From: Opitutales bacterium
GTDB taxonomy: Bacteria > Verrucomicrobiota > Verrucomicrobiia > Opitutales > UBA953
Length of the DNA: 64,000 nucleotides
Assembly: GCA_017935025.1 (NCBI GenBank)
Contig: JAGBIL010000020.1
Coordinates: 1 to 64,000 of the forward strand
Direction of reading: 5' to 3'
The notes below the pieces were generated by a model. The model worked only from the letters and a program-made list of their open reading frames with translations, did not search any database and was not told where the DNA came from. A program made the translations under genes and the position numbers. Positions 1-64,000 of this stretch are shown in pieces; the stretch's first letter is position 1; the number at the start of each line of letters is the position of its first letter.

Positions 1-138
1 AGAAAAGTTTTCGAGAAAAATATGAAAAATATAAAAATACAATAAATAAAAAGAAAATAATAATATTTGTAATGTTAAATTAATTACAAAAATAAAACAC
101 AAACCCTCCAATCTACCCCTAAACACCCCCTCAAAAAA
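1..138. other. AT-rich non-coding stretch
   Basis: This stretch is very rich in A and T, much more so than the rest of the window, and has no open frame with coding character. It ends in an A run that serves as the T-run of the terminator immediately to its right when read on the minus strand. No other signal was recognised. Confidence 0.6.
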
Positions 139-175
139 AAAGTTCCCGGGAAAAACATTACATCCCGGAAACTTT
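139..175 (-). terminator. Intrinsic terminator of the DUF456 gene
   Basis: Arms AAAGTTCCCGGG (139-150) and CCCGGAAACTTT (164-175) pair with one mismatch around a 13-nt loop. On the minus strand the hairpin is followed by a run of T (A run at 133-141 on the plus strand). It lies just downstream of the stop of the minus-strand gene at 210-743. Confidence 0.75.
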
Positions 176-209
176 CTATACGTCGAGGAACTGAGAGAAA
201 TATTCTGCC

Positions 210-743
210 TTAAAAAGCGAAAACGATGACGGACCCAAGAAGCCACACGAAGACCGCGAGGCAGTAAAAAAGTTTCACAAGTGTTGCCGCAAGCGCTCCC
301 AGCAATGTTCCCCACCCGGCGCGGGATGACTGCTTCCAGTCGTTCCCGCCGAGAAGCTCGCCGATAATCGCTCCGACAATCGGCCCCACGAGTAATCCGA
401 GCAACATTCCGAAAATTCCGCCAAGCGGAGAAAAAATAATCGGTCCGGCAATCGCACCGATAAGCGCGCCCAAACCTCCGCGCCAGGTTGCACCGAATTT
501 TTTCGCGCCCCACCAGCTCGAAAGAAAATCAAAAACAAGGACGAGCCCGGCAAACACGCCGCTCGCCGTCAGCGTTCCCGCGTTGATCGAAGGTAACATC
601 TCCTCCGGAGCCGATTTCGTAAAAATGAAATAAACGAGCGGACCGCACCAAGCGACAAGCGGACCCGGCAGTCCCGGAAGAAAAACAAAAGCGCATCCGA
701 GCAGTATCAGAACAAACGCGATGACGATAAGGGCTATTTCCAT
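210..743 (-). CDS. DUF456-family membrane protein
   Basis: Predicted integral membrane protein of 177 residues with about four or five hydrophobic segments and many glycine-rich helices. The N-terminal hairpin with LPGLPGPL followed by a long Gly/Ala-rich segment (GGLGALIGAIAGPIIF, GLLVGPIVGAIIGELLGG) is characteristic of DUF456, a family of unknown function found in many bacteria. An in-frame TTG at 767 would add eight residues, but the ATG at 743 matches the usual start of the family (a charged residue followed at once by a hydrophobic helix). It is followed by a clear terminator and appears to be a single-gene unit. Function cannot be inferred beyond membrane location. Confidence 0.75.
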   Translation of the reverse strand: MEIALIVIAFVLILLGCAFVFLPGLPGPLVAWCGPLVYFIFTKSAPEEMLPSINAGTLTASGVFAGLVLVFDFLSSWWGAKKFGATWRGGLGALIGAIAGPIIFSPLGGIFGMLLGLLVGPIVGAIIGELLGGNDWKQSSRAGWGTLLGALAATLVKLFYCLAVFVWLLGSVIVFAF

Positions 744-800
744 TTGCGGACGAATTATCTGAAACAAATACCGGAAAAAACACGAAGCAACGGTTTTTCC

Positions 801-2567
801 TTACTTCTCTTTTTTCGAATGTAAGTGGAACGACGCGAAATCAAGCAATTCCGTTGCGCGCTTCACCTGCGCCTCATGTTCGGTTCCGCCGCCGTACGCG
901 ACCGTGAAATTCTCCTTCAGGTACGCATCCAAATTCTTCACGGAAAGCTTCAATTCCTCGGAAGCTCCGGGCAACGCGGCGCGTTCCCGCAGAATACGGA
1001 TTTTCTCAAAATCTTCGAGCCCGTTGCGGAAATGCGTCAGGCGCATCGACGCACGATTTCCGGGATAAACCAAAAAACAGTCGCCCGCAGGCCAATTTCC
1101 GAACGCCGTCGTTTCAAACGGATTTTTATTCCACGAATTGTACGCCCAGCGCAAAATTCCGTCGAACCCGTTAGCCGCCGCGTAAAAACCGAGCCAATGC
1201 GCTTCTGCGGGAGCACTGTGCGTAAACGAATTCGGTTTCGCCGGGTGAACGCACGTGTAAAACGTCGTCTTTTTTCCTTCTCCGCGACGTTTTTCGGCGA
1301 GCGCGGGAACGTCCCCTCCGGAGTGGTTAAACGTCGGCGAAATATCGTAAACAAACTCGCTCATTTTGGTCGGATGGTCATTTGCGGAAACGATTTTAAA
1401 CTCCGGCGCGAACTGTTCGATCACCTTGCGCGCCGCATTAAGCTGAGCGTCCGGACGTTCGTCGAGTGCGATGCAGGTTTTTTCCAGCCACCCTTTTTTC
1501 TGCAAATGTTTTTTGAAATCGGAAAGAAACGCCCCCCAAACCTCGGAAAACTCCGGCGTATTAATATTAAGCACGAGCGACTCCTGCGTTTTCGACGCTT
1601 CGTCGAAATACCAAATTTTCATCATCCACGGGAGCATTGAATAGCAGGAAATCTGCTCATCGATCCCGATTTTGTTCATCATAAAATCCACCCAGGCATC
1701 AAACGCGGAATAGTCAAATTTCCACTTCCCGTTCGCCTTGCGCGTCCACTTCACCATGGATCCCCAATCGTCAAACGTTTGATGGTTCCAAGGCTCTTCG
1801 ATGATGGAACAAGTTACGACCTTTTGCCCGAGGTCGCGCAGACGCATCATCGGTGCCTCCAACGCTTCGAAATGCTCTTTGCTCCAAGGCTCCACGCCCG
1901 CCCAGCGCGCAACCGACTGCGGGTGCTGCCAAAGATCAAGGTGAATCGCCCAATCCTGCGGCGGCGGGAGCGTCGCAGGAAACACGCGAACACGGAGGCG
2001 AACGAATTTTTTCCCTCCCGCATCGACAAAAAATCTTCCCTGATAAAATCCGGGCACAGCATCGGCGGGAACGTTCACGGAAACGAGAAATTCGCGAACC
2101 GTTCCCGCGGGAACGGACGTTTTGGAGCCCGAGGGATCAACGACATCCGCGAACTGCACGCCGCCCTGCCCGACGGTCCAACGCACGGGCGAAACCGTCG
2201 CTTTCATTTCAATAAATCCGCCCGATTTCTTCTTTGCCCGGGTCCTTAACCTCAACGTCAGCGTTACCGTTTTGTCGTAATCAAGATTTTCCAAATCTTT
2301 TTCCCCGGCGGCGACCGCCACGCGGAAATTTACGGTTTCGCCGCGCCAGGCGCAAGCAAGCGGCGCAGAGCCCTCCCGAGCGGATTCCACCCCGAAATCG
2401 CGCGCAAGCCGCGCGTACGGCTTGAGCCATGTCACGACGGAGTCTTTGCGCTTTGCATTTTTTGAAACGGGCGCAGGTTCAAAGTTTTCCGCAGGATTCG
2501 GCGTTCCCGCAAATGCGTTCCCGCAAAATCCGAGAATCGCGAAGGCAAACAAAGCAACGTTTTTCAT
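801..2567 (-). CDS. Secreted GH123-like / DUF4091 glycoside hydrolase
   Basis: 588-residue exported protein. The start at 2567 gives a clean signal peptide (MKNVALFAFAILGFCGNAFA); a longer frame to 2684 adds a non-hydrophobic tail and is rejected. After an N-terminal beta-rich region (about 30-220) comes a TIM-barrel-like part ending in a DUF4091 domain, the arrangement of GH123 N-acetyl-beta-galactosaminidases. The sequence IALDERPDAQ near the middle carries the adjacent Asp-Glu pair that in GH123 assists and performs acid catalysis with a substrate acetamido group. Many aromatic residues (WAIHLDLWQHP, WMMKIWYF) fit a carbohydrate cleft. Substrate is inferred only; hexosamine-containing glycans are likely, in keeping with the GH20 enzyme at 39.9 kb. 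It lies 19 nt after a small membrane-protein gene and could share its transcript. Confidence 0.75.
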   Translation of the reverse strand: MKNVALFAFAILGFCGNAFAGTPNPAENFEPAPVSKNAKRKDSVVTWLKPYARLARDFGVESAREGSAPLACAWRGETVNFRVAVAAGEKDLENLDYDKTVTLTLRLRTRAKKKSGGFIEMKATVSPVRWTVGQGGVQFADVVDPSGSKTSVPAGTVREFLVSVNVPADAVPGFYQGRFFVDAGGKKFVRLRVRVFPATLPPPQDWAIHLDLWQHPQSVARWAGVEPWSKEHFEALEAPMMRLRDLGQKVVTCSIIEEPWNHQTFDDWGSMVKWTRKANGKWKFDYSAFDAWVDFMMNKIGIDEQISCYSMLPWMMKIWYFDEASKTQESLVLNINTPEFSEVWGAFLSDFKKHLQKKGWLEKTCIALDERPDAQLNAARKVIEQFAPEFKIVSANDHPTKMSEFVYDISPTFNHSGGDVPALAEKRRGEGKKTTFYTCVHPAKPNSFTHSAPAEAHWLGFYAAANGFDGILRWAYNSWNKNPFETTAFGNWPAGDCFLVYPGNRASMRLTHFRNGLEDFEKIRILRERAALPGASEELKLSVKNLDAYLKENFTVAYGGGTEHEAQVKRATELLDFASFHLHSKKEK

Positions 2568-2586
2568 GAGGTGCGAAAAAGAAGAA

Positions 2587-2814
2587 TTATTCCGTCGGCG
2601 GGTTGGGAGCGATAAGGCGCTCGGGCAAAACAAACGCCGATTCGCCGCCGGGGATTTTGTCCACGGAAATCTGAACGAGCTCATCCGCGCCGTAGTTCAT
2701 CTTCGCGAATAAGACAAAAAGCGCAAAGATCCAAAGCACAAAAAGGATTTGCAAACACCACGACAAAAAACCGACTTTTGCCTTCAGAATAAATTCAACG
2801 CGTTTGTTTCGCAT
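2587..2814 (-). CDS. Small single-pass membrane protein
   Basis: 75 residues. A basic N-terminus (MRNKRVEFILKAK) precedes one transmembrane helix (about residues 15-38, LSWCLQILFVLWIFALFVLF), then a short acidic and proline-containing C-terminal part. A strong ribosome-binding site AGGAGG stands 8 nt before the ATG, which argues that this is a real gene. It lies between the O-antigen-ligase-like gene and the GH123-like gene on the same strand, with gaps of about 20-30 nt, so co-transcription is likely. No family recognised. Confidence 0.65.
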   Translation of the reverse strand: MRNKRVEFILKAKVGFLSWCLQILFVLWIFALFVLFAKMNYGADELVQISVDKIPGGESAFVLPERLIAPNPPTE

Positions 2815-2841
2815 AAAAATTTCCTCCTGTAAAAAAATTTA

Positions 2842-4911
2842 TTAGAATTCGGGAATCACATATTCTTCGGATTCGTTGTTCCCGTCAGCTTCATCGGAAA
2901 AACCTTCCCCAAACGAAATCAGCGCGCGCATACTCTCAACGTAACGAGACTTCGGCAACAATGCGGACACACGATCCAACAGCTCCGACGCGGCAGCCGT
3001 CCCCTGCGGGAACGCCCGATAAATTTCTGCACATTCCAGCAGATACGGAGCGTTAAAGGGAGCCATCTCTTCCGCCCGCTTTAAGGTCTTTTCCACCGCG
3101 CCGAAATCACCGACCATCATTTCCGCCGTCGCCCGCATCGGGTAATACGCGGGAACACTTTCGGAACACGCCAACGCCCGGTCGGAAGTCGCTCGAATGT
3201 ACTTTCCATACTCGGCGGACTTCATCGGATAGCGCTGACAATCGAAAACATATTTCATCGAAAGAGCGTTCCACGCATCGCCGTGCCCCGGAGATTTCCG
3301 AAGCGCCGAACGCAAATGCCGATCCGCTTTTTCCAATGCCGAAAAATCGACCTCCGCCTCCGGCAAACCCGTTTCCGCGCTCGAGAAAAACGGTTTCATC
3401 GCAAGAATTCCTTTTTGGTATTCCGCCTCTGTTTTAAATGTCGGAAGAAAAACGCCCAACAATATCGCGGGAACGACAAACGCCACCGGCAAAAGCACAT
3501 GGCGGCGATTTCCGCTGTAAATGATCATGCGCCGATGTTCCGCGCTCAAAAGGAATCCGGCAATTCCGCCGAAAATCGCACACGAAATAACCACGCCCGG
3601 AATGTGGCGCGGATAATCAATTGCAAAAAGCACGCCCACCGCAATCAATCCGCACAGTGTTCCCGCCAACGCAATACGCTCTTCCGGCAGGCTTCCGAGA
3701 TCAATAACTCCCATCTTGCGGCGAAGTTTCGCCCGTTCCGTATCCGCATACCAAGGCAGTTTCCTGCACGCGTGAACACCGCGTGCCATCAAAAGAACGA
3801 ACGGAACCGCGAAAAGCACAAGTCCGACCGCACCGTGCTCGGCAAGCACCGTCAGATAAAGGCTCCCGGCTGTAGTCGGATTCGTCTGCCACTGCGGCGT
3901 ACGATATTGCTCAAATTCATCCGAAAAACGTCCGGAACCGATCCCAAATACCGGATTTTCCTTAAACATTTCCAACGCCGCATACGGGAGCAAATACTTC
4001 GTTCCCGCGCCCAATTCCTCCTCCGAAAAATGCTTTTGAAGCGTACTCGGAATTTCCGCCGTTCTCAAGCAGCCGACATTCGTATTGGCATTGAAAAGCG
4101 CAAACACCGCACAGCCTGCCAGCACGCACCACAAAACGACCCGCGTCGCCCGCCGTTGCACCAGCAGAAGGACCGCAAGCGCTCCTCCGACAAACAGCCC
4201 GAGATAAACTCCCGCGTGGCGGGTAAAAACGATACCCAACAAAAACAGCACCGCCATATAAAGCCCGAAAAGTCGCGCCCAGAGCTTAAATCGCGGACTC
4301 ACGACCAATAGCGCCATCGCAAAAAATGCCAGCAAGAGCACGGCTCCGATTCCCGCCTGATTCCCGAAAGTCGAAAAAACTTCCCGCACCGTACTGCCGA
4401 TTCCGCCGCCGCTTTCAAGCGCCTGCATAGCCTCCTCGCCCGGCTTCAAAAATTCCGCCAGACCGGAAATCAGCGTCAACATCGCCGTCAATGCAATCAA
4501 CCACCAACGGGACTTCTTCGTTCTAGCAATATGAATCGCCACGAAAAACGCCATCAGCGGCAACATATTCACGCAAAACGAATACTGCGCGCGCCAAGGC
4601 GTTTCCGACAGCAAAAACATATCCGCCGCCAAAAATGCCATCCACGGGAAAAACCACAGCGTAATTCCGCTCACGCGAAAACCGCGCCCGATACGCGCCC
4701 AAAAAACGAGCAACTGCGCGCCTACCGCCAAAACCAGCAAGCCGAATGTATAAACGAGATACTGCGCATCCACGCCCCCGATCGAGAAAAACGTTTGCGC
4801 CGTCACGACGCCCAAAAGCACGACGATCGCCGCCGTCATACATCTCAAAAAGCGGTCAGACCATGAAGAAAATTCGAGAAGAAAAAATTTGCGCTGCTGC
4901 TCTAATTCCAT
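2842..4911 (-). CDS. O-antigen ligase/polymerase-like polytopic protein with TPR-like tail
   Basis: 689 residues. About a dozen hydrophobic segments fill residues 20-480, with a large loop containing FGIGSGRFSDEFEQYR and TAGSLYLTVLAEHGAVGL. This Wzy_C/WaaL-type signature (G-x-G ... N/T ... HN or EHG-x-x-G) marks enzymes that transfer or polymerise undecaprenyl-linked glycans at the periplasmic face. The last 200 residues are soluble, with helix pairs (ALEKADRHLRSALRKSPGHGDAWNAL; TLKRAEEMAPFNAPYLLECAEIY) that read as tetratricopeptide repeats, a common extension of this family. Start: ATG at 4911; TTG at 4917 is also possible. It could act on the glycan built by the 18.9-28.0 kb operon, but that is inference because the genes are far apart. 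Confidence 0.75.
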   Translation of the reverse strand: MELEQQRKFFLLEFSSWSDRFLRCMTAAIVVLLGVVTAQTFFSIGGVDAQYLVYTFGLLVLAVGAQLLVFWARIGRGFRVSGITLWFFPWMAFLAADMFLLSETPWRAQYSFCVNMLPLMAFFVAIHIARTKKSRWWLIALTAMLTLISGLAEFLKPGEEAMQALESGGGIGSTVREVFSTFGNQAGIGAVLLLAFFAMALLVVSPRFKLWARLFGLYMAVLFLLGIVFTRHAGVYLGLFVGGALAVLLLVQRRATRVVLWCVLAGCAVFALFNANTNVGCLRTAEIPSTLQKHFSEEELGAGTKYLLPYAALEMFKENPVFGIGSGRFSDEFEQYRTPQWQTNPTTAGSLYLTVLAEHGAVGLVLFAVPFVLLMARGVHACRKLPWYADTERAKLRRKMGVIDLGSLPEERIALAGTLCGLIAVGVLFAIDYPRHIPGVVISCAIFGGIAGFLLSAEHRRMIIYSGNRRHVLLPVAFVVPAILLGVFLPTFKTEAEYQKGILAMKPFFSSAETGLPEAEVDFSALEKADRHLRSALRKSPGHGDAWNALSMKYVFDCQRYPMKSAEYGKYIRATSDRALACSESVPAYYPMRATAEMMVGDFGAVEKTLKRAEEMAPFNAPYLLECAEIYRAFPQGTAAASELLDRVSALLPKSRYVESMRALISFGEGFSDEADGNNESEEYVIPEF

Positions 4912-4968
4912 TTCCAACCAATTCTAACGCGTCGTAGCTCCTACGGGAACAAAAAACTAAAAAGAAAA

Positions 4969-4997
4969 GCGTTCCCGCGATAATCTCACGGGAACGC
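4969..4997 (-). terminator. Terminator of pnp, built from the GGGAACG motif
   Basis: GCGTTCCCG (4969-4977) and CGGGAACGC (4989-4997) form a perfect 9-bp stem, extended by flanking A/T pairs. On the minus strand it ends in T-rich sequence. It lies just downstream of the pnp stop at 5028. Both arms are copies of the window-wide motif in opposite orientation. Confidence 0.75.
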
Positions 4998-5027
4998 CCT
5001 TTTCTGTGTCAGAATTTATTACGCCTC

Positions 5028-7247
5028 TTACTTGCGGCGCGGTCCGCGGTCGCGGTCTCCGCCACGGCGGGGACGATCGCCTCCGCGCGGTTCGGCGGCT
5101 TTCGGTTCGTACGGACGACCTTCCTTTTCCGCGATTGCGGCGCGGCGGGAAAGACGGACGCGACCCTTTTCGTCGACGCCGACGCACTTAACGATAATTT
5201 CGTCGCCGAGCTTCACCACGTCTTCCACCTTATTCACGCGGAAATCCGCAAGTTCGGAAACGTGAACGAGCCCTTCCTGCCCCGGCAGGCATTCCACAAA
5301 GCAACCGAATTCCTTAATCGAACGCACGATGCCCTTGTAGGTTTTGCCGTTCTCGATTTGTGCCGTCGCGAGATTGACTTCGTTAATGGCGAGCTGCATG
5401 GATTCTTCGCTCGTCGCGAAAATGTCAACGCGACCGGAGTTGTCTTCGTTGATGTCGATTTGAGCCCCGGAAAGTTCGCAAATGCGGCGAATGTTTTTAC
5501 CGCCCGGACCGATGAGCGCACCGATTTTTTCCGGATTGATCATGATCGTGTGGATGCGCGGAGCCGTCGGCTTAATCGTTGCGGACGGAGCCGGCTTGGC
5601 TTCGGTGATCATTCCGAGAATCGCATCGCGCGCAACGCGGTTCTGGCGAATCGCTTCTTTCGCGATATCGAACGGCAAACCGTGGATTTTAAGGTCGAGC
5701 TGGAAGCCCGTGATACCGACGGAAGTTCCGCAAATTTTGAAGTCCATGTCGCCGAAGTGGTCTTCCGCGCCGATAATGTCGGTAAGAACGACGTGTTTGA
5801 CGATCTTTCCGTTTTCGTCCGGAAGCGTCACCAAACCGCAGGAAATCCCCGCGACGGGAGCGGTAATCGGAACCCCGGCGTCCATGAGCGCGAGCGTGCC
5901 GCCGCAAACGGAAGCCATCGAGGTCGAACCGTTCGATTCCATGATTTCCGAAGAAATACGAATCGCGTACGGGAACTCTTCTTCGCTCGGGAGCACGGGA
6001 ACGAGCGAGCGTTCCGCGAGCGCGCCGTGTCCGATTTCGCGGCGCCCGGGAGAGCCGAACTTACCGCATTCGCCGACCGAGAACGGCGGGAAGTTGTAGT
6101 GAAGAATGAACGATTTCGACTTCGGTCCGCCGGAAAGCCCGTCGAGCTCCTGCGCGTCTTTCGACGTGCCGAGCGTCGCGATGACGAGCGCCTGCGTTTC
6201 GCCGCGCTGGAAAACGGCAGAGCCGTGAACACTCGGGAGCACATCCGTCTTGCAGGAAATCGGACGAAGCTGGTCGAGCGCGCGGCCGTCGGCGCGAACG
6301 CCCTTGTTCAAAATACCTTCGCGATAAACTTTTTCCTGAAGTTCTTCAAACGCGATATTGACGTGGCGCGGGTCAATGTTGTCTTCCCCGAGTTCGGCGA
6401 TGACAACTTCCTTCGCTTCCGCTTTCACGGCATCCACAGCGGCGTTGCGTTCGAGTTTGCCCGGCAGGTAAACCGCCTTGGCGAGCTTTTCGTCCGTATT
6501 CGCGACGCGTTTGCAGATTTCGAAAACCTTTTCGTCGCAAATGACGAGCGGGAACTCTTTCTTCGGCTTGGCGACCTTCGCGGCGAGTTCGCGCTGAGCG
6601 GCAATAATCTTCTGAATCGCGTTGTGAGCAAATTCGAGAGCTTCGATGAAGCGATCGTCCGGCATCTGGTCTGCAGAACCTTCAATCATCATCATATCCT
6701 GCTCATTGCCGACGTAGATAAGGTCGAGCGTCGTGTCGAGCATCTGCTCGTGCGTCGGGTTGACGACGAATTCGCCGTTAACTTCGCCGATGCGAACGGC
6801 ACCGATCGGCCCGTTCCACGGAATATCCGAGCAAAGAAGCGCAGCGGACGCGCCGTTGACCATGAGAATGTCCGGATCCGTGATTTTATCCGTCGCGAGA
6901 AGCAAACCGATAACCTGAACTTCGTTCAAAAATCCTTTCGGGAAAAGCGGACGAAGCGGACGGTCGCAAAGGCGGGACGTAAGAATTTCCTTTTCCGTCG
7001 GGCGACCTTCACGCTTGAAATAACCGCCCGGGAAACGACCGGCAGCGGCAAATTTTTCGCGATAATCAACCGTAAGAGGGAAGAAATCCTGGTCGGGCGA
7101 ACGCAATTCGTTTGCGGCGGTCGCGGTGACGAGGACGGTGGTTCCGCCGCAGGAAACCGTAACGGCTCCGTTGGCTTGGCGGGCGATGGAGCCCGTGCTG
7201 ATTGTGATGCCGTAATCTTCGACATTCACGCTGTATTCTTGTTGCAT
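5028..7247 (-). CDS. pnp: Polyribonucleotide nucleotidyltransferase (PNPase)
   Basis: 739 residues, normal PNPase length. The protein performs phosphorolytic 3'-to-5' degradation of RNA and is a core degradosome component in the cytoplasm. Two RNase PH-like domains (about 1-230 and 300-545, the second with [12 protein letters not shown]-like FSVGE and the [15 protein letters not shown] block), then a KH domain ([16 protein letters not shown]) and an S1 domain ([20 protein letters not shown]) are all visible. The tail after S1 is short and rich in Arg and Gly ([15 protein letters not shown]), which may bind RNA. It follows rpsO, the classical rpsO-pnp arrangement, with a perfect 15-bp hairpin between them that could be a partial terminator or an RNase III-type control site. 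Confidence 0.97.
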
Positions 7248-7345
7248 ATTTTTTGACTTCTTTTTGTGTTCCGCGGGATTGCGGAAACGGGGTTTTATTT
7301 GTTATTTGGAAAAAATTCGGGGAGAGACGATAACCTCGCAAAACA

Positions 7346-7386
7346 AAAGCGTTCCCGCGAATCCGAAAAACTCGCGGGAACGCTTT
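7346..7386 (-). terminator. Perfect 15-bp hairpin between rpsO and pnp
   Basis: AAAGCGTTCCCGCGA (7346-7360) pairs without mismatch with TCGCGGGAACGCTTT (7372-7386) around an 11-nt loop, followed on the minus strand by TTTTGTTT. It begins 8 nt after the rpsO stop. It may terminate part of the transcription or serve as an RNA-processing site before pnp; in enterobacteria the equivalent gap holds the RNase III hairpin through which PNPase autoregulates. The arms contain the window-wide motif on both strands. Confidence 0.75.
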
Positions 7387-7393
7387 CCTCAGA

Positions 7394-7651
7394 CTATCGG
7401 CGCAGGCCGAGCTTCTGAATAATCGCTTCGTAGGCTTCGAGCTTGTTCTTCTTGAGATAGTTCAAGAGCTTACGACGGCGATTCGTCAAAGCGATCAGAC
7501 CGTGGCGGCTGTGGAAGTCCTTCTTGTGCGTGCGCAGGTGCTCGGTAAGGTGAGCGATGCGCGCGGAAAGAAGAGCGATCTGGACTTCGGAGGAACCCGT
7601 GTCCTTTTCGCTGAGTTTGTAATTGCTGATGATTTCGGATTTGTTGTACAT
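7394..7651 (-). CDS. rpsO: 30S ribosomal protein S15
   Basis: 85 residues, close to the usual 88-89. The family block [30 protein letters not shown] (partly quoted: [27 protein letters not shown]) and the basic C-terminal half ([12 protein letters not shown]) are clear. S15 binds the central domain of 16S rRNA and starts platform assembly. It is the first gene of the rpsO-pnp unit. The start at 7651 is the only ATG close to the conserved region. Confidence 0.97.
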
Positions 7652-7980
7652 GATCTGTTGTTTTGTTTTCAGAGCTGACAGGTCTCCCGAAAGGGATTCC
7701 GCGTTTCTGACCCGAAAGTCCGAAACACCGTCTCACCGAGCGTTCCCGCGCGGCAACTCCGGCTTTGCGAGGCTCACACCCCGCAGAACTCGACGCTTGA
7801 AGTTTAATAATGCTCTTTTACTCGCGTTCCCGCAAGAGGAAAGATTCGACGCAAACACCGGACGTATTTGACATCGAAGAAAAAAGCTCCCGAAAAAAAT
7901 CAAATTTGTCTTTACAACGAACCCCGTTCCTCTAATCTTATACACAACGTTTAAACCCCACCCAGAACCCTGTTTTTGTT
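7652..7980. other. Divergent intergenic region between rpsO and a lipoprotein gene
   Basis: About 330 nt without a gene. It must hold the rpsO promoter (minus strand) and the promoter of the lipoprotein gene (plus strand). It contains two copies of the CGTTCCCGC motif (about 7741 and 7825) in the same orientation. No riboswitch or RNA gene was recognised. Confidence 0.5.
7911..7938 (+). promoter_or_regulatory. Candidate sigma70-type promoter of the lipoprotein gene
   Basis: TTTACA (7911-7916) and TAATCT (7933-7938) are separated by 16 nt, about 40 nt upstream of the ATG at 7981. Spacing and composition fit a vegetative promoter; this is inference from sequence only. Confidence 0.4.
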
Positions 7981-8259
7981 ATGAAATACTTGAAGCTCGC
8001 AGTTCTCTCCTCCGTAGTTGCGGCAACGGCATTATTCTCCGGTTGTGCCGGACACGACACGATCCACAAAGGTCCCGGCGTTACTGCTGAAGCGTCGCAC
8101 AATTTCCTCGGTATCGTAAAAACTAATCCGGGCTCCTACCGCTACGTCGACGAAGCCGGCTCTATCGTTATCCGCACGGAAGACCTGTGGTGCCGCCGCG
8201 ACTTTACCGGCGACAACGTTTCGCTCCTCTGGGGCTTGGTCAACATCAACGACTATTAA
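7981..8259 (+). CDS. Small secreted lipoprotein
   Basis: 92 residues. A signal peptide (MKYLKLAVLSSVVAATAL) ends in the lipobox FSGC, so Cys22 is likely lipidated and the mature protein of about 70 residues anchored in a membrane. The remainder (GPGVTAEASHNFLGIVKTNPG ... NVSLLWGLVNINDY) matches no family I know. A candidate promoter lies upstream and a hairpin with a T run downstream, so it is probably transcribed alone. Confidence 0.75.
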   Translation: MKYLKLAVLSSVVAATALFSGCAGHDTIHKGPGVTAEASHNFLGIVKTNPGSYRYVDEAGSIVIRTEDLWCRRDFTGDNVSLLWGLVNINDY

Positions 8260-8290
8260 AATCCGCGCGCTTTCGCGCAAAAAATTTCAC

Positions 8291-8318
8291 GGCTTCGGGA
8301 ACACGGTTTTCCGAAGCC
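8291..8318 (+). terminator. Terminator of the lipoprotein gene
   Basis: GGCTTCGG (8291-8298) and CCGAAGCC (8311-8318) form an 8-bp stem followed by CTTTTTT. The T run ends 13 nt before the ATG of the next gene. A smaller GCGCG/CGCGC hairpin precedes it. Confidence 0.75.
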
Positions 8319-8339
8319 TTCTTTTTTAGCAGAAAAACC

Positions 8340-9983
8340 ATGAATCCGCCTTCTTTCAACGTCGCCCGATTTTTGCGCGAATCCGCCGAACGCGTGCCCG
8401 ACCACTGCGCCGTGCGCTACCCCCGGGGGCGCAATCCTGACGGGTCAATTCGTTACACGGAACTGACTTTCTCGGAACTTGACCGCGTTACGGCGGGAAC
8501 GGCGGATTACTTCAAATCGCTCGGTATCGGGGCGGGAACGCGCACGCTTCTCATGGCTCGCCCCGGCTTGGACTTGATCCTATGCGCATTTGCGCTGTTT
8601 CGCATCGCCGCCGTTCCCGTAGCCATTGACCCCGGAATGGGGCTAAAAAGTTTTCTGCGTTGCGTGCAAAACACGGCACCGCAAGCGATAGTCGGCATTC
8701 CGCTCGCGCATTGGGTTCGCCGCATTTTTTTCAAAAAATTTTCATCCGTAAAAATCTCCGCAACCGTCGGAACGCGCGCATTTTCCGAGGAAATCGAAAA
8801 GCGTTCCCGTAGCGAAAACTGCGACCGAGAAATCGTTCCCGCCCCGGTGGACCGGCTCGCCGCAATTCTCTTCACAAGCGGCTCGACGGGCGCGCCCAAG
8901 GGCGTTTGCTACACACACGGAATGTTTGACGCGCAACGCGAAATCGTCCGCGATTTCTACGGCATCCGTCCCGGAGAAATCGACCTCCCGCTCCTCCCGA
9001 TTTTTGCCCTTTTCAATCCCGCGCTCGGCATGACGACGGTTACGCCGGAAATGAATCCGTCCAAACCCGCCTCGCTTGATCCGGAAAAAATCGTCCGCGC
9101 CATCCGGCAAAACAGTGTCACCAATTCTTTCGGGTCCCCGATTCTTTGGAGAAAAATTGCGGAGTATTGCGATGCTCGAGGCGAAACGCTTCCGACAATC
9201 CGCCGCATTCTCTGCGCGGGAACGACCGTTCCGCCATCACTCATGAAACTTCTGAAAAAAGTTTTACCGAACGCAGAAATTCACTCGCCGTACGGTGCAA
9301 CGGAAAACCTGCCCGTTTCCGACACTTCGGCAAGCGACGTCCTCTCCGCCACGGGAACACTCACAGAACACGGTCGCGGGACCTGCACGGGAACGATTCT
9401 CCCGCAAAATCGGGTGCGGATAATTCCCGTTTGCGACGAAATTGTCGAAACCTTTGACAATGTTCCCGTGCTTCCCTCCGGAACGCCCGGCGAAATTTGC
9501 GTCTGCGGTCCCACGACAACGCACGAATACTTCAACAATGTTCCCGCGACGCGCGCCGCCAAGATTTTCGACCGCACCGACGGCTCCGTCTGGCACCGCA
9601 TGGGCGATGTCGGCTACATCGACGCAGAGGGAAAACTTTGGTTCCTCGGACGCAAAGCCGAACGTGTGGAAACCGCCACGGGAACGCTTTTCACCGAAAG
9701 TTGCGAGCCGATTTTCAACACCCACCCGGACGTTTTCCGGTCAGCGCTCATCGGACTCGGAAAACGCGGAAGCGAAACGCCCGCCATCGTTGTCGAACTC
9801 CGGGCAGGAACGCCGAAAAAACGCCACGCCGCGATTCTGAAAGAACTGCAAGAGCTCGCCGAATCCTCCGAAACGGCACGCGCCGTAAAACGCTTTTTTA
9901 TCTTCCCGAAAAAATTTCCGGTAGATGTTCGCCACAACGCAAAAATCCACCGCCTCACGCTAAAAAAACACTACGAAAAGTAA
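8340..9983 (+). CDS. oleC: OleC-like AMP-dependent synthetase (beta-lactone synthetase family)
   Basis: 547-residue member of the ANL (acyl-adenylating) superfamily. The P-loop-like A3 motif ILFTSGSTGAPKGV, the A5 region (HSPYGATE) and the A7/A8 region (MGDVGYIDAEGKLWFLGRKAERVETATG) are intact. The N-terminus (FNVARFLRESAERVPDHCAVRYPRG) and the GR-K-x-x-R-V region with its long tail fit the OleC group, which converts beta-hydroxy acids to beta-lactones in head-to-head hydrocarbon synthesis, rather than acyl-CoA ligases. No oleA, oleB or oleD lies in the window, so the pathway context is missing and another acid could be the substrate. The ATG at 8340 is used; an upstream in-frame extension would run through the terminator. 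GGGAACG copies are frequent in it. Confidence 0.6.
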   Translation: MNPPSFNVARFLRESAERVPDHCAVRYPRGRNPDGSIRYTELTFSELDRVTAGTADYFKSLGIGAGTRTLLMARPGLDLILCAFALFRIAAVPVAIDPGMGLKSFLRCVQNTAPQAIVGIPLAHWVRRIFFKKFSSVKISATVGTRAFSEEIEKRSRSENCDREIVPAPVDRLAAILFTSGSTGAPKGVCYTHGMFDAQREIVRDFYGIRPGEIDLPLLPIFALFNPALGMTTVTPEMNPSKPASLDPEKIVRAIRQNSVTNSFGSPILWRKIAEYCDARGETLPTIRRILCAGTTVPPSLMKLLKKVLPNAEIHSPYGATENLPVSDTSASDVLSATGTLTEHGRGTCTGTILPQNRVRIIPVCDEIVETFDNVPVLPSGTPGEICVCGPTTTHEYFNNVPATRAAKIFDRTDGSVWHRMGDVGYIDAEGKLWFLGRKAERVETATGTLFTESCEPIFNTHPDVFRSALIGLGKRGSETPAIVVELRAGTPKKRHAAILKELQELAESSETARAVKRFFIFPKKFPVDVRHNAKIHRLTLKKHYEK

Positions 9984-9990
9984 AAAAAAA

Positions 9991-10016
9991 CAGGGAGACG
10001 CATAGGATTCTCCCTG
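9991..10016. terminator. Bidirectional terminator
   Basis: CAGGGAGA (9991-9998) and TCTCCCTG (10009-10016) are flanked by an A run on the left and a T run on the right, so the hairpin can end transcription from both the oleC-like gene (plus) and the DUF3472 gene (minus), which converge here. Confidence 0.85.
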
Positions 10017-10038
10017 TTTTTTTTTATCATTCTTCAAA

Positions 10039-11358
10039 TCAGGTTTCATGCCCGGGAAGATCGTCTTCAGCAAGCACATCAAGCGCTGCGAAATCAATCT
10101 CCGGCGGAATTTTCATCGCGTCACGCGAAAACGACGTATAGCACGGAGTTGTCGTGTCGAAGAACCCGCAATTCATCAGCACGAAAAACTTTTTATCTTT
10201 GGAAACGCCTCCGGCGTAATCAAGGCGCACACCCGAACGCCCGGTCGAATCGCAGGTGAATTTCGCATCGGACATCTCGTGCCAAACCCCGGAGCTGTCG
10301 CGCACCCACTGATTAGCGTAGCCCACAGAACGCCTGAGCCAGCCCTTTTCCGGATTAAAATTTTCGAGAAACGAATTGGGCCCCCTCACCCAAGTTTGTG
10401 TCTTCGGACGACGGAATTTTGCGATAACCCTCCACCGCCCCTCTTCCGGCGCAAAAAAGAATCCGGTGTACTCGCTTGTGCCGTCATCGCACGGCCGCAC
10501 ACGCGTAAGAAATTTGTACAGGGTTCCCGCCGTCCACGGATAAACAAGATAACTTTGCCCGCCGGTCCCCTCGTTCCCGAATACTCCGACCTTCACGCCG
10601 TCGCCTTTCTTCTTCAAAATCACGCGATCTTCCTCAGGCACGTCCTCAGGAGAGTCGGACTTAAACGGACTCCACACGGAAAACAGCACGCGTCGCTCCT
10701 TTTCGGAATTCACCTGCGCCCCGAAATAACCGTCGCCGAACCCGCACGCCATAAAGAATGAGCCGATTGCATCCATACCTTCAGGTACGAGCATTTCGTT
10801 GTAAAAGTACTCCGCCTCAATGCCTGCCGGCATTTTGTAGTTAAAATGCACTGACGGTCCGCGACGTCCCCAATACGGAGAAAAGTCGTGCACGAAATTC
10901 ATGCCGCTTTCGTCTATCCCTTCGAGAATCACTTCAGAAATCCGCCCGTATCCGCGTTCTTTTGTAGCAACCCCGCGAATATCCACTCTCTGATAACCGG
11001 ATTTCTCAAAATCCACCGTTCCCACGGGAACGACGGTAAAATCCTTGCTCACCACCGGCACGGTAAATTTCTTTGCCCCGATCGAGACTTCGTATACGAC
11101 ATCTCCTCGTGCTTTCAATGAAAGTTTCACGTTTTTGTGCGGTTGCTGTATAGAAAAATACACGCTAACGACCGCATCGGGACTTTTCCAGCCCCTGACT
11201 CCGTCGGCTGAAATTCTTGCCCCGCCGAAGCCCGCCGTCACGTAGGCGTTCCCGTCTATTCCAACCGATACGGGACCTGCGCAGCTAATCGTCGCCGCAC
11301 CCGAACACAAACCGAACACCGCTGCTAACCATGTCATTCGGAAAAATTTAACGTTCAT
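10039..11358 (-). CDS. Exported DUF5077-DUF3472 protein
   Basis: 439 residues. The start at 11358 gives a signal peptide (MNVKFFRMTWLAAVFGLCSGAA); the frame extends to 11490 but the extra part is not leader-like. Residues about 30-150 resemble DUF5077 (a jelly-roll carbohydrate-associated module) and about 170-420 resemble DUF3472 (HFNYKMPAG, SFFMACGFGDGYFGAQVN, SGVRLDYAGG). The same pair is common in glycan-degrading Bacteroidota and Verrucomicrobiota; its biochemical function is not established to my knowledge. Likely periplasmic or outer-surface. It forms a single-gene unit ended by the shared terminator at 9991-10016. Confidence 0.75.
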   Translation of the reverse strand: MNVKFFRMTWLAAVFGLCSGAATISCAGPVSVGIDGNAYVTAGFGGARISADGVRGWKSPDAVVSVYFSIQQPHKNVKLSLKARGDVVYEVSIGAKKFTVPVVSKDFTVVPVGTVDFEKSGYQRVDIRGVATKERGYGRISEVILEGIDESGMNFVHDFSPYWGRRGPSVHFNYKMPAGIEAEYFYNEMLVPEGMDAIGSFFMACGFGDGYFGAQVNSEKERRVLFSVWSPFKSDSPEDVPEEDRVILKKKGDGVKVGVFGNEGTGGQSYLVYPWTAGTLYKFLTRVRPCDDGTSEYTGFFFAPEEGRWRVIAKFRRPKTQTWVRGPNSFLENFNPEKGWLRRSVGYANQWVRDSSGVWHEMSDAKFTCDSTGRSGVRLDYAGGVSKDKKFFVLMNCGFFDTTTPCYTSFSRDAMKIPPEIDFAALDVLAEDDLPGHET

Positions 11359-11498
11359 AAAACTTCGTAAAAAAACTTTTTTTTGGGGGAATAGTGCGAA
11401 AAACAGAGGTTTTTCGCCGGGGGAAATTTTTCGCGAAAGAGTGTTCTTTCCCCCCAAAATCAGCAAGCAAATAATCGGTAATTCGGACAAAAAAAATA

Positions 11499-11528
11499 GC
11501 GCGAACCGTCAGGAAAACGGATTCGCGC
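11499..11528 (-). terminator. Terminator of the porin gene
   Basis: GCGCGAACCGT (11499-11509) and ACGGATTCGCGC (11517-11528) pair with one bulge. On the minus strand a run of T follows. It stands 24 nt after the porin stop. Confidence 0.75.
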
Positions 11529-11552
11529 CATCCTTGTTCGGGAGCCTTTATA

Positions 11553-12734
11553 TCAGAACGCAATCTGAAGCATGGAGCGGAAAGCGCCGGAATCATCCGC
11601 GTGCGTGCCTTTGCCGAAATAGTGCCCGTATTCGTATCCGACCGCGAGTTTGACGTATTTATTAAAGTAATAATTCACGCCGAGAAAATACGTCGTCGCA
11701 TTGTTATGACCGCCCGTCGCGGGAACGCGATTTTGCGTATTCGCACCGACGATTCCGGAATCCGTGTTCAGGTATGTGAAACGCACCGCCGGCTCCAAAC
11801 CGCACTCAAAGCGATACGCCGCCGTGAGGTTCACGCCGTAGAGCGAGTGGACTTTCGAATCACTGTCGCCGTTGATGTAGAAAAGATCCGCAAGCGCCGT
11901 AAACCCGCCGCAGGTGTATTGGATGTACGGCTCGATCCCGTAAACAATACCCGCATTGGAGAGCGCCGTTTTCGTCGTCGTTCCCGTGTACGTCCCCTGC
12001 CCGGGAAGCGTTCCGTCGTCGCCGAAATTCACCGTTCCGTTCAAGCCGAAGTAAAGTTTGGAATCGTCGGCAAGATTCAAGGTGTAGCCGATATTTCCCG
12101 TTACCGCCAAATCATTCGACTTCGCATCGTAATCCCTTGCCACGGCATTCGTCAGCGAGGCTCCGTAGTCAAAATTTTTCCCGAGCTTCCCTTCCCAGAA
12201 AACGCCGATGTGATAACCGGATAGTCCGCGAACATAAGAGTTTCCGGTAACAAAATTGGAATTCAGCGAGCGCTCGATGCACAAAAACTTCGATGACGGC
12301 GAATATTCTTCGTGCATAAAGTGCGTTTTCTTGTGCCCGACAATCAGTTTTCCCGCATCAAAATTCCGCGAAATAATCGCCGTATCAATGTAATCGGAAT
12401 AGCTGTCGCCGCCGCCGGAACCGCTGTCGACTTCATAGACGATTTTCGCACTCCAATCGTCGCCGACATCGGCGGAAATCCCGACATTGGAGCGACGAAT
12501 CGAAAAACCGTTTTGATCGGACGCGTCTCCGCTCGCCGATGCCGCGACAAATTGCGTTTGAACAAGTCCGGAAATTTTGATTTTCACATCTTCGGGCACC
12601 GGAATTTCCGGCAACTCAATAACGATTTTCTTCCCTCCGGATTCCGTTGTCGCCGCAGGCGCACTTTCTTGCGCCCATGCAAAAAACGGGGTAAGCGCGA
12701 GCGTTAGAACTGAAAAAATATTTTTTTGAGGCAT
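11553..12734 (-). CDS. Outer-membrane porin (phosphate-selective OprO/OprP type)
   Basis: 393 residues. A signal peptide (MPQKNIFSVLTLALTPFFAWA) is followed by a short acidic/proline linker and then repeated amphipathic beta-strands with periodic aromatic residues (IKISGLVQTQFVAA; YNFNKYVKLAVGYEYGHYF-like strands). The C-terminus ends in Phe (MLQIAF), the recognition signature of the BAM outer-membrane insertion machinery. The N-terminal strand with GLVQTQF and the FSIRRSNVGIS segment fit the OprO/OprP porin family. It probably forms a trimeric 16-stranded channel. Selectivity cannot be told from sequence. Terminator downstream; monocistronic. Confidence 0.8.
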   Translation of the reverse strand: MPQKNIFSVLTLALTPFFAWAQESAPAATTESGGKKIVIELPEIPVPEDVKIKISGLVQTQFVAASASGDASDQNGFSIRRSNVGISADVGDDWSAKIVYEVDSGSGGGDSYSDYIDTAIISRNFDAGKLIVGHKKTHFMHEEYSPSSKFLCIERSLNSNFVTGNSYVRGLSGYHIGVFWEGKLGKNFDYGASLTNAVARDYDAKSNDLAVTGNIGYTLNLADDSKLYFGLNGTVNFGDDGTLPGQGTYTGTTTKTALSNAGIVYGIEPYIQYTCGGFTALADLFYINGDSDSKVHSLYGVNLTAAYRFECGLEPAVRFTYLNTDSGIVGANTQNRVPATGGHNNATTYFLGVNYYFNKYVKLAVGYEYGHYFGKGTHADDSGAFRSMLQIAF

Positions 12735-12797
12735 GGCAAAATTAGTGGTGAGATTTTGAAAATTAGAAGATTTTTTGAAGAAAATAAAAACAGAGGC

Positions 12798-13178
12798 TCA
12801 ACTTTCCGGATTCGTGCCGTAGCGGGCATCGCGGGCGGCATCTTCCGCCGCAATTTCGTCGAGGCGGTTCAACAGAGAAACGCCCTCCTCCGCGCCGCGA
12901 TCCTCAATAAAACGATACGCGGGCGTGTACTTGAGAATCACGCGCTTGGCGACGTCCATGCGAAGCGTTTTCGTTACGCGTTCGAGCAAACGCCGTGCCG
13001 CCGCCTTGTCCTCGTTCCCGCCGAGTACGGCGTAATAAATACGCGCATCGCGCAAATCCGGGGAAATATCCACGGCGGTAATCGTAATACGCACGCTCTC
13101 GCTGCGCCAACGGTTGTGGAGCTGGTCGCTGATTTCGTGCCGGAGCAATTCGTTGATGCGGGTCGTGCGCTGGGACAT
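12798..13178 (-). CDS. rbfA: Ribosome-binding factor A
   Basis: 126 residues with the start at 13178 (MSQRTTRINELLRHEIS), the usual RbfA N-terminus; a longer frame to 13325 overlaps parB and is rejected. The KH-like core (VRITITAVDISPDLRDARIYYAVLG; LRMDVAKRVILKYTPAYRFIED) is complete, with a short acidic tail. RbfA binds the 30S subunit and helps 16S rRNA 5'-end maturation, notably in the cold. It lies 46 nt after parB on the same strand. Confidence 0.93.
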   Translation of the reverse strand: MSQRTTRINELLRHEISDQLHNRWRSESVRITITAVDISPDLRDARIYYAVLGGNEDKAAARRLLERVTKTLRMDVAKRVILKYTPAYRFIEDRGAEEGVSLLNRLDEIAAEDAARDARYGTNPES

Positions 13179-13224
13179 TTTTTTTGCGGAGAGTTGAAAG
13201 CGGTTGACGGGAACGGTAAACGCG

Positions 13225-14316
13225 TCAGGAATTTTTAACGCCGAAACATTCGAGCAAACGTGCGAGCTCGTCGTTCCCGCGATATTCGATGAGAATTTTT
13301 CCGGACTTTTTTCCGTGTTTGACAAGCACTTTCGTATGGAAGAACGAGCAGAGCGTTTTTTCGATACGGAAAATTTCGTCGGAAATCTGGCGGATCACGG
13401 GTTCTGTGCTCGCCGCCGTTCCCGTAAATTTTCCTTCCTTCACGCGCTTCGCCAAATCTTCCGCGACTCGCACGCTACACTGCGTTTCGACAAATCGGCG
13501 GGCGAGCAAAAGCTGTTGCGCCTTATCTTCCACACCGAGCAAAACTTTCGCGTGTCCGACGGAGAGCATTCCCGTCGCGATAAAACCTTGAATTTCCGTA
13601 TCCAGCGAAAGCAAACGCAAAATATTTGCGATGGACGAACGGGCTTTGCCGACACGTTCCGAAACGGCTTCCTGTGTGAGATTAAAATCGCGCATCAGGC
13701 TTCCGAGCCCGATGGCTTCTTCAATCGGATTCAAATCCGCACGCTGCAAATTTTCAATCAGCGTCATCGCAGCACTCGAAGCATCACTCGCCTTAACGAC
13801 GCGCGCGGGAATCATTTTCAGCTTCAAGATCTGGAACGCGCGCCAACGGCGTTCACCCGCAATCAGTTCAAATTTCCCTTCGGAAAGTTCGCGTACGACA
13901 ATCGGCTGGAGCAAGCCTTCCGCCTGAATCGAATCCGCGAGTTCACGCAAGGCGACTTCGTCAAACGTACGGCGCGACTGGTGCGGAGCGGGAACGATCG
14001 CCGTCACGGAAATTTCGCGAAACGGTAACGGACTCGGCGCGGGAGCGGGCACGGAAGTTGTATTGGGCGTGCTCGGCTTTTCCTCGGTCGCGGGAACGCT
14101 CTTCACCGGAGCCGCCTTTGCCGCCGGCTTTGTCGGAGATTTTATCGGTACGGCAGTTACCTTCTTCGGGGCGGGCTCGCTCGCTTTCTTTGCCGGCGCG
14201 GGAACGGGTTTTCCTTTGCGGTTAAACGACGCCGTTTTCGCCTGCGCCACCATGGAATTGGAAATCAGCGAACCGAGTCCGCGACCCAAGCCGCTGTTTT
14301 TTTTCTGCTGTGCCAT
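13225..14316 (-). CDS. parB: Chromosome-partitioning protein ParB
   Basis: 363 residues. The start Met-Ala-Gln at 14316 is chosen over an in-frame TTG at 14322. The N-terminus KKNSGLGRGLGSLI is the ParA-interacting motif typical of chromosomal ParB. A long Pro/Ala/Lys linker (about 25-100) follows, then the CTP-binding ParB/Srx domain (PHQSRRTFD, ELIAGERRWRAF), the helix-turn-helix (LTQEAVSERVGKARSSIANILRLL) and the C-terminal dimerisation part. No parA gene and no obvious parS palindrome were seen here. The gene holds several GGGAACG motifs. It likely shares a transcript with rbfA. Confidence 0.95.
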   Translation of the reverse strand: MAQQKKNSGLGRGLGSLISNSMVAQAKTASFNRKGKPVPAPAKKASEPAPKKVTAVPIKSPTKPAAKAAPVKSVPATEEKPSTPNTTSVPAPAPSPLPFREISVTAIVPAPHQSRRTFDEVALRELADSIQAEGLLQPIVVRELSEGKFELIAGERRWRAFQILKLKMIPARVVKASDASSAAMTLIENLQRADLNPIEEAIGLGSLMRDFNLTQEAVSERVGKARSSIANILRLLSLDTEIQGFIATGMLSVGHAKVLLGVEDKAQQLLLARRFVETQCSVRVAEDLAKRVKEGKFTGTAASTEPVIRQISDEIFRIEKTLCSFFHTKVLVKHGKKSGKILIEYRGNDELARLLECFGVKNS

Positions 14317-14338
14317 AATCAAAAATCAGAGAGAAATT

Positions 14339-14935
14339 TTAGTCTTTTTGCGGAACGAAAATTTTTTGTCCCGGGAAGATTTTATTCGGGTTCAAATCCG
14401 GATTTGTATACAAAATCCAATTCAGCTTTGACCGATTTTTGGAAACAATCTTTCCGAGCGTGTCGCCCTGCTTCACCGTGTATTCAATTCCCGCAGAGGG
14501 CAAATCCTTGGGTTTTGCGACAGGCGCGGGAACGTCTTCGCCTCCCGCCGAAACCTGATTCACGTTTTGTGACAAATCGACGAGCGCGCGGTTCACTTCT
14601 TTGCCGAGCTTCTCGATTTTCGCATTGGTTTCCGCCGTGATTTCACGGCGCTGAACCGCGTCCGCTTCCTTCAATTCCGCACGCAACGACGCAATTTTGG
14701 ATGCCGTTTCGTCGCCCGGACTCACCTTCTTTTCCGCAAGTTGCAAAAGACGGGCGTTTTCCGCTCGGAGTTCTTCCAATTCCATACGCAACCGGGCGAC
14801 CTCACTTCGCAAAGCCGCGACATCTTCAAGCAATCCGGCAAGTTTCGCCTGGGAAATCTGTTGCGAAAAGGCGGGAACGGAAAAGGCGGCAAACACAATC
14901 GCCGCAAGCAAAAAGATCTTCGTTTTAAACATCAT
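14339..14935 (-). CDS. Exported coiled-coil LysM protein
   Basis: 198 residues (two adjacent ATG codons; either may start). A signal peptide (MFKTKIFLLAAIVFAAFSVPAFS) is followed by a coiled coil rich in Leu, Glu and Arg (about 30-130) and a C-terminal LysM domain (EYTVKQGDTLGKIVSKN ... PNKIFPGQKIFVP). LysM binds the N-acetylglucosamine backbone of peptidoglycan, so this is likely a periplasmic protein that holds or spaces the cell wall. It ends 22 nt before parB on the same strand and may be the first gene of a LysM-parB-rbfA unit. Confidence 0.85.
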   Translation of the reverse strand: MMFKTKIFLLAAIVFAAFSVPAFSQQISQAKLAGLLEDVAALRSEVARLRMELEELRAENARLLQLAEKKVSPGDETASKIASLRAELKEADAVQRREITAETNAKIEKLGKEVNRALVDLSQNVNQVSAGGEDVPAPVAKPKDLPSAGIEYTVKQGDTLGKIVSKNRSKLNWILYTNPDLNPNKIFPGQKIFVPQKD

Positions 14936-15061
14936 TTATAGCGCAACATTCTCCGAAAAACCCCGCTCCTTGTCAAAGGGAAGAATGTAAAAAAGAATTA
15001 GGAATTAGAAATGATGAATTAGGTAACGGGTGGACGGTAACAAGTAACAGGTTTTCACCGC

Positions 15062-15082
15062 GTTTTTGCCGAAAGCAAAAAC
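15062..15082. other. Short perfect hairpin downstream of dapB
   Basis: GTTTTTGC (15062-15069) and GCAAAAAC (15075-15082) enclose a 5-nt loop. It has no T run beyond its own arm, so a terminator role is uncertain. It lies in the 190-nt gap between the LysM gene and dapB, with no other recognised signal. Confidence 0.4.
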
Positions 15083-15123
15083 TTAACACGATGCTTAATG
15101 CCCGACGCTTGGTACTTATCTAA

Positions 15124-15852
15124 TCAACTCAATCCGAGAACGGCATCCATGCCGTAAACGGCAGGCGATTTGCCGAGCACCCACCCCGCCGCGTAGACCG
15201 CGCCGTTTGCGAAAATCGCACGCGACTCCGCCTTGTGCGTGAGCTCGACACGCTCGCCCTCGCCCGCAAAAATCACCGTGTGATCGCCGACCACGCTCCC
15301 GCCGCGCAACGCGTGCACGCCGATTTCGTCGCGGGAACGCTCGCCGACCAAGCCGAAACGCCCGTGGCGCTCCGCAGACTTATCCAAGCCGCGAGCCGCT
15401 TCAACTACGGCGAGCAACTTTTCCGCCGTTCCCGAAGGAGCGTCCTTTTTGTGGCGGTGATGCATTTCGACCACTTCAATTTCAAAAGACGGATCGAGCA
15501 ACTTCGCAGCCTTGCCGACAAGCCAATTCCGCACGTTCACGCCGACGGAATAATTTCCCGCCCAAACGACCGGGATTTTTTTCGCCGCCGCTTCGATGCG
15601 GGAACGCTCCTCCGCCGTGTGCCCGGTCGTGCCGATAACAAGCGGTGTTCCCGTTTCCGCGCAGGCTTCCGCAAGCGCCGGAGTAACTTCGTGAAACGAA
15701 AAATCAATCGCAACATCACACGCGGCAAGCGCTTCCGGTGTAAACGTTTCGCCGACATCGCATTTTGCGACAACTTCCGCGCCCGCCGTTTGCGCCGCAG
15801 CAAGAATCGCCTGCCCCATTCGTCCCTTGTAGCCGTTCAGTAAAATCTTCAT
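15124..15852 (-). CDS. dapB: 4-hydroxy-tetrahydrodipicolinate reductase
   Basis: 242 residues. It reduces 4-hydroxy-tetrahydrodipicolinate with NAD(P)H in the lysine/diaminopimelate pathway that also feeds peptidoglycan. The N-terminal nucleotide motif GYKGRMGQ, the hinge IGTTGHT, and the catalytic block EMHHRHKKDAPSGTA (His-His-x-His-Lys, and the DAPSGT substrate loop) are intact. The ATG at 15852 begins directly at the Rossmann strand. Slightly shorter than Escherichia coli DapB (273). No dapA is adjacent. Confidence 0.96.
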   Translation of the reverse strand: MKILLNGYKGRMGQAILAAAQTAGAEVVAKCDVGETFTPEALAACDVAIDFSFHEVTPALAEACAETGTPLVIGTTGHTAEERSRIEAAAKKIPVVWAGNYSVGVNVRNWLVGKAAKLLDPSFEIEVVEMHHRHKKDAPSGTAEKLLAVVEAARGLDKSAERHGRFGLVGERSRDEIGVHALRGGSVVGDHTVIFAGEGERVELTHKAESRAIFANGAVYAAGWVLGKSPAVYGMDAVLGLS

Positions 15853-15892
15853 ACCTCATTTCTAATCCCTAACGCCCCGAAAGGAAACAGAA

Positions 15893-16030
15893 ATTTGCCG
15901 CCGCCAAATTTCAATTAATGGCGAATAGCGAAGTCCAAATTCCGAATGAAGTGCGGGATGAAACTTATCCTTAACGCTTCGGGAACCATTCGATATTCGA
16001 AATTCGAAATTTCAATTTGCGGGAACGCTG
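15893..16030. repeat. Copy of an AT-rich dispersed intergenic repeat
   Basis: The gap between dapB and anSME holds AAATTTCAATTAATG on the left and GAAATTCGAAATTTCAATTT on the right. A stretch of 23 nt (15934-15956, beginning TCCAAATTCCGAATG) recurs exactly at 62964-62986 in the gap before ribB. Related elements with GAAATTTAGCG are at 44.5 and 61.1 kb. Function unknown. Confidence 0.65.
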
Positions 16031-16064
16031 ATGCCATTTTAGATTTTCGCCGTTCCCGCAATAC

Positions 16065-17309
16065 ATGAAACCCGAGAAAAAAAAATCCGCGCCGCGAGCG
16101 TTCAACGTTATGACCAAGCCGATCGGCGCGCTGTGCAACCTCAACTGCACCTATTGCTACTACCTTGAAAAACAGGGGCTTTACACGGGAACGAAAATGC
16201 CGCGCATGAGCGACGAAGTGCTCGAGCGTTTCATCCGCGATTACATCGGAGCGCAGGACGTTCCCGAAGTCCAATTCGTCTGGCAGGGCGGCGAACCCAC
16301 GCTTCTCGGAATCGATTTTTTCAAAAAGGTTCTCGAACTCGAAAAAAAATACGCCGCCGGGAAAAAAATCGAAAACGCATTTCAAACCAACGGCACACTC
16401 ATCAACGAAGATTGGGCCGCGTTTCTTGCCGACAACCGCTTCCTCGTAGGATTGAGCATCGACGGTCCGCGCGAACTGCACGACGCGCGCCGCCTTACGC
16501 GCGCGGGAACGCCGTCGTTCGACCTCGTTTTCGCCGGAATGCAACAACTCAAGCGCTTCGGAGTCGAGTTCAACACGCTCACCGTCGTCGGTGAGCATAA
16601 CGTACACCACGCGCTCGATGTTTACGAATTTTTGCGCGAAACGGGCTCCGGTTTTATTCAATTCATCCCGCTCGTCGAACGCCCTGCAACGGCGGAGGAC
16701 GCGCCGATGCGATTCGCCGGACCGCCGGACCTCGCCACGGGAACGCTCGGAGGCCCGCTTGTTACGCCGTGGTCTGTCAAACCGGGCGATTACGGCGATT
16801 TTCTCTGCAAAATCTACGACGTTTGGGTGCGTCGCGATGTCGGACAAACCTTTGTACAGCTCTTCGATGTCGCGCTCTGCGCGTGGGCGGGCGTTCCCGC
16901 GCCACTGTGTGTTTTCCGCGAAAAATGCGGAAGCGCCCTCGCCCTCGAACACAACGGCGACGTTTTTTCCTGCGACCACTTCGTTTACCCGAAATACCGT
17001 CTCGGCAACATTTTGACCGATTCGCTCGCGAAACTCGCCGACGCTCCCGCGCAGAAAAAATTCGGCGAACTCAAGTTTTCCGCGCTCCCGCGAGTCTGCC
17101 GAAAATGCGGCGTGCGCTTCGCCTGCCACGGCGAATGCCCGAAACACCGCTTCCTGCACGCGCCCGACGGCGAACCCGGACTCAACTATTTCTGCGCGGC
17201 GTATAAAAAATTTTTCTCCCACGTCGGCCCCACGATGAGCCGAATGAAAGCGCTCCTCGAGCAAAACCGCGCCCCTGCCGAAATTATGGCGGAGCTGAAA
17301 ACCGACTGA
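16065..17309 (+). CDS. Anaerobic sulfatase-maturating radical SAM enzyme (anSME)
   Basis: 414 residues. The radical-SAM signature CNLNCTYC (Cys24, Cys28, Cys31) is followed by YYLEKQGLY, the motif typical of anaerobic sulfatase maturases. WQGGEPTL and a C-terminal SPASM-type cysteine set (CxxxxxC ... CRKCGVRFACHGECPKHRF ... C) that binds two auxiliary clusters are present. The enzyme oxidises a Cys or Ser of type I sulfatases to C-alpha-formylglycine in the cytoplasm before export. No sulfatase is in this window, so its clients lie elsewhere; it fits a life on sulfated glycans such as mucin. The start at 16065 has little upstream alternative. Transcribed divergently from dapB. Confidence 0.88.
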   Translation: MKPEKKKSAPRAFNVMTKPIGALCNLNCTYCYYLEKQGLYTGTKMPRMSDEVLERFIRDYIGAQDVPEVQFVWQGGEPTLLGIDFFKKVLELEKKYAAGKKIENAFQTNGTLINEDWAAFLADNRFLVGLSIDGPRELHDARRLTRAGTPSFDLVFAGMQQLKRFGVEFNTLTVVGEHNVHHALDVYEFLRETGSGFIQFIPLVERPATAEDAPMRFAGPPDLATGTLGGPLVTPWSVKPGDYGDFLCKIYDVWVRRDVGQTFVQLFDVALCAWAGVPAPLCVFREKCGSALALEHNGDVFSCDHFVYPKYRLGNILTDSLAKLADAPAQKKFGELKFSALPRVCRKCGVRFACHGECPKHRFLHAPDGEPGLNYFCAAYKKFFSHVGPTMSRMKALLEQNRAPAEIMAELKTD

Positions 17310-17328
17310 TTCGCCCGTTTCGGAAAAA

Positions 17329-17547
17329 TTATCCGCGAAGCGACGTCTTCTTCTCCACCCTACGCCCTGCCGCCGGAAAACACGTTCCCGCCGTGTCGCC
17401 GCTCCCGCGATGCGCGCGCAACGGGATGCAGGAACACTTCGTCGCCCGACAATGCGGACAACGCCAATCGTCGTGAAGTTCATGCCACTTCACGCCTTCT
17501 TTTTCTTCATCGAAAACAAACTTACATACGCGGCATTGATATTTCAT
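17329..17547 (-). CDS. Rubredoxin-like protein with C-terminal extension
   Basis: 72 residues from the ATG at 17547 (a TTG at 17559 is less likely). MKYQCRVCKFVFDEEKEG and WRCPHCRATKCSC give the two CxxC knuckles that bind one iron in rubredoxins, here with the shorter VKWHELHDDW linker seen in rubredoxin-like domains. The last 25 residues are Arg/Gly-rich and carry extra cysteines, which is unusual and could be read-through of a mutated stop. Probably a small cytoplasmic electron carrier; converges on anSME with 19 nt between stops. Confidence 0.7.
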   Translation of the reverse strand: MKYQCRVCKFVFDEEKEGVKWHELHDDWRCPHCRATKCSCIPLRAHRGSGDTAGTCFPAAGRRVEKKTSLRG

Positions 17548-17640
17548 AACATTCCCCAAGCGTAATCCCGCCCCGCTTTTGTCTGAAAATTTCGTAAAAA
17601 CCCGCTGCCCGACAACATTTTGCGGAGAAAAGCAGCTACA

Positions 17641-17697
17641 ATCTCCGCAAAATACGCGGAGATTACACTTGAAAATCTCCGCACAAAATGCGTAGAT
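17641..17697 (+). promoter_or_regulatory. Twin palindromic operator candidate upstream of the fic gene
   Basis: ATCTCCGC-n7-GCGGAGAT (17641-17663) is a perfect palindrome with 8-bp arms. A second, imperfect copy ATCTCCGC-n9-GTAGAT (17675-17697) starts 34 nt later, about three helical turns. A half-site TTTGCGGAGA lies at about 17619. The pair ends just 7 nt before the ATG of the Fic protein, which has a C-terminal winged-helix part, so autoregulation is a reasonable inference. Confidence 0.5.
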
Positions 17698-17704
17698 AAA
17701 GTCA

Positions 17705-18823
17705 ATGTTTTACATCTATCAACACGAACGCTGGCCCGAATTTACTTGGGACGCAAACTCGCTCTCCGGGCTTTTCGGGCAGGTATCTTTTGCCCAAGGC
17801 CGATTGCTCGGGAACATGGATCAACTCGGTTTGCGGGAACGCAAGGAGGCATCCGCACTCGTGCTTGCGCAGGAAACTGCGGAATCTTCCGAAATCGAAG
17901 GCGTTTCGCTGAACATGGAGCAAATCCGCTCATCCGTATGCAATCGGCTCGCACTGCACGTTCCCGCGCCGAAAACGGAAGACGCCCGCGCAGCAGGCGC
18001 AACGGAAGTTCTTCTCGATGCCACACAAAATTTCGAAAAACCGCTCACAAAAACGCGACTTTTCAGCTGGCACTCCGCACTCTTTCCCGGAGGATTCAGC
18101 GGAATCGAAAAAATCCGTGTCGGAGCATTTCGCCAAGACAACCACGGAAGAATGCAGGTCGTTTCTTCTCGCGGCGGACGCGAAACCGTCCACTTCGAGG
18201 CCCCGCCGGCAGAGGCTGTTCCCGAGGAAATGACGCGCTTTCTCTCCCGTTTCGCCAAGCCCGGCGGCAACACGCTCGCAGACGCGGCAATCGCGCATAT
18301 GTATTTTCTCACGATTCACCCGTTTGAGGACGGAAACGGACGTCTTGCGCGAGCCGTTACGGAAATGATGCTCGCCCGATCAGAAAATTCGTCACTTCGT
18401 TTTTACAGCATGTCGTCTGCCATACAAAAAAACAAACGAAGCTACTACGATATCCTCGAAAAAACCCAGGCGCAAAACTCGCTTGATATTACTCCGTGGA
18501 CGGAATGGTTTTTGAAAACCCTGCTAAGTGCGATAAACGATGCCGAAGCGACCATGCGGAACGTACTCGCGAAAGCGGAATTTTGGCGCGACAACAACGC
18601 GCGCGTGACAGACCCGGCCCAACGCAAAATCCTCAACCGCCTTTTCGACGGCTTCGAAGGCAACCTCACATCATCGAAGTGGGCAAAAATTTGCAAATGC
18701 TCGCAGGACACGGCAACCCGTGCCATACGGGACCTCATCGAGAAAAAAATCCTGCAACAAGCCGGAGGCGGACGCTCCACTCATTACGTCCTGCGGGAAC
18801 GCCAAGCAAAACACAACTCGTAG
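17705..18823 (+). CDS. Fic-domain protein with N-terminal inhibitory motif and wHTH
   Basis: 372 residues. The N-terminus (MFYIYQHERWPEFTWD) matches the DUF4172 segment of many Fic proteins. The inhibitory helix motif S-x-x-x-E-G (residues 61-66) precedes the Fic core, whose catalytic loop HPFEDGNGRLAR (His205) is complete. Fic enzymes transfer AMP or another nucleotide part onto hydroxyl side chains of target proteins; the internal glutamate keeps the enzyme restrained. Residues about 310-365 look like a winged helix (TSSKWAKICKCSQDTATRAIRDLIEKKIL), so the protein may also bind DNA; twin operators lie directly upstream. A regulatory or toxin-like role is possible; no antitoxin gene is adjacent. 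It converges with the ATP-pyrophosphatase gene at 18869. Confidence 0.88.
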   Translation: MFYIYQHERWPEFTWDANSLSGLFGQVSFAQGRLLGNMDQLGLRERKEASALVLAQETAESSEIEGVSLNMEQIRSSVCNRLALHVPAPKTEDARAAGATEVLLDATQNFEKPLTKTRLFSWHSALFPGGFSGIEKIRVGAFRQDNHGRMQVVSSRGGRETVHFEAPPAEAVPEEMTRFLSRFAKPGGNTLADAAIAHMYFLTIHPFEDGNGRLARAVTEMMLARSENSSLRFYSMSSAIQKNKRSYYDILEKTQAQNSLDITPWTEWFLKTLLSAINDAEATMRNVLAKAEFWRDNNARVTDPAQRKILNRLFDGFEGNLTSSKWAKICKCSQDTATRAIRDLIEKKILQQAGGGRSTHYVLRERQAKHNS

Positions 18824-18868
18824 TTCTTCAACAAATACCCCCGACCGTCGGTACTGCAACCAAACAGA

Positions 18869-20008
18869 TCAATGTTTTGCGTCCTGCAAGCGGTAACGAA
18901 TGTATGCAAACGAATAAATTTTAACGCGGGAACGGACAAACCTGATGCTTTCCCGAATAATACTCCACACAGGAATCCCGTATTTCCGACGGAGCGACGG
19001 CCACATTTTTTTGCAAAAAATATCTTTTGCAAAAGTCTTGCGAACCCAACATTGCGCAAGAAAACATGAGTGCCTTTTTCTATACGCGGGAACGTCAAAT
19101 ACCGACGAATATTTATCAAGCACATCAAGAATATCCAACGCATAAAGTGTCCTTAAACATTTCACGCAAACTCCGCAATTTTTGGTATGCGTGTTACAAA
19201 CATTTAAAAACTCATAACTCGGAGCATAGTTGCTCAAGGTTTTTACTTTTTCAAAGCGAGAAACTTCCGTCCCCGTACTGTAAAACTTTAGATGTTCGGT
19301 GGAGAGGCAGTCTAAAACGAAAATTTCAAAATGAGCCAAATCGGTTCCCGTAAGATGGAACTCCGATACCGCACATCCTGACGAACTGTAGTACGACGAA
19401 AAAAGTTTAGGTAGCGCCATCGCTGCCGCCGCATTTAAAACTGTAAAATAACGAGCATAATTCGGTGAAAAATCGTGAACGTTGGAATTAATTCGCAAAA
19501 ACTCATAGCCGTTTTTCTTGCAAAAGCGTTTAGCTAAATCGACACGAAATTCCTCCATTTCCTTCGGCGCATCCAACCCGATATTATGAGAACCGACATT
19601 AAACAGACAGAGATGCGTCAAATCTTGTGACGGGAACGGCGTTTTTGAATATTCGGCAATCGAATAAAGGCTATCAACTCCACATGTAATTCCGGTACCG
19701 ACGGCACCGGCGTTTTCCAATTTCTCCCGCACGATAGGTGCGGTTATTTTTATTTTTCGTTGGGTATAAACTTCTGCAAGCGTTCCGCAAAGAAACGTAT
19801 TAATCTGAAAAAGCAAACGTTCACTTACGGGAACACGAGAAACAATATCAACTCCGTCCATTGCGGCTTGCGGAAGTAAAGCGAGAACAAAACAATCCGC
19901 TCTATCTACCGCAAAATATTTCGCGTATTCTAAGCCGACTTCAAAAAACAATTCTCCGGCTTTTTCTCCGGAAAGAATTACGGAGATTTTTGCCAATTCC
20001 CCGAACAA
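18869..20008 (-). CDS. N-type ATP pyrophosphatase-like protein, out of frame with its ATG (phase-variable)
   Basis: 379 residues in the open frame from a TTG at 20008. The ATP-pyrophosphatase PP-loop appears as GITCGVDSLYS (SGGxDS type), and a Cys-rich segment (NTHTKNCGVCVKCLRTL) follows, as in QueC-like amide-bond or sugar-modifying enzymes. It may adenylate a carboxylate or carbamoyl group for the glycan made by this operon; the substrate is unknown. The likely true start is the ATG at 20049, 17 nt after the SDR stop, reading MREILIERLLPP. A run of seven C (20013-20019 on this strand) follows and leaves that ATG out of frame; eight C would restore a 393-residue protein. In this copy the gene is therefore probably OFF or poorly expressed. 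It is the last gene of the operon. Confidence 0.75.
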   Translation of the reverse strand: MFGELAKISVILSGEKAGELFFEVGLEYAKYFAVDRADCFVLALLPQAAMDGVDIVSRVPVSERLLFQINTFLCGTLAEVYTQRKIKITAPIVREKLENAGAVGTGITCGVDSLYSIAEYSKTPFPSQDLTHLCLFNVGSHNIGLDAPKEMEEFRVDLAKRFCKKNGYEFLRINSNVHDFSPNYARYFTVLNAAAAMALPKLFSSYYSSSGCAVSEFHLTGTDLAHFEIFVLDCLSTEHLKFYSTGTEVSRFEKVKTLSNYAPSYEFLNVCNTHTKNCGVCVKCLRTLYALDILDVLDKYSSVFDVPAYRKRHSCFLAQCWVRKTFAKDIFCKKMWPSLRRKYGIPVWSIIRESIRFVRSRVKIYSFAYIRYRLQDAKH

Positions 20009-20012
20009 CGAA

Positions 20013-20019
20013 GGGGGGG
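20013..20019 (-). repeat. Poly-C tract (C7) after the start codon of the ATP-pyrophosphatase gene
   Basis: Seven C on the coding strand, about ten codons after the ATG at 20049. With C7 the ATG frame leaves the domain frame; one added C joins them. This is the classical position for an ON/OFF slipped-strand switch. Tract length in the population cannot be judged from one sequence. Confidence 0.75.
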
Positions 20020-20065
20020 TAAAAGACGTTCTATTAGGATTTCTCTCATTTTATTTTCGTAAAAA

Positions 20066-20824
20066 TTAAACTCCGGCCCCGCCGTCAATATTGATGGACG
20101 TTCCCGTCATCCAAGAAGAAGCTTCCGATAGAAGATAAACTGCAAGCGGAGAGATATCCGCAGGAACGCCGTAGCGTCCGAGCGGATAGGTTTTCTCATT
20201 TTCCCTGTAAGTTTCGGTGTCGATTTTCGTGTTATTCAAAATATCGGTCCAAACCATTCCGGGAAGAATACAGTTCACGCGAATTTTTCTGGAGGCGAGT
20301 TCTACGGCAAGCGTCTTCGCATAAGCGATAATTCCCGCCTTGCTTGCGCTGTAAACCGCATTTCCGGGTGTTTGCCGCCACGCCGCAAGCGATGCCGTAA
20401 AAACGACACTCCCGCCGTCGGCGATTTTCTTTTTCTTCAGCAGTGCTTTTTGCAACAGAATCGGCGACTCTAAGTTCGTACGCAAAATATTTTGCATATC
20501 GCCCTCTTTGATAAATTGGCAAGTCATGCGCTTGTTGATTCCCGCATTTTGAACAACACCCTCCAGCTTCGGCAATTGAGCAACAAGCGCATCAATAGAC
20601 TCTGTATTCGCCAAATCTGCGGGAACGACAAGATGAGCTTCCTTATTTTCCGCCAAAGGCATTTGCGAAAGCGTTTCGCAAAGCTGTTCTTCGTTGCGCC
20701 CGGAAAGCACGACACGAGCCCCCATCTTGGCGCATTCAACGGCAATTCCTCGTCCGATTCCGGAAGACGCGCCCGTCACCAAAACGGTTTTTCCGCACAG
20801 GGAAAAAGGATTGTAGTCTTTCAT
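20066..20824 (-). CDS. Short-chain dehydrogenase (FabG-like ketoreductase)
   Basis: 252 residues, classical SDR length. The NAD(P) motif TGASSGIG (18-25), NAG (92-95 region), catalytic Ser145, Tyr158 and Lys162 (YSASK) and the C-terminal SSWMTGTSINIDGG are intact. Such enzymes reduce 3-oxoacyl-ACP; next to an ACP and a ketosynthase III gene, reduction of a short 3-oxoacyl chain before transfer to a sugar is likely. Its ATG follows the stop of the KAS III gene directly (TAAATG) with GGAGG upstream, so the two are translated together. Confidence 0.88.
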   Translation of the reverse strand: MKDYNPFSLCGKTVLVTGASSGIGRGIAVECAKMGARVVLSGRNEEQLCETLSQMPLAENKEAHLVVPADLANTESIDALVAQLPKLEGVVQNAGINKRMTCQFIKEGDMQNILRTNLESPILLQKALLKKKKIADGGSVVFTASLAAWRQTPGNAVYSASKAGIIAYAKTLAVELASRKIRVNCILPGMVWTDILNNTKIDTETYRENEKTYPLGRYGVPADISPLAVYLLSEASSWMTGTSINIDGGAGV

Positions 20825-21883
20825 TTAAACCTCCACGAGTTCACTGATTTTACAATCGACGAAAGGAACGATCCCCGTCGCCCACGTCATTCCCACCCCG
20901 AACGCGCTCAAGAGCAGATTTTTCTTCCCGCCCATGCGTTCCCGTAATTCCGAAACAATCGTCAACGGCACAGATACCGACGATGTGTTCCCGAATTTCT
21001 CCACGCAAGACGGAATTTTTTCGGTGTTTAATTTCAGCTTCTTCGCCAAATAGGTGTTGATGAAGTTGTTTGCCTGATGGAACACATAGAAGTCGAGAGC
21101 GTTTCTATCTGCACCTGCATGGGCAAGCGTTTGTTTGATATCGCGCGGAATTTCCCGAATCACAAAGTTAAAAACGTCGCCGCCATCCATATAACCCTGC
21201 TCGTCGTTGCGGATGTTGCCGTATTCGTCGACAACGCGTTCCCGCAAAGTTTCAGCAGAACTCGGATTGCGATAACCTCCGCCGTTGATTTTGATGAGAT
21301 CTGCGCGGGAGCCATCGGAATTTAACGAAAAATAGCTTTTTCCGAACTTCTCGTCTCGCTCCACCAACGCGGCGACCCCGGCATCGCCGAACAAAAACGC
21401 AGTCCTGCGATCTTTCGGAGAATACACTTTAGAGCGGGTTTCTCCGTCTAAGATAAGTGCCTTCCGCAAACCGCCTTTCTCCATCATGGAATAAACAACG
21501 CTCATGCCGTAAAGGAACGCCGAGCAACCAAGATTAATATCAAACGCGATTGTGCTTTGCGACAGTCCAAGACGTTCTTGCAGGATAACGGAAGTCGCCG
21601 GCATACGAAAATCCGGGGTCTGCGAAATAAAAACCAACAAATCAATTTCCGACCGATCAACTTCATTATCGGCAATCAATTTCTCCGCTGCCGCAAAACA
21701 CAAATCCGACGAACACGTTTTTTCGTCCGCAAAACGCCGTTCGTAAATCCCGACCTTATCTACGACTTCTTTAACCTGATCCGCAGGAAAAAATTCCGTA
21801 TATTCGTAGTTTTTGATGACACGCTTCGGAACAGCCGCCGCCAACGCCGTAATTCCAACGCCTTCAAATATTAAAAATGCCAT
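20825..21883 (-). CDS. 3-oxoacyl-ACP synthase III (FabH-like)
   Basis: 352 residues. The catalytic triad is visible: Cys120 (INLGCSAF), His269 (FHQANNF) and Asn299 (FGNTSSVS). KAS III enzymes start chains by condensing an acyl-CoA with malonyl-ACP. The location in a glycan operon, with its own ACP and SDR, suggests synthesis of a special short acyl group for an amino sugar rather than housekeeping fatty-acid synthesis, as in FabH/ACP pairs of Campylobacter and other O-antigen or flagellin-glycosylation loci. Ends against the SDR start. Confidence 0.9.
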   Translation of the reverse strand: MAFLIFEGVGITALAAAVPKRVIKNYEYTEFFPADQVKEVVDKVGIYERRFADEKTCSSDLCFAAAEKLIADNEVDRSEIDLLVFISQTPDFRMPATSVILQERLGLSQSTIAFDINLGCSAFLYGMSVVYSMMEKGGLRKALILDGETRSKVYSPKDRRTAFLFGDAGVAALVERDEKFGKSYFSLNSDGSRADLIKINGGGYRNPSSAETLRERVVDEYGNIRNDEQGYMDGGDVFNFVIREIPRDIKQTLAHAGADRNALDFYVFHQANNFINTYLAKKLKLNTEKIPSCVEKFGNTSSVSVPLTIVSELRERMGGKKNLLLSAFGVGMTWATGIVPFVDCKISELVEV

Positions 21884-21932
21884 AGATTTAACCGATTAAT
21901 TTTCGGGATTTTTTTTTGTTTTTGTAAAAAAT

Positions 21933-22163
21933 TTACGCCTGCTGACGTTTAATCACGTCAACAATGTCCTGTAGCGTTTCCAGAATCTTGAAGTCCTTTC
22001 CTTCGATTATGACATCGTATTCGTCATCAATCATTGCAATGACGGAAAGGAAAGCGAGCGAGCTCCATTCCGGGTACTCACGGAACTTATCCGTAAGCGC
22101 AATTTCACGATCGTCTATTTCAACTGCGTCTTTGAAGTTTTCGATGAATTTTTGTGTATCCAT
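21933..22163 (-). CDS. Dedicated acyl carrier protein
   Basis: 76 acidic residues with the four-helix ACP pattern. The phosphopantetheine site is WSSLAFLSVIAMIDDEY, where Ser35 takes the place of the Ser of the usual DSL motif; the replacement of Asp by Ser before it marks a specialised rather than a fatty-acid ACP. It carries the acyl intermediate for the FabH-like and SDR proteins that follow. Start at 22163 is the only ATG; gap of about 20 nt to the upstream acetyltransferase gene. Confidence 0.85.
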   Translation of the reverse strand: MDTQKFIENFKDAVEIDDREIALTDKFREYPEWSSLAFLSVIAMIDDEYDVIIEGKDFKILETLQDIVDVIKRQQA

Positions 22164-22184
22164 GGATAGTGTAGTTTAAGTTGT

Positions 22185-22847
22185 TTATAATTCTGTTTTT
22201 CGGGCAGGATTGCCCGTGTAAAGAAATCCGTCTTTTGTTTTTCGCACGACAAAAGAGCCCGCCCCGATTCGGGTGTTATTTCCGATTTTCACATACTGCA
22301 AAACCGCACTTCTCATCCCGAAAAAGTTTCCGTCCCCGATCTGACAACCTCCGGAAATACGGGTTTCCGGAAACATCGCGTTCCCGTTCCCGATTTGAGA
22401 ATCGTGCCCGACCGAGAGCGAGCCCACAGCGATATTAAAATCGCCCAGCGAAACATTACAGCTAATGCGACTTCCCCAACCGACAACATTTCCGCGCCCC
22501 ACAGAGATAGATACCGGATCAAAAAACACGACATCCGGCGCTATCAAATTGGGAAAATAAATATTCGGATTTTTAATTTTTTCCGGAAGCGACAAAAGCA
22601 CCGCAGGTGTCGCAATCGCAACAACCACGCCAAGTTGCCGCGGGAACGCATTAAGGATGTCAATTCCGCCGAGTACTTCTCCGTAAGCATTACGCGTCCC
22701 GACGGGAACGCCATCGTCGAAAAAACCGATGAGCTTCCATTGCCCTTCCGACGGATTGGCTTCATTGATTTTACGAATCAGACACGCAATTTCGCGCCCG
22801 AAACCGCCCGCGCCGTAAATTGCAATTTCCCGCGTTCCCGTGCTCAT
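22185..22847 (-). CDS. NeuD/PglD-family sugar O- or N-acetyltransferase
   Basis: 220 residues. An N-terminal Rossmann-like domain (EIAIYGAGGFGREIACL) is joined to a left-handed beta-helix of hexapeptide repeats (about 95-200, for example VGRGNVVGWGSRISCNVSLGDF, shortened: VGRGNVVGWG). This is the NeuD/PglD arrangement that transfers an acetyl or other acyl group to a nucleotide- or nonulosonate-sugar. It lacks a convincing Asn-His-Asp set at the usual place but has GHDSQIG, so a catalytic His is possible. Its ATG overlaps the stop of the ATP-grasp gene (ATGA) in the present tract state. Confidence 0.82.
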   Translation of the reverse strand: MSTGTREIAIYGAGGFGREIACLIRKINEANPSEGQWKLIGFFDDGVPVGTRNAYGEVLGGIDILNAFPRQLGVVVAIATPAVLLSLPEKIKNPNIYFPNLIAPDVVFFDPVSISVGRGNVVGWGSRISCNVSLGDFNIAVGSLSVGHDSQIGNGNAMFPETRISGGCQIGDGNFFGMRSAVLQYVKIGNNTRIGAGSFVVRKTKDGFLYTGNPARKTEL

Positions 22848-24013
22848 GCGGCGCTCCTTTCGTTGTGCGCAAAACGTATTGCGTTTGTATTTTTACTGTC
22901 GGACAATCCGCGAAAATCAAAACGAAAAGCATTATCACGGCGAAAACCGCAACGGAACGCCGCCGCAAACGCGACACCGCGCCTCAGTTTACAATTTTCG
23001 GGGGGGGGGATTTCGGTTAAAATGTCACACTTCGCAAAGGCAACATTCGGCTTTGCCGTAAGGAGTTCTGCTCCGACATTTTCTCCTCGGAGCCATTTCA
23101 GAATTGCCAACGGCAAATTCACACCTGCTTCCTGCGAAAACGGATATCCGCCTCCGAACCGGGGATTCAACTCCAAAACGTAATACCGCCCGTCGCGTTC
23201 AAGAACATCGCAGTCCAAATTTGCGACGTGACGAAGCGCTTTTCCGATCTTAAATCCGATTTCGCGAATTTCGGCGTTATCCGCCGTCACCGCCTTGTCC
23301 GTTTCTCCGGCGCGCATCGCCAGTTTACGTTTCACGGAGACGGCGACCGTGTTCCCGTCTAAATCATTCATTACGTCCAAGCCGTATTCGGCATCCGTAA
23401 TCGCCTGTTGGATCAATATCTCTTCTTCCCGGGCAGAAGCGGTCGACAAAATTGATCGCGCAACTTTCCGGCGAACGATTTCGTAGGTTTCGAGAAGCTC
23501 CTCCCTGTCGCGAACAAATTCAATTCCGATAGAACCCGAGCCCCAGCGCGGTTTCAAAATCAACGGAAATACAAGTTCTCCGTTATCGAGAGCGGACAAC
23601 GCGTCCTGTAGCACAACAAAGGTCCTGGGGGTATTCAATCCGAGAGATTCCGCAAAACGGGCAGTCTTCAGCTTGTCGAAACAAATATCAATCACTTCCG
23701 GAGACGAAATGATGAGGCGCGTCCCGATTTTTTCAAAGCGTTCCCGCGCTGCCGCTAAAATAGGAAGTTCCAAATCGTTTAAGGAAATCAGCGCATCAAT
23801 CTTGTTTTTACGGCAAATTTCTTCGACGACACCCGTATAATCTTCGGCATAAACGGCGGGAACGCGCAGCGCAACATCCGCAAATGCAAGCGCAGGGGCG
23901 GTGAGCGACATATCCGTCGCAAAAATCTTTCCGCCGCCTACCGCGTCAAGAGCCGCCCGAAAATATTTCAGCAAATAGGCCCGCCGCCCCGCACAAGAAA
24001 AAAGTAAGTTCAT
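22844..24013 (-). CDS. ATP-grasp ligase with phase-variable C-terminal tail
   Basis: 389 residues. A CarB/PylC-like ATP-grasp fold: N-terminal Rossmann-like part (LLFSCAGRRAYLLKYFRAAL), ATP-binding block (FPLILKPRWGSGSIGIEFVRD) and metal-binding block (LELNPRFGGGYPFSQEAG). It should join a carboxylate to an amine via an acyl phosphate, for example an amino acid onto an amino sugar. The conserved domain ends near ILTEI (about residue 337); a run of ten C (23000-23009) follows, and the remaining 50 basic residues look unlike a folded domain. With C10 the frame reaches the next gene's ATG (ATGA overlap). With C9 or C11 translation stops within four to eight codons of the tract, about 130 nt short of it. 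Confidence 0.82.
   Translation of the reverse strand: MNLLFSCAGRRAYLLKYFRAALDAVGGGKIFATDMSLTAPALAFADVALRVPAVYAEDYTGVVEEICRKNKIDALISLNDLELPILAAARERFEKIGTRLIISSPEVIDICFDKLKTARFAESLGLNTPRTFVVLQDALSALDNGELVFPLILKPRWGSGSIGIEFVRDREELLETYEIVRRKVARSILSTASAREEEILIQQAITDAEYGLDVMNDLDGNTVAVSVKRKLAMRAGETDKAVTADNAEIREIGFKIGKALRHVANLDCDVLERDGRYYVLELNPRFGGGYPFSQEAGVNLPLAILKWLRGENVGAELLTAKPNVAFAKCDILTEIPPPENCKLRRGVAFAAAFRCGFRRDNAFRFDFRGLSDSKNTNAIRFAHNERSAA
23000..23009 (-). repeat. Poly-C tract (C10) at the 3' end of the ATP-grasp gene
   Basis: Ten C on the coding strand, flanked by ATC...GAA codons. The neighbouring frames hit stops almost at once (reading KIVN-stop for C9 and RKL-stop for C11 after the prolines), while C10 stays open to the ATGA junction with the acetyltransferase gene. 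Confidence 0.8.
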
Positions 24014-24031
24014 CCTTCTGGGTTCTCCCGA

Positions 24032-25486
24032 TTAGTTTGTTCCCGCTAAAAAATTCATGACTCCGCCCGTGTGCCAGAAGAGTGCGTTCCCGCGAAAGTC
24101 GCTTTGTTCGAGTTGTTTACTCATCCCGAAAAGAGCTTTTCCGGAATAAGTCGTGTCAAAAACGATTCCCGTTTCCCGAATCGTTTTTTCCAGAAAAATT
24201 TTCATCTCGCCGGAATATTTTTCGTATCCGCCGCAAAGGAAATCCGCACAGAAACGGATTCTCCCGTTAAAAACATCCGGAGAAATACCGTGTTCGACGG
24301 CGAGCTTTTTCGTAAAATCGGAGACCGCCTGCGCCCCGCGCTCTTCCTGTCGGGCAACGGAAATTCCGATGACTTTAACGTCGCCCCACCCTACTTTTTC
24401 CAGCCCGACCAAAATTCCTGCCTGCGTGGAGCCCGTTCCCGAAGCGTGAAAAATCACGTCCGGTTTCCACGCGTTCATTTCGCCGTAGGCGTAAAGCTCG
24501 GCGACGGCATTGACGTAAGCATTCCCGCCGGGAGAGTCATGCCCGCCGCCCGTGACGTAATAAGGTCTTTTCCCGTTGCGGCGGAAGCGTTCCATTGCCG
24601 CATCCATCGCGCCGGATATCTGATCGGCTTCGACAAATTCCGCAGTTGCGCCAAACACCCGGACAAGTGCCGCGTTCCCGCCGCCGGATTCAAAGCGTTC
24701 CCGCGAGCCGTGATAAACGATGTGGCACTCCCAGCCGTTCTTCGCCGCGAGGGCTGCCATCGCACGGTTGTGGTTTGACTGTATCCCGCCTGTCGTAACA
24801 AGAGCATCAATCCCGCAACGGAAGAATTCCCGCTCGTATTCCGCCGCCTTGCGCGCCTTGTTCCCGCCGCCGATTCCGGGGAACAAATCGTCTCGCACGA
24901 TTTTTATGTTTCGTCCGGAAAGTTTCATATCATGACAGAGGAAGAATTCCCGTTGCAGGACTTGGAAATTTTGCCCGACAATGGGGGGGGTAGAATAGAT
25001 CGCGTAGCGCAAACGGTCCTTTATTTTGCCGTTATTTATCACTTCCCGCCGCAAAACGCCTTCTAATGCAAATCCGCACTTTTCGTAAACCTTACGCGCC
25101 GGAGCATTGTCCGCATTTGTGTTGAGATAGACCTTTTCCAAGCCCATTTCGGAAAAAGCGTGAGCGCACATCAGGCTTACGACCCGGGAGCCGATGCCTC
25201 GCCCTTTTAACTCCGGGGAAACAAAAATGTAGAGCTCCGCCTTTTTGACTTCCGAATCAATATCGGTAAACCCGCCCATAGCAACGACTTCGCCCGTTGC
25301 GTCCTCAAACGCAAAATCCGCACGCGCCGGATTTTCACACACTCGCGTAAACCATGCTTGCGTTCCCGCAAGCGTCACCGGAAGCTGAATATTTAGCGTC
25401 GCATTGATGCGAACATCGTTCATCCACGCCACGCGAATCGGCAAGTCGCGCGCTTCCAGCGCCCGAAGAGTAATCTCTCCGCTCAT
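24032..25486 (-). CDS. GNAT acetyltransferase fused to a PLP-dependent ACC deaminase/D-cysteine desulfhydrase-like enzyme
   Basis: 484 residues. Residues 1-165 are a RimJ/RimL-type GNAT (ELYIFVSPELKGRGIGSRVV is the acetyl-CoA loop, shortened: GRGIGSRV), similar in type to PseH that acetylates a UDP-amino sugar. Residues about 185-484 are a fold-type II PLP enzyme with the Lys in GGGNKARK and the phosphate-binding HASGTGSTQAG. The join is a run of eight C (24983-24990). With C7 the GNAT would end in an ATGA overlap with an ATG at 24928 that opens a 298-residue PLP enzyme; with C9 it ends five nt before it. So the two may be made as separate proteins or as a fusion, depending on tract length. 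ATG at 25486 overlaps the stop of the preceding gene and has AAGGAG upstream. Confidence 0.8.
   Translation of the reverse strand: MSGEITLRALEARDLPIRVAWMNDVRINATLNIQLPVTLAGTQAWFTRVCENPARADFAFEDATGEVVAMGGFTDIDSEVKKAELYIFVSPELKGRGIGSRVVSLMCAHAFSEMGLEKVYLNTNADNAPARKVYEKCGFALEGVLRREVINNGKIKDRLRYAIYSTPPIVGQNFQVLQREFFLCHDMKLSGRNIKIVRDDLFPGIGGGNKARKAAEYEREFFRCGIDALVTTGGIQSNHNRAMAALAAKNGWECHIVYHGSRERFESGGGNAALVRVFGATAEFVEADQISGAMDAAMERFRRNGKRPYYVTGGGHDSPGGNAYVNAVAELYAYGEMNAWKPDVIFHASGTGSTQAGILVGLEKVGWGDVKVIGISVARQEERGAQAVSDFTKKLAVEHGISPDVFNGRIRFCADFLCGGYEKYSGEMKIFLEKTIRETGIVFDTTYSGKALFGMSKQLEQSDFRGNALFWHTGGVMNFLAGTN
24983..24990 (-). repeat. Poly-C tract (C8) at the GNAT/PLP-enzyme junction
   Basis: Eight C on the coding strand, between the end of the GNAT domain (RLRYAIYS) and the PLP-enzyme part. 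Length 8 gives a fused product; 7 or 9 gives two adjacent reading frames. See the gene entry for frame details. Confidence 0.8.
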
Positions 25487-26196
25487 GCGGCACTCCTTTC
25501 AAGCCCCGCACGAATTGAGACATTTTGAAACACTAACTCATTCCCGATTCGGGGGGGGGGCTGTTTAAATTTTAGGATTTTCGCGGGAACGCCGGCGACA
25601 ACAGCGTTCGCGGGAACGTCTTTAATCACAACCGCTCCCGCGCCGACCAGGCAGTCTTCTCCGAGATTTTTCACTCCGGTCATAATTGTCGCGCTGATTC
25701 CGACATAGGAAAATTTCTCTGCAACCATTGATGCCCCGAAATTAACGCCCGTAGACAAAAATGTCCCCTCTTTCAACACCGTATGATGTGCGAGGTGAAC
25801 ACCCATGGAAATCATCACATAATCACGGATCTCCGCATACGGCATAATCGTGGTTCCGAGCAAAATATATACACCCTGCCCGACTTTCACGTTCGGGGAA
25901 ATAACGACGGACGGGTGGATGTAGCTCGGAGTCTCGTAACCGAGGGCACGAGCTCTTTCCAGAAATTTGACACGTAATTTGTTGTTGCCGAGCGGACAGT
26001 AAACGGCACAAATCCCGTGCGTTGCGGAAAGTGTTTCAAGCAAATCAATCTTCCCGAGCACGGGAACGCCGCGAACAGACGTTCCTTGCACTCCGTCTGC
26101 GTCATCCAAGAAGCCGACAACATCAACCCCCGCCTCCTGCAAGTACGCGAGATAAACTTCTCCGTAAGTTCCGGCGCCGATAATTACGCTTTTCAT
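25483..26196 (-). CDS. PglD/NeuD-type UDP-amino-sugar acetyltransferase
   Basis: 237 residues. Rossmann-like N-terminus (SVIIGAGTYGEVYLAYL), then a left-handed beta-helix with hexapeptide repeats (SPNVKVGQGVYILLG; HLAHHTVLKEGTFLSTGVNFGA) ending in VVAGVPAKILKF, the usual end of the fold. The His pair in HLAHHT is a candidate for the general base. It follows the aminotransferase and phosphoglycosyl transferase genes as in bacillosamine pathways (PglE-PglC-PglD), so N-acetylation of UDP-4-amino-4,6-dideoxy-GlcNAc is likely. A run of ten C (25551-25560) follows the core; in this state the frame reads on for 23 more residues to an ATGA overlap with the GNAT gene. Confidence 0.85.
   Translation of the reverse strand: MKSVIIGAGTYGEVYLAYLQEAGVDVVGFLDDADGVQGTSVRGVPVLGKIDLLETLSATHGICAVYCPLGNNKLRVKFLERARALGYETPSYIHPSVVISPNVKVGQGVYILLGTTIMPYAEIRDYVMISMGVHLAHHTVLKEGTFLSTGVNFGASMVAEKFSYVGISATIMTGVKNLGEDCLVGAGAVVIKDVPANAVVAGVPAKILKFKQPPPRIGNELVFQNVSIRAGLERSAA
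25551..25560 (-). repeat. Poly-C tract (C10) at the 3' end of the acetyltransferase gene
   Basis: Ten C on the coding strand right after the codons for KFKQ. C9 would read PPPESGMS-stop (stop at 25533-25535) and C11 PPPPNRE-stop (25538-25540), both about 50 nt short of the next start; C10 runs to the ATGA overlap at 25483-25486. Confidence 0.8.
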
Positions 26197-26199
26197 CCC

Positions 26200-26817
26200 C
26201 TAATTACTCCCGTTAAACGGCTCTATGCCGATTTCCTTCGTTCCGCTGTTAATGTCGGCACGTTTCAAAACTTTGAGCGCCGTCAAAAACAGAATTTTTA
26301 CGTCCAACCAAAACGAAACGTTATCAACGTACCAAACGTCCAACTCGAATTTTCGAGTCCATGAAATCGCGTTTCGCCCGTTAACCTGCGCCCAACCGGT
26401 TACGCCCGGCAAAACATCGTGGCGGCGAGCCTGCTCCGGAGAATAAAGCGGGAGATAACAAACATGCAACGGACGCGGACCGACAATCGAAATATCGCCG
26501 CGCAAAATGTTGATAAGTTGAGGAAGCTCGTCCAGGGATGTGGAACGGATAAATTTCCCGACTTTGGTGATTCTTTGCTCGTTCGGCAACAGGTTCCCGT
26601 CAGCGTCACGCTCGTCCGTCATGGACTTAAACTTGACAACTTTGAAAACCTTCCCGTTCTTACCCGGTCGGTCCTGTGTGAAAAAAATTCCCGCTCCTTT
26701 ATTCGCGAAATGCAACCAAACGCAAAGCGTCAGAATCAACGGCGACGCAACAACCAGTACGCACGACGCGAGGGCAACATCAAGCACACGCTTGAAACAA
26801 TCGCGATAAAGTTTCAT
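26200..26817 (-). CDS. Phosphoglycosyl transferase (PglC-type sugar transferase)
   Basis: 205 residues, the size of a minimal monotopic phosphoglycosyl transferase. A re-entrant N-terminal helix (about 10-37, LDVALASCVLVVASPLIL) is followed by the catalytic Asp96-Glu97 pair (SLDELPQL), RPGKNGKVFKVVKFKSM and GDISIVGPRPL. These enzymes transfer a sugar 1-phosphate from UDP to undecaprenyl phosphate at the inner membrane, the first committed step of glycan assembly. Between PglE- and PglD-like genes the likely substrate is UDP-N,N'-diacetylbacillosamine or a relative. Starts 6 nt after the aminotransferase stop. Confidence 0.9.
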   Translation of the reverse strand: MKLYRDCFKRVLDVALASCVLVVASPLILTLCVWLHFANKGAGIFFTQDRPGKNGKVFKVVKFKSMTDERDADGNLLPNEQRITKVGKFIRSTSLDELPQLINILRGDISIVGPRPLHVCYLPLYSPEQARRHDVLPGVTGWAQVNGRNAISWTRKFELDVWYVDNVSFWLDVKILFLTALKVLKRADINSGTKEIGIEPFNGSN

Positions 26818-26823
26818 TTGTAT

Positions 26824-27951
26824 TTAAAATTTGATGACCTCGACGACCCGGAAAATGTCTTCATCCGTGAGCGATGAGCCGGACGGCAGGCAAAGCCCCT
26901 GAGAAAAGATTTTTTCCGATGTCCCGTTCCCGTAGAACGGGGCATCAGCGTAAACGGGCTGCATATGCATCGGCTTCCAAAGCGGACGCGTTTCAATGTT
27001 CGCAGCCTCGAATTTCCGGCGAAGCGCCTCGTAATCCATTCCGAATTTTTCCGGTTCGACAAGGATGCAGGTCAACCAGAAACTCGAATCAAAGTCCGCT
27101 CCCGGAGACTGTTTTACCGTGATGCCCGGCGTTCCCGCAAGGAGCTTCGTGTAGAGCGCGTGAATTTCGCGACGGCGCGCGACGTGCGCATCGAGCACCT
27201 CCATCTGTCCGCGCCCGATTCCCGCACAAATATTGCTCATGCGGTAGTTGTAACCGATTTTTTCGTGCTGGTAGTACGGACGGTTTTCGCGTGCCTGTGT
27301 GGCATAAAACTTCGTGCGAGCCGCCTCTTCCTCCGTACGGCAAATGAGCGCGCCGCCACCGGATGTCGTGATGATTTTGTTCCCGTTAAAAGAAAGTGCG
27401 GCAAATTCGCCGAAAGTTCCGCACTTACGCCCTTTGTACTCTGCGCCAAGCGCCTCAGCGGCATCTTCAAGCACGGGAATGCCGTATTTCTCTGCGACGG
27501 CACAAATTTCGTCCATTTTCGCCGGCATACCGTAAAGGTGGACGGGAACAATCGCCTTCGGGTATTTTCCGGTTTTTTCTTTGCGATCAAGAATCGCTTC
27601 TTCGAGTAAAACCGGATCCATGTTCCACGTCTCCTCCTCCGAATCGACGAACACGGGAACGCCTCCGCAGTAAACGACAGGATTCGCGCTCGCGGCAAAC
27701 GTAAAACTTTGGCAAATGACTTCGTCGCCCGCGCCCACACCGAGCTGAATCAACCCGAGATGAAGCGCCGCCGTTCCCGCGCTGAGCGCGACCGCATGAC
27801 AATCCTTCCCTAAATACGCGGAAAGCGTCGCCTCAAACGCGTTAACGTTCGGCCCCAGCGGCACGACCCAATTCGTATCAAAGGCCTCTTTGATAAAGTC
27901 CTGTTCATGCCCGCCCATATGAGCTAACGAAAGCCAAATTTTCTTATCCAT
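26824..27951 (-). CDS. DegT/DnrJ/EryC1 sugar aminotransferase (PglE-like)
   Basis: 375 residues from the ATG at 27951 (a second ATG at 27966 is possible). PLP-dependent aminotransferase: SAGTAALHLGLIQLG, EDAAEALGAEYKG and the Schiff-base Lys192 in SFNGNKIITTSGGG. The start KKIWLSLAHMGGHEQDFI and NWVVPLGPNVNAFE are characteristic of the PglE group that converts UDP-4-keto-6-deoxy-GlcNAc to the 4-amino sugar. No 4,6-dehydratase (PglF) is in the window. It is the first gene of the ten-gene operon; about 165 nt upstream of it separate it from nadC, which runs the other way. Confidence 0.9.
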   Translation of the reverse strand: MDKKIWLSLAHMGGHEQDFIKEAFDTNWVVPLGPNVNAFEATLSAYLGKDCHAVALSAGTAALHLGLIQLGVGAGDEVICQSFTFAASANPVVYCGGVPVFVDSEEETWNMDPVLLEEAILDRKEKTGKYPKAIVPVHLYGMPAKMDEICAVAEKYGIPVLEDAAEALGAEYKGRKCGTFGEFAALSFNGNKIITTSGGGALICRTEEEAARTKFYATQARENRPYYQHEKIGYNYRMSNICAGIGRGQMEVLDAHVARRREIHALYTKLLAGTPGITVKQSPGADFDSSFWLTCILVEPEKFGMDYEALRRKFEAANIETRPLWKPMHMQPVYADAPFYGNGTSEKIFSQGLCLPSGSSLTDEDIFRVVEVIKF

Positions 27952-28131
27952 CTGTGTTCCGACCATTATAAACGATTTCTCACAGGATTACAAATATTTG
28001 CCGGAGATTTTCTTGTTCGGCATACCAAGACAGGGGATCTCCGGCTACGCGCTCACAAGCCGAGAGAAGAATCCCGGTCTCAAAACTTTTTCACCTTGCG
28101 ACGAAAGGAAGGAAAGAGTTTCTTTTGATAC

Positions 28132-29070
28132 ATGAAAAAAACTTTGCAGGAAGCTCCGGGACTGTGCCATCGGCTAAGCTGGGACGAGATTGATCCCGAA
28201 TACCTCAAAACCATCGTAACGCTTGCGCGCGACGAAGATATCGCGGGAACGGGCCTCTGCTCCGCGATGCGACCGAAGAACGCCGGAGACCCGACGACGG
28301 AAACCACCGCTCCTGCGGGCAAAATTGCCTCCGCAAAATTTGTGGCTCGCAAAGCCTGCACACTCTCCGGGCTTCCGCTCATCCCCGTAATTCTTGAAGT
28401 TTACGGGGGAAAAGTTTCCGCAAAAATGAACGTATCCGACGGCGAAAGCGTCCCCGCAGGCACCGTAATCGGCACCATCTCCGGAGATGCCGCACAGATG
28501 CTGACGGCGGAACGTGTCATGCTCAATTTTCTCCAACGCATGAGCGGGATCGCCACACAAACGGCACGCTACGTTGCAGCTCTCGGGGATTCTCCGACGC
28601 GACTGCTCGATACGCGTAAAACAACACCCGGACACCGCGTGCTCGACAAATACGCCGTCGGCTGCGGCGGAGCGTGGAATCATCGGATCGGGCTTTACGA
28701 CCGCCTCATGCTCAAGGACAACCACCTTGCCGCCGACGAAGCTGTCGCGGGAACACGCCTCGCGGTCCTCGTACGCCAATCCCGCCGGGAGCGCCCGGAT
28801 TTGCTCTGCGAAGTCGAAGTCGATTCGCTTTCTCAAATTCCTCCGGTCCTTGAAGCCGGTGCAGATATCATTCTCCTCGATAATTTCTCCGTTGAAGATT
28901 TGAGAAAGGCGGTAGTCCTCATCGGGGATGAAGCATGGACGGAAATCAGCGGCGGTGTCTCGGTCGAAAGTTTGCCGATTCTCGGGACCGTCGGAGCTGA
29001 TTTTGTTTCCTGCGGAGCCCTGACACACAATGTTCCGTGGATTGACATCGGGCTTGACTGGGACGAGTAG
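28132..29070 (+). CDS. nadC: Nicotinate-nucleotide pyrophosphorylase (carboxylating)
   Basis: 312 residues. It converts quinolinate and PRPP to nicotinate mononucleotide in de novo NAD synthesis. Visible features: AEDIA-like start (DEDIAGTG), MLNFLQRMSGIATQTARYV, RLLDTRKTTPGHRVLDKYAVGCGG, the MLKDNHL metal loop and the C-terminal barrel end (VDFVSCGALTHNV-like: ADFVSCGALTHNVPWID). No nadA or nadB is adjacent. Transcribed away from the glycan operon and followed by two stacked terminators. Confidence 0.95.
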   Translation: MKKTLQEAPGLCHRLSWDEIDPEYLKTIVTLARDEDIAGTGLCSAMRPKNAGDPTTETTAPAGKIASAKFVARKACTLSGLPLIPVILEVYGGKVSAKMNVSDGESVPAGTVIGTISGDAAQMLTAERVMLNFLQRMSGIATQTARYVAALGDSPTRLLDTRKTTPGHRVLDKYAVGCGGAWNHRIGLYDRLMLKDNHLAADEAVAGTRLAVLVRQSRRERPDLLCEVEVDSLSQIPPVLEAGADIILLDNFSVEDLRKAVVLIGDEAWTEISGGVSVESLPILGTVGADFVSCGALTHNVPWIDIGLDWDE

Positions 29071-29100
29071 TCAGACTGCAGACAAAGTTTTGCCCCTTAA

Positions 29101-29143
29101 AAACGAGACAGCTCCGGAGAAACCTCCGGGGCTGTCTCGTTTT
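29101..29143 (+). terminator. Terminator of nadC
   Basis: AAACGAGACAGCTCCGGAG (29101-29119) and CTCCGGGGCTGTCTCGTTT (29124-29142) form a long stem with one mismatch and end in TTTT. Strong and symmetrical, so it may also act on the minus strand. Confidence 0.85.
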
Positions 29144-29162
29144 CCGATTTTTCGGGAAAACA

Positions 29163-29209
29163 AAAAAAGCGTTCCCGCAAAGGAGAACGCTTTTTTGTCG
29201 CGGGAACGC
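29163..29209. terminator. Second terminator with two alternative motif hairpins
   Basis: AAAAAAGCGTTC (to 29173) pairs with GAACGCTTTTTT (29185-29196). Alternatively GCGTTCCCGC (29169-29178) pairs with GCGGGAACGC (29200-29209). It lies 9 nt beyond the stop of the secretin gene (minus strand) and serves the end of the pilus operon; both alternatives are built from the window-wide motif. Confidence 0.75.
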
Positions 29210-29217
29210 CCCTGAGA

Positions 29218-32112
29218 TTAGAGCGATCCTGCAGAAGTCGGCGTATTCGCCGCATCCGTCGTCGCCGGAGCCGTTTCCGTCGGACGTGTAGATTCGCGGT
29301 AGAGAACACCGGAAGATGTCATGAACGTCGGGTTCGAGTAAATTTCCGCCGGGGTCGTTCCGCGGAACGTGGAAATCGCAGCAGAACCGCCGCGGGAAAT
29401 CAGATTCCCGGTGATGAAGACGAGGAGATTCTTCTTCTGGACTGCCTTGGATGTGCCACGGAAAGCGGAGCCGATGAGCGGAAGGTCTCCGAGAATCGGA
29501 ACCTTGTCATCCACCGTACGAATTTCTTCGCGCATCAAGCCCCCAATAACCATCGTCGCACCGTCCGCAATCGTAACGGAAGTTTTGACTCGGCGAATAT
29601 TGAAGACCGGTTGGTAGTATGTCATCGGTGTCGTAACAATCGTGGAACCGACCATCGAGACAGCCGTTCCCCCGTAATCCATGAAGCCTTCAAATTCCAT
29701 GATTTTGAGATCATCAATCGTGAGCTTAATGGAGTTATCCGCATTCACAGTCGGGGTAACATTGAGGACGATACCGACTTTTTCAAATTCTTCGGACGTG
29801 GTACGGTCGAACTGCGGGACAGCGGGAGCAATCGTTACCGTTCCGCCGCCGCTGCTCCAGTTGTTATTGTTATTGTTGTTGCTTCCGGAAGAGGAAACTT
29901 CCATCTGAGGATCGTCGTACGAAGACGGGAAGTTGATCAACTGGGCAATTTCGATTTCCGCCTGCTGTTCGGTCTCCACCGTGAGGCTCGGGGCCGCCAT
30001 GATGTCCGCACCGGCCTTGTTATCAAGAAGGTTCAAAAGCAGATAGACATCGTAATCGCCAAGGGTTCCGATATTTCCGACAAAGCTCGGGACAGCACTC
30101 GAGAAGACATTATCTGCCACTCCTGACGGGTTCGAAATCCCCTGCGGGCCGAAATCAAGAGACCCCTTGATCGACGGAACCGGACTGTCGAAAGTCGTCC
30201 AGCGCATTTCGCCGTCATTCTCACCGACAACGTTGCCGTCTTCGTCGTAGATGAACTGCGGAGAATTACCGATTGAAATTTTCTTCGTTCCCGCATCAAC
30301 GGCATGCGTTTCGTGAGCCCCGCGATTATACGTTCCCGCACGAATAACCCCATTCTTGGCAAGACGCCAGTTCGCCGTTGCTTCGTGGAGAGCCGTATCG
30401 CTGACTTCAATGAACTTCGCTTCGATGTTGACCTGCTTGATGGAATCTTCGTCGAGCTTCTGAATCGTGCGACGAATCTTTTCGATCACTTTCGGGTCAG
30501 AATGGACGACCGTAAACACATTTTCATCACATGTAATCGTGTCTTCCGGACCGAATTTAATGCCGCGCTTCTGGAAGTAAAGTTTCGGAACATCCGTTTC
30601 GTCGATATCCTGCGTCGCAGCCGCAGCGCCTCCGCCCCACGGATCAGTTCCGGCATCCGCCGTTGCTGCTGCCGCATTTGTGCGCATGACGGACTTTTTC
30701 ATCTTTTCGATGGCATTGGTCGACGGAATTTCGACTTCGAGCAAATTCGTGTTGCCGACAGCCGGATGGACTTCGACGATACCGTCACGAATGTCGTAGG
30801 AGTAATTTGCTCGACGCAGAATCAGCTCGAGAACTTTTGAGAGCGGCTGACTTTGAATGGAAAGATTGATCGGGGGAAGATCCTGAAGCCCCTGGACTCC
30901 TTCTGCGATAACGATATCAAGACCGCGTCCGGTCGGATCATAACTCTTTGCGAGTTCGTTCAACGTATCAATCGCGCTCTGAAGGTTCGCATTACGCAGG
31001 GTTACGGAGATAAGCAGGCGATCCATCTTGAGCTTCAGCGGATTCTGATCAGGATTCTGGTTCTCAGCCTTTGCTTCGACGGAGTACGCACGCCCGAAAT
31101 CCCACGAATTGGTCGTGTGATTGAGCATTGTCGTACGCGTTACCTCGTGGTTGTACGCGGCAGAACTTGCTAAAATTTCGTTGATCCGGAGTTTCATCGC
31201 CTTCGCTTGCGTGTTATTCGCATCGAAGAGCAAAACGTTGTCGTAAACGCGGAGGGCTCCTTCGTAGTCCCCGTAGAGATAGAGCGAGCTTGCGTGGGCA
31301 AGAAGCGTCTGGGTTTCTTTTTCGTTACGCTCAAGATTCGGGTTCAGATTGTACGGATTATAGGCATCCGGAGTTTTGCACCACGCGTCAAAATAAGTCT
31401 TGAGGCTGAGGTAGAGGCGATGCTTTTCCCCGAGAATGTTTTTAACTTCATTCAGATACGATTCCGCTTCTTTCGGGGCACGCTTGGCAACGGCTTCCTG
31501 CAGATACGCAGCAGAAATCTTTGCACGCATTTCCTTAACACGGTTCTGTTCGTTAACCGTAGACGGGAGTACCGGAAGAACCTCACGGGCCTTTCTCACA
31601 GCGGCAATCGCCTCCGGAAGGCGATGACGCACAAGAAGATCTCCCGCTTCTTCGAGATGGCGTTCCGCCATGAGAATAGCGCTACGATTGCGAACGCGGG
31701 CATCGTCAATCATGCCCTCGGCGACAGACGCATCAGAGACACCGTTTTGCTTCTCGATGGCCCGCTGACGAATGAGTGCGATCTTGTCGCGGAACGGAAT
31801 GGAAGCAACGTTGTCCGGCAATGCGGACTCGGCTTCACTCAAAAGAGCAAGCGCGTCATCCGTCCGACCTTGTGCAATATAACCGTTCGCCTTAAAAAGA
31901 GCGGCATCAACTTCTTTGAAGACTTCGGAGTAACGCTTAACGACGCGTTCGAGAGCCGTTTCTTCGGAGGAATCGGCGGGTGCCGGAGCGTTGGACTCGG
32001 CGTTGTTAAGCGGAGCTTCTCCTTCTTCCGCAAACATTGCGGGCGCAGCGACGAATGTCGTCGAAACGAGAATTGAGGAGAACAGGTTTTGGAGGCGCAG
32101 GAGCTTATTCAT
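29218..32112 (-). CDS. Type II/III secretion or type IV pilus secretin (Amuc_1098/PilQ-like)
   Basis: 964 residues. Signal peptide (about 1-28), a helical repeat region with TPR-like pairs (about 55-340: ALFKANGYIAQGRTDDALALL; YLYGDYEGALRVYDNVLLFDANN), small N-domains (about 370-560: NLQSAIDTLNELAKSY; PLSKVLELILRRANYSY) and the secretin barrel domain (about 680-900: LLNLLDNKAGADIMAAPSLTVETEQQAEIEI; TIADGATMVIGGLMREE; VPILGDLPLIGSAFR). Secretins form the multimeric outer-membrane gate for pili, secreted proteins or incoming DNA. A run of seven Asn codons (29861-29881) lies in the barrel gate region. Last gene of the operon; order and architecture match Akkermansia Amuc_1098 at the end of Amuc_1102-1098. 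Confidence 0.9.
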   Translation of the reverse strand: MNKLLRLQNLFSSILVSTTFVAAPAMFAEEGEAPLNNAESNAPAPADSSEETALERVVKRYSEVFKEVDAALFKANGYIAQGRTDDALALLSEAESALPDNVASIPFRDKIALIRQRAIEKQNGVSDASVAEGMIDDARVRNRSAILMAERHLEEAGDLLVRHRLPEAIAAVRKAREVLPVLPSTVNEQNRVKEMRAKISAAYLQEAVAKRAPKEAESYLNEVKNILGEKHRLYLSLKTYFDAWCKTPDAYNPYNLNPNLERNEKETQTLLAHASSLYLYGDYEGALRVYDNVLLFDANNTQAKAMKLRINEILASSAAYNHEVTRTTMLNHTTNSWDFGRAYSVEAKAENQNPDQNPLKLKMDRLLISVTLRNANLQSAIDTLNELAKSYDPTGRGLDIVIAEGVQGLQDLPPINLSIQSQPLSKVLELILRRANYSYDIRDGIVEVHPAVGNTNLLEVEIPSTNAIEKMKKSVMRTNAAAATADAGTDPWGGGAAAATQDIDETDVPKLYFQKRGIKFGPEDTITCDENVFTVVHSDPKVIEKIRRTIQKLDEDSIKQVNIEAKFIEVSDTALHEATANWRLAKNGVIRAGTYNRGAHETHAVDAGTKKISIGNSPQFIYDEDGNVVGENDGEMRWTTFDSPVPSIKGSLDFGPQGISNPSGVADNVFSSAVPSFVGNIGTLGDYDVYLLLNLLDNKAGADIMAAPSLTVETEQQAEIEIAQLINFPSSYDDPQMEVSSSGSNNNNNNNWSSGGGTVTIAPAVPQFDRTTSEEFEKVGIVLNVTPTVNADNSIKLTIDDLKIMEFEGFMDYGGTAVSMVGSTIVTTPMTYYQPVFNIRRVKTSVTIADGATMVIGGLMREEIRTVDDKVPILGDLPLIGSAFRGTSKAVQKKNLLVFITGNLISRGGSAAISTFRGTTPAEIYSNPTFMTSSGVLYRESTRPTETAPATTDAANTPTSAGSL

Positions 32113-32183
32113 GCGAGGGGGTGTTTCTCGAGGTGAGAGGTTTAATTTAAGGGGGTTAAAAACTATGGAGTAATTTGAAATTC

Positions 32184-33200
32184 TTATCGTTCGGGGGAGA
32201 GAACTCGCACCGTCGTTTTCGGAGCTTTAGTTTTCTTGTCCACCTCGGAGGATTGTTTTTCAATTGTTGCCTCTTGAGCGGAAATGTCAAGACCTTTAAT
32301 GCGAAAAACGTCCTCTCCAATACGGATTTCTTTGCCGTTTTCAACGAACTCGAACGGTTCCGAAGAGGACGACCTAACGGCAATTTCGCGAACGACCTCC
32401 TTCCGCCCGGGAACGCGGGTTTCGCTATAAAGCCATTCCGAGACCCCATCCGTAAAGACGGCCTCCGTACGGTTTTTATCCTGAACGGGAGCGATGCCGA
32501 TCGTAAATTCGCGCGGTGTACGCCCGGACTCGTCAATGACAATCGCGGAATACTTTTTACTGAACCCGCTCGCACTCATCTGCTGAGTGATACGGAATTC
32601 TTTGAGCTTCGCCCCCGAGCCTTCGATCGTTACCGGTTTTTCCGGAACAAGGCGAACCACACGAACTCCGTCGACCGTATTGTCGTCAAGCGTGATCGGC
32701 AACATTTCGCGGGAACCGAAGTTTACAAGTTTCGATTTTGGTTTCCCGCCGGAAATGTCTGCGATGTTGAGCACCGCTGCGTAGCGACCGGGAGCGGTGG
32801 ATTCGGGCACCGGCTCTCTCCCCGCCGAGTAAGAATTGATGACAAGGCGGAATTTCGGGTGAGACAAAGATTTTAGCGTCAAACCGAAAACTTCTTCGGG
32901 CGGAGGAGGAAGCTCTTTCGCAAAGTATTTTTTCTGCTTGGAATCCCAACTGATTTCCGGAGCGGAAAACAGATCGTAATTCCACCCTTCGACCTCATCC
33001 GGTGCGGGAGCCCTCCAAACAGCCGAAGCGTTTTGAGGCTCGCCGGTCGCCGTCCATGGTGCGATTTCGGCGCCCTTCAAGGTTTTCGCAACCGTCTTAT
33101 TGGGTTTTGCCGACTGCGGGGAAAGTAATGCGTAAGCGACACACCCGCCGATACAGGCGAGAAGCGCAACAACAAAAAGAAGTTTATCCGAATTTTTCAT
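32184..33200 (-). CDS. Membrane-anchored pilus-operon protein (Amuc_1099-like by position)
   Basis: 338 residues. One N-terminal membrane helix (KLLFVVALLACIGGCVAYALL, about 6-26; the Cys in IGGC is inside the helix rather than a clear lipobox), then a periplasmic beta-rich part with two similar halves, each containing a segment of the type F(R/E)(I/L)xxx (FGLTLKSLSHPKFRLVIN; FRIKGLDISAQEATIE). No named family recognised; it holds the place of Amuc_1099, between the Amuc_1100 homologue and the secretin. A role analogous to PilP, linking inner-membrane proteins to the secretin, is possible but is inference. Confidence 0.65.
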   Translation of the reverse strand: MKNSDKLLFVVALLACIGGCVAYALLSPQSAKPNKTVAKTLKGAEIAPWTATGEPQNASAVWRAPAPDEVEGWNYDLFSAPEISWDSKQKKYFAKELPPPPEEVFGLTLKSLSHPKFRLVINSYSAGREPVPESTAPGRYAAVLNIADISGGKPKSKLVNFGSREMLPITLDDNTVDGVRVVRLVPEKPVTIEGSGAKLKEFRITQQMSASGFSKKYSAIVIDESGRTPREFTIGIAPVQDKNRTEAVFTDGVSEWLYSETRVPGRKEVVREIAVRSSSSEPFEFVENGKEIRIGEDVFRIKGLDISAQEATIEKQSSEVDKKTKAPKTTVRVLSPER

Positions 33201-33206
33201 GGCAAA

Positions 33207-34367
33207 TTATTCCTCTTCTTTCTCTTCTGCAGGAACCGGATTTTCAACGGGAGAAACATACTCCAACGTTACCCAGAATTCCGAAAGCGATTCCGGAGAA
33301 ACGACGGAGGTCAGCGGGACCTCTGGAATTGCGGGAGCTGCGGCAGGCGCATTCGACTCGGCAGGAGAGCCGCCGAAAATGTCAAACGCATCCGGCGCAG
33401 GTGCGGGAACGTCAGGTGCAGGCTCAACAACCGGAGGAGGATTCAATTCCGCTTTCTTGGCTTCGATATCGCCGTTACTCACGGGAGAAACCGCGACATC
33501 GCGAACGAAGACCGGATGTTCACCCTTTCCGGAAAACGCCGCAATAAAATCTCGCAGAACAGCCGTCGGTGCGACAAATCCGATTTGGAAAGCCACCGCG
33601 TCCACCGCGTTCGGCTTGCGCAAAGACGGGAACGTCGTCCCGCGGGAATTTCCGGTATAAATCAGACGATACAAGCCGCTTTCGGCTGATGTTTCGGTCG
33701 GAGCAACGGAAAGTTCGTCTTTATTGACAAGCGCATTCACAGCACCGTCTTTCTTCGGCAATTCCGCCGCTTCGCGTCGAATTCCCTTAATCCAAAGAAA
33801 AACGCGCTTATCCGGTGCCAAAAGATTGTTGCTACGCAAATCCGCTTCGTGCTTCTTGCGTGCATCAACGAGCTTGTCCGTGAGTAGCTGAACAACTTTT
33901 TGTTCCATTCCGAGAAGCGGCAACGCCTCTGACACGGGTTTCGTTTGAGTTCCGGCGTAACGCGAAAAACCGAAAGCCTTGGCATCAGCGTCAAGTACGA
34001 TTTTTTCGCCCTGCATTTTCTTTGCGCGTTCGTTCACATCGCTGAGCAGGGAGCTCGAAAAATCGCCCGCTTCCGTTCCCGTCTTCGGTTCCAATTGAGA
34101 GGCCTTTTTGCCTTTCACCGAGGCGATTTTCTGCGTTTTCGCGGCTTCGAGCTTTTGTGCGTTGGCATTTACGACAGCAAGATTTTTCTCCGTCACCGCA
34201 GGCTCGTTCCCGCGATTGGCGAGGCGCTTCAGGGATTTTTCCGTCTTTTCAATCGAAGCCTTGGTCGAAGAAATCGCGAGAAATTCTTTCACGCAAAATC
34301 CCACCCCGGCGAGAAACACCAGCGCAAAAATGCCGACAATCGCCGTAAATACTTTATCTTTTTTCAT
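33207..34367 (-). CDS. Amuc_1100-family pilus-associated protein (PilO-like)
   Basis: 386 residues. One N-terminal membrane helix (TAIVGIFALVFLAGVGFCVKEFL), a coiled coil (about 32-85), then two alpha/beta repeats: KAFGFSRYAG ... LLGMEQKVVQLLTDKLVDARK and AVAFQIGFVAPTAVLRDFIAAF ... FVRDVAVSPV, followed by a Pro/Ala-rich linker and a last strand (EFWVTLEYVSPVENP). The order and several positions match what I remember of Amuc_1100 of Akkermansia muciniphila (GFQVYS; LGFELKAINSLVNKLAE; IAFQGDRESVLKAMNAI), the host-active outer-membrane protein, whose fold resembles PilO-type pilus proteins. It lies between the PilM-like and Amuc_1099-like genes as there. Starts 3 nt after the PilM-like stop. Confidence 0.82.
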   Translation of the reverse strand: MKKDKVFTAIVGIFALVFLAGVGFCVKEFLAISSTKASIEKTEKSLKRLANRGNEPAVTEKNLAVVNANAQKLEAAKTQKIASVKGKKASQLEPKTGTEAGDFSSSLLSDVNERAKKMQGEKIVLDADAKAFGFSRYAGTQTKPVSEALPLLGMEQKVVQLLTDKLVDARKKHEADLRSNNLLAPDKRVFLWIKGIRREAAELPKKDGAVNALVNKDELSVAPTETSAESGLYRLIYTGNSRGTTFPSLRKPNAVDAVAFQIGFVAPTAVLRDFIAAFSGKGEHPVFVRDVAVSPVSNGDIEAKKAELNPPPVVEPAPDVPAPAPDAFDIFGGSPAESNAPAAAPAIPEVPLTSVVSPESLSEFWVTLEYVSPVENPVPAEEKEEE

Positions 34368-34370
34368 CGA

Positions 34371-36113
34371 TTAAATTCCTTTCTCGGGTTTCAAAATAAG
34401 CTTCAGCGTAAGCGTCGGGAAATTCGGACGGGAAACATTCGCCTGGTCGCTGACTTTTTCCACAAACTCCGATTTTTTGAAAGCGTTAAGCACAGCTCGG
34501 CGACGGCTGTTGAACGCGGAAGCATTGTGTTCGGGCTTCGAGCCGTCCACTTCCGGGATCAACAGGCGCAGCTTGAGTTCGACCTCCGTACGAACCGTCG
34601 GTTTTTGTGCTCCGGAATCATCGTCTTCCGTTACTTCCGGAGCGACAACACTCTTAGACACGCGAAGACTGTCCACCCAGATGTGGCGGTGCGAAGAGTA
34701 CGTTTTCTCGCCGTCGTCTCCGATTGCGGGAGCCTGCAGAGAATCCACACACTTCTGAATATCCGCGAGGAAAGCATTCCACACGTTGCGGGAAGCGAGT
34801 ACACCGTCGAGCGTTTCGACATAAGCCGCCAAGGGAGCGTTCTCTTCCGCGAGCTCGGTAAGTTCCGACTGTCGTGCTTTCAGCGTCTTTTCCTCGGCAA
34901 TCAATGCCTTGCTTTCGTTTTCCAATGCTTTTTCGGAGGCGCCCAGCCCGAGGAATGTCGACCACGGAGCAATAGCCAAGAGCAATGCCGCAGCGATAAA
35001 GAACGGTTTTTTCTTGGAGAATGCGATATCTGCCGCGATCTGAGACGGAAGCAAATTCACTTGCTTGTGTGAGGCATCGAGGAGTTCCGCGGCATCGCCA
35101 ATGACTTCCGAAAGCTGGAAACGAACGGAATCGAAGTAGCCGGTATCGACTCCGGGGCCGACCTGTACGGGAACGGTCGGTTCAAAATACTCCACGGGAA
35201 TACGTTGCGTTTCCGCCAACGCATCGGAAAGCCCCGGAAGCAACGAGCCGCGACCGGTCAAAAGAATTTTCGTCGGTGCGCCTTTCGGATTCTGGCGTTT
35301 CTGATTGACGACGCGACGCGTGATTTCCTGACACAAACGGCGGCAAAACGCCTGTGCGTTTTCCCTCATTTTAATGACGTGCGGATCGTCTTCCGCAACA
35401 TCCGTCACGCCGGAGAAATAGTTGACTTTCAGCCGCTCCGCCGCCGGGAACGGTTTTCCGATGGAATCCGCTATCGCCTGCGTAAGGAAGTTCCCGCCGA
35501 CGGCACAATTCTGAATACTGAAACCTTCTTCCGTAACGAATGTGAGGTTCGTCGTACGTGCACCGACATTGATAATGAGCACGTTTTCCGGAGCATCGAC
35601 ATTCAGGAAACGATACGCCTGATAGTCGAGATTTGTCGACGGCTGAATGACTTCCGGTGTAATACCTGCGCGGAGCATTTGCGCGGCGAAACGGTTAGCG
35701 TTGTCGCGCTTTATGGCAAAAAGAACCACTTCCGCTTCGACACCGTCCGTGGAAATAATTTGGCTGTCCCAAACCAATTCAGACGGCGGGAACGGGAATT
35801 TTTCCTGCGCTTCAAATTCGATTATCTGGCGTTGGCGCGAAGATTCGACCTGCGGGACCTTTACGTTCTTCGTCAGAATCAAATGCCCCGGAGCGATGAC
35901 CGTTGCCGCGCCCTTTATCTTGAGCGACTTAAAAATATTACTCAACGCTCCGGAGGCGGCACTCGCCCAAGCGTCCTCTTCCGTGTAATCGTAAGAAAGC
36001 TCCTCGACAACGAGTTTTTCAAGAACGAGGCTTCCCGCCTTTTCCGAAAAAACCGAAACGGAGACGTGAGTTGTCCCGCAATTCACCGTAATTTTTTTTG
36101 CATTACTGCTCAT
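34371..36113 (-). CDS. PilM-PilN fusion (type IV pilus inner-membrane assembly protein, Amuc_1101-like)
   Basis: 580 residues. Residues 1-350 are an actin/FtsA-like PilM domain: TVNCGTTHVSVSVF phosphate-1 loop, IEFEAQEKFPFPPSELVWD, a NVGARTTNLTFV phosphate-2 loop, and GRGSLLPGLSDAL. A transmembrane helix (about 366-390, KKPFFIAAALLLAIAPWSTFLGL) and coiled coil follow, then a periplasmic domain as in PilN. In most type IV pilus systems PilM and PilN are separate and PilM is held by the short N-terminal tail of PilN; here they are one chain. It would form the inner-membrane platform with the PilO-like protein encoded next. Confidence 0.85.
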   Translation of the reverse strand: MSSNAKKITVNCGTTHVSVSVFSEKAGSLVLEKLVVEELSYDYTEEDAWASAASGALSNIFKSLKIKGAATVIAPGHLILTKNVKVPQVESSRQRQIIEFEAQEKFPFPPSELVWDSQIISTDGVEAEVVLFAIKRDNANRFAAQMLRAGITPEVIQPSTNLDYQAYRFLNVDAPENVLIINVGARTTNLTFVTEEGFSIQNCAVGGNFLTQAIADSIGKPFPAAERLKVNYFSGVTDVAEDDPHVIKMRENAQAFCRRLCQEITRRVVNQKRQNPKGAPTKILLTGRGSLLPGLSDALAETQRIPVEYFEPTVPVQVGPGVDTGYFDSVRFQLSEVIGDAAELLDASHKQVNLLPSQIAADIAFSKKKPFFIAAALLLAIAPWSTFLGLGASEKALENESKALIAEEKTLKARQSELTELAEENAPLAAYVETLDGVLASRNVWNAFLADIQKCVDSLQAPAIGDDGEKTYSSHRHIWVDSLRVSKSVVAPEVTEDDDSGAQKPTVRTEVELKLRLLIPEVDGSKPEHNASAFNSRRRAVLNAFKKSEFVEKVSDQANVSRPNFPTLTLKLILKPEKGI

Positions 36114-36195
36114 CGGCTATTTTTGTGTTTTAAAGATTGAAAAAGAAATCCCGCCACGGGAACGCCTCCCGCGCGGGAACGAATATTGAAGCTTT

Positions 36196-36981
36196 TTACT
36201 GCTGAATTTCTTCGCGAAGAATCGTCGGGGTATCCTTCGGCCAAACATTGTAGGGGAGATACGTCTGCGGCATGAGAAGCCCCTTCGTGTCAGAAACGGC
36301 GGAATCCGCTTCCGAACTGAACTTTTCAAAATTCGCTTTCGACATATTTCGCGCCCACGGAGCCATACCGCCGATTGATTTCGGGAACATCAACTTTCCG
36401 TCCGGCTTGTAGAGCGGAACCTCCGTTCCGTCATAAGTGAACGAAACCCAGTACGCCATCGGCATAGCCGAGCCCGACCAGTAGCGCGCCGCTTCGCCGC
36501 CGCCGCGAACTTCGCGGTCAACAATTTCGCCCGGAATAAAGAAACGCACATAACGGGATGCCCCGCCGATTTTCAGTCCGGCAAACGAAACGGTCGCACG
36601 GTAGTAAGAAAACTTTGCGTTGCTTCCGGTTTCTTCAGATGCCGCATCGAGAGCCGCTTCACGATCTTCCGCCGATCCCGTCGTACGCCCGCCCGTAACT
36701 GATCCGAGCGATTTCGGATAAACCAGAGTTAGCGTCATCTTCACGTTGTTCAAATACGCGTCCTGGACGTAGGTCGGAGCAAACGGCTTCACACGGAAGC
36801 GGACCTCCGTCATCGCCCACTTTTGGGACTGGTCATAATACGGCATTTTCTCCGTCTTGAAATCGACCTTTTCGACCTCAATCAGCGGAGGTTTCTTGGC
36901 ATCTTGAGCGAAAACCGCAGGGACAAAGGAAACAACGGCGACAAGTGCCGCCACCAAGTATTTCTTCAGAGGAATATTCAT
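36196..36981 (-). CDS. Exported pilus-operon protein (Amuc_1102-like by position)
   Basis: 261 residues. Signal peptide MNIPLKKYLVAALVAVVSFVPAVFA, then a beta-rich mature protein (IEVEKVDFKTEKMPYYDQSQKWAMTEVRFRVKP, shortened: WAMTEVRFRVKP) with an Ig-like look and a Trp/Pro-rich C-terminus. No family recognised. First gene of the five-gene operon, as Amuc_1102 is in the homologous block. Between it and the PilM-like gene (82 nt) two GGGAACG motifs lie in the same orientation. Periplasmic or surface location inferred from the leader. Confidence 0.65.
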   Translation of the reverse strand: MNIPLKKYLVAALVAVVSFVPAVFAQDAKKPPLIEVEKVDFKTEKMPYYDQSQKWAMTEVRFRVKPFAPTYVQDAYLNNVKMTLTLVYPKSLGSVTGGRTTGSAEDREAALDAASEETGSNAKFSYYRATVSFAGLKIGGASRYVRFFIPGEIVDREVRGGGEAARYWSGSAMPMAYWVSFTYDGTEVPLYKPDGKLMFPKSIGGMAPWARNMSKANFEKFSSEADSAVSDTKGLLMPQTYLPYNVWPKDTPTILREEIQQ

Positions 36982-37162
36982 GAGGGGGATTGGGGGTTAT
37001 TTGCTAGAAATAAAGCCGCCCGACGGCGTTTTTTCAATCTTTTTTTGTTCTAAAACAAGAATTTCAAAACTTTTTAAACCGTTCCCGCCCGCCTCCCGTC
37101 TCAATCCCAACTTTCACCTTTCAATTTTCGCTCTTCGGTTTTTTAATCGTTTCCTTCTCCTC

Positions 37163-38662
37163 ATGATTACATTTATTGTTGCGCTTGTTTGTCTGATCTC
37201 GGGCTACGTTTTTTACGGAAAGTTTATTGCCAACCTCTTCGGCGTCGATCCCGCCCGGAAAACACCCGTCGAACGCCTTTGCGACGGGGTGGATTACATC
37301 GAAATCAAGCCGTGGCGCACGTTCATGATCCAGCTCTTGAACATCGCCGGACTCGGACCGATTTTCGGCGCAGTCCTCGGTGCCGCCTACGGACCGGTCG
37401 CCTATATTTGGATTGTTCTCGGCTGTATTTTCATGGGAGCCGCCCATGATTTCTTCTCCGGAGCCATTTCCATGCGGTTTGACGGTTGTAGCCTACCCGA
37501 CCTTATCGGAAAATTCCTCGGAAAGGGGATGCGGAGATTTCTGATTCTGTTTTCCGGAATCATGTTGCTCGCCGTCGGCGTTGCGTTCGTCAACGGTCCC
37601 GCCGGATTGCTTGCCACACAATCGGCATCGCTTCTCGATGGCGTTCCCGCGGAAAGCCTGATTTCCGCCGACGGGCTCACGCTCCCCTTCGCGGGAACGC
37701 TCGGCTGGATTCCGTTTTGGACGGGCATTATCATTGCCTACTATGTACTGGCCGTCCTGCTTCCCATCGACAAAATCATCGGAAGCATCTATCCGGTTTT
37801 CAGCATCGCGCTTATTTTCATGGCGATCGGAGTCGGCGGAGCCATGCTCTGGCAAAGTTTTGCCGGAAGCCTCTCCATGCCGGAACTTACGCTTTCCGCG
37901 TTAAAAAACTTTCATACCGACCCCAACCTCAATCCGCTTTTCCCGACGCTTTTCATCGTCATTTCCTGCGGTGCGATTTCCGGCTTCCACGCGACGCAAT
38001 CTCCGATGATGGCTCGCTGCCTTAAAAGCGAAAAACACGCGCGCCCCGTTTTCTACGGCGCAATGATCGCCGAAGGCATTATCGCGCTGATTTGGGCAAG
38101 CGCGGCGATTGCCTACTGCGGCGGTGCCGATGCACTGAACGCCTCCGGTAAACCGCCCGCAATCCTCGTAAACGAAATCTGCACGGCTTGGCTCGGCGCA
38201 GTCGGGGCTGTTGCTGCAATTCTCGGAGTCATCGTCTGCCCGATTACCTCGGGAGACACGGCACTGCGTAGCGTACGACTTATAGCGGCAGACGCACTCA
38301 GTATTTCGCAAAAACCGATGCGCAACCGCATTTGGGTTTCAATCCCGATTTTCGCCATCGCTCTGCTCCTCAGTCAAATCAGGTTTGAGATCATCTGGCG
38401 TTACGTCGGACTTGCCAACCAGCTTCTCGCGGCAATCACGCTCTGGGCTTGCGCCGTCTGGCTCGCACGGGAACGCAAACCGCATTGGTATCTCAGCGTT
38501 CCCGCAGCGTTTCTCACAAGTGTTTGTACCGCGTATTTCCTGAATGCGCCGCACGGAGTCGGCGGGCTTGCGCTTCCGTACACACCTTCGTGGATCGCCG
38601 GTGTCGTCAGCGGCATCGTTCTTCTCGCGGTTTTTGCAAAGAAAAACCGTTCCCGCGAATAA
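37163..38662 (+). CDS. cstA: CstA-family carbon-starvation (pyruvate/peptide) transporter
   Basis: 499 residues from the ATG at 37163; an upstream extension to 36980 lacks membrane character and is rejected. About 13-14 transmembrane helices. The family signatures GYxFYGKFI, DYIEIKPW, HFxxIAGLGPIxGPxxA-type (LNIAGLGPIFGAVLGAAYGP) and GAAHDFFSGA are clear. The CstA family imports pyruvate or peptides when carbon is short. The protein is shorter than Escherichia coli CstA (about 700) and matches the short group common in anaerobes. Divergent from the pilus operon. Confidence 0.9.
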   Translation: MITFIVALVCLISGYVFYGKFIANLFGVDPARKTPVERLCDGVDYIEIKPWRTFMIQLLNIAGLGPIFGAVLGAAYGPVAYIWIVLGCIFMGAAHDFFSGAISMRFDGCSLPDLIGKFLGKGMRRFLILFSGIMLLAVGVAFVNGPAGLLATQSASLLDGVPAESLISADGLTLPFAGTLGWIPFWTGIIIAYYVLAVLLPIDKIIGSIYPVFSIALIFMAIGVGGAMLWQSFAGSLSMPELTLSALKNFHTDPNLNPLFPTLFIVISCGAISGFHATQSPMMARCLKSEKHARPVFYGAMIAEGIIALIWASAAIAYCGGADALNASGKPPAILVNEICTAWLGAVGAVAAILGVIVCPITSGDTALRSVRLIAADALSISQKPMRNRIWVSIPIFAIALLLSQIRFEIIWRYVGLANQLLAAITLWACAVWLARERKPHWYLSVPAAFLTSVCTAYFLNAPHGVGGLALPYTPSWIAGVVSGIVLLAVFAKKNRSRE

Positions 38663-38695
38663 AGAAGTCTTATCAAAACATAATTTTTTTTTCGC

Positions 38696-38724
38696 TTGCA
38701 TTCATTTCGGAAATGCGATTTATT
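38696..38724 (+). promoter_or_regulatory. Candidate promoter of tRNA-Leu
   Basis: TTGCAT (38696-38701) and TTTATT (38719-38724) with 17-nt spacing, ending 20 nt before the tRNA. Weak -10 but good position. Confidence 0.35.
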
Positions 38725-38744
38725 TACTTTCACATTTTTCCATT

Positions 38745-38829
38745 GCTCAGGTGGTGAAATTGGTAGACACGTATGCTTGAGGTGCATATGCCGAGAGGCT
38801 TAGGGGTTCGAGTCCCCTCTTGAGCACCA
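38745..38829 (+). tRNA. tRNA-Leu (anticodon GAG)
   Basis: 85-nt class II tRNA. Acceptor arm GCTCAGG pairs with CTTGAGC (one G-T pair), followed by A and an encoded CCA. The D arm contains GGTAGACAC, the anticodon arm is TATGC-TTGAGGT-GCATA with GAG, there is a long variable arm (ATGCCGAGAGGCTTA region), and the T arm is AGGGG-TTCGAGT-CCCCT. Confidence 0.96.
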
Positions 38830-38834
38830 TTTTT

Positions 38835-38868
38835 AAAAGCCCGCGAATTTAAAAGTTCGCGGGCTTTT
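38835..38868. terminator. Bidirectional terminator between tRNA-Leu and the PEP-CTERM gene
   Basis: AAAAGCCCGCGAA (38835-38847) and TTCGCGGGCTTTT (38856-38868) form a perfect 13-bp stem with an 8-nt loop, flanked by T on the left and C/T on the right. Confidence 0.85.
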
Positions 38869-38911
38869 CCATATCGTGTGCACGCAGAAGTCCTCTACGC
38901 GTACAGTCCTT

Positions 38912-39706
38912 TTACGGTTTCTGCTCTTTGCGCCGTACCCGACGGGAGACTCCAAGCGCGAGCGCAAACGTTCCCGCGAGCAGTCCGAATGCCGACGGCT
39001 CGGGCAAAAGCGGATCCGTCCCAGACGAGTATTTCACGTATTTTTGTACCGCGACCCAACTCGCAAGCGTTGCAGACTCCGCCGCTTCAATCTTACTGTT
39101 GTAATCAGTCCCGTACATTTGAAAACCGATGAGCGACATCGCCGCGTCGTTGGCGGACTTAACAGTGTAATCATAAACCTTGTTCAATTCGGGAATATAC
39201 ACCGAAATCTTGTCGGGTCCGGCAGATGACGTTTCCAATGTGATTTCATAAGTGTAATTCCCGCTTGTTTGCCACGCGGAATCCAGCACCGTCATATCCG
39301 GAACTCTCGTGTGTATCCCGGTCGTAAATGTGTACGGAGTATCCGTATCGGAGGAAAAGAATCCACCGTTGATTTCCCCTATGCACAAACGGTTTTCATA
39401 CGACTTCCCCACAACGAGCGAATAATCTTTTCCGGAAATCGCGAACATTACGTTGGAAATATTCACTTGATTTGATGTTCCCCCGTATCGTATTCCATAG
39501 CCGATAACATATTTCGCATCTTCATTGAAGTTAATGCTGTAATCTGCCTTGGCTTCGCCGGAAAAACCGTCCAGCCCCTTTGTCATTGCCGCCCCCGAGG
39601 AAAAAAACCTCTGCAAACTTTCGGATTTTACCCAAGTATCCTCCGCCTGAACATTCCCGGCAAACGCCAAGAAGAGAGAAGCACTGATCAGTATATTATT
39701 TTTCAT
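38912..39706 (-). CDS. PEP-CTERM sorting-signal protein
   Basis: 264 residues. Signal peptide (MKNNILISASLFLAFAGNVQA), a beta-rich middle (Ser/Thr/Tyr-rich, lectin-like strands) and the C-terminal sorting signal: PEPSAFG, a hydrophobic stretch (LLAGTFALALGV) and a basic tail (SRRVRRKEQKP). The exosortase/archaeosortase-type machinery cuts at this signal and attaches the protein to the envelope; no exosortase gene is in the window. Ligand and role unknown. It has hardly any copy of the GGGAACG motif except in the tail-coding part. Confidence 0.85.
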   Translation of the reverse strand: MKNNILISASLFLAFAGNVQAEDTWVKSESLQRFFSSGAAMTKGLDGFSGEAKADYSINFNEDAKYVIGYGIRYGGTSNQVNISNVMFAISGKDYSLVVGKSYENRLCIGEINGGFFSSDTDTPYTFTTGIHTRVPDMTVLDSAWQTSGNYTYEITLETSSAGPDKISVYIPELNKVYDYTVKSANDAAMSLIGFQMYGTDYNSKIEAAESATLASWVAVQKYVKYSSGTDPLLPEPSAFGLLAGTFALALGVSRRVRRKEQKP

Positions 39707-39849
39707 TACTTTTCCTTTCTATTTTGATGATTTAAGCGAACTTCTCGCCTCGGACCTTCCCTTCCGAAGGCGTAGCCAAAATAACCGGGAAAACACATTC
39801 TTCAAGACCAAAATCTACAAATCCGGTCGCATTTATCTCTCAAAAAAAA

Positions 39850-39872
39850 AGGAACGAGGAGACCTCGTTCCT
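39850..39872 (-). terminator. Terminator of the GH20 gene
   Basis: AGGAACGAGG (39850-39859) and CCTCGTTCCT (39863-39872) form a perfect 10-bp stem with a 3-nt loop. On the minus strand it is followed by a run of nine T. About 40 nt after the GH20 stop. Confidence 0.85.
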
Positions 39873-39912
39873 AATTCAGGAGACACGTAGCTCTGATGCC
39901 CCCTTTTTTTCG

Positions 39913-41874
39913 TCAGTCTTTCTTTTTATCCGGAGACCAAATCAGCCCTTCGACGGGAGCATCTCCCTCCGGAGAAACGAGAGCGAACGTAAACATCCAC
40001 TTCGTAAGGCGCGCCTGCTTCGTCGCATTCTGATGCAGACCTCCGATCGGAAGTTTCACCAAAACCTTGTTCCAACCCTGCTTGAGTTTAGCGGGAATCG
40101 GCGGACGCACTTCAAAGTTTTCATTCTCCAGCGGTGTCTCCTGATTTTTAGCCTTGTGAGAGTTTTCCCATTTCGGCGGATGAATTTCTTTGTCGTTCAG
40201 CCAGAACCTCGTGCCGTGTGCGTCCCACTTCCCTTGAGGCGGCGGCAAATCCGGCTCGGACGGGCTAATTTTGTGCCCTTGTGCCCAAATGCCGACTTTT
40301 TGCGGCTTCGGCGACCAAACCCACGTATACGCGTAAACTGTAGAATTCGCACGCGGATTTTTGAAAAATGCGGAAACGGTGCCGAGCCCGCCCGTTCCCC
40401 AGACGTGGCGTAGGTAAATTCCCGCGCCACGGGCTTCGCGCGTGCCGATTTTCTTGCCGTCAAACTCGTATTCGCTTTTCAGTTCCTTTTCGGGAGGGAA
40501 CGATTTGTCGAGCTTGCCGTCGTTCGGGAAAAAGTCCGTGATGCGCCAAACCATGTCGGCTTGAGGTACCCACGGCATTTTTGCGCCGAGGTCCTTTTTC
40601 ACCGGAAGCATACGACGCTCAAAATCTCTTAGGCGTGCGAGTTTTTCTCCCTCAAGCGGAATTACCGTTCCCGTGTCGTGAAAATATTCCGTGCGTCCGC
40701 CGTGCCACGCGCTTTCGGCAAAGGCAAGAATCGACGGATAAAACGAATTGTTCGCGAGAATCGCGTCCGTACCGACGATGTAGCGATCGCACCAAATCGC
40801 TGCAATTCCTCCGGCGATGGTATCGTTCGCCTGCGGCGTTCCCGCAAAATTTGAGAAAAATACGGCGACAGGATCGGCAAATGAATCGAAGTGGTTGAGG
40901 TAATGCAGACGGCTATCGAGCGACGGCGTTCCCGCGAGAGGACGGCCGCGACCACTCCACATTTGCACGAGATCAACTTCGCCCGGCTTGTAGTTTGCGC
41001 CGGGATTCCACGTAGCGACTTTTTTTCCGCGTTCCCGCACGAACGCAACCATCTCGGGAACAAACTTCGGGGTCGTGATATGCACTTCGTCCGTTCCGAT
41101 GTGGAAATACGGAACCGTCTTTGAAGAAAAACCCTCGCGAATCAACTCATCGACGAGTTTCTTCAAAATCTCCGTGCCTTTTTCGCTCTGCATACTGCAT
41201 TTAAACGTACGCTCGAACGCAGCGCTGTGCCCGGGCATATCGACTTCGGGAATGAGCATCACTCCGCGAGCGTCGCAGTAATCGACGAGATCACGAATTT
41301 CCTTAAACGTGTAAAATTTTCCGTGGTCACGCGTGTAATTCTTTTTGTCATTAAGTTCCGGATACACGCGGCTTTCCGTGCGCCAGCCCTGGTTTTCCGT
41401 AAGGTGCCAGTGGAAGATGTTGATTTTGTACGCGGCGCAGAAATCGATGATTTCTTTCAAGTCCACAAGCGGGATGTAGCTACGGCCGCAGTCCATCATA
41501 AAGCCGCGCATCGGGAACGCCGGCCAGTCGAGAATCTTGCACGCGGAAACGCCTTTTGCTCCCGCGTTCCTTATTATCTGTGCGAGCGTTTTTCGGGCAT
41601 TGGATTCGCCGGCATCAGATACGACTTTGATTTTCACGCCGCGTTTGGAAACGGTCATCGCGTAAGCTTCTTTTTGCGCGTGCTCGGGAACGCCGTCGAG
41701 CGATTTCACGCGCGTAACGGAAACACGTTTGTCCAAGCCGATCGCGGGAACGAACGATTTTTGTTCTTCGTATTCTTGCGGGAGAGGAATCACTTTGCAC
41801 GCCGCAAACGCGGAAAACGAAGCAACGCAGAGAAAACTCAAAACGCAGAGGCAGCAACAGATTTTTTGAAGCAT
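39913..41874 (-). CDS. GH20 beta-N-acetylhexosaminidase
   Basis: 653 residues from the ATG at 41874, which opens a signal peptide (MLQKICCCLCVLSFLCVASFSAFA). Residues about 60-110 resemble the GH20b N-terminal domain and about 115-420 the GH20 barrel: MRGFMMDCGRSYIP, INIFHWHLTENQGWR, and the catalytic HIGTDEVHI (Asp-Glu pair). A C-terminal beta-sandwich (about 480-650) probably binds carbohydrate. The enzyme removes terminal GlcNAc or GalNAc by substrate-assisted catalysis, probably in the periplasm or outside. With the GH123-like enzyme at 0.8 kb it suggests use of hexosamine-rich host glycans. Confidence 0.92.
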   Translation of the reverse strand: MLQKICCCLCVLSFLCVASFSAFAACKVIPLPQEYEEQKSFVPAIGLDKRVSVTRVKSLDGVPEHAQKEAYAMTVSKRGVKIKVVSDAGESNARKTLAQIIRNAGAKGVSACKILDWPAFPMRGFMMDCGRSYIPLVDLKEIIDFCAAYKINIFHWHLTENQGWRTESRVYPELNDKKNYTRDHGKFYTFKEIRDLVDYCDARGVMLIPEVDMPGHSAAFERTFKCSMQSEKGTEILKKLVDELIREGFSSKTVPYFHIGTDEVHITTPKFVPEMVAFVRERGKKVATWNPGANYKPGEVDLVQMWSGRGRPLAGTPSLDSRLHYLNHFDSFADPVAVFFSNFAGTPQANDTIAGGIAAIWCDRYIVGTDAILANNSFYPSILAFAESAWHGGRTEYFHDTGTVIPLEGEKLARLRDFERRMLPVKKDLGAKMPWVPQADMVWRITDFFPNDGKLDKSFPPEKELKSEYEFDGKKIGTREARGAGIYLRHVWGTGGLGTVSAFFKNPRANSTVYAYTWVWSPKPQKVGIWAQGHKISPSEPDLPPPQGKWDAHGTRFWLNDKEIHPPKWENSHKAKNQETPLENENFEVRPPIPAKLKQGWNKVLVKLPIGGLHQNATKQARLTKWMFTFALVSPEGDAPVEGLIWSPDKKKD

Positions 41875-41999
41875 GAATGCATTCTGCCTCTCCGCATTTG
41901 TATCTTCAACCTTCAACTTCCATACAAAAAAAAGACCCGGCTCCCGCGAATGTGCGGAAACCGAGCCCGAACACACACGTTCGTGTTCTTTTGTTTTTC

Positions 42000-42239
42000 T
42001 TACTTTGCAGGCGGATTTGCGGGAGGCGTATCGGGGACGACCTCCAGCAAGGCATCCTCTTCAGTGATAACGACGCCGTTGTTTGCGTTGTTACCGTTGT
42101 TTTGCTGACACTGACAACTCCGGCAAGTTTGTTCTTTGCCTTTTTGATGGTGCTTTTTCTTGCAGCAATCACAGCCGGCAAACAAAAGCAGGGCGAAAAG
42201 CGCCGCACAAACCGAGACGATAAACGATTTCTTTTTCAT
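42000..42239 (-). CDS. Small Cys-rich lipoprotein
   Basis: 79 residues from the ATG at 42239 (MKKKSFIV...). Leader with lipobox LFAGC, directly followed by CCKKKHH and CRSCQCQQNN: six cysteines in about 25 residues, then an Asn-rich stretch and an acidic, proline-rich end. The His/Cys pattern hints at metal binding, which is inference. No family recognised. Stands alone between the GH20 gene and hom. Confidence 0.65.
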   Translation of the reverse strand: MKKKSFIVSVCAALFALLLFAGCDCCKKKHHQKGKEQTCRSCQCQQNNGNNANNGVVITEEDALLEVVPDTPPANPPAK

Positions 42240-42327
42240 AGGGATCAACGATTTAACGAATACGGCGGAATGCCGATTCTGTACTTCAAGCGCACGTTTT
42301 CCGCATTTTTGTCTAAAAAAAAGAAAA

Positions 42328-42355
42328 CGTTCCCGCGAAACAAATCACGGGAACG
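42328..42355 (-). terminator. Terminator of hom, built from the GGGAACG motif
   Basis: CGTTCCCG (42328-42335) and CGGGAACG (42348-42355) form an 8-bp stem, extended by A/T pairs. On the minus strand T-rich sequence follows. About 30 nt downstream of the hom stop. Confidence 0.75.
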
Positions 42356-42386
42356 CATCTTTTTAAACCTTTTAGTTTTTCAAAAA

Positions 42387-43718
42387 TTACTCGTGCGTCG
42401 GCTCGTAAATACGGAGCAGAAGCGGAGCGGTGAGAATTTGCGGGAGTGTTTTGAGCTCTTCGACGACGCGCTCCATAACCGCTTCCGAGGTCGGATACGT
42501 CGCGAGCGTAATCGTGCCGCGGCGTTCGCCCGGATGTTCGTAGGTAACGACGCGCGCAACGGAAACGCCGTGCTTCGCGAGCACGGAATAGAACCCGACG
42601 AGCGTTCCCGGTTCGTCCAAAATCGAAATACGCAAATAAAACTTCGATCGGATTTCGTCCATCGTCGCCATGCGTGCGGTTTCGCCAAGGCGGTAGCACG
42701 CATCAATGTCACTCGGCGTGAGGAATTTATGTGCATCGTCGCGAATCCCGATCATGGCATCCACAATATCGCTGATAACAGCGGAAGACGTAGCATCCTG
42801 CCCCGCGCCGCGCCCGATAAGAATTGTCGTTCCCGCAACATCGCCGGAAAGTTTAATCGCGTTGTAAACACCGTCCACGCGCGCGAGCGTTTTATCGAGC
42901 GGAATAAGTGCAGGATAAACACCGAGGGAAAGAGCGCCCGTCTTGAAATTGCGGCGAATCATACCGAGCAGCTTAATACGGTAGCCGAAATCTCGGGCGC
43001 GATGCATATCTTCAAGCGTGACGTTTCGGATGCCCTCGACGAGCGCGTCGTTCTCGGAAACCCACTTCCCGTGGGCAAGGAACGCAAGAATAACGGCCTT
43101 ATGAAATGCGTCCCAGCCGTCGAGGTCGAGACGATCGTCCGCCTCGACGTAGCCGAGTTTTTTCGCGTCGTGCAAAATTTCTTCGTAGGACTTTCCCTCC
43201 GCTTCCATGCGGGAAAGAATATAGTTGCAGGTACCGTTGATGATACCGGCAATGGACTCGAAACGATTGGCGACCAAGCCTTCGCGGAGCGTCTTGATAA
43301 TCGGAATTCCGCCGGCAACGGAAGCCTCAAAGTAGTAGTGTCCGCCGAACGTTTTGACGGCTTCAAAAACTTCGCGCCCGAATTTGTATATCAGCGCCTT
43401 ATTCGCCGAAACGACCACTTTGCCGAGCTTGAGCGCCGCCAGCGTGTAATCCTTCGCTTTCGTCGTTCCGCCCATGAGTTCGCAGACGATGTTCACGCCC
43501 GGGTCGTTCACAACTTCCATCGGGTCCGCCGTCAGCACCTCTGCGGGAACGCTCACTCCGCGTTCCCGCGTCAAATCGCGCACCGCGACACGCGGGAACG
43601 AGATTTCCAATCCGAGGCGTGTTTCAAGCTCCTCGCGCTGCGCCTGCAAGTGCTTCCAAACGCCCTGTCCGACCGTTCCGAAGCCGATAAAACCGATACC
43701 GATTTTTGTTTTTTTCAT
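42387..43718 (-). CDS. hom: Homoserine dehydrogenase
   Basis: 443 residues. It reduces aspartate semialdehyde to homoserine (threonine and methionine branch). N-terminal NAD motif GFGTVGQGV, the catalytic region EASVAGGIPIIKTLREGL and NGTCNYILSRM, GYVEADDRLDLDGWDAFHK, and a C-terminal ACT domain (LRISILDEPGTLVGFYSVLAKHGVSV) that usually mediates threonine feedback. Full length for the monofunctional enzyme. Start at 43718. Confidence 0.96.
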   Translation of the reverse strand: MKKTKIGIGFIGFGTVGQGVWKHLQAQREELETRLGLEISFPRVAVRDLTRERGVSVPAEVLTADPMEVVNDPGVNIVCELMGGTTKAKDYTLAALKLGKVVVSANKALIYKFGREVFEAVKTFGGHYYFEASVAGGIPIIKTLREGLVANRFESIAGIINGTCNYILSRMEAEGKSYEEILHDAKKLGYVEADDRLDLDGWDAFHKAVILAFLAHGKWVSENDALVEGIRNVTLEDMHRARDFGYRIKLLGMIRRNFKTGALSLGVYPALIPLDKTLARVDGVYNAIKLSGDVAGTTILIGRGAGQDATSSAVISDIVDAMIGIRDDAHKFLTPSDIDACYRLGETARMATMDEIRSKFYLRISILDEPGTLVGFYSVLAKHGVSVARVVTYEHPGERRGTITLATYPTSEAVMERVVEELKTLPQILTAPLLLRIYEPTHE

Positions 43719-43841
43719 TCTAAAAAAAAATTTTTGATGATGTGAAAGTAAATAAAGGAGACACTCTCGCCGTTTTTTATTTCTTTTTCTATTTCTTTAA
43801 CCTTGATCTCGAAGAAACGACACGAAAATCGCGTCGTCCTT

Positions 43842-44504
43842 TTATCTTTTGAAAGAATTTTCTTCGCCGCGCATCAGGCGCGCGATGTTCGAGCGATGCA
43901 TGATAATGATGAAAATCGCGACGACGAGACAAAATCCGACGTGAACTGCCGTGTAGCCGAGCGAGGGGAAAAATTTCGCCAAAATCATCGCCGCCAACGG
44001 TAACGAAAGCCCGAAAACCATCGACGCAATCGCAACAATGCGGGTCGAAAAATACACCGCGAGCCAAACGACGATTCCCGCGAGCACCGCGATAGGCATC
44101 GCCCCCAGCAAACCGCCGATCGTCGTCGAAACGCCCTTCCCGCCCTTAAACTTCAGGAAAATCGAAAAACAATGCCCGAGAAGCGCTCCCGTGAACCCGC
44201 AAAGCTGCGCCACGGCAATCGCGTGCGGCCAGTTTTGCGCGGACACGGGATCTGTCGGCTCAAGCGCGCCCATCAGGACCCACGGCCAAAACGCAGCCGC
44301 AAAACCTTTGAGCAAGTCGAGAAAAAACACGAGATTTCCCGCCGCTTTCCCGCAGGTACGCTTCACATTCGTCGCACCGGGATTACCGCTTCCCGCCGTG
44401 AGAATATCCACTCCGTGGCGCTTCGCGATGATGACCGCAAACGGAATGGAGCCAAGAAAATACCCGACAATCAGAGCGACTACTGAAAAGAAAATTTCTG
44501 TCAT
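43842..44504 (-). CDS. plsY: Glycerol-3-phosphate acyltransferase PlsY
   Basis: 220 residues, about five transmembrane helices. The three PlsY motifs are present: GSIPFAVIIAKRHGVDI (with AGSGNPGATNVKRTCG next), GHCFSIFLKFKGGKGVSTT and a third Gly-rich loop. The enzyme transfers an acyl group from acyl phosphate to glycerol 3-phosphate at the inner membrane, the first step of phospholipid synthesis. Its partner plsX is not in the window. Same strand as hom, 120 nt apart. Confidence 0.95.
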   Translation of the reverse strand: MTEIFFSVVALIVGYFLGSIPFAVIIAKRHGVDILTAGSGNPGATNVKRTCGKAAGNLVFFLDLLKGFAAAFWPWVLMGALEPTDPVSAQNWPHAIAVAQLCGFTGALLGHCFSIFLKFKGGKGVSTTIGGLLGAMPIAVLAGIVVWLAVYFSTRIVAIASMVFGLSLPLAAMILAKFFPSLGYTAVHVGFCLVVAIFIIIMHRSNIARLMRGEENSFKR

Positions 44505-44540
44505 TGCTCGCTAATCCTACGCGACACCCCCGCGTTCCCG

Positions 44541-44668
44541 CAAATTGAAATTTAGCGCACGCGTCAGATGAATAATGAGGAGAATGGGATGAATGAGAGA
44601 AACGGGAAAACACACATTCTTCTCTTTCTTCCCATTCCTCACATTATGCTTCGCTAAATTTCAATTTG
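44541..44668. repeat. Inverted-repeat element around CAAATTGAAATTTAGCG
   Basis: CAAATTGAAATTTAGCG (44541-44557) recurs as its exact reverse complement at 44652-44668, 94 nt further on. The element fills the gap between divergent plsY and clpC. Related arms occur at 61.07 kb and at 62.91-63.13 kb. Confidence 0.75.
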
Positions 44669-44709
44669 GCACTTTTCCTGCATGGTTTTTAATAAAAAAA
44701 TCAAGAAGC

Positions 44710-47328
44710 ATGAACAACGACGACAATTTCACAAAACGGGCAAAAGACGCAATGCGCAACGCTGCAAGTGAAGCCGCACGGCGTCACCACAATTACGTCA
44801 GTACCGAGCATATGCTCCTCGGGTTGCTTTCGCTCGGGAATGGAGTCGCCCATAACGTGCTCGTTCGCCTCGGAATCGATCCGGAGAAACTGCGCGAAGC
44901 CATTGAACAGCACCTTCAGCCCGGACCGGAGGACGTTCATATTTCCAACCCTGTTCCGCTCACTCCGCGTATGCAGAAAGCCCTCCTTTTATCCCGCCGC
45001 GAAGCGAAACAGCTCGGACACAACTACATCGGCTCGGAACACATTTTGCTCGGGTTGCTCGCAGAAAGTGACGGTGTTGCCGCCAAGGCGCTCGCCGCAC
45101 GCGGACTCAGTTTGGAAAAAGCCCGCCGCCAAATTCGCATCGAGCTCGACCCGGAGGCTTCGGAAAACGCGGGAACGCCGCCGTCTCCGGAAGATATTTT
45201 CGGTGCGAATGAGTTCGGCGGGAACGACCCGCTCGACTCCGCAGCCGCACCCGGCGGGAACGAGGACGAAGCACAAATGCGCGACCCTGCCGAAAGCGCG
45301 AATCGCCGCCAGGAAAAAATGACGGCGCTGAAAGCCTTCGGGCGCGATCTCACGGAAATTGCGCGCAAGGGCGAAACCGATCCCGTCATCGGACGCACGG
45401 CGGAGATTCGCCGCGTTATTCAAATTTTGTGCCGCCGCACGAAAAACAATCCCGTACTCATCGGCGAAGCCGGAGTCGGGAAAACCGCCATCGTCGAAGG
45501 CTTGGCACAGGCGATTGCCACCGGGAACGTTCCCGAAATTCTCGCCGGCAAGCGCCTCATCGCGCTCGACCTTGCTCTCATGATTGCGGGAACGAAGTAT
45601 CGCGGGCAATTTGAAGAACGCATCAAACTCGTGATGGAAGAAATCAAACGCGCGAAAAACGTGATTCTTTTCATCGACGAGCTTCACACCATCATCGGCG
45701 CAGGCGGAGCGGAAGGCTCGATGGATGCCGCAAACATCCTCAAGCCGGCGCTCTCCCGAGGCGAAGTCCAGTGCATTGGTGCAACGACACTTGCCGAGTA
45801 CCGCAAGTCCGTTGAAAAAGACCCGGCGCTCGAACGCCGTTTCCAAAGCGTCAAAGTCGAACCGCCTTCCGCCGCCGACGCGATCCGCATTTTGCAGGGC
45901 GTGGCACCGAAATACGAAGCGCACCACCGTTGCCGCTACACGCCGGAAGCGATTGTCGCCGCCGTGCGTTATTCCGACCGCTACATCACCGAACGCAATT
46001 TGCCGGACAAAGCGATCGACATTCTCGACGAAGCCGGCTCGCGCGTGCGCATCGATTCTTTTGAACCGCCGCGGGAACTCGGAGAACTTTCTAAAAAAAT
46101 CGACGACATCATTGCCGAAAAAAAACTCGCCTCCGACGCGGAAAACTACGAACGCGCGGGAACGCTTTTGCAGGAAGAAAAAAAGCTCGTCGCCAAGCGA
46201 GACTTACTCACGGAAGAATGGCGCCGCAAACGTGATTCCGCCGCCACGCCCGTAACCGAAGACCACGTTTTGCGCGTCGTCTCCGACTGGACGGGAATTC
46301 CGCTCACGCGCATGGAAAAATCGGAATCGCAAAAGTTGCTCGAACTTGAAAAGGATTTGCAAAAATCCGTCATCGCACAGGACGAAGCCTGCACCGTTAT
46401 TGCGCGCGCGCTTCGCCGTTCCCGCGCAGATTTGAAAGACCCGCGCCGTCCGATCGGCTCATTCCTTTTCCTCGGTCCGACCGGCGTCGGCAAAACGCAC
46501 CTCGCAAAAACGCTCGCCGAGCGTATGTTCGGGCAACGCGACGCGCTGATTCAAATCGATATGTCCGAATACATGGAAAAGCACACGGTTTCCCGCCTCA
46601 TCGGGTCGCCTCCGGGCTACGTCGGCTACGAGGAAGGCGGAATGCTCACCGAGGCCGTGCGCCGCAAACCGTACTCGGTTGTATTGTTTGACGAAATCGA
46701 AAAAGCCCATCCGGACGTAATTCAGCTCTTGCTTCAGGTGCTGGAAGACGGTCGCCTGACGGATTCGCTCGGGCGCACGGTCGATTTCCGCAACACGATT
46801 CTGATTATGACCTCGAATGTCGGCGCGGATATTTTGCAGAAAAATGCCGCCATGGGCTTCGATGTCGGGCTTGATGCCGACGCAGACTTTGAAAAAACAA
46901 AATCGCGGCTTTCGGACGAAACCAAGCGCGTTTTCAAACCGGAATTTTTGAACCGCCTCACGGAACTGATTTTCTTCCGTCCGCTCACAAAAAGCAGCCT
47001 GACGGAAATCGTGCGTCTGGAAACGGCAAACGTCGCCAAGCGTCTTGAACTGCACGGCGTGCGCCTCGCGCTGAGCGAAGCCGTGCTGAAGTTTCTGGTC
47101 GAAGCCGGTTACGACGAAAAATTCGGAGCGCGCCCGTTGCGCCGCGCCGTGGAGCGCAATCTCGAAGATCCGCTCGCGGAGGAAATTTTGCGCAACGGCA
47201 AACTCGCCGCGGGAACGATCAAAGTCGATGTAAAAAACAACGCTCTCGTTTTCGCGTTCCCGAAAAAATCCAAGCTCGCCGCCGCTCCCGCTCCCAAACG
47301 CCGAGCAACCCGAAAAGTTAAGGACTAA
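44710..47328 (+). CDS. clpC: ClpC-type AAA+ unfoldase
   Basis: 872 residues from the ATG at 44710; the frame is open upstream but not coding-like. Duplicated Clp-N repeats (about 1-150: [44 protein letters not shown]), first AAA+ module (Walker [12 protein letters not shown], Walker [12 protein letters not shown]), a UVR-containing middle domain ([22 protein letters not shown], shortened: [13 protein letters not shown]), second AAA+ module ([27 protein letters not shown]) and the C-terminal D2-small domain. ClpC unfolds proteins and feeds them to ClpP. About ten GGGAACG motifs lie in it, one of the densest genes here. Confidence 0.95.
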
Positions 47329-47361
47329 CCCGGGGAAACGCCCATCCTGCACCCGCGGAAA

Positions 47362-47383
47362 CCGCACAAAGTTTTTTGTGCGG
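47362..47383 (+). terminator. Hairpin after clpC
   Basis: CCGCACAAA (47362-47370) and TTTGTGCGG (47375-47383) form a perfect 9-bp stem with a T-rich loop, 34 nt after the clpC stop. It lacks a T run behind it, so termination is uncertain. Confidence 0.45.
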
Positions 47384-47680
47384 GGAATCGCCGTGTTCAA
47401 GCGGAAACGTCTCCGTAAACCACGTCGCCCTCGATAACGACAGTCACACTACGCGCGGGAACGCCGAAACCGGCGAGCGGCGATGCGGTTGTGAGGGCGA
47501 CAGCTTGAGGTTTTTCATACGAGAAATATTCAGAAAATCCTTTTACGACGCCACACACACAACCGGCACAAAAAAATCTCGCGCAAAGACGTAAATACGC
47601 AAAGGGAAAGATAAATTCTCTCACGGACCACAAAAACTCCATTCCTCTGAGGCTCCGTGAGAGATTTTGTGTTCCCGCAA

Positions 47681-47719
47681 AAAACCGTTCCCGCGAGACA
47701 CCTCACGGGAACGGTTTTT
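47681..47719 (-). terminator. Terminator of the AGE-family gene, built from the motif
   Basis: AAAACCGTTCCCG (47681-47693) and CGGGAACGGTTTT (47706-47718) form a 13-bp stem; T follows on the minus strand. About 30 nt after the stop of the epimerase gene. Confidence 0.8.
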
Positions 47720-47748
47720 CAAAAGGAGTTTCAATCGGGAACTGCCGC

Positions 47749-48936
47749 TTATTTCGCAAGCATCTCGAGCTGTTGCCAGCACTGATACAAACCGCGCGGA
47801 ACGTGGAAGCAACCTTTCCACTTGCCGCCCTTGAGCGAAAGCAACGGCTCGCCCTGACGCGTGAGGTAGCCGAACCATTCCGGATATTTTTCATCCTTAA
47901 AATGTTTCCACGCATAATCATGAATCCGCGTAAACCACTCCCAGCATTTCGGGTCGCCCGTAAGGCGATAACCTTTGAGCAGAGCGATGAGCGTTTCGAT
48001 ATGAACCCACCAGAGTTTCTGGTCCCATTCGAGCTGCTGGAGCGGGCGACCGAGGCGATCCATAAAATAGAAAATACCGCCGAATTTTTCGTCCCAACCG
48101 TATTCGAGTGCATTGAGGCAAATTTCCTTCGCCTTTGCGATGAGCGCGGGATCATTTTGGCGTTCGCCAAGGTCCATGAGGAACCACGTCGATTCAATCA
48201 TGTGTCCCGGATTGAGCAGGCGTCCGTCCATGTTGTCGGCAAGCGTTCCGTCGGCATTGAGGTGCTCGACAATCAGCCCCGGACCGACATCCGGACGATA
48301 AAATTCGTCCACGACCAGGTGAATGCATGTATCGATGGTTTTCTGCAAAAACGCGGGATCGACGAGCGGTTCAATTTCGAGCGCGAGGTTGCAGACAATC
48401 ATCGGAAGCGCAAACGCCTTCATCGGACGCGCCTTCGGCGAAGCCTTGCTCCAGCGCCCTTTCGGATTGTCGAAGCGCGCGATCACGCGATCAAACGCCT
48501 TTTTGGAAATCTCCGCATATTCCGCATTCCCGGTGGCAATCGAAAGTTGCCCGAACGCCATACACGCAAATGTGTTCGAGAAAATGTTGTACGGCTCGAC
48601 TTGCGGCGTGCCGTCACGCGCCAGCGAAAAATAGAAATTGTATTCGCCGTCGTGCCCGTACTTTTTCAAAAATTCCGCGCCCTGAATTGCGCAATCAAGC
48701 CATTCCTTGCGCTTTTCAACACGGTTGTAAAGGAACGAGAACATCCAAACCTGGCGTCCCTGCAACCAGATAAATTTGTCCGTGTCAAAAACGCTACCGT
48801 CACGATCGAGGCAGGTAAAATAGCCGCCGAATTCCTTGTCCTGCGACTTTTCAAGCCAGAACGGGAGCACGTTCTCGAGCAGTTCCGACTTGTATTGTTG
48901 AGCGAGTTTAGAAAATGTTTCCTTGTTGGGTGTCAT
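47749..48936 (-). CDS. AGE-family epimerase/isomerase
   Basis: 395 residues from the ATG at 48936 (MTPNKETFSKLAQQY); the frame opens at 48969. An all-helical (alpha/alpha)6 barrel of the N-acylglucosamine 2-epimerase family, with WLQGRQVWMFSFLYN near the N-terminus, NMDGRLLNPGHMIESTWFLMD (shortened: LLNPGHMIESTW) that carries a catalytic His, and LWWVHIETLIALL with WFTRIHDYAWKHF near the end. Family members interconvert GlcNAc and ManNAc, glucose and mannose, or act on disaccharides. The substrate here is not resolved; GlcNAc/ManNAc would fit the hexosaminidases. Confidence 0.88.
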   Translation of the reverse strand: MTPNKETFSKLAQQYKSELLENVLPFWLEKSQDKEFGGYFTCLDRDGSVFDTDKFIWLQGRQVWMFSFLYNRVEKRKEWLDCAIQGAEFLKKYGHDGEYNFYFSLARDGTPQVEPYNIFSNTFACMAFGQLSIATGNAEYAEISKKAFDRVIARFDNPKGRWSKASPKARPMKAFALPMIVCNLALEIEPLVDPAFLQKTIDTCIHLVVDEFYRPDVGPGLIVEHLNADGTLADNMDGRLLNPGHMIESTWFLMDLGERQNDPALIAKAKEICLNALEYGWDEKFGGIFYFMDRLGRPLQQLEWDQKLWWVHIETLIALLKGYRLTGDPKCWEWFTRIHDYAWKHFKDEKYPEWFGYLTRQGEPLLSLKGGKWKGCFHVPRGLYQCWQQLEMLAK

Positions 48937-49246
48937 AGCGGTAGCGATTCTATTCCGAGGGAACACCAATTGAAAGCGGATTTTTCGTTCCCGGGAAGTC
49001 GCACACTTTCTTTTTGTTTTTTTAATGCAAAGAACGGAAAATTTTCTACGGGAACGGAGAAATCCTGTCCCGCCTCCTCCTTCACAACAAAAACGAAATA
49101 AGGCTTCCGTGAAAATTCGTCTGTCCCTTAATAAGTTCCCGGGAGCTTATCACTTCCGATAAAAAAAAGGTTCCCGCGGGCATCCCGCGGGAACAGCTAT
49201 AAACACAATTACTAATTTTTTCCCCTGTCAGAGAGAAAGGCTTTTG
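48937..49246. other. Intergenic gap between two minus-strand genes
   Basis: 310 nt. It holds the promoter region of the AGE gene on the minus strand (about 48940-49050) and the terminator of the PEP-CTERM gene at 49170-49194. Two motif copies (about 48990 and 49050) and a related TTCCCGGGA are present. No small gene was recognised. Confidence 0.45.
49170..49194 (-). terminator. Terminator of the second PEP-CTERM gene
   Basis: GTTCCCGCGGG (49170-49180) and CCCGCGGGAAC (49184-49194) form a perfect 11-bp stem with a 3-nt loop, followed on the minus strand by eight T. Both arms resemble the window-wide motif. Confidence 0.85.
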
Positions 49247-49855
49247 TTAGCGGGGACGGCTTCGCCGCGAAGCCACGAGCGCCAGCGCGCCCAACCCGAC
49301 CAACATTCCGAACGCAGACGGTTCAGGAATAGCGTAAGCGCTATTTACGCGAGCCCACTGTACAGATGTGTTTCCATTCATGTTCCCGTTAAATCTTTCA
49401 ACAAGCGCAGACCCTTCCTTCCAGGAAAGCGTGATGTCAATTGATTGATTCGCGCCATTCGCACCGGTTACGGTATAAACGACGCCGGGTTCAATCCTCG
49501 TGGCAAAAGTTCCACCGCGAAGATAACTAACGCCGGTCGACACTCGAATGTCAGAATCGGAAGTAAGTCCGCCGTTCATGGTCCCGACTCCGTACTTCAA
49601 AGAAAGAGCACCGTCTGCTTCCACCAACTGGAAAACATTCGAACCGTATGTCGATTGATAGGCGCTCCCGCCGTAATAAGCGACGACCGAACCGTCTGTT
49701 GCAAGGCTATAATCGTCAGCGACGACAAAGCTGAAGGAATAGTCCGTTGCGAACGTTCCCGTTCCGAAGTTAAGAGAATCAAAACCTTGAACGTCCGCAT
49801 TGGAGAACGCAGCTCCCGCCGAGAGGAAAGCCGCAACTGTGAGATATTTTTTCAT
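49247..49855 (-). CDS. PEP-CTERM sorting-signal protein
   Basis: 202 residues. Signal peptide (MKKYLTVAAFLSAGAAFSNA), a beta-rich middle with FSFVVADDYSLATDGSVVAY, and the sorting signal PEPSAFG, LVGLGALALVA, SRRSRPR at the C-terminus. It resembles the protein at 38.9 kb in organisation and in the TFxTRIEPG/GxxTRVP type segments, so the two may be distant paralogues. Envelope-anchored after exosortase processing, by family. Role unknown. It borders the integrated element. Confidence 0.82.
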   Translation of the reverse strand: MKKYLTVAAFLSAGAAFSNADVQGFDSLNFGTGTFATDYSFSFVVADDYSLATDGSVVAYYGGSAYQSTYGSNVFQLVEADGALSLKYGVGTMNGGLTSDSDIRVSTGVSYLRGGTFATRIEPGVVYTVTGANGANQSIDITLSWKEGSALVERFNGNMNGNTSVQWARVNSAYAIPEPSAFGMLVGLGALALVASRRSRPR

Positions 49856-50067
49856 GGGTTTAATTTTTTGGGGTTAAAAACTGAGTCCGGCAGAAAACCG
49901 TTTCTGCCAACCTGACTCAATTCCCATCCTGATTCTCGCAAATCGCGAAGAAAGCCGGAATCAAAATCGTAAAGGAAAGCGCAGAGGCGATTAAACGAAG
50001 CGCAGGAAAAGCAGATGGAGGGCGGTTTAAAAAGCAAAAACCTTACAGTTCCTTAAAGGACAGCGCG
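49856..50067. other. Gap at the left border of the integrated element
   Basis: About 210 nt with no gene. The left part should hold the PEP-CTERM gene promoter (minus strand). From here to about 53.28 kb the GGGAACG motif is absent, so the left edge of the foreign DNA probably lies in this gap; I found no clear att repeat. Confidence 0.4.
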
Positions 50068-50245
50068 TTGTCAAAACTCGCCACACACGACAATATCCGT
50101 CCGATTGATTACGAGCGAGACCGAAAAGGGAGCCTCCATGTCTTTATCGTGAACAATGAAGACATTATGGAGTCCGAAGAGCTGTTTGGGTTTGAATCAC
50201 GCGAATACCAAGATATTCTCAATGCCGTAGCAGAGGGAATCGACG

Positions 50246-50467
50246 ATGAAACTATCACAACAGCAAAAGGACTGCGCGACGTTGTTGCACGCCTGTGGAC
50301 TCAACAAAGAGGACGTGGGGGTAATGGTCGCTCTGTTGAGCAGTTCCGGAGACTTAGAGATGACTTCATTGGCAATAGTGGACGCTTACAAGGCGACGGG
50401 GAGGTTTCCGACGCAGGAGAATATTTTTCGGGGAATAGCGAATCTAATGAAAACGCGCAAGGAATAA
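50246..50467 (+). CDS. Small helical protein of the integrated element
   Basis: 73 residues, MKLSQQQKDCATLLHACGLN at the start and PTQENIFRGIANLMKTRKE at the end. Composition is well balanced and helical, and the ATG is preceded by purine-rich sequence, so it looks more like a real gene than the frame that overlaps it. No family recognised; similar short proteins lie beside portal or polyprotein genes in gut phages, which is inference. Confidence 0.55.
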   Translation: MKLSQQQKDCATLLHACGLNKEDVGVMVALLSSSGDLEMTSLAIVDAYKATGRFPTQENIFRGIANLMKTRKE

Positions 50468-50789
50468 AGCCTCTCGAATACCAAGGCACAATCTACGGCT
50501 ACTACGACCCCGCAAAGAAAGAGCTGCACCTCAACGAGGAAGTGGTAGACCTCGACACGCCGATTCACGAGTGGACGCATATTTGGTGGGCGTGGCTCAA
50601 AGGGGAAGACCCGAGAATGATTGAACGAATCGTCGAGCTGATGAAGCAGACGAAAGAGTTCAAGACCCTCAAAGGACAATGGCTTCAAGACAAGGATTCC
50701 GTTTATCACGGGATGACGGATGAAGAAATCGCAGAGGAAGTGTTTGCGCGGTTCGTCGGAGCGCGAAGGGAAGACATCTTGGTTCGCGA

Positions 50790-50950
50790 GGGAGTCGAAC
50801 CCTGCAAGAGCCACATACAATCCGTCGATTCGGTGTGGATTGGAAGTCCGTTCGCGACACTTGTATATGCGTCCATACACAAGCTGTCGTTTCGCCGTTC
50901 CAAGTATTCTACACACCTGTCGGCGTGTAGGAGGGTATCGAACCCTCACG
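50790..50950 (-). other. tRNA-like T-arm remnants and hairpins
   Basis: Two minus-strand segments have a T arm but no matching 5' half: GAGGG-TTCGATA-CCCTC (about 50931-50947) followed by CTACACG, and CAGGG-TTCGACT-CCCTC (about 50788-50804) followed by GCGAACCA. Between them lie strong hairpins: CTTGTGTAT/ATATACAAG with one G-T pair, and CAATCC/GGATTG. They look like tRNA 3' ends or decayed phage tRNAs next to an intact tRNA-Met. They could also be parts of one structured RNA. Confidence 0.4.
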
Positions 50951-50980
50951 GCAAAATTGTTTGAAAGAACAAAAATTGGG

Positions 50981-51052
50981 AGCGGGAGTCGGACTCGAAC
51001 CGACGACATAGTGCGTATGAAACACTCTCTCTACCGACTGAGCTATCCCGCA
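50981..51052 (-). tRNA. tRNA-Met (anticodon CAT) in the integrated element
   Basis: 72 nt without encoded CCA. Acceptor GCGGGA pairs with TCCCGC (six pairs; the terminal T-T pair is open), then TA, D arm GCTC-AGTCGGTA-GAG, anticodon arm AGTGT-TTCATAC-GCACT with CAT, and T arm GTCGG-TTCGAGT-CCGAC. CAT may also be tRNA-Ile2 if lysidine-modified. The open first pair and the position beside decayed tRNA-like pieces suggest a mobile-element tRNA. Confidence 0.8.
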
Positions 51053-51249
51053 CAAAGGAAGCCGTATCGCTACGACTTCCGGTGTTATGATAACAAAACA
51101 AAGAACAGCTACCCTTTCGGGTATGGGCACGTAGATTATCGCAACTATATATATTGTCAGCAATTTTTATTAGATTTTTTTTTCTTTAATCACCAACAAG
51201 TCGCACTGCTTGCCGTCGAAGCCTCCGTTGCTTAGTATTTGTCGCCATA

Positions 51250-51537
51250 ATGAAAACAAAAAGCAGTATTTGTAGGTTAATTGCGTTTCCGCCCGGAGTA
51301 GATCATCATCTTTCGCAATGTTCAGCACAGAGCGGAAAGAGTTTCGGTTGGCACGTCAGGCAAGCGTGCATCGAATACCTCGAAGCACGCGGCGTTGACG
51401 TGTCGAACCTCTATAACCCCGAAGGACAAGGTGTTCGCTCGGATTTGCGCAAGAAAAAGCTCACTCGCAAGCAGATTGAAGCTGTAATCACACCTCCTCC
51501 CTCCCATCAATCCCCGCGCGACGCCAAGTCCGCATAA
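51250..51537 (+). CDS. Hypothetical protein of the integrated element
   Basis: 95 residues with an early Cys (MKTKSSICRLIAFPPGVDHH) and a basic helical C-terminal half (KSFGWHVRQACIEYLEARGV; SDLRKKKLTRKQIEAVI). The GKSFGWHVRQA part resembles a ribbon-helix-helix-like or small DNA-binding segment, but I cannot name a family. Its last 50 nt overlap the antisense gene at 51488. Confidence 0.45.
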   Translation: MKTKSSICRLIAFPPGVDHHLSQCSAQSGKSFGWHVRQACIEYLEARGVDVSNLYNPEGQGVRSDLRKKKLTRKQIEAVITPPPSHQSPRDAKSA

Positions 51538-51850
51538 TATCCGCGGTGGTGTATATGGGGGTTGAATACCCCGTAGCTTCGGCTCGGTGCTTGTTCTCTG
51601 CGGCGAGATAAACGGCGATAATCCACAGCTTCTCTGCCCTGTGCTTGTCGCCACTCTCGCCTACCCTGTGAATCAGCTTTATCCATTCTTCCGGGGACAG
51701 GGGGCGCGGGAAAAAGACGTTCGTTTCGTGCAACAAAAGAAGACCTCGTATGGGTTTACGTTTGTTGATTCCAAGACACAAAAGACGCCTTGCATCCGAC
51801 ACGGCGACGCTTTTAATATAGCAACCATCCTCCCCTGTTATGAACGTCAT
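51488..51850 (-). CDS. Hypothetical protein of the integrated element
   Basis: 120 residues with the start at 51850 (MTFITGEDGCYIKSVAVSDA); the frame continues to 51958 but that part would run antisense through the 59-residue gene. The C-terminal half is helical (SPEEWIKLIHRVGESGDKHR, AEKLWIIAVYLAAENKH) and ends IMRTWRRAGIDGREEV, which looks coding. It overlaps the divergent gene at 51840 by 11 nt at the start. No family recognised. Confidence 0.45.
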   Translation of the reverse strand: MTFITGEDGCYIKSVAVSDARRLLCLGINKRKPIRGLLLLHETNVFFPRPLSPEEWIKLIHRVGESGDKHRAEKLWIIAVYLAAENKHRAEATGYSTPIYTTADIMRTWRRAGIDGREEV

Positions 51851-52019
51851 TTCCGATAGACAAAAACGACTACATGAGCGCCTAAGCCTCGCGGTAAGGC
51901 ATGCGACCTCGCGCATTTCTCGTGGGAATGTAAACCTTTCTCTCGGTAGATTCGCCACGGCGGACGATATTCAATCACGCCTCAAAGAAGCTGCCGCTTG
52001 CCTTAAAAGCGCGAAGTAA
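51840..52019 (+). CDS. 59-residue protein coupled to the next gene
   Basis: Reads MNVISDRQKRLHERLSLAVR at the start and DDIQSRLKEAAACLKSAK at the end: basic, amphipathic helices with the look of a small phage protein. Its stop overlaps the start of the next gene (TAATG at 52017-52021), which argues for translational coupling and so for a real gene. No family recognised. Confidence 0.55.
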   Translation: MNVISDRQKRLHERLSLAVRHATSRISRGNVNLSLGRFATADDIQSRLKEAAACLKSAK

Positions 52020-52639
52020 TGAATACAGGCGTCCTTGATAATCTGCACGCCAAATACTACGAAGCCTTTAAGCGTGCAGAGGAGGCTGTAAAATCCGCAG
52101 AACACGCAGGGGAAGACCTTCCTATCCCCTGTATTAACGAGCTTAGGTATGCAGGGTATCACCATATCCGAGCGGACAAGTTTTTCAAGGATGGCGACAC
52201 GCAAAAAGCCGAAGAAGAAATGCTGAAGGCAATTCGGCACGCGAACCGCGCTAATTTTGACGTGCTTGAATTTTACATTGCGGTCTACTCAGAAAAGACC
52301 AAGGCTATAATCGAATCCTACAAGGGATATGAATACCTTGCGGCTCGACACATCCCAAACTACAAGGAACATATCGCCACCGTAAACCAGATTGGAAACA
52401 TTATCGAAAACACCCACGCAATAGACAAAGAATCGCCGGATTACATTGAGTATTGCACGGGTATTTGCAAGAGACTGAAAGCCTTTGCGGATGCCTTCTA
52501 CTCTGTTGAAGATACGCTTTTGTCGGAAATTGCAGACAAAGAGTCTTCAAGAAAACGGTCTTGGAAACAATGTGTTGTTGGTATTATCGGCGGATTTGTG
52601 CTCGCAGAAATTCTTCAACGCCTAAAAGAGTGGGTGTAA
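52019..52639 (+). CDS. Hypothetical helical protein with C-terminal membrane helix
   Basis: 206 residues, nearly all helical, with TPR-like spacing in the first half (YYEAFKRAEEAVKSAEHAG; ADKFFKDGDTQKAEEEMLKA) and a single C-terminal hydrophobic segment (CVVGIIGGFVLAEILQRL). This tail-anchored form is seen in mobile-element accessory proteins; no named family recognised. It is translated together with the 59-residue gene and overlaps the end of the convergent integrase gene by 56 nt. Confidence 0.6.
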   Translation: MNTGVLDNLHAKYYEAFKRAEEAVKSAEHAGEDLPIPCINELRYAGYHHIRADKFFKDGDTQKAEEEMLKAIRHANRANFDVLEFYIAVYSEKTKAIIESYKGYEYLAARHIPNYKEHIATVNQIGNIIENTHAIDKESPDYIEYCTGICKRLKAFADAFYSVEDTLLSEIADKESSRKRSWKQCVVGIIGGFVLAEILQRLKEWV

Positions 52640-53774
52640 TCCCGAAGTATTCTTCCGCTTGTTCTGGCGGAACGAGCTTCGCGAGGTAGTGCTGAAAGAG
52701 CATTGCTGTTCCTCTATGCCGCAAGAGCAACGCCGTCTTGTCCGCCGACTGACTGATTGAGATGTGCATTGTGCAAAACGTGTGGCGCAACGCATTGCGC
52801 TTCCAAGCCCACGGCAAGGCTCGCGCGATAGAAGTCTCGCGTTTGTTCTTCGGGAACGGAATCACCCCCTTTTTGTGCGATTGCGATACGGTTGCCAACC
52901 ACTCAAAGACTGTTTCCGGCAACATCGGACATTGAAGCACCCAATCGTCGCGGGTTTTGCAAATTTCTGCCGGAATAACGATTCTCTTCCGCTCTTCGTC
53001 AATCCATTCCCACCTCATTCTCTCCGCTTCCGCCGTGCGTAGTCCGCAGAACAGTCTCAAAGCAAAATTAGGAACGAATTGTGGGAACTTCTTTGCCACG
53101 GTTTCCATTAAGAACCGGGCTTCCGCTACGGACAGAGTGAGGACAGGTTTCTTCTCAACTTTCGGCAGCATCCCCTTGTCGATAATCGGCTCTTGCGCAA
53201 TGTATTCGAGAGCTTTCGCCCGTTTGAACATATAGTTGAGGTTTCCCCGGATGTGAACCTGTGTTCGTGGGGACAAGCCCGTTCCCGCAATCCATTCCGA
53301 AACCTCCCTTCCCCGGATTGTGGCAATATCGCGCTTGCCGAAGTCTTTTGCGAAGCGTTCAAGGTAAGTCCGCGTGGTCATGTAGAAACCATCGGAGGTT
53401 TTCCGGCGCGAAATGTAATCCAAAACCTCATCGACCACCTGCCGCACCGTCGCGGTCTTTTTCGTTTGAAGGTCTTCGTGTTTGCGCCAAAAGATGGCAA
53501 CCTCAATCAACGAAACATCCCCGGCAATCTCCTTTGCCGCAAGGTATTCCCGTTGCATCTGGGAGTCAAAGACGATTCTTCCGTCCGCGCCCTGTTGCAT
53601 TGCCCTTTCCGCCCATTCTTTGCCGTCTATGGCGGCTTCGAGCGTCGAAAAGAATGTCCGGTATCTCTTGCCGTTGATTCGACGCTCCCAACACCATTTC
53701 AGTTTGCGATTTGGGTCGTCCCAATATCTAATGCCTTTCGGAATCTTGTCTTCCGCTTTGTCGGTATTTTCCAT
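52584..53774 (-). CDS. Tyrosine recombinase (integrase)
   Basis: 396 residues. N-terminal arm-type DNA-binding part (KGIRYWDDPNRKLKWCWERR), SAM-like core-binding domain (about 110-200, TVRQVVDEVLDYISRRK) and catalytic domain with Arg in FCGLRTAEAERM, Arg-His in ALRHTFCTMH, LLLRHRGTAM and the nucleophile Tyr in FQHYL. It integrates and excises the element by site-specific recombination. It has one GGGAACG copy (about 53282), the only one in the element. The att sites could not be identified. Convergent with the 206-residue gene. Confidence 0.92.
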   Translation of the reverse strand: MENTDKAEDKIPKGIRYWDDPNRKLKWCWERRINGKRYRTFFSTLEAAIDGKEWAERAMQQGADGRIVFDSQMQREYLAAKEIAGDVSLIEVAIFWRKHEDLQTKKTATVRQVVDEVLDYISRRKTSDGFYMTTRTYLERFAKDFGKRDIATIRGREVSEWIAGTGLSPRTQVHIRGNLNYMFKRAKALEYIAQEPIIDKGMLPKVEKKPVLTLSVAEARFLMETVAKKFPQFVPNFALRLFCGLRTAEAERMRWEWIDEERKRIVIPAEICKTRDDWVLQCPMLPETVFEWLATVSQSHKKGVIPFPKNKRETSIARALPWAWKRNALRHTFCTMHISISQSADKTALLLRHRGTAMLFQHYLAKLVPPEQAEEYFGITPTLLGVEEFLRAQIRR

Positions 53775-54256
53775 GATTTTAGTTTGGTTGATTTGTGGTT
53801 AAGGAAAGGGCGTTCAGAGGTCTTTTCAGATACCGTTTTTTGTGGGATTTTGGGGCAAAACGGGCGCGAAAATATCAGTCTTGCTTGTCTTCCGCTACGC
53901 CGTGGAATCAAGTGTTTAACGCAACTACACGCCAACGAAAAGAGACTTCAAGCCAAAACGTTTGACAATCAATTTTCGCAAAAAAAAAAAACGTGATTTC
54001 AAGCACTTTTCTCAAAATTTTTGAAAAAAAGAAAAACCTTGAGTTGAACTTAAAAATCCGCGATTTCGAGACTCAAAAAGACATCCCGCGCTTCGTCCGG
54101 CAGAGGCTCCTACGCTTTCGCTTCGGACAAGCCGCCGTCGCCGCAAGCGCCTTTATGCGTTCCCGCGAGTGTCGCGTACGCTTCTACCGCAAAAAAAAGG
54201 ACGCGCCGCCAAGCACGTCCTTCGGGGAATCAGGAAAATAGCTGCTAATTCGATTC
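53775..54256. other. Gap between integrase and the two-component genes
   Basis: About 480 nt. The first 250 nt (integrase upstream region) are AT-rich with repeated CTTCAAG/CTTGAG-type hexamers and may hold the right att site; no clear direct repeat to the left border was seen. The last 70 nt hold the terminator at 54197-54222. One motif copy lies at about 54158, consistent with native DNA on that side. Confidence 0.45.
54197..54222 (-). terminator. Terminator of the two-component operon
   Basis: AAGGACG (54197-54203) and CGTCCTT (54216-54222) pair around a 12-nt loop. On the minus strand seven or more T follow. About 35 nt after the response-regulator stop. Confidence 0.75.
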
Positions 54257-54736
54257 TTACGCTCCGCGCAGGTTTTCGAGGAGCGCCGCCTGATCGAGAA
54301 TCGGCATGTAATCCTTGTACTCAATACCTTTTTTCAAAATGAATTGCGTGAGGAGTTTCTTCGCCGTAGCGACGAGATCTTCCGGCTTCCACGGTTTTTC
54401 AAAATAATTGTCGACGCGTGCTTCGTTGATGGCTCGAATCGTGTCGGCGTGATTTGCCTGCCCGGTGAGAAGAATTTTCTTCGTGTCGGCAAAACGATCG
54501 TCTCGGAAAATCGCACCGAGAAGTTCTACTCCGGTTTCTCCGGGCATAACATGGTCGGAAATCACGAGTCCGATGTAATCTCCGTTTCGGCAGATTTCGT
54601 CGAGAATTTTCTTTGCTTCGTCTGCGCTTCCGGCTTCTTCGACTCGAAAGAAGGCTTGTAGCGGGCGCAGATCGCGCACAACGGAGTCGAGCACTTCGGC
54701 TTGGTCGTCAACACAGAGGATAGTAATTTTTTCCAT
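54257..54736 (-). CDS. Single-domain response regulator
   Basis: 159 residues from the ATG at 54736 (MEKITILCVDDQAEVLDSVV); a longer frame to 54835 is rejected. REC domain with acidic pocket Asp10/Asp11, phosphorylation site Asp61 (VISDHVMPG), the Thr of LLTGQANHADT and Lys of FEKPWKP. No output domain; the C-terminal 35 residues are helical (LLTQFILKKGIEYKDYMPIL). Such proteins act through protein-protein contact or pass phosphate on. It follows the histidine-kinase gene by 13 nt, so the two are a cognate pair. Confidence 0.9.
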   Translation of the reverse strand: MEKITILCVDDQAEVLDSVVRDLRPLQAFFRVEEAGSADEAKKILDEICRNGDYIGLVISDHVMPGETGVELLGAIFRDDRFADTKKILLTGQANHADTIRAINEARVDNYFEKPWKPEDLVATAKKLLTQFILKKGIEYKDYMPILDQAALLENLRGA

Positions 54737-54749
54737 AGAATGATGTGTG

Positions 54750-56141
54750 TTATTGGGGTTTATCGATGGGTAAGGTGATGGTGAAAGTGGTAGAACCGGG
54801 CACGCTGTCGAGCAGAATTGACCCGCCGTAATCATCGACGATTCGACGTACGATTGCCAGCCCTAAGCCCAGCCCGAAAGAAAGTCCGCTCTTCTTGGTG
54901 GAAAAGTCCGGTTGGAAAATTTTTTCTTTCAGCGACACGGGAACGCCGGGGCCGTTGTCGTTGATGGCAACGGAAATATTTTCGCGGGAATGAGAAAGCG
55001 TGATGCGCACAGTCGGCTCGGGCGTTCCCGCGAGGTTCATTGCGTCGCAGGCGTTTTTAACGATGTTGACCCAAACTTGGACAAGTTCCGTCATATCGCC
55101 GAAAATTTTCGGAAAAGTTGCGGCGTTGCCGAGTTCTGCGACAAGGTTCTTCCCGCGCAACTGCGGTTTGAGCAGAGAAACGGCTTCGGAAATGGATTCG
55201 TGAACATCCGTTCCCGCTTCGCGGCGAATGTTCCCGCCGCCGAGAATTTTTACGGAACGCACGATTCCCGCCGCGTGTTTCGCCGCGAGCTGCATATCGC
55301 GAATGTCGTGCCCGATCTCCCAAAAACGAGCAAGATTTTCGATATCGGAAAGGATTTTCCGATCGAGCTCCTTCGCAGAATCCGCGTGGGGAGCGATACG
55401 GGCGAGTACTTTTGCAGCCGGCTGGGATATCTTAAAAAGGCGTTCGTATTCGCGGGCGCGGGAACGCAGATCTTCGCTGGAATACACCGCTTGGTTGTCG
55501 CGTCCGCGGCAAAACAGCTCTGCTTCGCGTTTTCCGAAGGAACGGAGAAATTCTTCGATAAACGCGGAAACAAAATCCGTTTTCCGGGCGAGCACACCGA
55601 CGGCATTATTCAATTCATGGGCCAGCCCGGCAGCAAGTTGTCCGAGCGTTGCAGACATTTCCGAGCGGTGCATACGGTGAATCGCCGCTTCTTTTTCCGC
55701 CGCGTGTTCAAAAACGCGGGAATTGCGCAAAGCGAGCTCGTGCACCATCGTCGGGACGAATTGTTCTATCAGCGAGCCGAATTTTTCGGGCTCGACGGCT
55801 TCGACCGTTTCGTCAATGTAGGCGACTTCGATATTCGTTTCCGCAACAATTTCGCAGGAACTGCGGAACAGGCGGGAGAAAAAGCTTTGAACTCCGATGT
55901 AGGAACCGGGACCGGCGCGGAAAACCTGATAGAGCGAATCCGGAATGCGCTCGCCGGATTCGTCGCGGCGGTGGCGATAGGCAATAACGTTCCCGCTGAG
56001 CAAAAGATAAAGGCGTTTGGAGGCTTCTCCTTCGCGAACAAGTTTTTCCCCTTTTTTAAGCGCAAAGATCCGATCCGGAAACGCGAAATAATCCGCGTTA
56101 ATCCGAGAAATCTTTTTATGAAATTCCGCGCTCTGGATCAT
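54750..56141 (-). CDS. Histidine kinase with cyclic-nucleotide-binding sensor domain
   Basis: 463 residues from the ATG at 56141. Residues about 20-130 form a CRP/cNMP-type beta-roll (ALKKGEKLVREGEASKRLYLLLSGNV, shortened: LVREGEASKRLYLLLSG), but the phosphate-binding cassette is poor, so the ligand may not be cAMP. A helical linker leads to HisKA with His175 in GLAHELNNAVGVL, a long inserted helical region (about 185-290), then HATPase_c with WVNIVKNACDAM, NDNGPGVP and GLGLGLAIVRRIV. No transmembrane helix, so it is a cytoplasmic sensor. It is paired with the downstream single-domain regulator. Confidence 0.88.
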   Translation of the reverse strand: MIQSAEFHKKISRINADYFAFPDRIFALKKGEKLVREGEASKRLYLLLSGNVIAYRHRRDESGERIPDSLYQVFRAGPGSYIGVQSFFSRLFRSSCEIVAETNIEVAYIDETVEAVEPEKFGSLIEQFVPTMVHELALRNSRVFEHAAEKEAAIHRMHRSEMSATLGQLAAGLAHELNNAVGVLARKTDFVSAFIEEFLRSFGKREAELFCRGRDNQAVYSSEDLRSRAREYERLFKISQPAAKVLARIAPHADSAKELDRKILSDIENLARFWEIGHDIRDMQLAAKHAAGIVRSVKILGGGNIRREAGTDVHESISEAVSLLKPQLRGKNLVAELGNAATFPKIFGDMTELVQVWVNIVKNACDAMNLAGTPEPTVRITLSHSRENISVAINDNGPGVPVSLKEKIFQPDFSTKKSGLSFGLGLGLAIVRRIVDDYGGSILLDSVPGSTTFTITLPIDKPQ

Positions 56142-56216
56142 GGGGAACAATAAGGGGACAAGCAAAAAATGAAAAACTTCGGAAGAATAAAAAGGAGCAA
56201 AGAGAAGTCGATTCCG

Positions 56217-56244
56217 GAAGAGGCGGGAATACGCCCGCCTCCTC
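56217..56244 (-). terminator. GC-rich hairpin after the SLC13 gene
   Basis: AGGCGGG (56221-56227) and CCCGCCT (56234-56240) form the core stem, extended by a GGA/TCC pair. It follows the transporter stop but lacks a T run, so its role is uncertain. Confidence 0.45.
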
Positions 56245-56255
56245 CGGGAAACGAG

Positions 56256-57806
56256 CTATTTCGCCACGGGAGCGGCAGTCGTCGCCACGGGAGCAACGAT
56301 AGTCGTTCCCTGCGCGGAAACGGAAGCGGCATCGGTCGTTTTCGCCGGAGTAAACACACCGAGATGCGCGAGCACAATCATCATAACGTAGGTGAGCACC
56401 ATGCCGATAATGCCGATTGCAACACCGGTTTTCGCCATGCCCTTCGTATCCACAAGCCCCGTCGCGTGCGCAAGCGCATTCGGCGGCGTGGAAATCGGGA
56501 GAGACATACCGAGCGAAGAGGCAAACGCGACGGAAACGAGCAAGGCCGTTACACCGCCGAGGCCGTCAAGCGAACCGCCGAGGCTTCCGCCGACCGCCGC
56601 AATAATCGGAACGAGCAATGCCGCTGTCGCCGTGTGTGACATAAAGTTTGCCATGAAAAGGCAGATCACGCCCGCTCCGACCATCAGCCCAAACGCAGGC
56701 CACGAAGCAAACGGAATTGCCCCGATCAGATGCTCCGCCAAACCTGTTTTCTGCAAACCGACACCGAGAGCGAAGCCTCCGGCAACGAGCCAAAGAACGT
56801 CCCAGCTCATACCGTTCAAATCCTTTTTCGTGATAACCTGAGAAAGAGCGAAGACCGCCATCGGAATCATCGCAACAATGTTGGAGTCAATCCCGACGAT
56901 GTCCTTACCGAGCACCCAGAGCAAGACCGTCACGGTAAACGTAACGTAAACAATGATTGCCTTCGGCGTTTTCAAAAATTCGCCGCCGACGTTGAGCTCC
57001 ATCTTCGGCTTGGAGATCGGGAACAGCCACAGGAGCAAAAGCCACGAAAGCAAAATCAAAATAACGACGTACGGAACACCGAAAAGCATCCATGTACCGA
57101 ACGACACCGACGCATCCATATCCGCAAGCGCCTTCAACGCAATAGCGTTCGGCGGCGTTCCGATCGGTGTACCCATACCGCCGACGTTTGCAGCAATCGG
57201 AATTGCGAGCGCGAACGCCGCGCGCCCCTTGTCGCTTTCGTCAAACATCGAAAGTACGGGAGCGAGAATTGCAAGCATCATCGCCGCCGTCGCCGTGTTG
57301 GACATAAACATCGAGAAAACGGCCGTAATCGTCATCAAGCCGAGAAGCACGAACTTCGGATTCGTCCCGAACGGCTTCAGGAGGAAGCGCGCAAGGTTCA
57401 TGTCGAGCTTGTATTTCGTCGCGGCGGCAGCCAAAAAGAAGCCGCCGAGGAAGAGCATGATAATCGGGTCGGCAAACGTCGCCATAAGCCCCTTGGAGCT
57501 GACGAGGTTGGAGAACTTTTCTCCGGTTGCCGGATCCGTCTGCATCGAAAAGAGCGTATCTCCGCCGAAGCTGAACATCAGTCCCTTATCGGAAACAGTC
57601 AACAACATCAGCACGATGACAAACATCGATGTCGTCCAGATCGGAAACGGTTCGAGAATCCAAAACAATGCCGCGAGCACAAAAATTGCAATCACGCGGA
57701 TTTCGACGGCGTTTAGCACCACGCCGAAAGATTCATACGGCAAGAAAAGGCACCCGACGGCAAGCGCGAGAGCAATCAGACCCTTTAGAGCTTTTACTTT
57801 TGTCAT
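56256..57806 (-). CDS. SLC13/DASS-family sodium-dicarboxylate or sulfate transporter
   Basis: 516 residues, about 11-12 membrane helices. The two DASS substrate motifs are recognisable: SNTATAAMMLAIL and SHTATAALLVPII (Ser-Asn/His-Thr), each followed by a hairpin with GMGTPIGTPPNAIA and GMSLPISTPPNALA. These proteins import succinate, malate or other divalent anions with sodium by an elevator mechanism. The C-terminal 40 residues (Ala/Thr/Pro-rich) are an unusual soluble tail. No GGGAACG motif in most of the gene. Monocistronic. Confidence 0.88.
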   Translation of the reverse strand: MTKVKALKGLIALALAVGCLFLPYESFGVVLNAVEIRVIAIFVLAALFWILEPFPIWTTSMFVIVLMLLTVSDKGLMFSFGGDTLFSMQTDPATGEKFSNLVSSKGLMATFADPIIMLFLGGFFLAAAATKYKLDMNLARFLLKPFGTNPKFVLLGLMTITAVFSMFMSNTATAAMMLAILAPVLSMFDESDKGRAAFALAIPIAANVGGMGTPIGTPPNAIALKALADMDASVSFGTWMLFGVPYVVILILLSWLLLLWLFPISKPKMELNVGGEFLKTPKAIIVYVTFTVTVLLWVLGKDIVGIDSNIVAMIPMAVFALSQVITKKDLNGMSWDVLWLVAGGFALGVGLQKTGLAEHLIGAIPFASWPAFGLMVGAGVICLFMANFMSHTATAALLVPIIAAVGGSLGGSLDGLGGVTALLVSVAFASSLGMSLPISTPPNALAHATGLVDTKGMAKTGVAIGIIGMVLTYVMMIVLAHLGVFTPAKTTDAASVSAQGTTIVAPVATTAAPVAK

Positions 57807-57851
57807 GATTTTAGATGATTAAGAAAAAAAATGTAAATTTCGCTTCAAAAA

Positions 57852-57894
57852 AAACGTTCCCCTGCGGAATTTTCCGATGGGGGAACGGTTTTTT
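57852..57894 (-). terminator. Terminator of the coiled-coil/lipoprotein operon
   Basis: AACGTTCCCC (about 57853-57862) and GGGGAACGGTT (about 57880-57890) pair with one bulge, flanked by A and T runs on both sides, so it can act in both directions. It carries a degenerate copy of the window-wide motif on each arm. Confidence 0.7.
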
Positions 57895-57906
57895 CTAAGA
57901 ACAGGA

Positions 57907-58077
57907 TTAGCGATTTTCCGGAACGACGGAGCCCATACCGGGCATTCCCGTTTCCCAATCTTTGGGACCGCCGGTTCCGGACAAACCGGAATCCGTAGGG
58001 CGCGCTGTTTCCACACAGGAAGCAAGTGCAATAACGGAGAGAGCCGCAACCAGAAAAATCTTTACGAACCCGTACAT
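57907..58077 (-). CDS. 56-residue lipoprotein
   Basis: Reads MYGFVKIFLVAALSVIALAS with the lipobox Cys at residue 21, then VETARPTDSGLSGTGGPKD and a short Gly/Pro/Met-rich end. Its ATG overlaps the stop of the upstream coiled-coil protein (TAATG, 58077-58079), which supports a real, translationally coupled gene. Mature protein only about 36 residues, likely disordered. No family recognised. Confidence 0.65.
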   Translation of the reverse strand: MYGFVKIFLVAALSVIALASCVETARPTDSGLSGTGGPKDWETGMPGMGSVVPENR

Positions 58078-58988
58078 TAGTCCTGAGGCTTCTTAACAAT
58101 CGTCGGAATCACCTTCACATAGGTGCCTTCCGCAAGTTTCTGAACGTTCGTGCCGGGGAGCAGTCCGAGCGTCGTGCGGCTGGGACGCGGATCCGTGATA
58201 CGAGCCTCCCCGACGCGTTCGCCGTTAACTTCGAGAACGACCGGCGTTCCCGCAACGATTGCCGGATCTTCGTCTCCGACGCCAATAACGATTTGACCGC
58301 GAACGTGGTCGAGCGCAACAACCGTGGTCAGGACATACGGAGCTTCAAATTCCACAACGACACCGCCCTTTGCTTCCGCGTAGAGGTCGACCGGAAATTC
58401 CGTCGGAACGGATTCTCCGCGCTGAATAACCCAAGTGCGGAAACGCGCGTAGCGCTGCCCGGCGGCGACTTTCGTTTTCTGCAATTCTTCAATTTCGGCG
58501 AGCTTCTGGTCGTATTCTTCCTTGGAATACATATTGCTCTTTTCTTCCGTCAGCTGAGCAACGCGTTCTTTTTCGGAACGGAGCTGGCTTTCGAGGTCGC
58601 TGACTTTTCCGTTGAGGTCGCTGACTTCCGACGTAAGCGATTCCTTATCACGCGTCAGCTGATTCGCTTCCTCCGTCTTCGCGTCAAGGTCGGATTTGAG
58701 ACCGTCAATTTCGTCATTTTTCTGATTAATCGTGGTTTTCAGAGACGCGATTTGGTTTTCGTTGCGCTCTTTCGTTTCGCGCAAATCAAAGACTTCCTGC
58801 TTTACGAGCTCTGTCTTTTCGACACGATCCTTCAATGTAGCAGTTTTAACACCGCGCACATCGTCCAGCGGTTTGGTTTTGACGAAGGCATTTTCCATCT
58901 CGCCCTTAATCATAAAGAACAGGGCAATGGCGGCGCCGGCAGCGAGAATAGCGACAATGCGCAATACGAGAGAAACGTTCTTGTTCAT
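58077..58988 (-). CDS. Membrane-anchored coiled-coil protein
   Basis: 303 residues. One N-terminal membrane helix (SLVLRIVAILAAGAAIALFFMI), a long coiled coil (about 50-175; many Glu, Lys, Leu heptads such as DLRETKERNENQIASL and KVSDLESQLRSEKERVAQL), then a compact beta-rich domain (RFRTWVIQRGESVPTEFP ... IVIGVGDEDPAIVAG) at the C-terminus. Topology should put the coiled coil and the domain outside the cytoplasm. No named family; a structural or envelope-spacing role is possible. First gene of a two-gene operon with the small lipoprotein. Confidence 0.7.
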   Translation of the reverse strand: MNKNVSLVLRIVAILAAGAAIALFFMIKGEMENAFVKTKPLDDVRGVKTATLKDRVEKTELVKQEVFDLRETKERNENQIASLKTTINQKNDEIDGLKSDLDAKTEEANQLTRDKESLTSEVSDLNGKVSDLESQLRSEKERVAQLTEEKSNMYSKEEYDQKLAEIEELQKTKVAAGQRYARFRTWVIQRGESVPTEFPVDLYAEAKGGVVVEFEAPYVLTTVVALDHVRGQIVIGVGDEDPAIVAGTPVVLEVNGERVGEARITDPRPSRTTLGLLPGTNVQKLAEGTYVKVIPTIVKKPQD

Positions 58989-59003
58989 CGTAAACGGGGT
59001 TAA

Positions 59004-60581
59004 TTATTTGTAATTGAAAGTGGAGTTGCAGAATGGGGTTTCAACCTGACGCCAAACGTTTTTAGACGGACTCAACGCCAAATGTTGGCAAATTTTAAAT
59101 ACGAGTTCTGTGCGGTTTTCAAGCTCTAATTTCCTCGCGATGGCTTCCGCCGTGAATTTTTCCGGGGCATTTGCCTTCAGGAATTCAACGATTTGCACTT
59201 GGAGCTTCAAAATCCCCGCCGCAGCCTTTTTCCCTGCCTCGACGCCCGGCTGGTGATAAGCGTTGATTCCGACGAAAGTCGCGTAAAATCCGACCGCACG
59301 CTCGAAGAGCGCAATCAACGCACCGATGCTCTGCGGCGTCACGTCATCGACGGTCAGCGTCACCGACGCACGTCCTTTTTCCGTCAGTGCCTCGCGTGTG
59401 CCAAGGAGGAAGCCTTCGAGATAGTCCCCCGCGGAAACCCCCGGATCGACTTCGACGCTTTCGCCGTCGCGATCCCGCAAAACTTCGATGAATGTCGCAA
59501 AGAAATTCGGAACGCCTTCACGCAACTGCTGGATATACGCGTGCTGGTCGGTCGAACCCTTGTTCCCGTAAACGGAAATACCCTGATTGACGATGTTCCC
59601 GGCGAGATCTTTTTCCTTGCCGAGCGATTCCATGATCAGCTGTTGCAAGTAACGCGCGAAGAGCAAAAGGCGATCCTTGTACGGCAAAATCACCATGTCT
59701 TTGGACCCTTTGCCGTCGGTCAGGAAATACCACGCGAGCGCGAGAAGTGCCGCCGGATTTTCGCGGACTTCGCGGGAACGCGTCTGAGCGTCCATCGCAG
59801 CCGCGCCCGCGAGCATTCCGCGAATATCCAAGCCTTGAAGCGCCGCAGGAAGCAAGCCGACCGCCGCCATTTCGCTGGTGCGTCCGCCGACCCAATCCCA
59901 CATCGGGAAACGTTCGATAAATCCTTGCGCAACTGCCGTTTTGTCGAGCTGCGATCCCGCGCCCGTTACGGCGACGGCGTGTTTCGCGAAGTCCAATCCC
60001 GCAGCCTTGTACTGCGCCTCGGTTTCGATCATCGCATTGCGCGGCTCCGGCGTGCTCCCGGATTTCGAGGTTACGATGCAAAGCGTTTCGCCGAGTTTAC
60101 CTTTGAGTTCGGCAAAAATCGTATCAAATCCGTCCGCGTCCGTATTATCGAGGAAGAAAACCTTCATCTTATCGCGACCCGGCATTCCGAGCGCGGAAGC
60201 GACGAATTGCGGGCCGAGCGCGCTCCCGCCGATACCGATACAGAGCAGATTTTTAAACGTTCCCGCGCTTCCGGAGATTTCACCGTCGTGAATCTTTTTG
60301 GCAAAGGCTTCGATTTTTTCGACCGTTCCCGCAATTTCCTTGGCGAGTTCCGCCGTCGGAGCGAGTTGCGGGGCTCGGAGCCAGTAATGCCCGACCATGC
60401 GGTTTTCGTCGGGATTCGCGATCGCGCCCTTTTCGAGTTCTGCCATGGCGTCAAACGCCTTGTCGAGCATCGGTTTGGAATCCGCAATGTAATTCGTCGG
60501 AAAACCGACCCGGCTCAAATCGATGGCGAAGTTAAGCGCGTCAAACGCGATAAAATTCTGCTTAAAATTATCCCAGCTCAT
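59004..60581 (-). CDS. pgi: Glucose-6-phosphate isomerase
   Basis: 525 residues. The signatures [19 protein letters not shown], the SIS-domain segment [37 protein letters not shown] and the catalytic region [18 protein letters not shown] with the active-site His are intact. It interconverts glucose 6-phosphate and fructose 6-phosphate in the cytoplasm. It belongs to the shorter PGI type. The C-terminus ([18 protein letters not shown]) is present. Ends 16 nt before the coiled-coil gene starts on the same strand. Confidence 0.95.
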
Positions 60582-60623
60582 GGAATTCGGATAGGAAATA
60601 AAAATCGCGGGAACGCCGCAGCA

Positions 60624-61028
60624 TTACTTGGCAGGAGCGCTTTCCGGCGTAGAAGCCGGAGCAACCGGAGCTTCGACGGGAACGATTGCCGCTTCCGGCT
60701 CCGTTTCGACCGCCGCAGGTGCCGCCGTCGTTGCCGGAGCCGCCTGTTCTTCAAGCTTCAAGCCCTGCCCTTCTCCCTTGTCCCGAGCGCCGAGGAATGC
60801 GAAATAAAGCACCGCGCAAAGAATGAAAAACGCGGAAATAAAAACCACCGTCGCCTTGGAAAGGACACCCGCCGCCTCGCCGCCGAAAAGGCTTTCGGAC
60901 GCGGCACCGCCGAGTGCGGAACCCATACCCGCATTCGCGCTCGGTTTCTGCATCAAAACGAAAAGGACGACCAACACGCTCACAAAAGCGAGAACCGTCA
61001 ACGCACCGTAAATAAGAATACTGCCCAT
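60624..61028 (-). CDS. secG: Preprotein translocase subunit SecG
   Basis: 134 residues. Two membrane helices (ILIYGALTVLAFVSVLVVLFVLM and SKATVVFISAFFILCAVLYFAF) are joined by the conserved cytoplasmic loop QKPSANAGMGSALGGAASESLFGG typical of SecG (shortened: AGMGSALGGA). A long Ala/Pro/Glu-rich tail of about 50 residues is an addition to the usual 75-110. SecG assists SecYE in moving precursor proteins. Lies 42 nt before pgi, so it may be cotranscribed. Confidence 0.92.
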   Translation of the reverse strand: MGSILIYGALTVLAFVSVLVVLFVLMQKPSANAGMGSALGGAASESLFGGEAAGVLSKATVVFISAFFILCAVLYFAFLGARDKGEGQGLKLEEQAAPATTAAPAAVETEPEAAIVPVEAPVAPASTPESAPAK

Positions 61029-61068
61029 AAAAATTAAAAGTGAACATTAAATGCGTTCCCTCCGTGCC

Positions 61069-61091
61069 ACGCAAATAGAAATTTAGCGCAG
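61069..61091. repeat. Short copy of the GAAATTTAGCG repeat
   Basis: GCAAATAGAAATTTAGCGC lies in the gap between secG and the VWA gene. It is a one-arm relative of the inverted repeats at 44.5 and 62.9-63.1 kb. Confidence 0.5.
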
Positions 61092-61110
61092 ATGACGCCC
61101 TTCGCGCGCG

Positions 61111-62865
61111 CTACCCGTCAAAGAGTCCTTCATCTTCTTCAACCTCCGACTCGAGCACGTCAGTGCCTTCCTCATACTCGATCTCGAATTTTCCGGGTAC
61201 GGAAAGCAAGCCCAGATCCGTTTTCAAACGATTTTGCTTGCGGCGCGTTTTTTTCAAAAAATCTTCCGTTTCTTGAGCCGTCGTCGAATGTTTCGCCGTA
61301 TCCTTCGGAATCGCGATGTCTCCGTTCGTATAATCTGCAAGCGCCCGAAAGATATTTTGCGGGAGCATTTCCGTCGTAAAAAAGTAAACGCGCTGCCCGT
61401 TATCCTGAGCGAGCTTCAACCAACGCTCAAACAGCGCTGATTCGTCCGGTATCTGCCCGTCGCGATAATCCTGAAAATCCGCAAAAACAATCACGGAATC
61501 GTATCCGCCCTCGGAAAGCACCATTTCCAACCACCGCCCGAGCGCGAGCCACGAGGAATAGTCGTTCCCGGACCATTCCGAAAGCAGGGCTTTCCCGTAG
61601 GAACTTAAATTTTCCGCCCACTCGTTCCCGCCGCCGGAATAATCGTATATTCCGTTTTTGCGCGCCTTTTTGTTCTTCCGAATTAGCGCTTTCATCGCCT
61701 TGCGGGAGGCGGAAGGTTTTTTCTCGCGCTCGTAGGAGTTGAGCAGAGATTTCTTTTTGCGCTCCCATGCGCCCTGCTCAAGGCGCGAACGCGAAATTCC
61801 GGAAATTTGCCCCATCCCGCAACCCATAAATTCAAAAACATCCGCCGTCGGAAACTTCTTCAGAATTTCCTCGCGCACCACCGGCAAAACTTCGGTCATC
61901 GAGCCCGACGAATCCATATAAACCGCGAGCCGCCCCGCCGTAACATTCGTTCCGAGAATCTTTTGCGTCGTCTGAAATTTACTCACGAAATTACGCGTAT
62001 TTCCGATTCCGACACCCGTTCCCGCACCGATTCCTCCGCCGAGTCCGCCGCCGTTCCCGCTCGACAAATCGCCGCCCAGCCCGTGCATTCCTCCCGCCGC
62101 CAGCGTGCTTCCGGAAAAAGATTTCATCGCCGCCACCTCCGGAAGCTCCGGCAACGCGAATTTTGCATTTGCCACCTTGGAAACGATTTTCCGGCTCTGC
62201 GTTCCCGCGGTAATTTTTACGCTTTTGCGGCGCGAAGACTGAACGTCGGCATAAGACGGACGCTCTCCGCCGCGCCCCCCGCCGCTTCCCGTCGCAAAAA
62301 ACGACGGCGGCTCTTCCGGCGGCGCAACATACGTCGAAACCACATAAAAAATCGCGAAAAAAATCAGCACCGCGTGGAAAATCAGCGAAAACGCCAAGCT
62401 CCCGCCTCCGATTTTCCGCCAAACTTTTACCGTTTCCGAAACGTCGGGCGGCGCTTCAAAATGATGAACGACAGGCGCCTTTTGCGGCTCGGAGAAAACA
62501 TCTTCAGCGGTTTCTGCTTCGTTCCCGCGAACGGAATCTTCCGCTTCCTTCGCAGAAACCGGATACACGGGAACACCTACTGCACCGCTCTGCGCATCCG
62601 ACGCAGGCGAAGTTGTGCTCTGCACCGCATTTTGGTAAAGCATCGCCGCCGCCATGCGCTGCGCCAGAGAAATCACTTCCGCATCCTGCCGCTTTCGCAG
62701 ATTTTCCCGTTCCCGCAACGCGTTAAACTTCCGCAACAGCAACATATGCCGACGCGCCAGCGCCCGCAAATCCTCTTCAGAGAGAACTTTCGTTTCCTTC
62801 GGTGTCTGTTGAGGCGTTAACATTTTTTTTTTGGCGAGCAATCGACTCGGGAAATAATAAGTCAT
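61111..62865 (-). CDS. Membrane-anchored VWA-domain protein
   Basis: 584 residues from the ATG at 62865; a start at the ATG 62823 (570 residues, MLTPQQTPKETKV) is equally possible. A long N-terminal cytoplasmic part rich in Arg and Glu, one transmembrane helix (about 165-190, LAFSLIFHAVLIFFAIFYVVST), a Gly/Ser-rich linker, and a von Willebrand A-type domain (about 300-500) with the MIDAS motif DSSGSM (in RLAVYMDSSGSMTEVLP). Another insert is Arg/Lys-rich. The C-terminus is strongly acidic (EEGTDVLESEVEEDEG). Probably an envelope protein with metal-dependent binding; partner unknown. Confidence 0.7.
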   Translation of the reverse strand: MTYYFPSRLLAKKKMLTPQQTPKETKVLSEEDLRALARRHMLLLRKFNALRERENLRKRQDAEVISLAQRMAAAMLYQNAVQSTTSPASDAQSGAVGVPVYPVSAKEAEDSVRGNEAETAEDVFSEPQKAPVVHHFEAPPDVSETVKVWRKIGGGSLAFSLIFHAVLIFFAIFYVVSTYVAPPEEPPSFFATGSGGGRGGERPSYADVQSSRRKSVKITAGTQSRKIVSKVANAKFALPELPEVAAMKSFSGSTLAAGGMHGLGGDLSSGNGGGLGGGIGAGTGVGIGNTRNFVSKFQTTQKILGTNVTAGRLAVYMDSSGSMTEVLPVVREEILKKFPTADVFEFMGCGMGQISGISRSRLEQGAWERKKKSLLNSYEREKKPSASRKAMKALIRKNKKARKNGIYDYSGGGNEWAENLSSYGKALLSEWSGNDYSSWLALGRWLEMVLSEGGYDSVIVFADFQDYRDGQIPDESALFERWLKLAQDNGQRVYFFTTEMLPQNIFRALADYTNGDIAIPKDTAKHSTTAQETEDFLKKTRRKQNRLKTDLGLLSVPGKFEIEYEEGTDVLESEVEEDEGLFDG

Positions 62866-62910
62866 TGCCGCCAAGTTGAAAGAAGAAAGCACACTCTACG
62901 CACACCCGTG

Positions 62911-63132
62911 CGCTAAATTTCAATTTGTCGCAGGCAAATTGAAATTAATCTCGAATTTCGAATTCCAAATTCCGAATGAAGTGCGGAAAAAAATCGTAGC
63001 GAGTAAAGACTTCAACTCTTGCCTCGAAGCCATACATTCCTTTTCCATTCTTGGTAATCATTCGGAATTCGCAATTCGGGATTCGAAATTAATTGAAATT
63101 TAGCGAAGCATCCGCTTCGCTAAATTTCAATT
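62911..63132. repeat. Complex inverted-repeat region before ribB
   Basis: CGCTAAATTTCAATTTG (62911-62927) is followed by CAAATTGAAATT (62935-62946). Further right, AATTGAAATTTAGCGAAGC (63091-63109) faces its exact reverse complement (63114-63132) over a 4-nt loop. Between them lie CGAATTTCGAATTC and CGGAATTCGCAATTCG palindromes and the 23-nt block shared with the dapB-anSME gap. Gap sequence is otherwise without a gene; the ribB promoter must be inside or right of the last hairpin. Confidence 0.75.
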
Positions 63133-63179
63133 TTACGCTTTTGCGCTTTTTCGTTAGTATTAGCCCAAAATTCCTTTTT

Positions 63180-63824
63180 ATGAAAAAAAACTTCTTGGAA
63201 GACTTTGGCTCTGACGCGCGTTCCCGCGTCGAAAGCGCTGTCGCCGCCATTCGGACCGGACGCGGCGTTCTCGTTGTCGACGATGAAGACCGCGAGAACG
63301 AAGGCGACTTGATTTTTGCCTCGGAAACTCTAACGACCAATCAGATCGCCATGCAAATTCGCGATTGCAGCGGCATCATCTGCATCTGCATTACGGAAGA
63401 AAAAGCACGGGAACTCGATCTTCCCATGATGGTCCCCGAAAACACCAGCCGCTACGGAACGGCGTTTACCATTTCCATTGATGCCAAGGAAAACGTAACA
63501 ACGGGCGTTTCCGCCGCCGACCGACTCGAAGCCGTACGCGCCGTGATTTCGGACAACGCTTCGCGCGAAAACCTTGTCGCCCCCGGACATATGTTCCCGC
63601 TCATCGCACGCAGCGGCGGAGTACTTGAACGCCCGGGACACACGGAAGCCACCGTCGACCTGATGCGCCTTGCCGGATTCAAGCCTTGCGGAGTGCTTTG
63701 CGAGCTGACGAATCCCGACGGAACGATGTCGCGCCTTCCCGAGGTTGCCGAGTACGCGAAAAAGTACTCGCTCCCGCTCGTTTCGATTAAAGACCTGATC
63801 GAATATCTGAAATCCGAGACCTGA
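63180..63824 (+). CDS. ribB: 3,4-dihydroxy-2-butanone-4-phosphate synthase
   Basis: 214 residues from the ATG at 63180, monofunctional length. It makes the four-carbon unit of riboflavin from ribulose 5-phosphate. Catalytic features: [18 protein letters not shown] (acidic loop, shortened: [11 protein letters not shown]), [22 protein letters not shown], and [22 protein letters not shown]. No ribA half, unlike fused RibBA. The upstream gap carries a strong hairpin that could influence expression. Confidence 0.95.
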
Positions 63825-63854
63825 TTCCGCACGTTTTTTATTTTGTCGAAAAAA

Positions 63855-63902
63855 AAAATCAAAAAAGCACTTGACGAAACAACTGCTTTTTGTTTTGATT
63901 TT
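63855..63902. terminator. Bulged stem-loop after ribB overlapping the tRNA-Glu promoter
   Basis: AAAATCAAAAAAGCA (63855-63869) and TGCTTTTTGTTTTGATTTT (63884-63902) pair with a 4-nt bulge and T/A-rich arms, which fits a terminator for ribB. The loop contains the -35 box of the candidate tRNA promoter, so the element probably serves both purposes. Confidence 0.5.
63871..63899 (+). promoter_or_regulatory. Candidate promoter of tRNA-Glu
   Basis: TTGACG (63871-63876) and TTTGAT (63894-63899) with 17-nt spacing, ending 20 nt before the tRNA start. Good -35 and acceptable -10. Confidence 0.45.
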
Positions 63903-63919
63903 GAAACAATCAGTTTTAC

Positions 63920-63997
63920 GCCCCTTTCGTCTAGCCCGGACTAGGACACCTCGCTTTCACTGAGGCGACCAGGGTTCGAATCCCTGAAGGGGCGCCA
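63920..63997 (+). tRNA. tRNA-Glu (anticodon TTC)
   Basis: 78 nt with encoded CCA. Acceptor GCCCCTT pairs with AAGGGGC, discriminator G; D arm with GTCTAGCCCGGACTAGGAC; anticodon arm CCTCG-CTTTCAC-TGAGG with TTC; T arm CAGGG-TTCGAAT-CCCTG. Complete within the window. Confidence 0.96.
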
Positions 63998-64000
63998 CTT

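What the first reader, a model, noticed from the sequence alone, without database searches (positions are those of the whole stretch)
20008..20049. Terminal gene of the operon is out of frame with its ATG in this copy
ATG at 20049 reads about ten codons into C7 and then leaves the domain frame; C8 would give a continuous 393-residue protein. The only start in the present frame is a TTG at 20008 without a visible ribosome-binding site. This is a textbook OFF state of a contingency gene.
Basis: seen in the sequence. Interest (0 to 1): 0.72.

Follow-up and report, generated by a model that had tools for sequence, protein, structure and literature searches.

The report
Poly-C switch, apparently OFF, glycan gene
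In this gut bacterium the last gene of a surface-sugar operon has a run of seven Cs just after its start codon that leaves the gene out of frame. It sits among longer C-runs that differ in length between sister species, so it is most likely a slippage-type on/off switch caught in the off position: a known trick, not previously reported as far as I found in this bacterial order.

Summary
On the minus strand, ATG 20049 is followed by ten codons and C7 (20013-20019). It then runs into a stop after 23 codons, while the conserved domain lies in another frame whose only start is TTG 20008. One more C gives 393 residues.

The 'contingency gene' reading is well supported by context but not proven for this tract. 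The same operon carries C10, C8 and C10 on the coding strand. Orthologous tracts in two sister species have other lengths (C11/C10, C14/C14+C15, C14/C12) and other reading states. The 2.03 Mb genome has 28 C-runs of 8-15, against about one expected, in glycosyltransferase, acyltransferase, HsdS and type IIG genes. An acyltransferase there has the same layout with C13.

Caveats: C7 runs (9 per genome) are at background frequency. The N-terminal peptide shows no significant profile homology. The gene has no ortholog in the genus. No reads or isolates were available. The missing ribosome-binding site is not diagnostic, because the ATG and four other operon genes lack one too.

Best reading: a weakly mutable poly-C translational switch, OFF in the sampled majority, in a gene for an uncharacterised PP-loop-like protein. 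It is a new member of a known kind; Akkermansia has comparable poly-G/C genes.

The parts
20013..20019 (-). C7 tract at codons 11-13 of the ATG frame; proposed switch
20047..20049 (-). ATG start, about 15 nt after the stop of the SDR gene; MREILIERLL precedes the tract; AT-rich leader without Shine-Dalgarno
20006..20008 (-). TTG, only common start in the present domain frame; C-rich leader, no Shine-Dalgarno
18869..20008 (-). Domain frame of the terminal gene, 379 codons, intact; PP-loop-like TCGVDSL and NCGVCVKC motifs; no Pfam/NCBIfam/PHROG/PADLOC match
20066..20824 (-). SDR-family oxidoreductase, gene immediately upstream
20825..21883 (-). Beta-ketoacyl-ACP synthase III-like
21932..22163 (-). 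Acyl carrier protein-like
22185..22847 (-). NeuD/PglD-type sugar acetyltransferase
22844..24013 (-). PylC/CPSase-like ATP-grasp protein
23000..23009 (-). C10 near the 3' end of the ATP-grasp gene; C14 and C12 at the same place in sister species
24032..25486 (-). GNAT domain joined in frame to a PLP-dependent (ACC deaminase/D-cysteate lyase-like) domain
24983..24990 (-). C8 at the GNAT/PLP junction; C14 in G005; C14 plus C15 around a scaffold gap in G003
25483..26196 (-). NeuD/PglD-type sugar acetyltransferase
25551..25560 (-). C10 near the 3' end of that gene; C11 in G005, C10 in G003
26200..26817 (-). Bacterial sugar transferase (initiating phosphoglycosyl transferase type)
26824..27966 (-). 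DegT/LegC-type aminotransferase, first gene of the operon

Best explanation
The C7 is the short allele of a poly-C slippage tract that switches translation of the operon's last gene. Translation from ATG 20049 (inferred start) makes the full 393-residue protein when the tract is C8 (or another length in the same register), and stops early when it is C7 or C9. In the sequenced population the majority allele is C7, so the gene is OFF (frame state shown; expression inferred). The protein is an uncharacterised PP-loop-like ATP pyrophosphatase relative, probably tailoring a surface glycan made by the operon (inferred from neighbours). Together with the C10, C8 and C10 tracts upstream it would give combinatorial surface variants. 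At seven bases the reversal rate is probably low, so this may be a slow or nearly locked OFF state.
For: Frames as described. Coding-strand C-runs in the operon: 4 of >=7 against 0.055 expected; none elsewhere in the window. Orthologous operons in two sister species (G005 = Opitutales MAG RGIG2967, goat rectum; G003 = Verrucomicrobia MAG SIG76) keep the three other tracts in place with different lengths and different reading outcomes. Genome-wide C-run spectrum is 72 C6, 9 C7, then 28 of C8-C15. Examined ones lie in or beside GT2, acyltransferase-3, hexapeptide transferase, GDSL lipase, HsdS and MmeI-type genes. The acyltransferase-3 gene has ATG, 11 codons, C13, then the domain out of frame, the same layout. 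The dinucleotide TA directly precedes 12 of the 28 long runs but about 2.5% of C3-C4 runs; the target is the only C7 of nine preceded by TA. The shortest homologs have about 31-33 residues before the conserved F block; the ATG form has 35, the TTG form 21. The rest of the ORF and its motifs are intact.
Against: C7 as a class is at background frequency. Literature places demonstrated switching at 8 or more G/C, with 7 as a permissive cut-off and rates possibly below 1e-5 (PMC6321876). The N-terminal peptide scores no better than shuffled peptides against the family profile. The gene has no ortholog in the eight genomes of the genus, so its own tract cannot be compared. No reads or second isolate were available. 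The TA context was noticed after the fact.
Confidence: 0.7

Rival explanations
1. The gene is constitutively expressed from TTG 20008; C7 lies in a 5' untranslated stretch and means nothing.
For: The domain frame is open and intact from TTG; all motifs are present; the profile match begins only at residue 3 of the TTG form, so the domain is nearly complete without the upstream peptide.
Against: The TTG product would be 10 or more residues shorter at its N-terminus than every homolog compared and lack the first predicted strand. A C-rich leader, no Shine-Dalgarno and a rarer start codon. It does not explain the C-run clustering.
Confidence: 0.13
2. Fixed loss: the tract shrank to a poorly mutable C7 and the gene is a young pseudogene.
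For: C7 is short relative to its neighbours; C7 counts are at background level; the 3' module is not conserved in the genus.
Against: No other lesion in 379 codons. A single slippage restores frame, so OFF and dead cannot be told apart from one sequence.
Confidence: 0.1
3. The C7 state still yields full-length protein through ribosomal -1 frameshifting or transcriptional slippage on the C-run.
For: Homopolymers can promote slippage (general knowledge); the required shift is -1.
Against: No perfect tandem slippery heptamer in the ATG frame (TTA CCC CCC CTT; sequence); C-runs are poorer slippage sites for RNA polymerase than A/T-runs (general knowledge); nothing tested.
Confidence: 0.04
4. Sequencing or assembly error in the homopolymer of a draft genome.
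For: Draft of 46 contigs, probably a MAG like its sisters; a C9 run lies exactly at a contig end, so C-runs do trouble this assembly.
Against: Seven bases is normally read correctly by short reads (general knowledge); longer tracts in the same operon were assembled.
Confidence: 0.03

Closest known systems
Akkermansia muciniphila Amuc_1413 (G8/G9/G10 tract, exopolysaccharide gene) and Amuc_2098 (C10 at the end of a cps1 acyltransferase gene); PMC3048395, PMC13055324, PMC13343947
   Same: Same phylum; G/C homopolymer in surface-polysaccharide genes; one-base change truncates the protein and is seen across genomes and cultures. The C10 at the end of an acyltransferase resembles the C10 at the end of NeuD here.
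   Different: Switching was observed there (G9 to G10, mucin binding lost). Here it is only inferred, the tract is C7, and the gene family is different. Relatedness of the two acyltransferases was not tested.
Campylobacter jejuni poly-G/C phasome (PMC6321876, PMC4965091)
   Same: Tens of poly-G/C tracts of seven or more in surface-modification genes; 5'-proximal tracts act as translational ON/OFF switches.
   Different: Phylum, gene content; there the switching is measured.
Helicobacter canadensis C-terminal phase variation (PMC2823697)
   Same: Homopolymers near the 3' end change the C-terminus rather than abolish the protein, like the C10 tracts of NeuD and ATP-grasp here.
   Different: The target tract here is 5'-proximal, the ordinary ON/OFF kind.
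QueC-like PP-loop proteins (Pfam PF06508)
   Same: SGGVDS-type motif and a four-cysteine C-terminal motif by eye; a distant homolog hits QueC weakly (E 0.015).
   Different: The target itself has no hit in Pfam, NCBIfam, PHROGs, PADLOC, and the family profile has none in PDB.

Membership tests
Poly-G/C translational phase-variable (contingency) gene | Homopolymer of G/C, seven or more, inside the 5' part of the reading frame | tested here: met
   C7 at codons 11-13 after ATG 20049; at the minimum cut-off
Poly-G/C translational phase-variable (contingency) gene | Tract length decides between full-length and truncated product | tested here: met
   C7: 23-codon product; C8: 393 residues
Poly-G/C translational phase-variable (contingency) gene | Tract length varies within a population or between isolates | not testable with these tools
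   One genome per species, no reads; no ortholog in the genus. Neighbouring tracts do vary between sister species
Poly-G/C translational phase-variable (contingency) gene | Expression and phenotype switch reversibly | not testable with these tools
   Needs experiment
Poly-G/C translational phase-variable (contingency) gene | Long G/C runs over-represented in the genome and found in surface or restriction genes | tested here: met
   28 runs of C8-C15 against 9 C7 and 72 C6; GT2, acyltransferases, HsdS, MmeI type among those examined
Protein family with ATG 20049 as start | N-terminal peptide homologous to the family N-terminus | tested here: inconclusive
   Position and length fit, but profile score 322.3 against shuffle mean 322.4
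QueC (PF06508) | Significant match to the family profile | tested here: not met
   No hit for the target even at E 5

The most novel reading that the evidence does not exclude
The whole operon is a multi-tract combinatorial glycan switch: 3'-end C-tracts swap C-termini and uncouple or fuse downstream genes (acetyltransferase, GNAT-PLP fusion, ATP-grasp), while the 5' C7 gates the last enzyme. This design, with a recurrent TA-Cn context, would be a lineage-wide phasome of Opitutales gut bacteria.
Probability: 0.3. Interest if true: 0.55.

Novelty: new member of a known kind. Interest (0 to 1): 0.36.

Why it matters
It extends slippage-type phase variation of surface-glycan genes to an uncultured gut lineage (Opitutales), where my search found no report. 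It also warns that genes such as this one can be mis-annotated with a spurious TTG start or lost in MAG annotation. The sister-species comparison gives a concrete list of tracts whose alleles could be counted directly in existing metagenome reads.

Tried and rejected
Profile test of the N-terminal peptide against eight homologs, with shuffled and random peptides as controls: inconclusive. Structure prediction of the 379-residue form: pLDDT 39, unusable. PDB profile search: nothing. Search of named genomes for close relatives of the target: none. Search of the genus and a class sample for an ortholog with the tract: only paralogs at 36% or less. KASIII homologs across the order: several retrieved loci keep an SDR next to KASIII but none carries the PP-loop gene. 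The missing ribosome-binding site was rejected as an argument because the ATG lacks one too.

Full report
WHAT WAS CHECKED. The finding concerns the minus strand at 20008-20049. ATG 20049 is followed by MREILIERLL, then C7 (20013-20019). In the ATG frame translation continues PPLRCSGNWQKSP and stops. The domain frame (SLFGELAKISVILSGEK...) is open to 18869, with TTG 20008 as its only common start. One extra C joins the two into 393 residues. The description is accurate.

SURROUNDINGS. The gene is the last of a minus-strand operon starting at 27966. The order is DegT/LegC aminotransferase, bacterial sugar transferase, NeuD/PglD acetyltransferase, a GNAT domain joined to a PLP-dependent enzyme, a PylC/CPSase-like ATP-grasp protein, a second NeuD, an acyl carrier protein, KASIII, SDR and the target. 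This looks like a pathway for a modified, lipid-linked surface sugar (inference from families). The target has no match in Pfam, NCBIfam, PHROGs or PADLOC. Its family carries a PP-loop-like G-V-D-S motif and a C-NC-x2-C-x-KC motif. Homologs occur in the same genome (36%), in a sister species (36%) and in other genomes of the class.

IS THE RUN MORE THAN CHANCE? Genome-wide there are 72 exact C6 runs, 9 exact C7 runs, and 28 runs of C8 to C15 (lengths tabulated). A geometric decline from C6 to C7 predicts about one run of 8 or more. So long C-runs are a separate, selected or hypermutable class, whereas C7 runs as a class are at background level. The target's tract therefore cannot be assigned to the long-run class by length alone. 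Three other facts favour assigning it. First, four coding-strand C-runs lie in 9.1 kb of one operon, where dinucleotide shuffles give 0.055 of C>=7 and never four in 1000; the other ~55 kb of the window have none. Second, TA directly precedes 12 of the 28 long runs against about 2.5% of C3-C4 runs, and the target is the only one of nine C7 runs with TA (noticed after the fact). Third, it lies where a translational switch should lie, ten codons after an ATG, and the gene is out of frame there.

COMPARISON WITH SISTER SPECIES. Two genomes of the same genus carry the first part of the operon at 82-91% identity for most genes (about 52% for the PLP domain). At the same positions the tracts are C10/C11/C10 (first NeuD), C8/C14/C14 plus C15 (GNAT-PLP junction, interrupted by a scaffold gap in G003) and C10/C14/C12 (ATP-grasp), for window/G005/G003. 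The reading outcome differs. NeuD runs to a stop overlapping the next start in the window and G003 but stops at once in G005. GNAT is fused in frame to the PLP domain in the window but not in G005. ATP-grasp reads into a long tail in the window and G005 but stops at once in G003. Conserved position with varying length and register is what slippage loci show between lineages. The 3' module that includes the target was not found in either sister operon, so the target's own tract has no comparator.

THE GENOME'S OTHER TRACTS. Long C-runs lie in or next to a GT2 gene (3' end), an acyltransferase-3 gene (5' end), a hexapeptide transferase (5' end), a GDSL lipase (5' end, in frame), HsdS (C11, its two recognition domains in different frames), an MmeI-type restriction-methylase (C15, in frame) and a nitroreductase-family gene (3' end). 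The acyltransferase-3 gene has ATG, eleven codons, C13, then the domain out of frame: the same arrangement as the target. This functional spectrum resembles known phasomes (Campylobacter, PMC6321876; Helicobacter canadensis, PMC2823697). Not every long run was assigned to a gene, and some appear intergenic.

WHICH START IS REAL? The shortest homologs have about 31-33 residues before the conserved F block. The ATG-C8 form has 35 and the TTG form 21. ATG 20049 lies about 15 nt after the upstream stop in an AT-rich leader like those of other operon genes without Shine-Dalgarno. These favour the ATG. A direct profile test of the N-terminal peptide did not (322.3 bits against a shuffle mean of 322.4), so homology of that peptide is not shown.

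MECHANISM AND CONFIDENCE. Shown: the tract, the frames, the sister-species variation of the neighbouring tracts and the genome-wide excess. Inferred: initiation at ATG 20049, OFF expression in the majority allele, replication slippage at this tract and the gene's glycan role. I give 0.70 to a poly-C switch in the OFF state, with a low reversal rate expected at seven bases. The literature has switching demonstrated at eight or more and notes that tracts near the cut-off may mutate below 1e-5 (PMC6321876). In Akkermansia a G9 to G10 change in Amuc_1413 has been observed and costs mucin binding (PMC13055324), and a C10 lies at the end of the cps1 acyltransferase gene Amuc_2098 (PMC3048395, PMC13343947).

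VERDICT. Observation confirmed; interpretation partly supported; a new member of a known kind. The more interesting result is the operon- and genome-wide set of C-tracts, of which this is the weakest single example.

Noticed in passing
window 25551-25560 and 23000-23009: Both C10 tracts lie near the 3' end of a gene, and in the present register each gene ends in 'ERSAA' with its stop overlapping the next ATG after AAAGGAG. Other registers stop early, so tract length could change both the C-terminus and translational coupling.
   Followed up: partly
window 24983-24990: C8 joins a GNAT domain and a PLP-dependent enzyme into one 484-residue frame; in sister species G005 the two are in different frames.
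   Followed up: partly
L097 (G000:C19:21942-21952): C11 between the two recognition domains of an HsdS gene, which are in different frames: a likely phase-variable type I restriction specificity subunit.
   Followed up: partly
L017 (G000:C14:37879-37893): C15, in frame, inside an MmeI-type restriction-methylase gene.
   Followed up: partly
L100 (G000:C31:9645-9657): Acyltransferase-3 gene with ATG, 11 codons, C13, then the domain out of frame: same layout as the target.
   Followed up: yes
28 C-runs of G000: The dinucleotide TA precedes 12 of 28 long C-runs, far above background; unexplained.
   Followed up: partly
L065 6238-6395 (G003:C14): C14-G8, ten Ns, about 110 bases, then C15 at the GNAT/PLP junction: an insertion or scaffold artefact exactly at the tract.
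   Followed up: no
G000:C28:55107-55115: Contig ends exactly in a C9 run; long C-runs seem to break this assembly.
   Followed up: no

Follow-up and report, generated by a model that had tools for sequence, protein, structure and literature searches.

Organization of the glycan operon

In the genome of a gut Opitutales bacterium, a run of ten cytosines lies just behind the catalytic part of an ATP-grasp ligase gene, and the frame continues past it through a long open tail to the start of the next gene. The locus raises the question of whether the tract and its tail are a selected device, a part of the protein, or a consequence of the DNA that happens to lie between two genes. The window, which is the whole stretch of 64,000 nucleotides analyzed, belongs to one of the 46 contigs of a 2.03-Mb genome (G000). 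It was compared with species-level assemblies of the same genus, namely G005 and G003 (nearest at the locus), G001 and G006.

The minus strand carries a glycan operon in the order of a DegT-type aminotransferase, a sugar-phosphate transferase, the acetyltransferase PglD1, a GNAT-PALP protein, the ATP-grasp ligase, the acetyltransferase PglD2, a KAS III-like enzyme and an SDR. The names of the aminotransferase and the sugar-phosphate transferase are those we presume from reading the translations. The four genes around the tracts are as follows.

25483..26196, minus strand: PglD-type acetyltransferase 1 (PglD1); PglD_N 1.6e-10, Hexapep 1.1e-10
24032..25486, minus strand: GNAT acetyltransferase that the C8 register joins in frame to a PLP-dependent enzyme (PALP); Acetyltransf_3 3.1e-19, PALP 3.4e-25
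22844..24013, minus strand: ATP-grasp ligase (PylC-like N-terminal part and ATP-grasp), 389 aa in the C10 register, a conserved enzyme to about residue 340, at the tract; Pfam PylC-like_N 7.7e-28, ATP-grasp_4 3.3e-11
22185..22847, minus strand: PglD-type acetyltransferase 2 (PglD2, hexapeptide), 3' neighbour of the ATP-grasp gene with an ATGA overlap; PglD_N 2.7e-10, Hexapep 7.5e-09

Three tracts and two tails are found within this part of the operon.

25551..25560, minus strand: tract 1, C10, at the end of PglD1; C11 in G005 and C10 in G003 at the same site
25483..25550, minus strand: tail 1, 22 residues in the C10 register; length kept in relatives at about 70% DNA identity
24983..24990, minus strand: tract 2, C8, at the GNAT/PALP junction; C14 with separate genes in G005, assembly gap at the tract in G003
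23000..23009, minus strand: tract 3, C10, candidate C-terminal phase-variation tract; C14 in G005 and C12 in G003 at the same site
22844..22999, minus strand: post-tract tail of 50 codons, apparently a non-conserved read-through of a toxin-antitoxin scar and of the ribosome-binding site of the next gene; no Pfam family, unbiased substitutions, ordinary openness

A preliminary description of this DNA had reported a C10 tract followed by an open tail of 50 codons in the ATP-grasp gene, which agrees with our analysis; the TGA of the tail overlaps the ATG of PglD2 at 22847. The like layout that it had pointed out at 25.5 kb is also present, consisting of a C10 tract, a 22-residue tail ending in ERSAA, a Shine-Dalgarno sequence within the tail and an ATGA overlap at 25486-25483. 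Tract 2, which joins GNAT and PALP in a single frame, had not been mentioned there.

Tract registers alter only the C-terminus of the ATP-grasp ligase

Simulated lengths of tract 3 gave the long tail with C7, C10 and C13, and otherwise a stop after 3-4 codons. The early stops previously claimed for C9 and C11 were thus reproduced, at 3-4 codons after the tract, with the ends ...EIPPPKIVN* and ...EIPPPRKL*, respectively. Computed over C7-C15, the protein has either 340-344 or 388-390 residues. The ATP-grasp core is unbroken in all registers, and only the C-terminus is altered. Most complete ATP-grasp homologues outside the genus terminate a few residues past the motif AKCDxL, which corresponds to the position of the tract, and none of them has a tract there. 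Tract 3 is therefore a run longer than eight cytosines near the 3' end of its gene, past the conserved and catalytic part of the enzyme. With this position, and with no register in which the protein is lost, a classic ON/OFF translational contingency locus was rejected for tract 3.

A fusion of ATP-grasp and PglD by register change was also ruled out, as stops lie upstream in the PglD frame and no tract length joins the two. Natural fusions of this kind occur in three Bacteroidales homologues (L124, L133 and L135), each a single protein of about 567 residues that combines ATP-grasp and a PglD-type acetyltransferase. In L133 and L135 the next gene encodes an SDR, as in the cluster of the window.

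For PglD1, the simulated registers C8, C9, C11 and C12 all lead to an early stop, and no register of tract 1 or tract 3 gives a fusion with the next gene. At tract 2, simulated C9 or C10 yields a separate GNAT that ends at the PALP start, and this start is reached in all three registers.

Tract lengths and registers differ between related genomes

At orthologous sites, the tract lengths in the window, G005 and G003 are 10, 11 and 10 for tract 1, and 10, 14 and 12 for tract 3. Tract 2 has 8 in the window and 14 in G005 (G14 on the plus strand, L021 9079-9092), and in G003 a gap (L022 5238-5395) flanked by runs of 14 and 15. All three tracts are pure at these sites although their flanks are 12-40% diverged from the window. 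Despite an identity of about 98% over the region, G003 and G005 are unlike in tracts 1 and 3. Both registers of tract 3 are present among the alleles: the ATP-grasp gene of G003 is in the short state, with a stop directly past the tract (STPPPRS*), whereas that of G005 is in the long state and runs about 250 codons past it.

G001 is a mosaic, in which the same post-tract stretch follows another acetyltransferase gene, likewise with C8 at its end; this places a boundary of upstream-gene exchange near the tract. As a separate observation, a paralogue in G006 has a G9 tract exactly at an ATP-grasp/HAD junction (L024 1174-1182).

The ATP-grasp tail is largely a toxin-antitoxin remnant

On the other strand, opposite the long tail of G005 and the corresponding open frames in G003 and G001, lies an antitoxin-toxin pair. 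In G005, a RelB-family antitoxin (8.8e-11) adjoins a YafQ-family toxin (3.4e-34; Pfam, both scored on the G005 proteins), and a YafQ match is found at the corresponding place in G003 and, behind its different acetyltransferase gene, in G001. The stretch of the relatives thus encodes RelB- and YafQ-family proteins in the order usual for DinJ-YafQ type II systems, whereas the window keeps the start of the antitoxin region alone.

22844..22954, plus strand: what is left of a RelB/DinJ antitoxin gene, comprising its first six codons and the sequence upstream of them, with ACG in place of the start ATG at 22937-22939; from the alignment with G005, G003 and G001

A gapless alignment of the 3' part of the tail to the stretch of the relatives scores 102 and 118, where shuffled sequence reaches at most 33; the homology of the 5' part of the tail (first 60 nt) is weak. 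An intact DinJ-YafQ system in the window was rejected, given the altered start codon and the six codons left. The toxin and the remainder of the antitoxin are missing at this site, and no YafQ match was found in G000. Judged from these alignments, the tail is largely an antisense remnant of a toxin-antitoxin locus. Deletion of the pair in the lineage of the window appears more likely than insertion in the others, because the homology extends into the antitoxin codons.

The tails lack protein-like constraint

Both tails terminate in the same 18-nt block GAAAGGAGYGCCGCATGA, which occurs at exactly two sites in the window.

22844..22861, minus strand: ribosome-binding/start block GAAAGGAGCGCCGCATGA, translated ERSAA* in the tail frame; one of the two sites
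25483..25500, minus strand: ribosome-binding/start block GAAAGGAGTGCCGCATGA (ERSAA*); the other site

As a conserved peptide motif ERSAA was rejected, for it is this block read in the frame of the ATGA overlap. Since the Shine-Dalgarno block stands at both junctions, the repeated design is a shared start block and not a peptide motif.

The differences between the ATP-grasp tail and its relatives fall on the three codon positions as 9/9/7 and 8/6/7, with no excess at the third position, and a Pfam family search with the tail gave no match. Tail 1 behaves alike: its length of 68 nt is unchanged in the relatives, its sequence is changed, and the differences are distributed as 10/5/5, again with no third-position excess. 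The tail at L070/L108, considered as a possible positive control for constraint, showed none (13/9/9). The openness of the ATP-grasp tail is not significant as a sign of selection, in that 18% of dinucleotide shuffles also keep its frame free of stops, and in 46% at least one frame is open. Because TTA, CTA and TCA account for just 1% of the codons in genes, open antisense frames are common here.

In the comparison of tails proposed in the preliminary description, the length of tail 1 is kept and its sequence is not, and the ATP-grasp tail has changed without codon-position bias. The conserved tail protein that it had named as the finding that would overturn its reading is absent, and the tail is no domain. 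Its further step from repeated layout to selection finds no support in an antisense remnant with unbiased substitutions, ordinary openness and a shared ribosome-binding block. What stands is that the tract matters, as indicated by orthologous sites with changed lengths and both states and by the many such tracts elsewhere in the genome; the tail and layout as a selected design are not supported.

Poly-C tracts across the genome

Pattern searches over both strands of the genome found 72 runs of exactly C6, 9 of exactly C7 and 28 of at least C8. About 1.3 runs of at least C8 would be extrapolated from the shorter ones, so that the excess is about 20-fold, and these runs form a class of their own here. 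At the genome density, the chance of three tracts within 2.6 kb at one given place has a Poisson estimate of about 7e-6.

Elsewhere, C/G tracts are found in the gene of an MmeI-like type IIG enzyme (C15), in type I HsdS genes, and in genes for a glycosyltransferase of family 2, a polysaccharide pyruvyl transferase and a GDSL autotransporter-like protein. The tracts in the MmeI-like and HsdS genes (L065, L073 and L078/L079) suggest phase-variable restriction-modification. Other genes of this genome do lose their protein in the wrong register: a hexapeptide acetyltransferase, for instance, is OFF with G9 in G000 (L061) and ON with G11 in G005 (L100), in a stretch with 94% identity otherwise. The succession of gene, tract, open tail and next start recurs less exactly in a glycosyltransferase pair (L062) and a pyruvyl-transferase pair (L070). 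Several of the 28 tracts are intergenic, and some are beside terminator-like hairpins; C8-C10 runs adjoin such hairpins at L060, L068 and L069. C9 words are far commoner in G006 (349 counts) than in its relatives.

A model of C-terminal length switching

We propose, at a probability of about 0.68, that the C10 tract of the ATP-grasp gene is a real length-switching tract that confers C-terminal phase variation, and that the tail behind it is a toxin-antitoxin scar without selected protein information. In this model, the slippage-prone tract just behind the catalytic part would gain or lose one C, giving either a short form (the natural length plus 3-4 residues) or a long form translated across the intergenic DNA as far as the next start. 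The core enzyme would remain intact in every state. Because PglD2 carries a ribosome-binding site of its own, the switch would at most tune coupling. The tail would be the intergenic DNA left after deletion of the opposite-strand DinJ-YafQ pair, and its ERSAA end the Shine-Dalgarno sequence of the next gene read in the ATGA frame. The layout of the locus, the orthologous differences in length and register, the homology of the tail to the toxin-antitoxin locus and its lack of protein-like constraint are observed, whereas slippage within a population, and any effect that it may have on the enzyme or on coupling, is inferred.

A tract in the last codons of a gene could also be tolerated and not selected. 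A possible, though not preferred, alternative holds that the tracts are neutral, being C-runs at gene ends that leave the enzyme unbroken and change in length without consequence. The position of tracts 1 and 3 past the conserved enzyme agrees with neutrality, as do the intergenic tracts, some of them next to hairpins, and the long mononucleotide repeats described at gene termini in Akkermansia (PMC3048395). It fits less well with the purity of three tracts at orthologous sites within diverged flanks, although slippage could also heal interruptions, and with the tracts inside the coding parts of typical contingency genes of the same genome.

Selection might instead have acted on tract and layout together to switch translational coupling, with ribosomes brought as far as the ATGA in the long register, for synchronous production of the next enzyme, and the genes uncoupled in the short one. 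The recurring layout at two junctions here, and less exactly at the two gene pairs named above, would accord with this explanation, as would the PALP start that all three registers of tract 2 reach and the constant 68 nt of tail 1 despite its changed sequence. We regard it as unlikely, given that each downstream gene has its own Shine-Dalgarno sequence, that open frames of this length are common, that the ATP-grasp tail was reshaped by deletion, and that the short state is about as frequent in the relatives as the long one. Also doubtful is a broader conjecture drawn from the junctions, in which the tracts of glycan operons would act as stochastic switches that leave enzymes fused (GNAT-PALP), ATGA-coupled or uncoupled, with the intergenic DNA, including the scar, as a disposable linker.

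Assembly errors in tract length, with the true gene end right after the tract, are very improbable. The relatives are metagenome-assembled, G003 has its N-gap at tract 2, and one G000 contig terminates in a C9 run; however, tracts occur at the same sites in three independent assemblies, C10 is within the usual accuracy of short reads, and mixed lengths would also cause an assembly to break at the tract. A conserved C-terminal domain can practically be dismissed, because the 22 of 33 residues that the 3' part of the tail shares with the end of the G001 open frame look protein-like only as long as codon positions are left aside, that frame lies opposite the RelB/YafQ pair, no family matches, substitutions are even over codon positions, and the tail is absent from homologues outside the genus.

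Comparison with known phase-variable systems

C-terminal phase variation has been described in Helicobacter canadensis, in which metabolic and surface genes carry poly-G/C tracts of at least 10 at their 3' end, and the registers add from a few to 104 residues, in one case merging a gene with the next (PMC2823697). The present locus belongs to another lineage, and its length variation is seen between related genomes, whereas that of H. canadensis is seen in reads. A toxin-antitoxin scar as the source of a tail, which applies to one tail here, also sets it apart from H. canadensis.

In Neisseria gonorrhoeae, 3' tracts switch the C-terminus of C-terminal phase-variable genes (PMC5320596). The same source also cites the poly-A tract of meningococcal pglB2, one register of which fuses two neighbouring genes. 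The GNAT-PALP junction at tract 2 has the same arrangement as this fusion of neighbours. Tracts 1 and 3 differ in having no fusion register, and the phylum and the genes are different. Akkermansia muciniphila, of the same phylum as the genome of the window, has capsule genes with long G/C tracts, C10 in the case of an acyltransferase, and phase variation was raised there as a possibility only; 3' tails and a between-species comparison of registers are not part of that report (PMC3048395). Literature searches on homopolymer phase variation in gut MAGs and on the Campylobacter poly-G cgtA-neuA fusion returned nothing useful.

The preferred reading, a length-switching tract followed by a scar, would extend C-terminal phase variation beyond Helicobacter and Neisseria, where it has been reported so far, to an uncultured genus of gut Verrucomicrobiota (Opitutales) in which poly-C tracts lie in a wide range of genes for surface glycans, restriction-modification and secreted proteins. 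Caution is also called for in annotating frames behind homopolymers, where a conserved-looking tail may arise from an antisense toxin-antitoxin scar and a ribosome-binding site.

An over-represented 9-mer

The 9-mer CGTTCCCGC occurs 106 times in the window (1.66 per kb), for example at 25361-25369 on the plus strand and 25583-25591 on the minus strand. It resembles a DNA uptake sequence, a kind of element for which our literature search found no description in Verrucomicrobia. The whole genome has 3514 copies, compared to 60 of the reversed control. Within the genus, it counts 3060-4396 in five other genomes and 743 and 336 in two, and it is at background level in all other genera searched.
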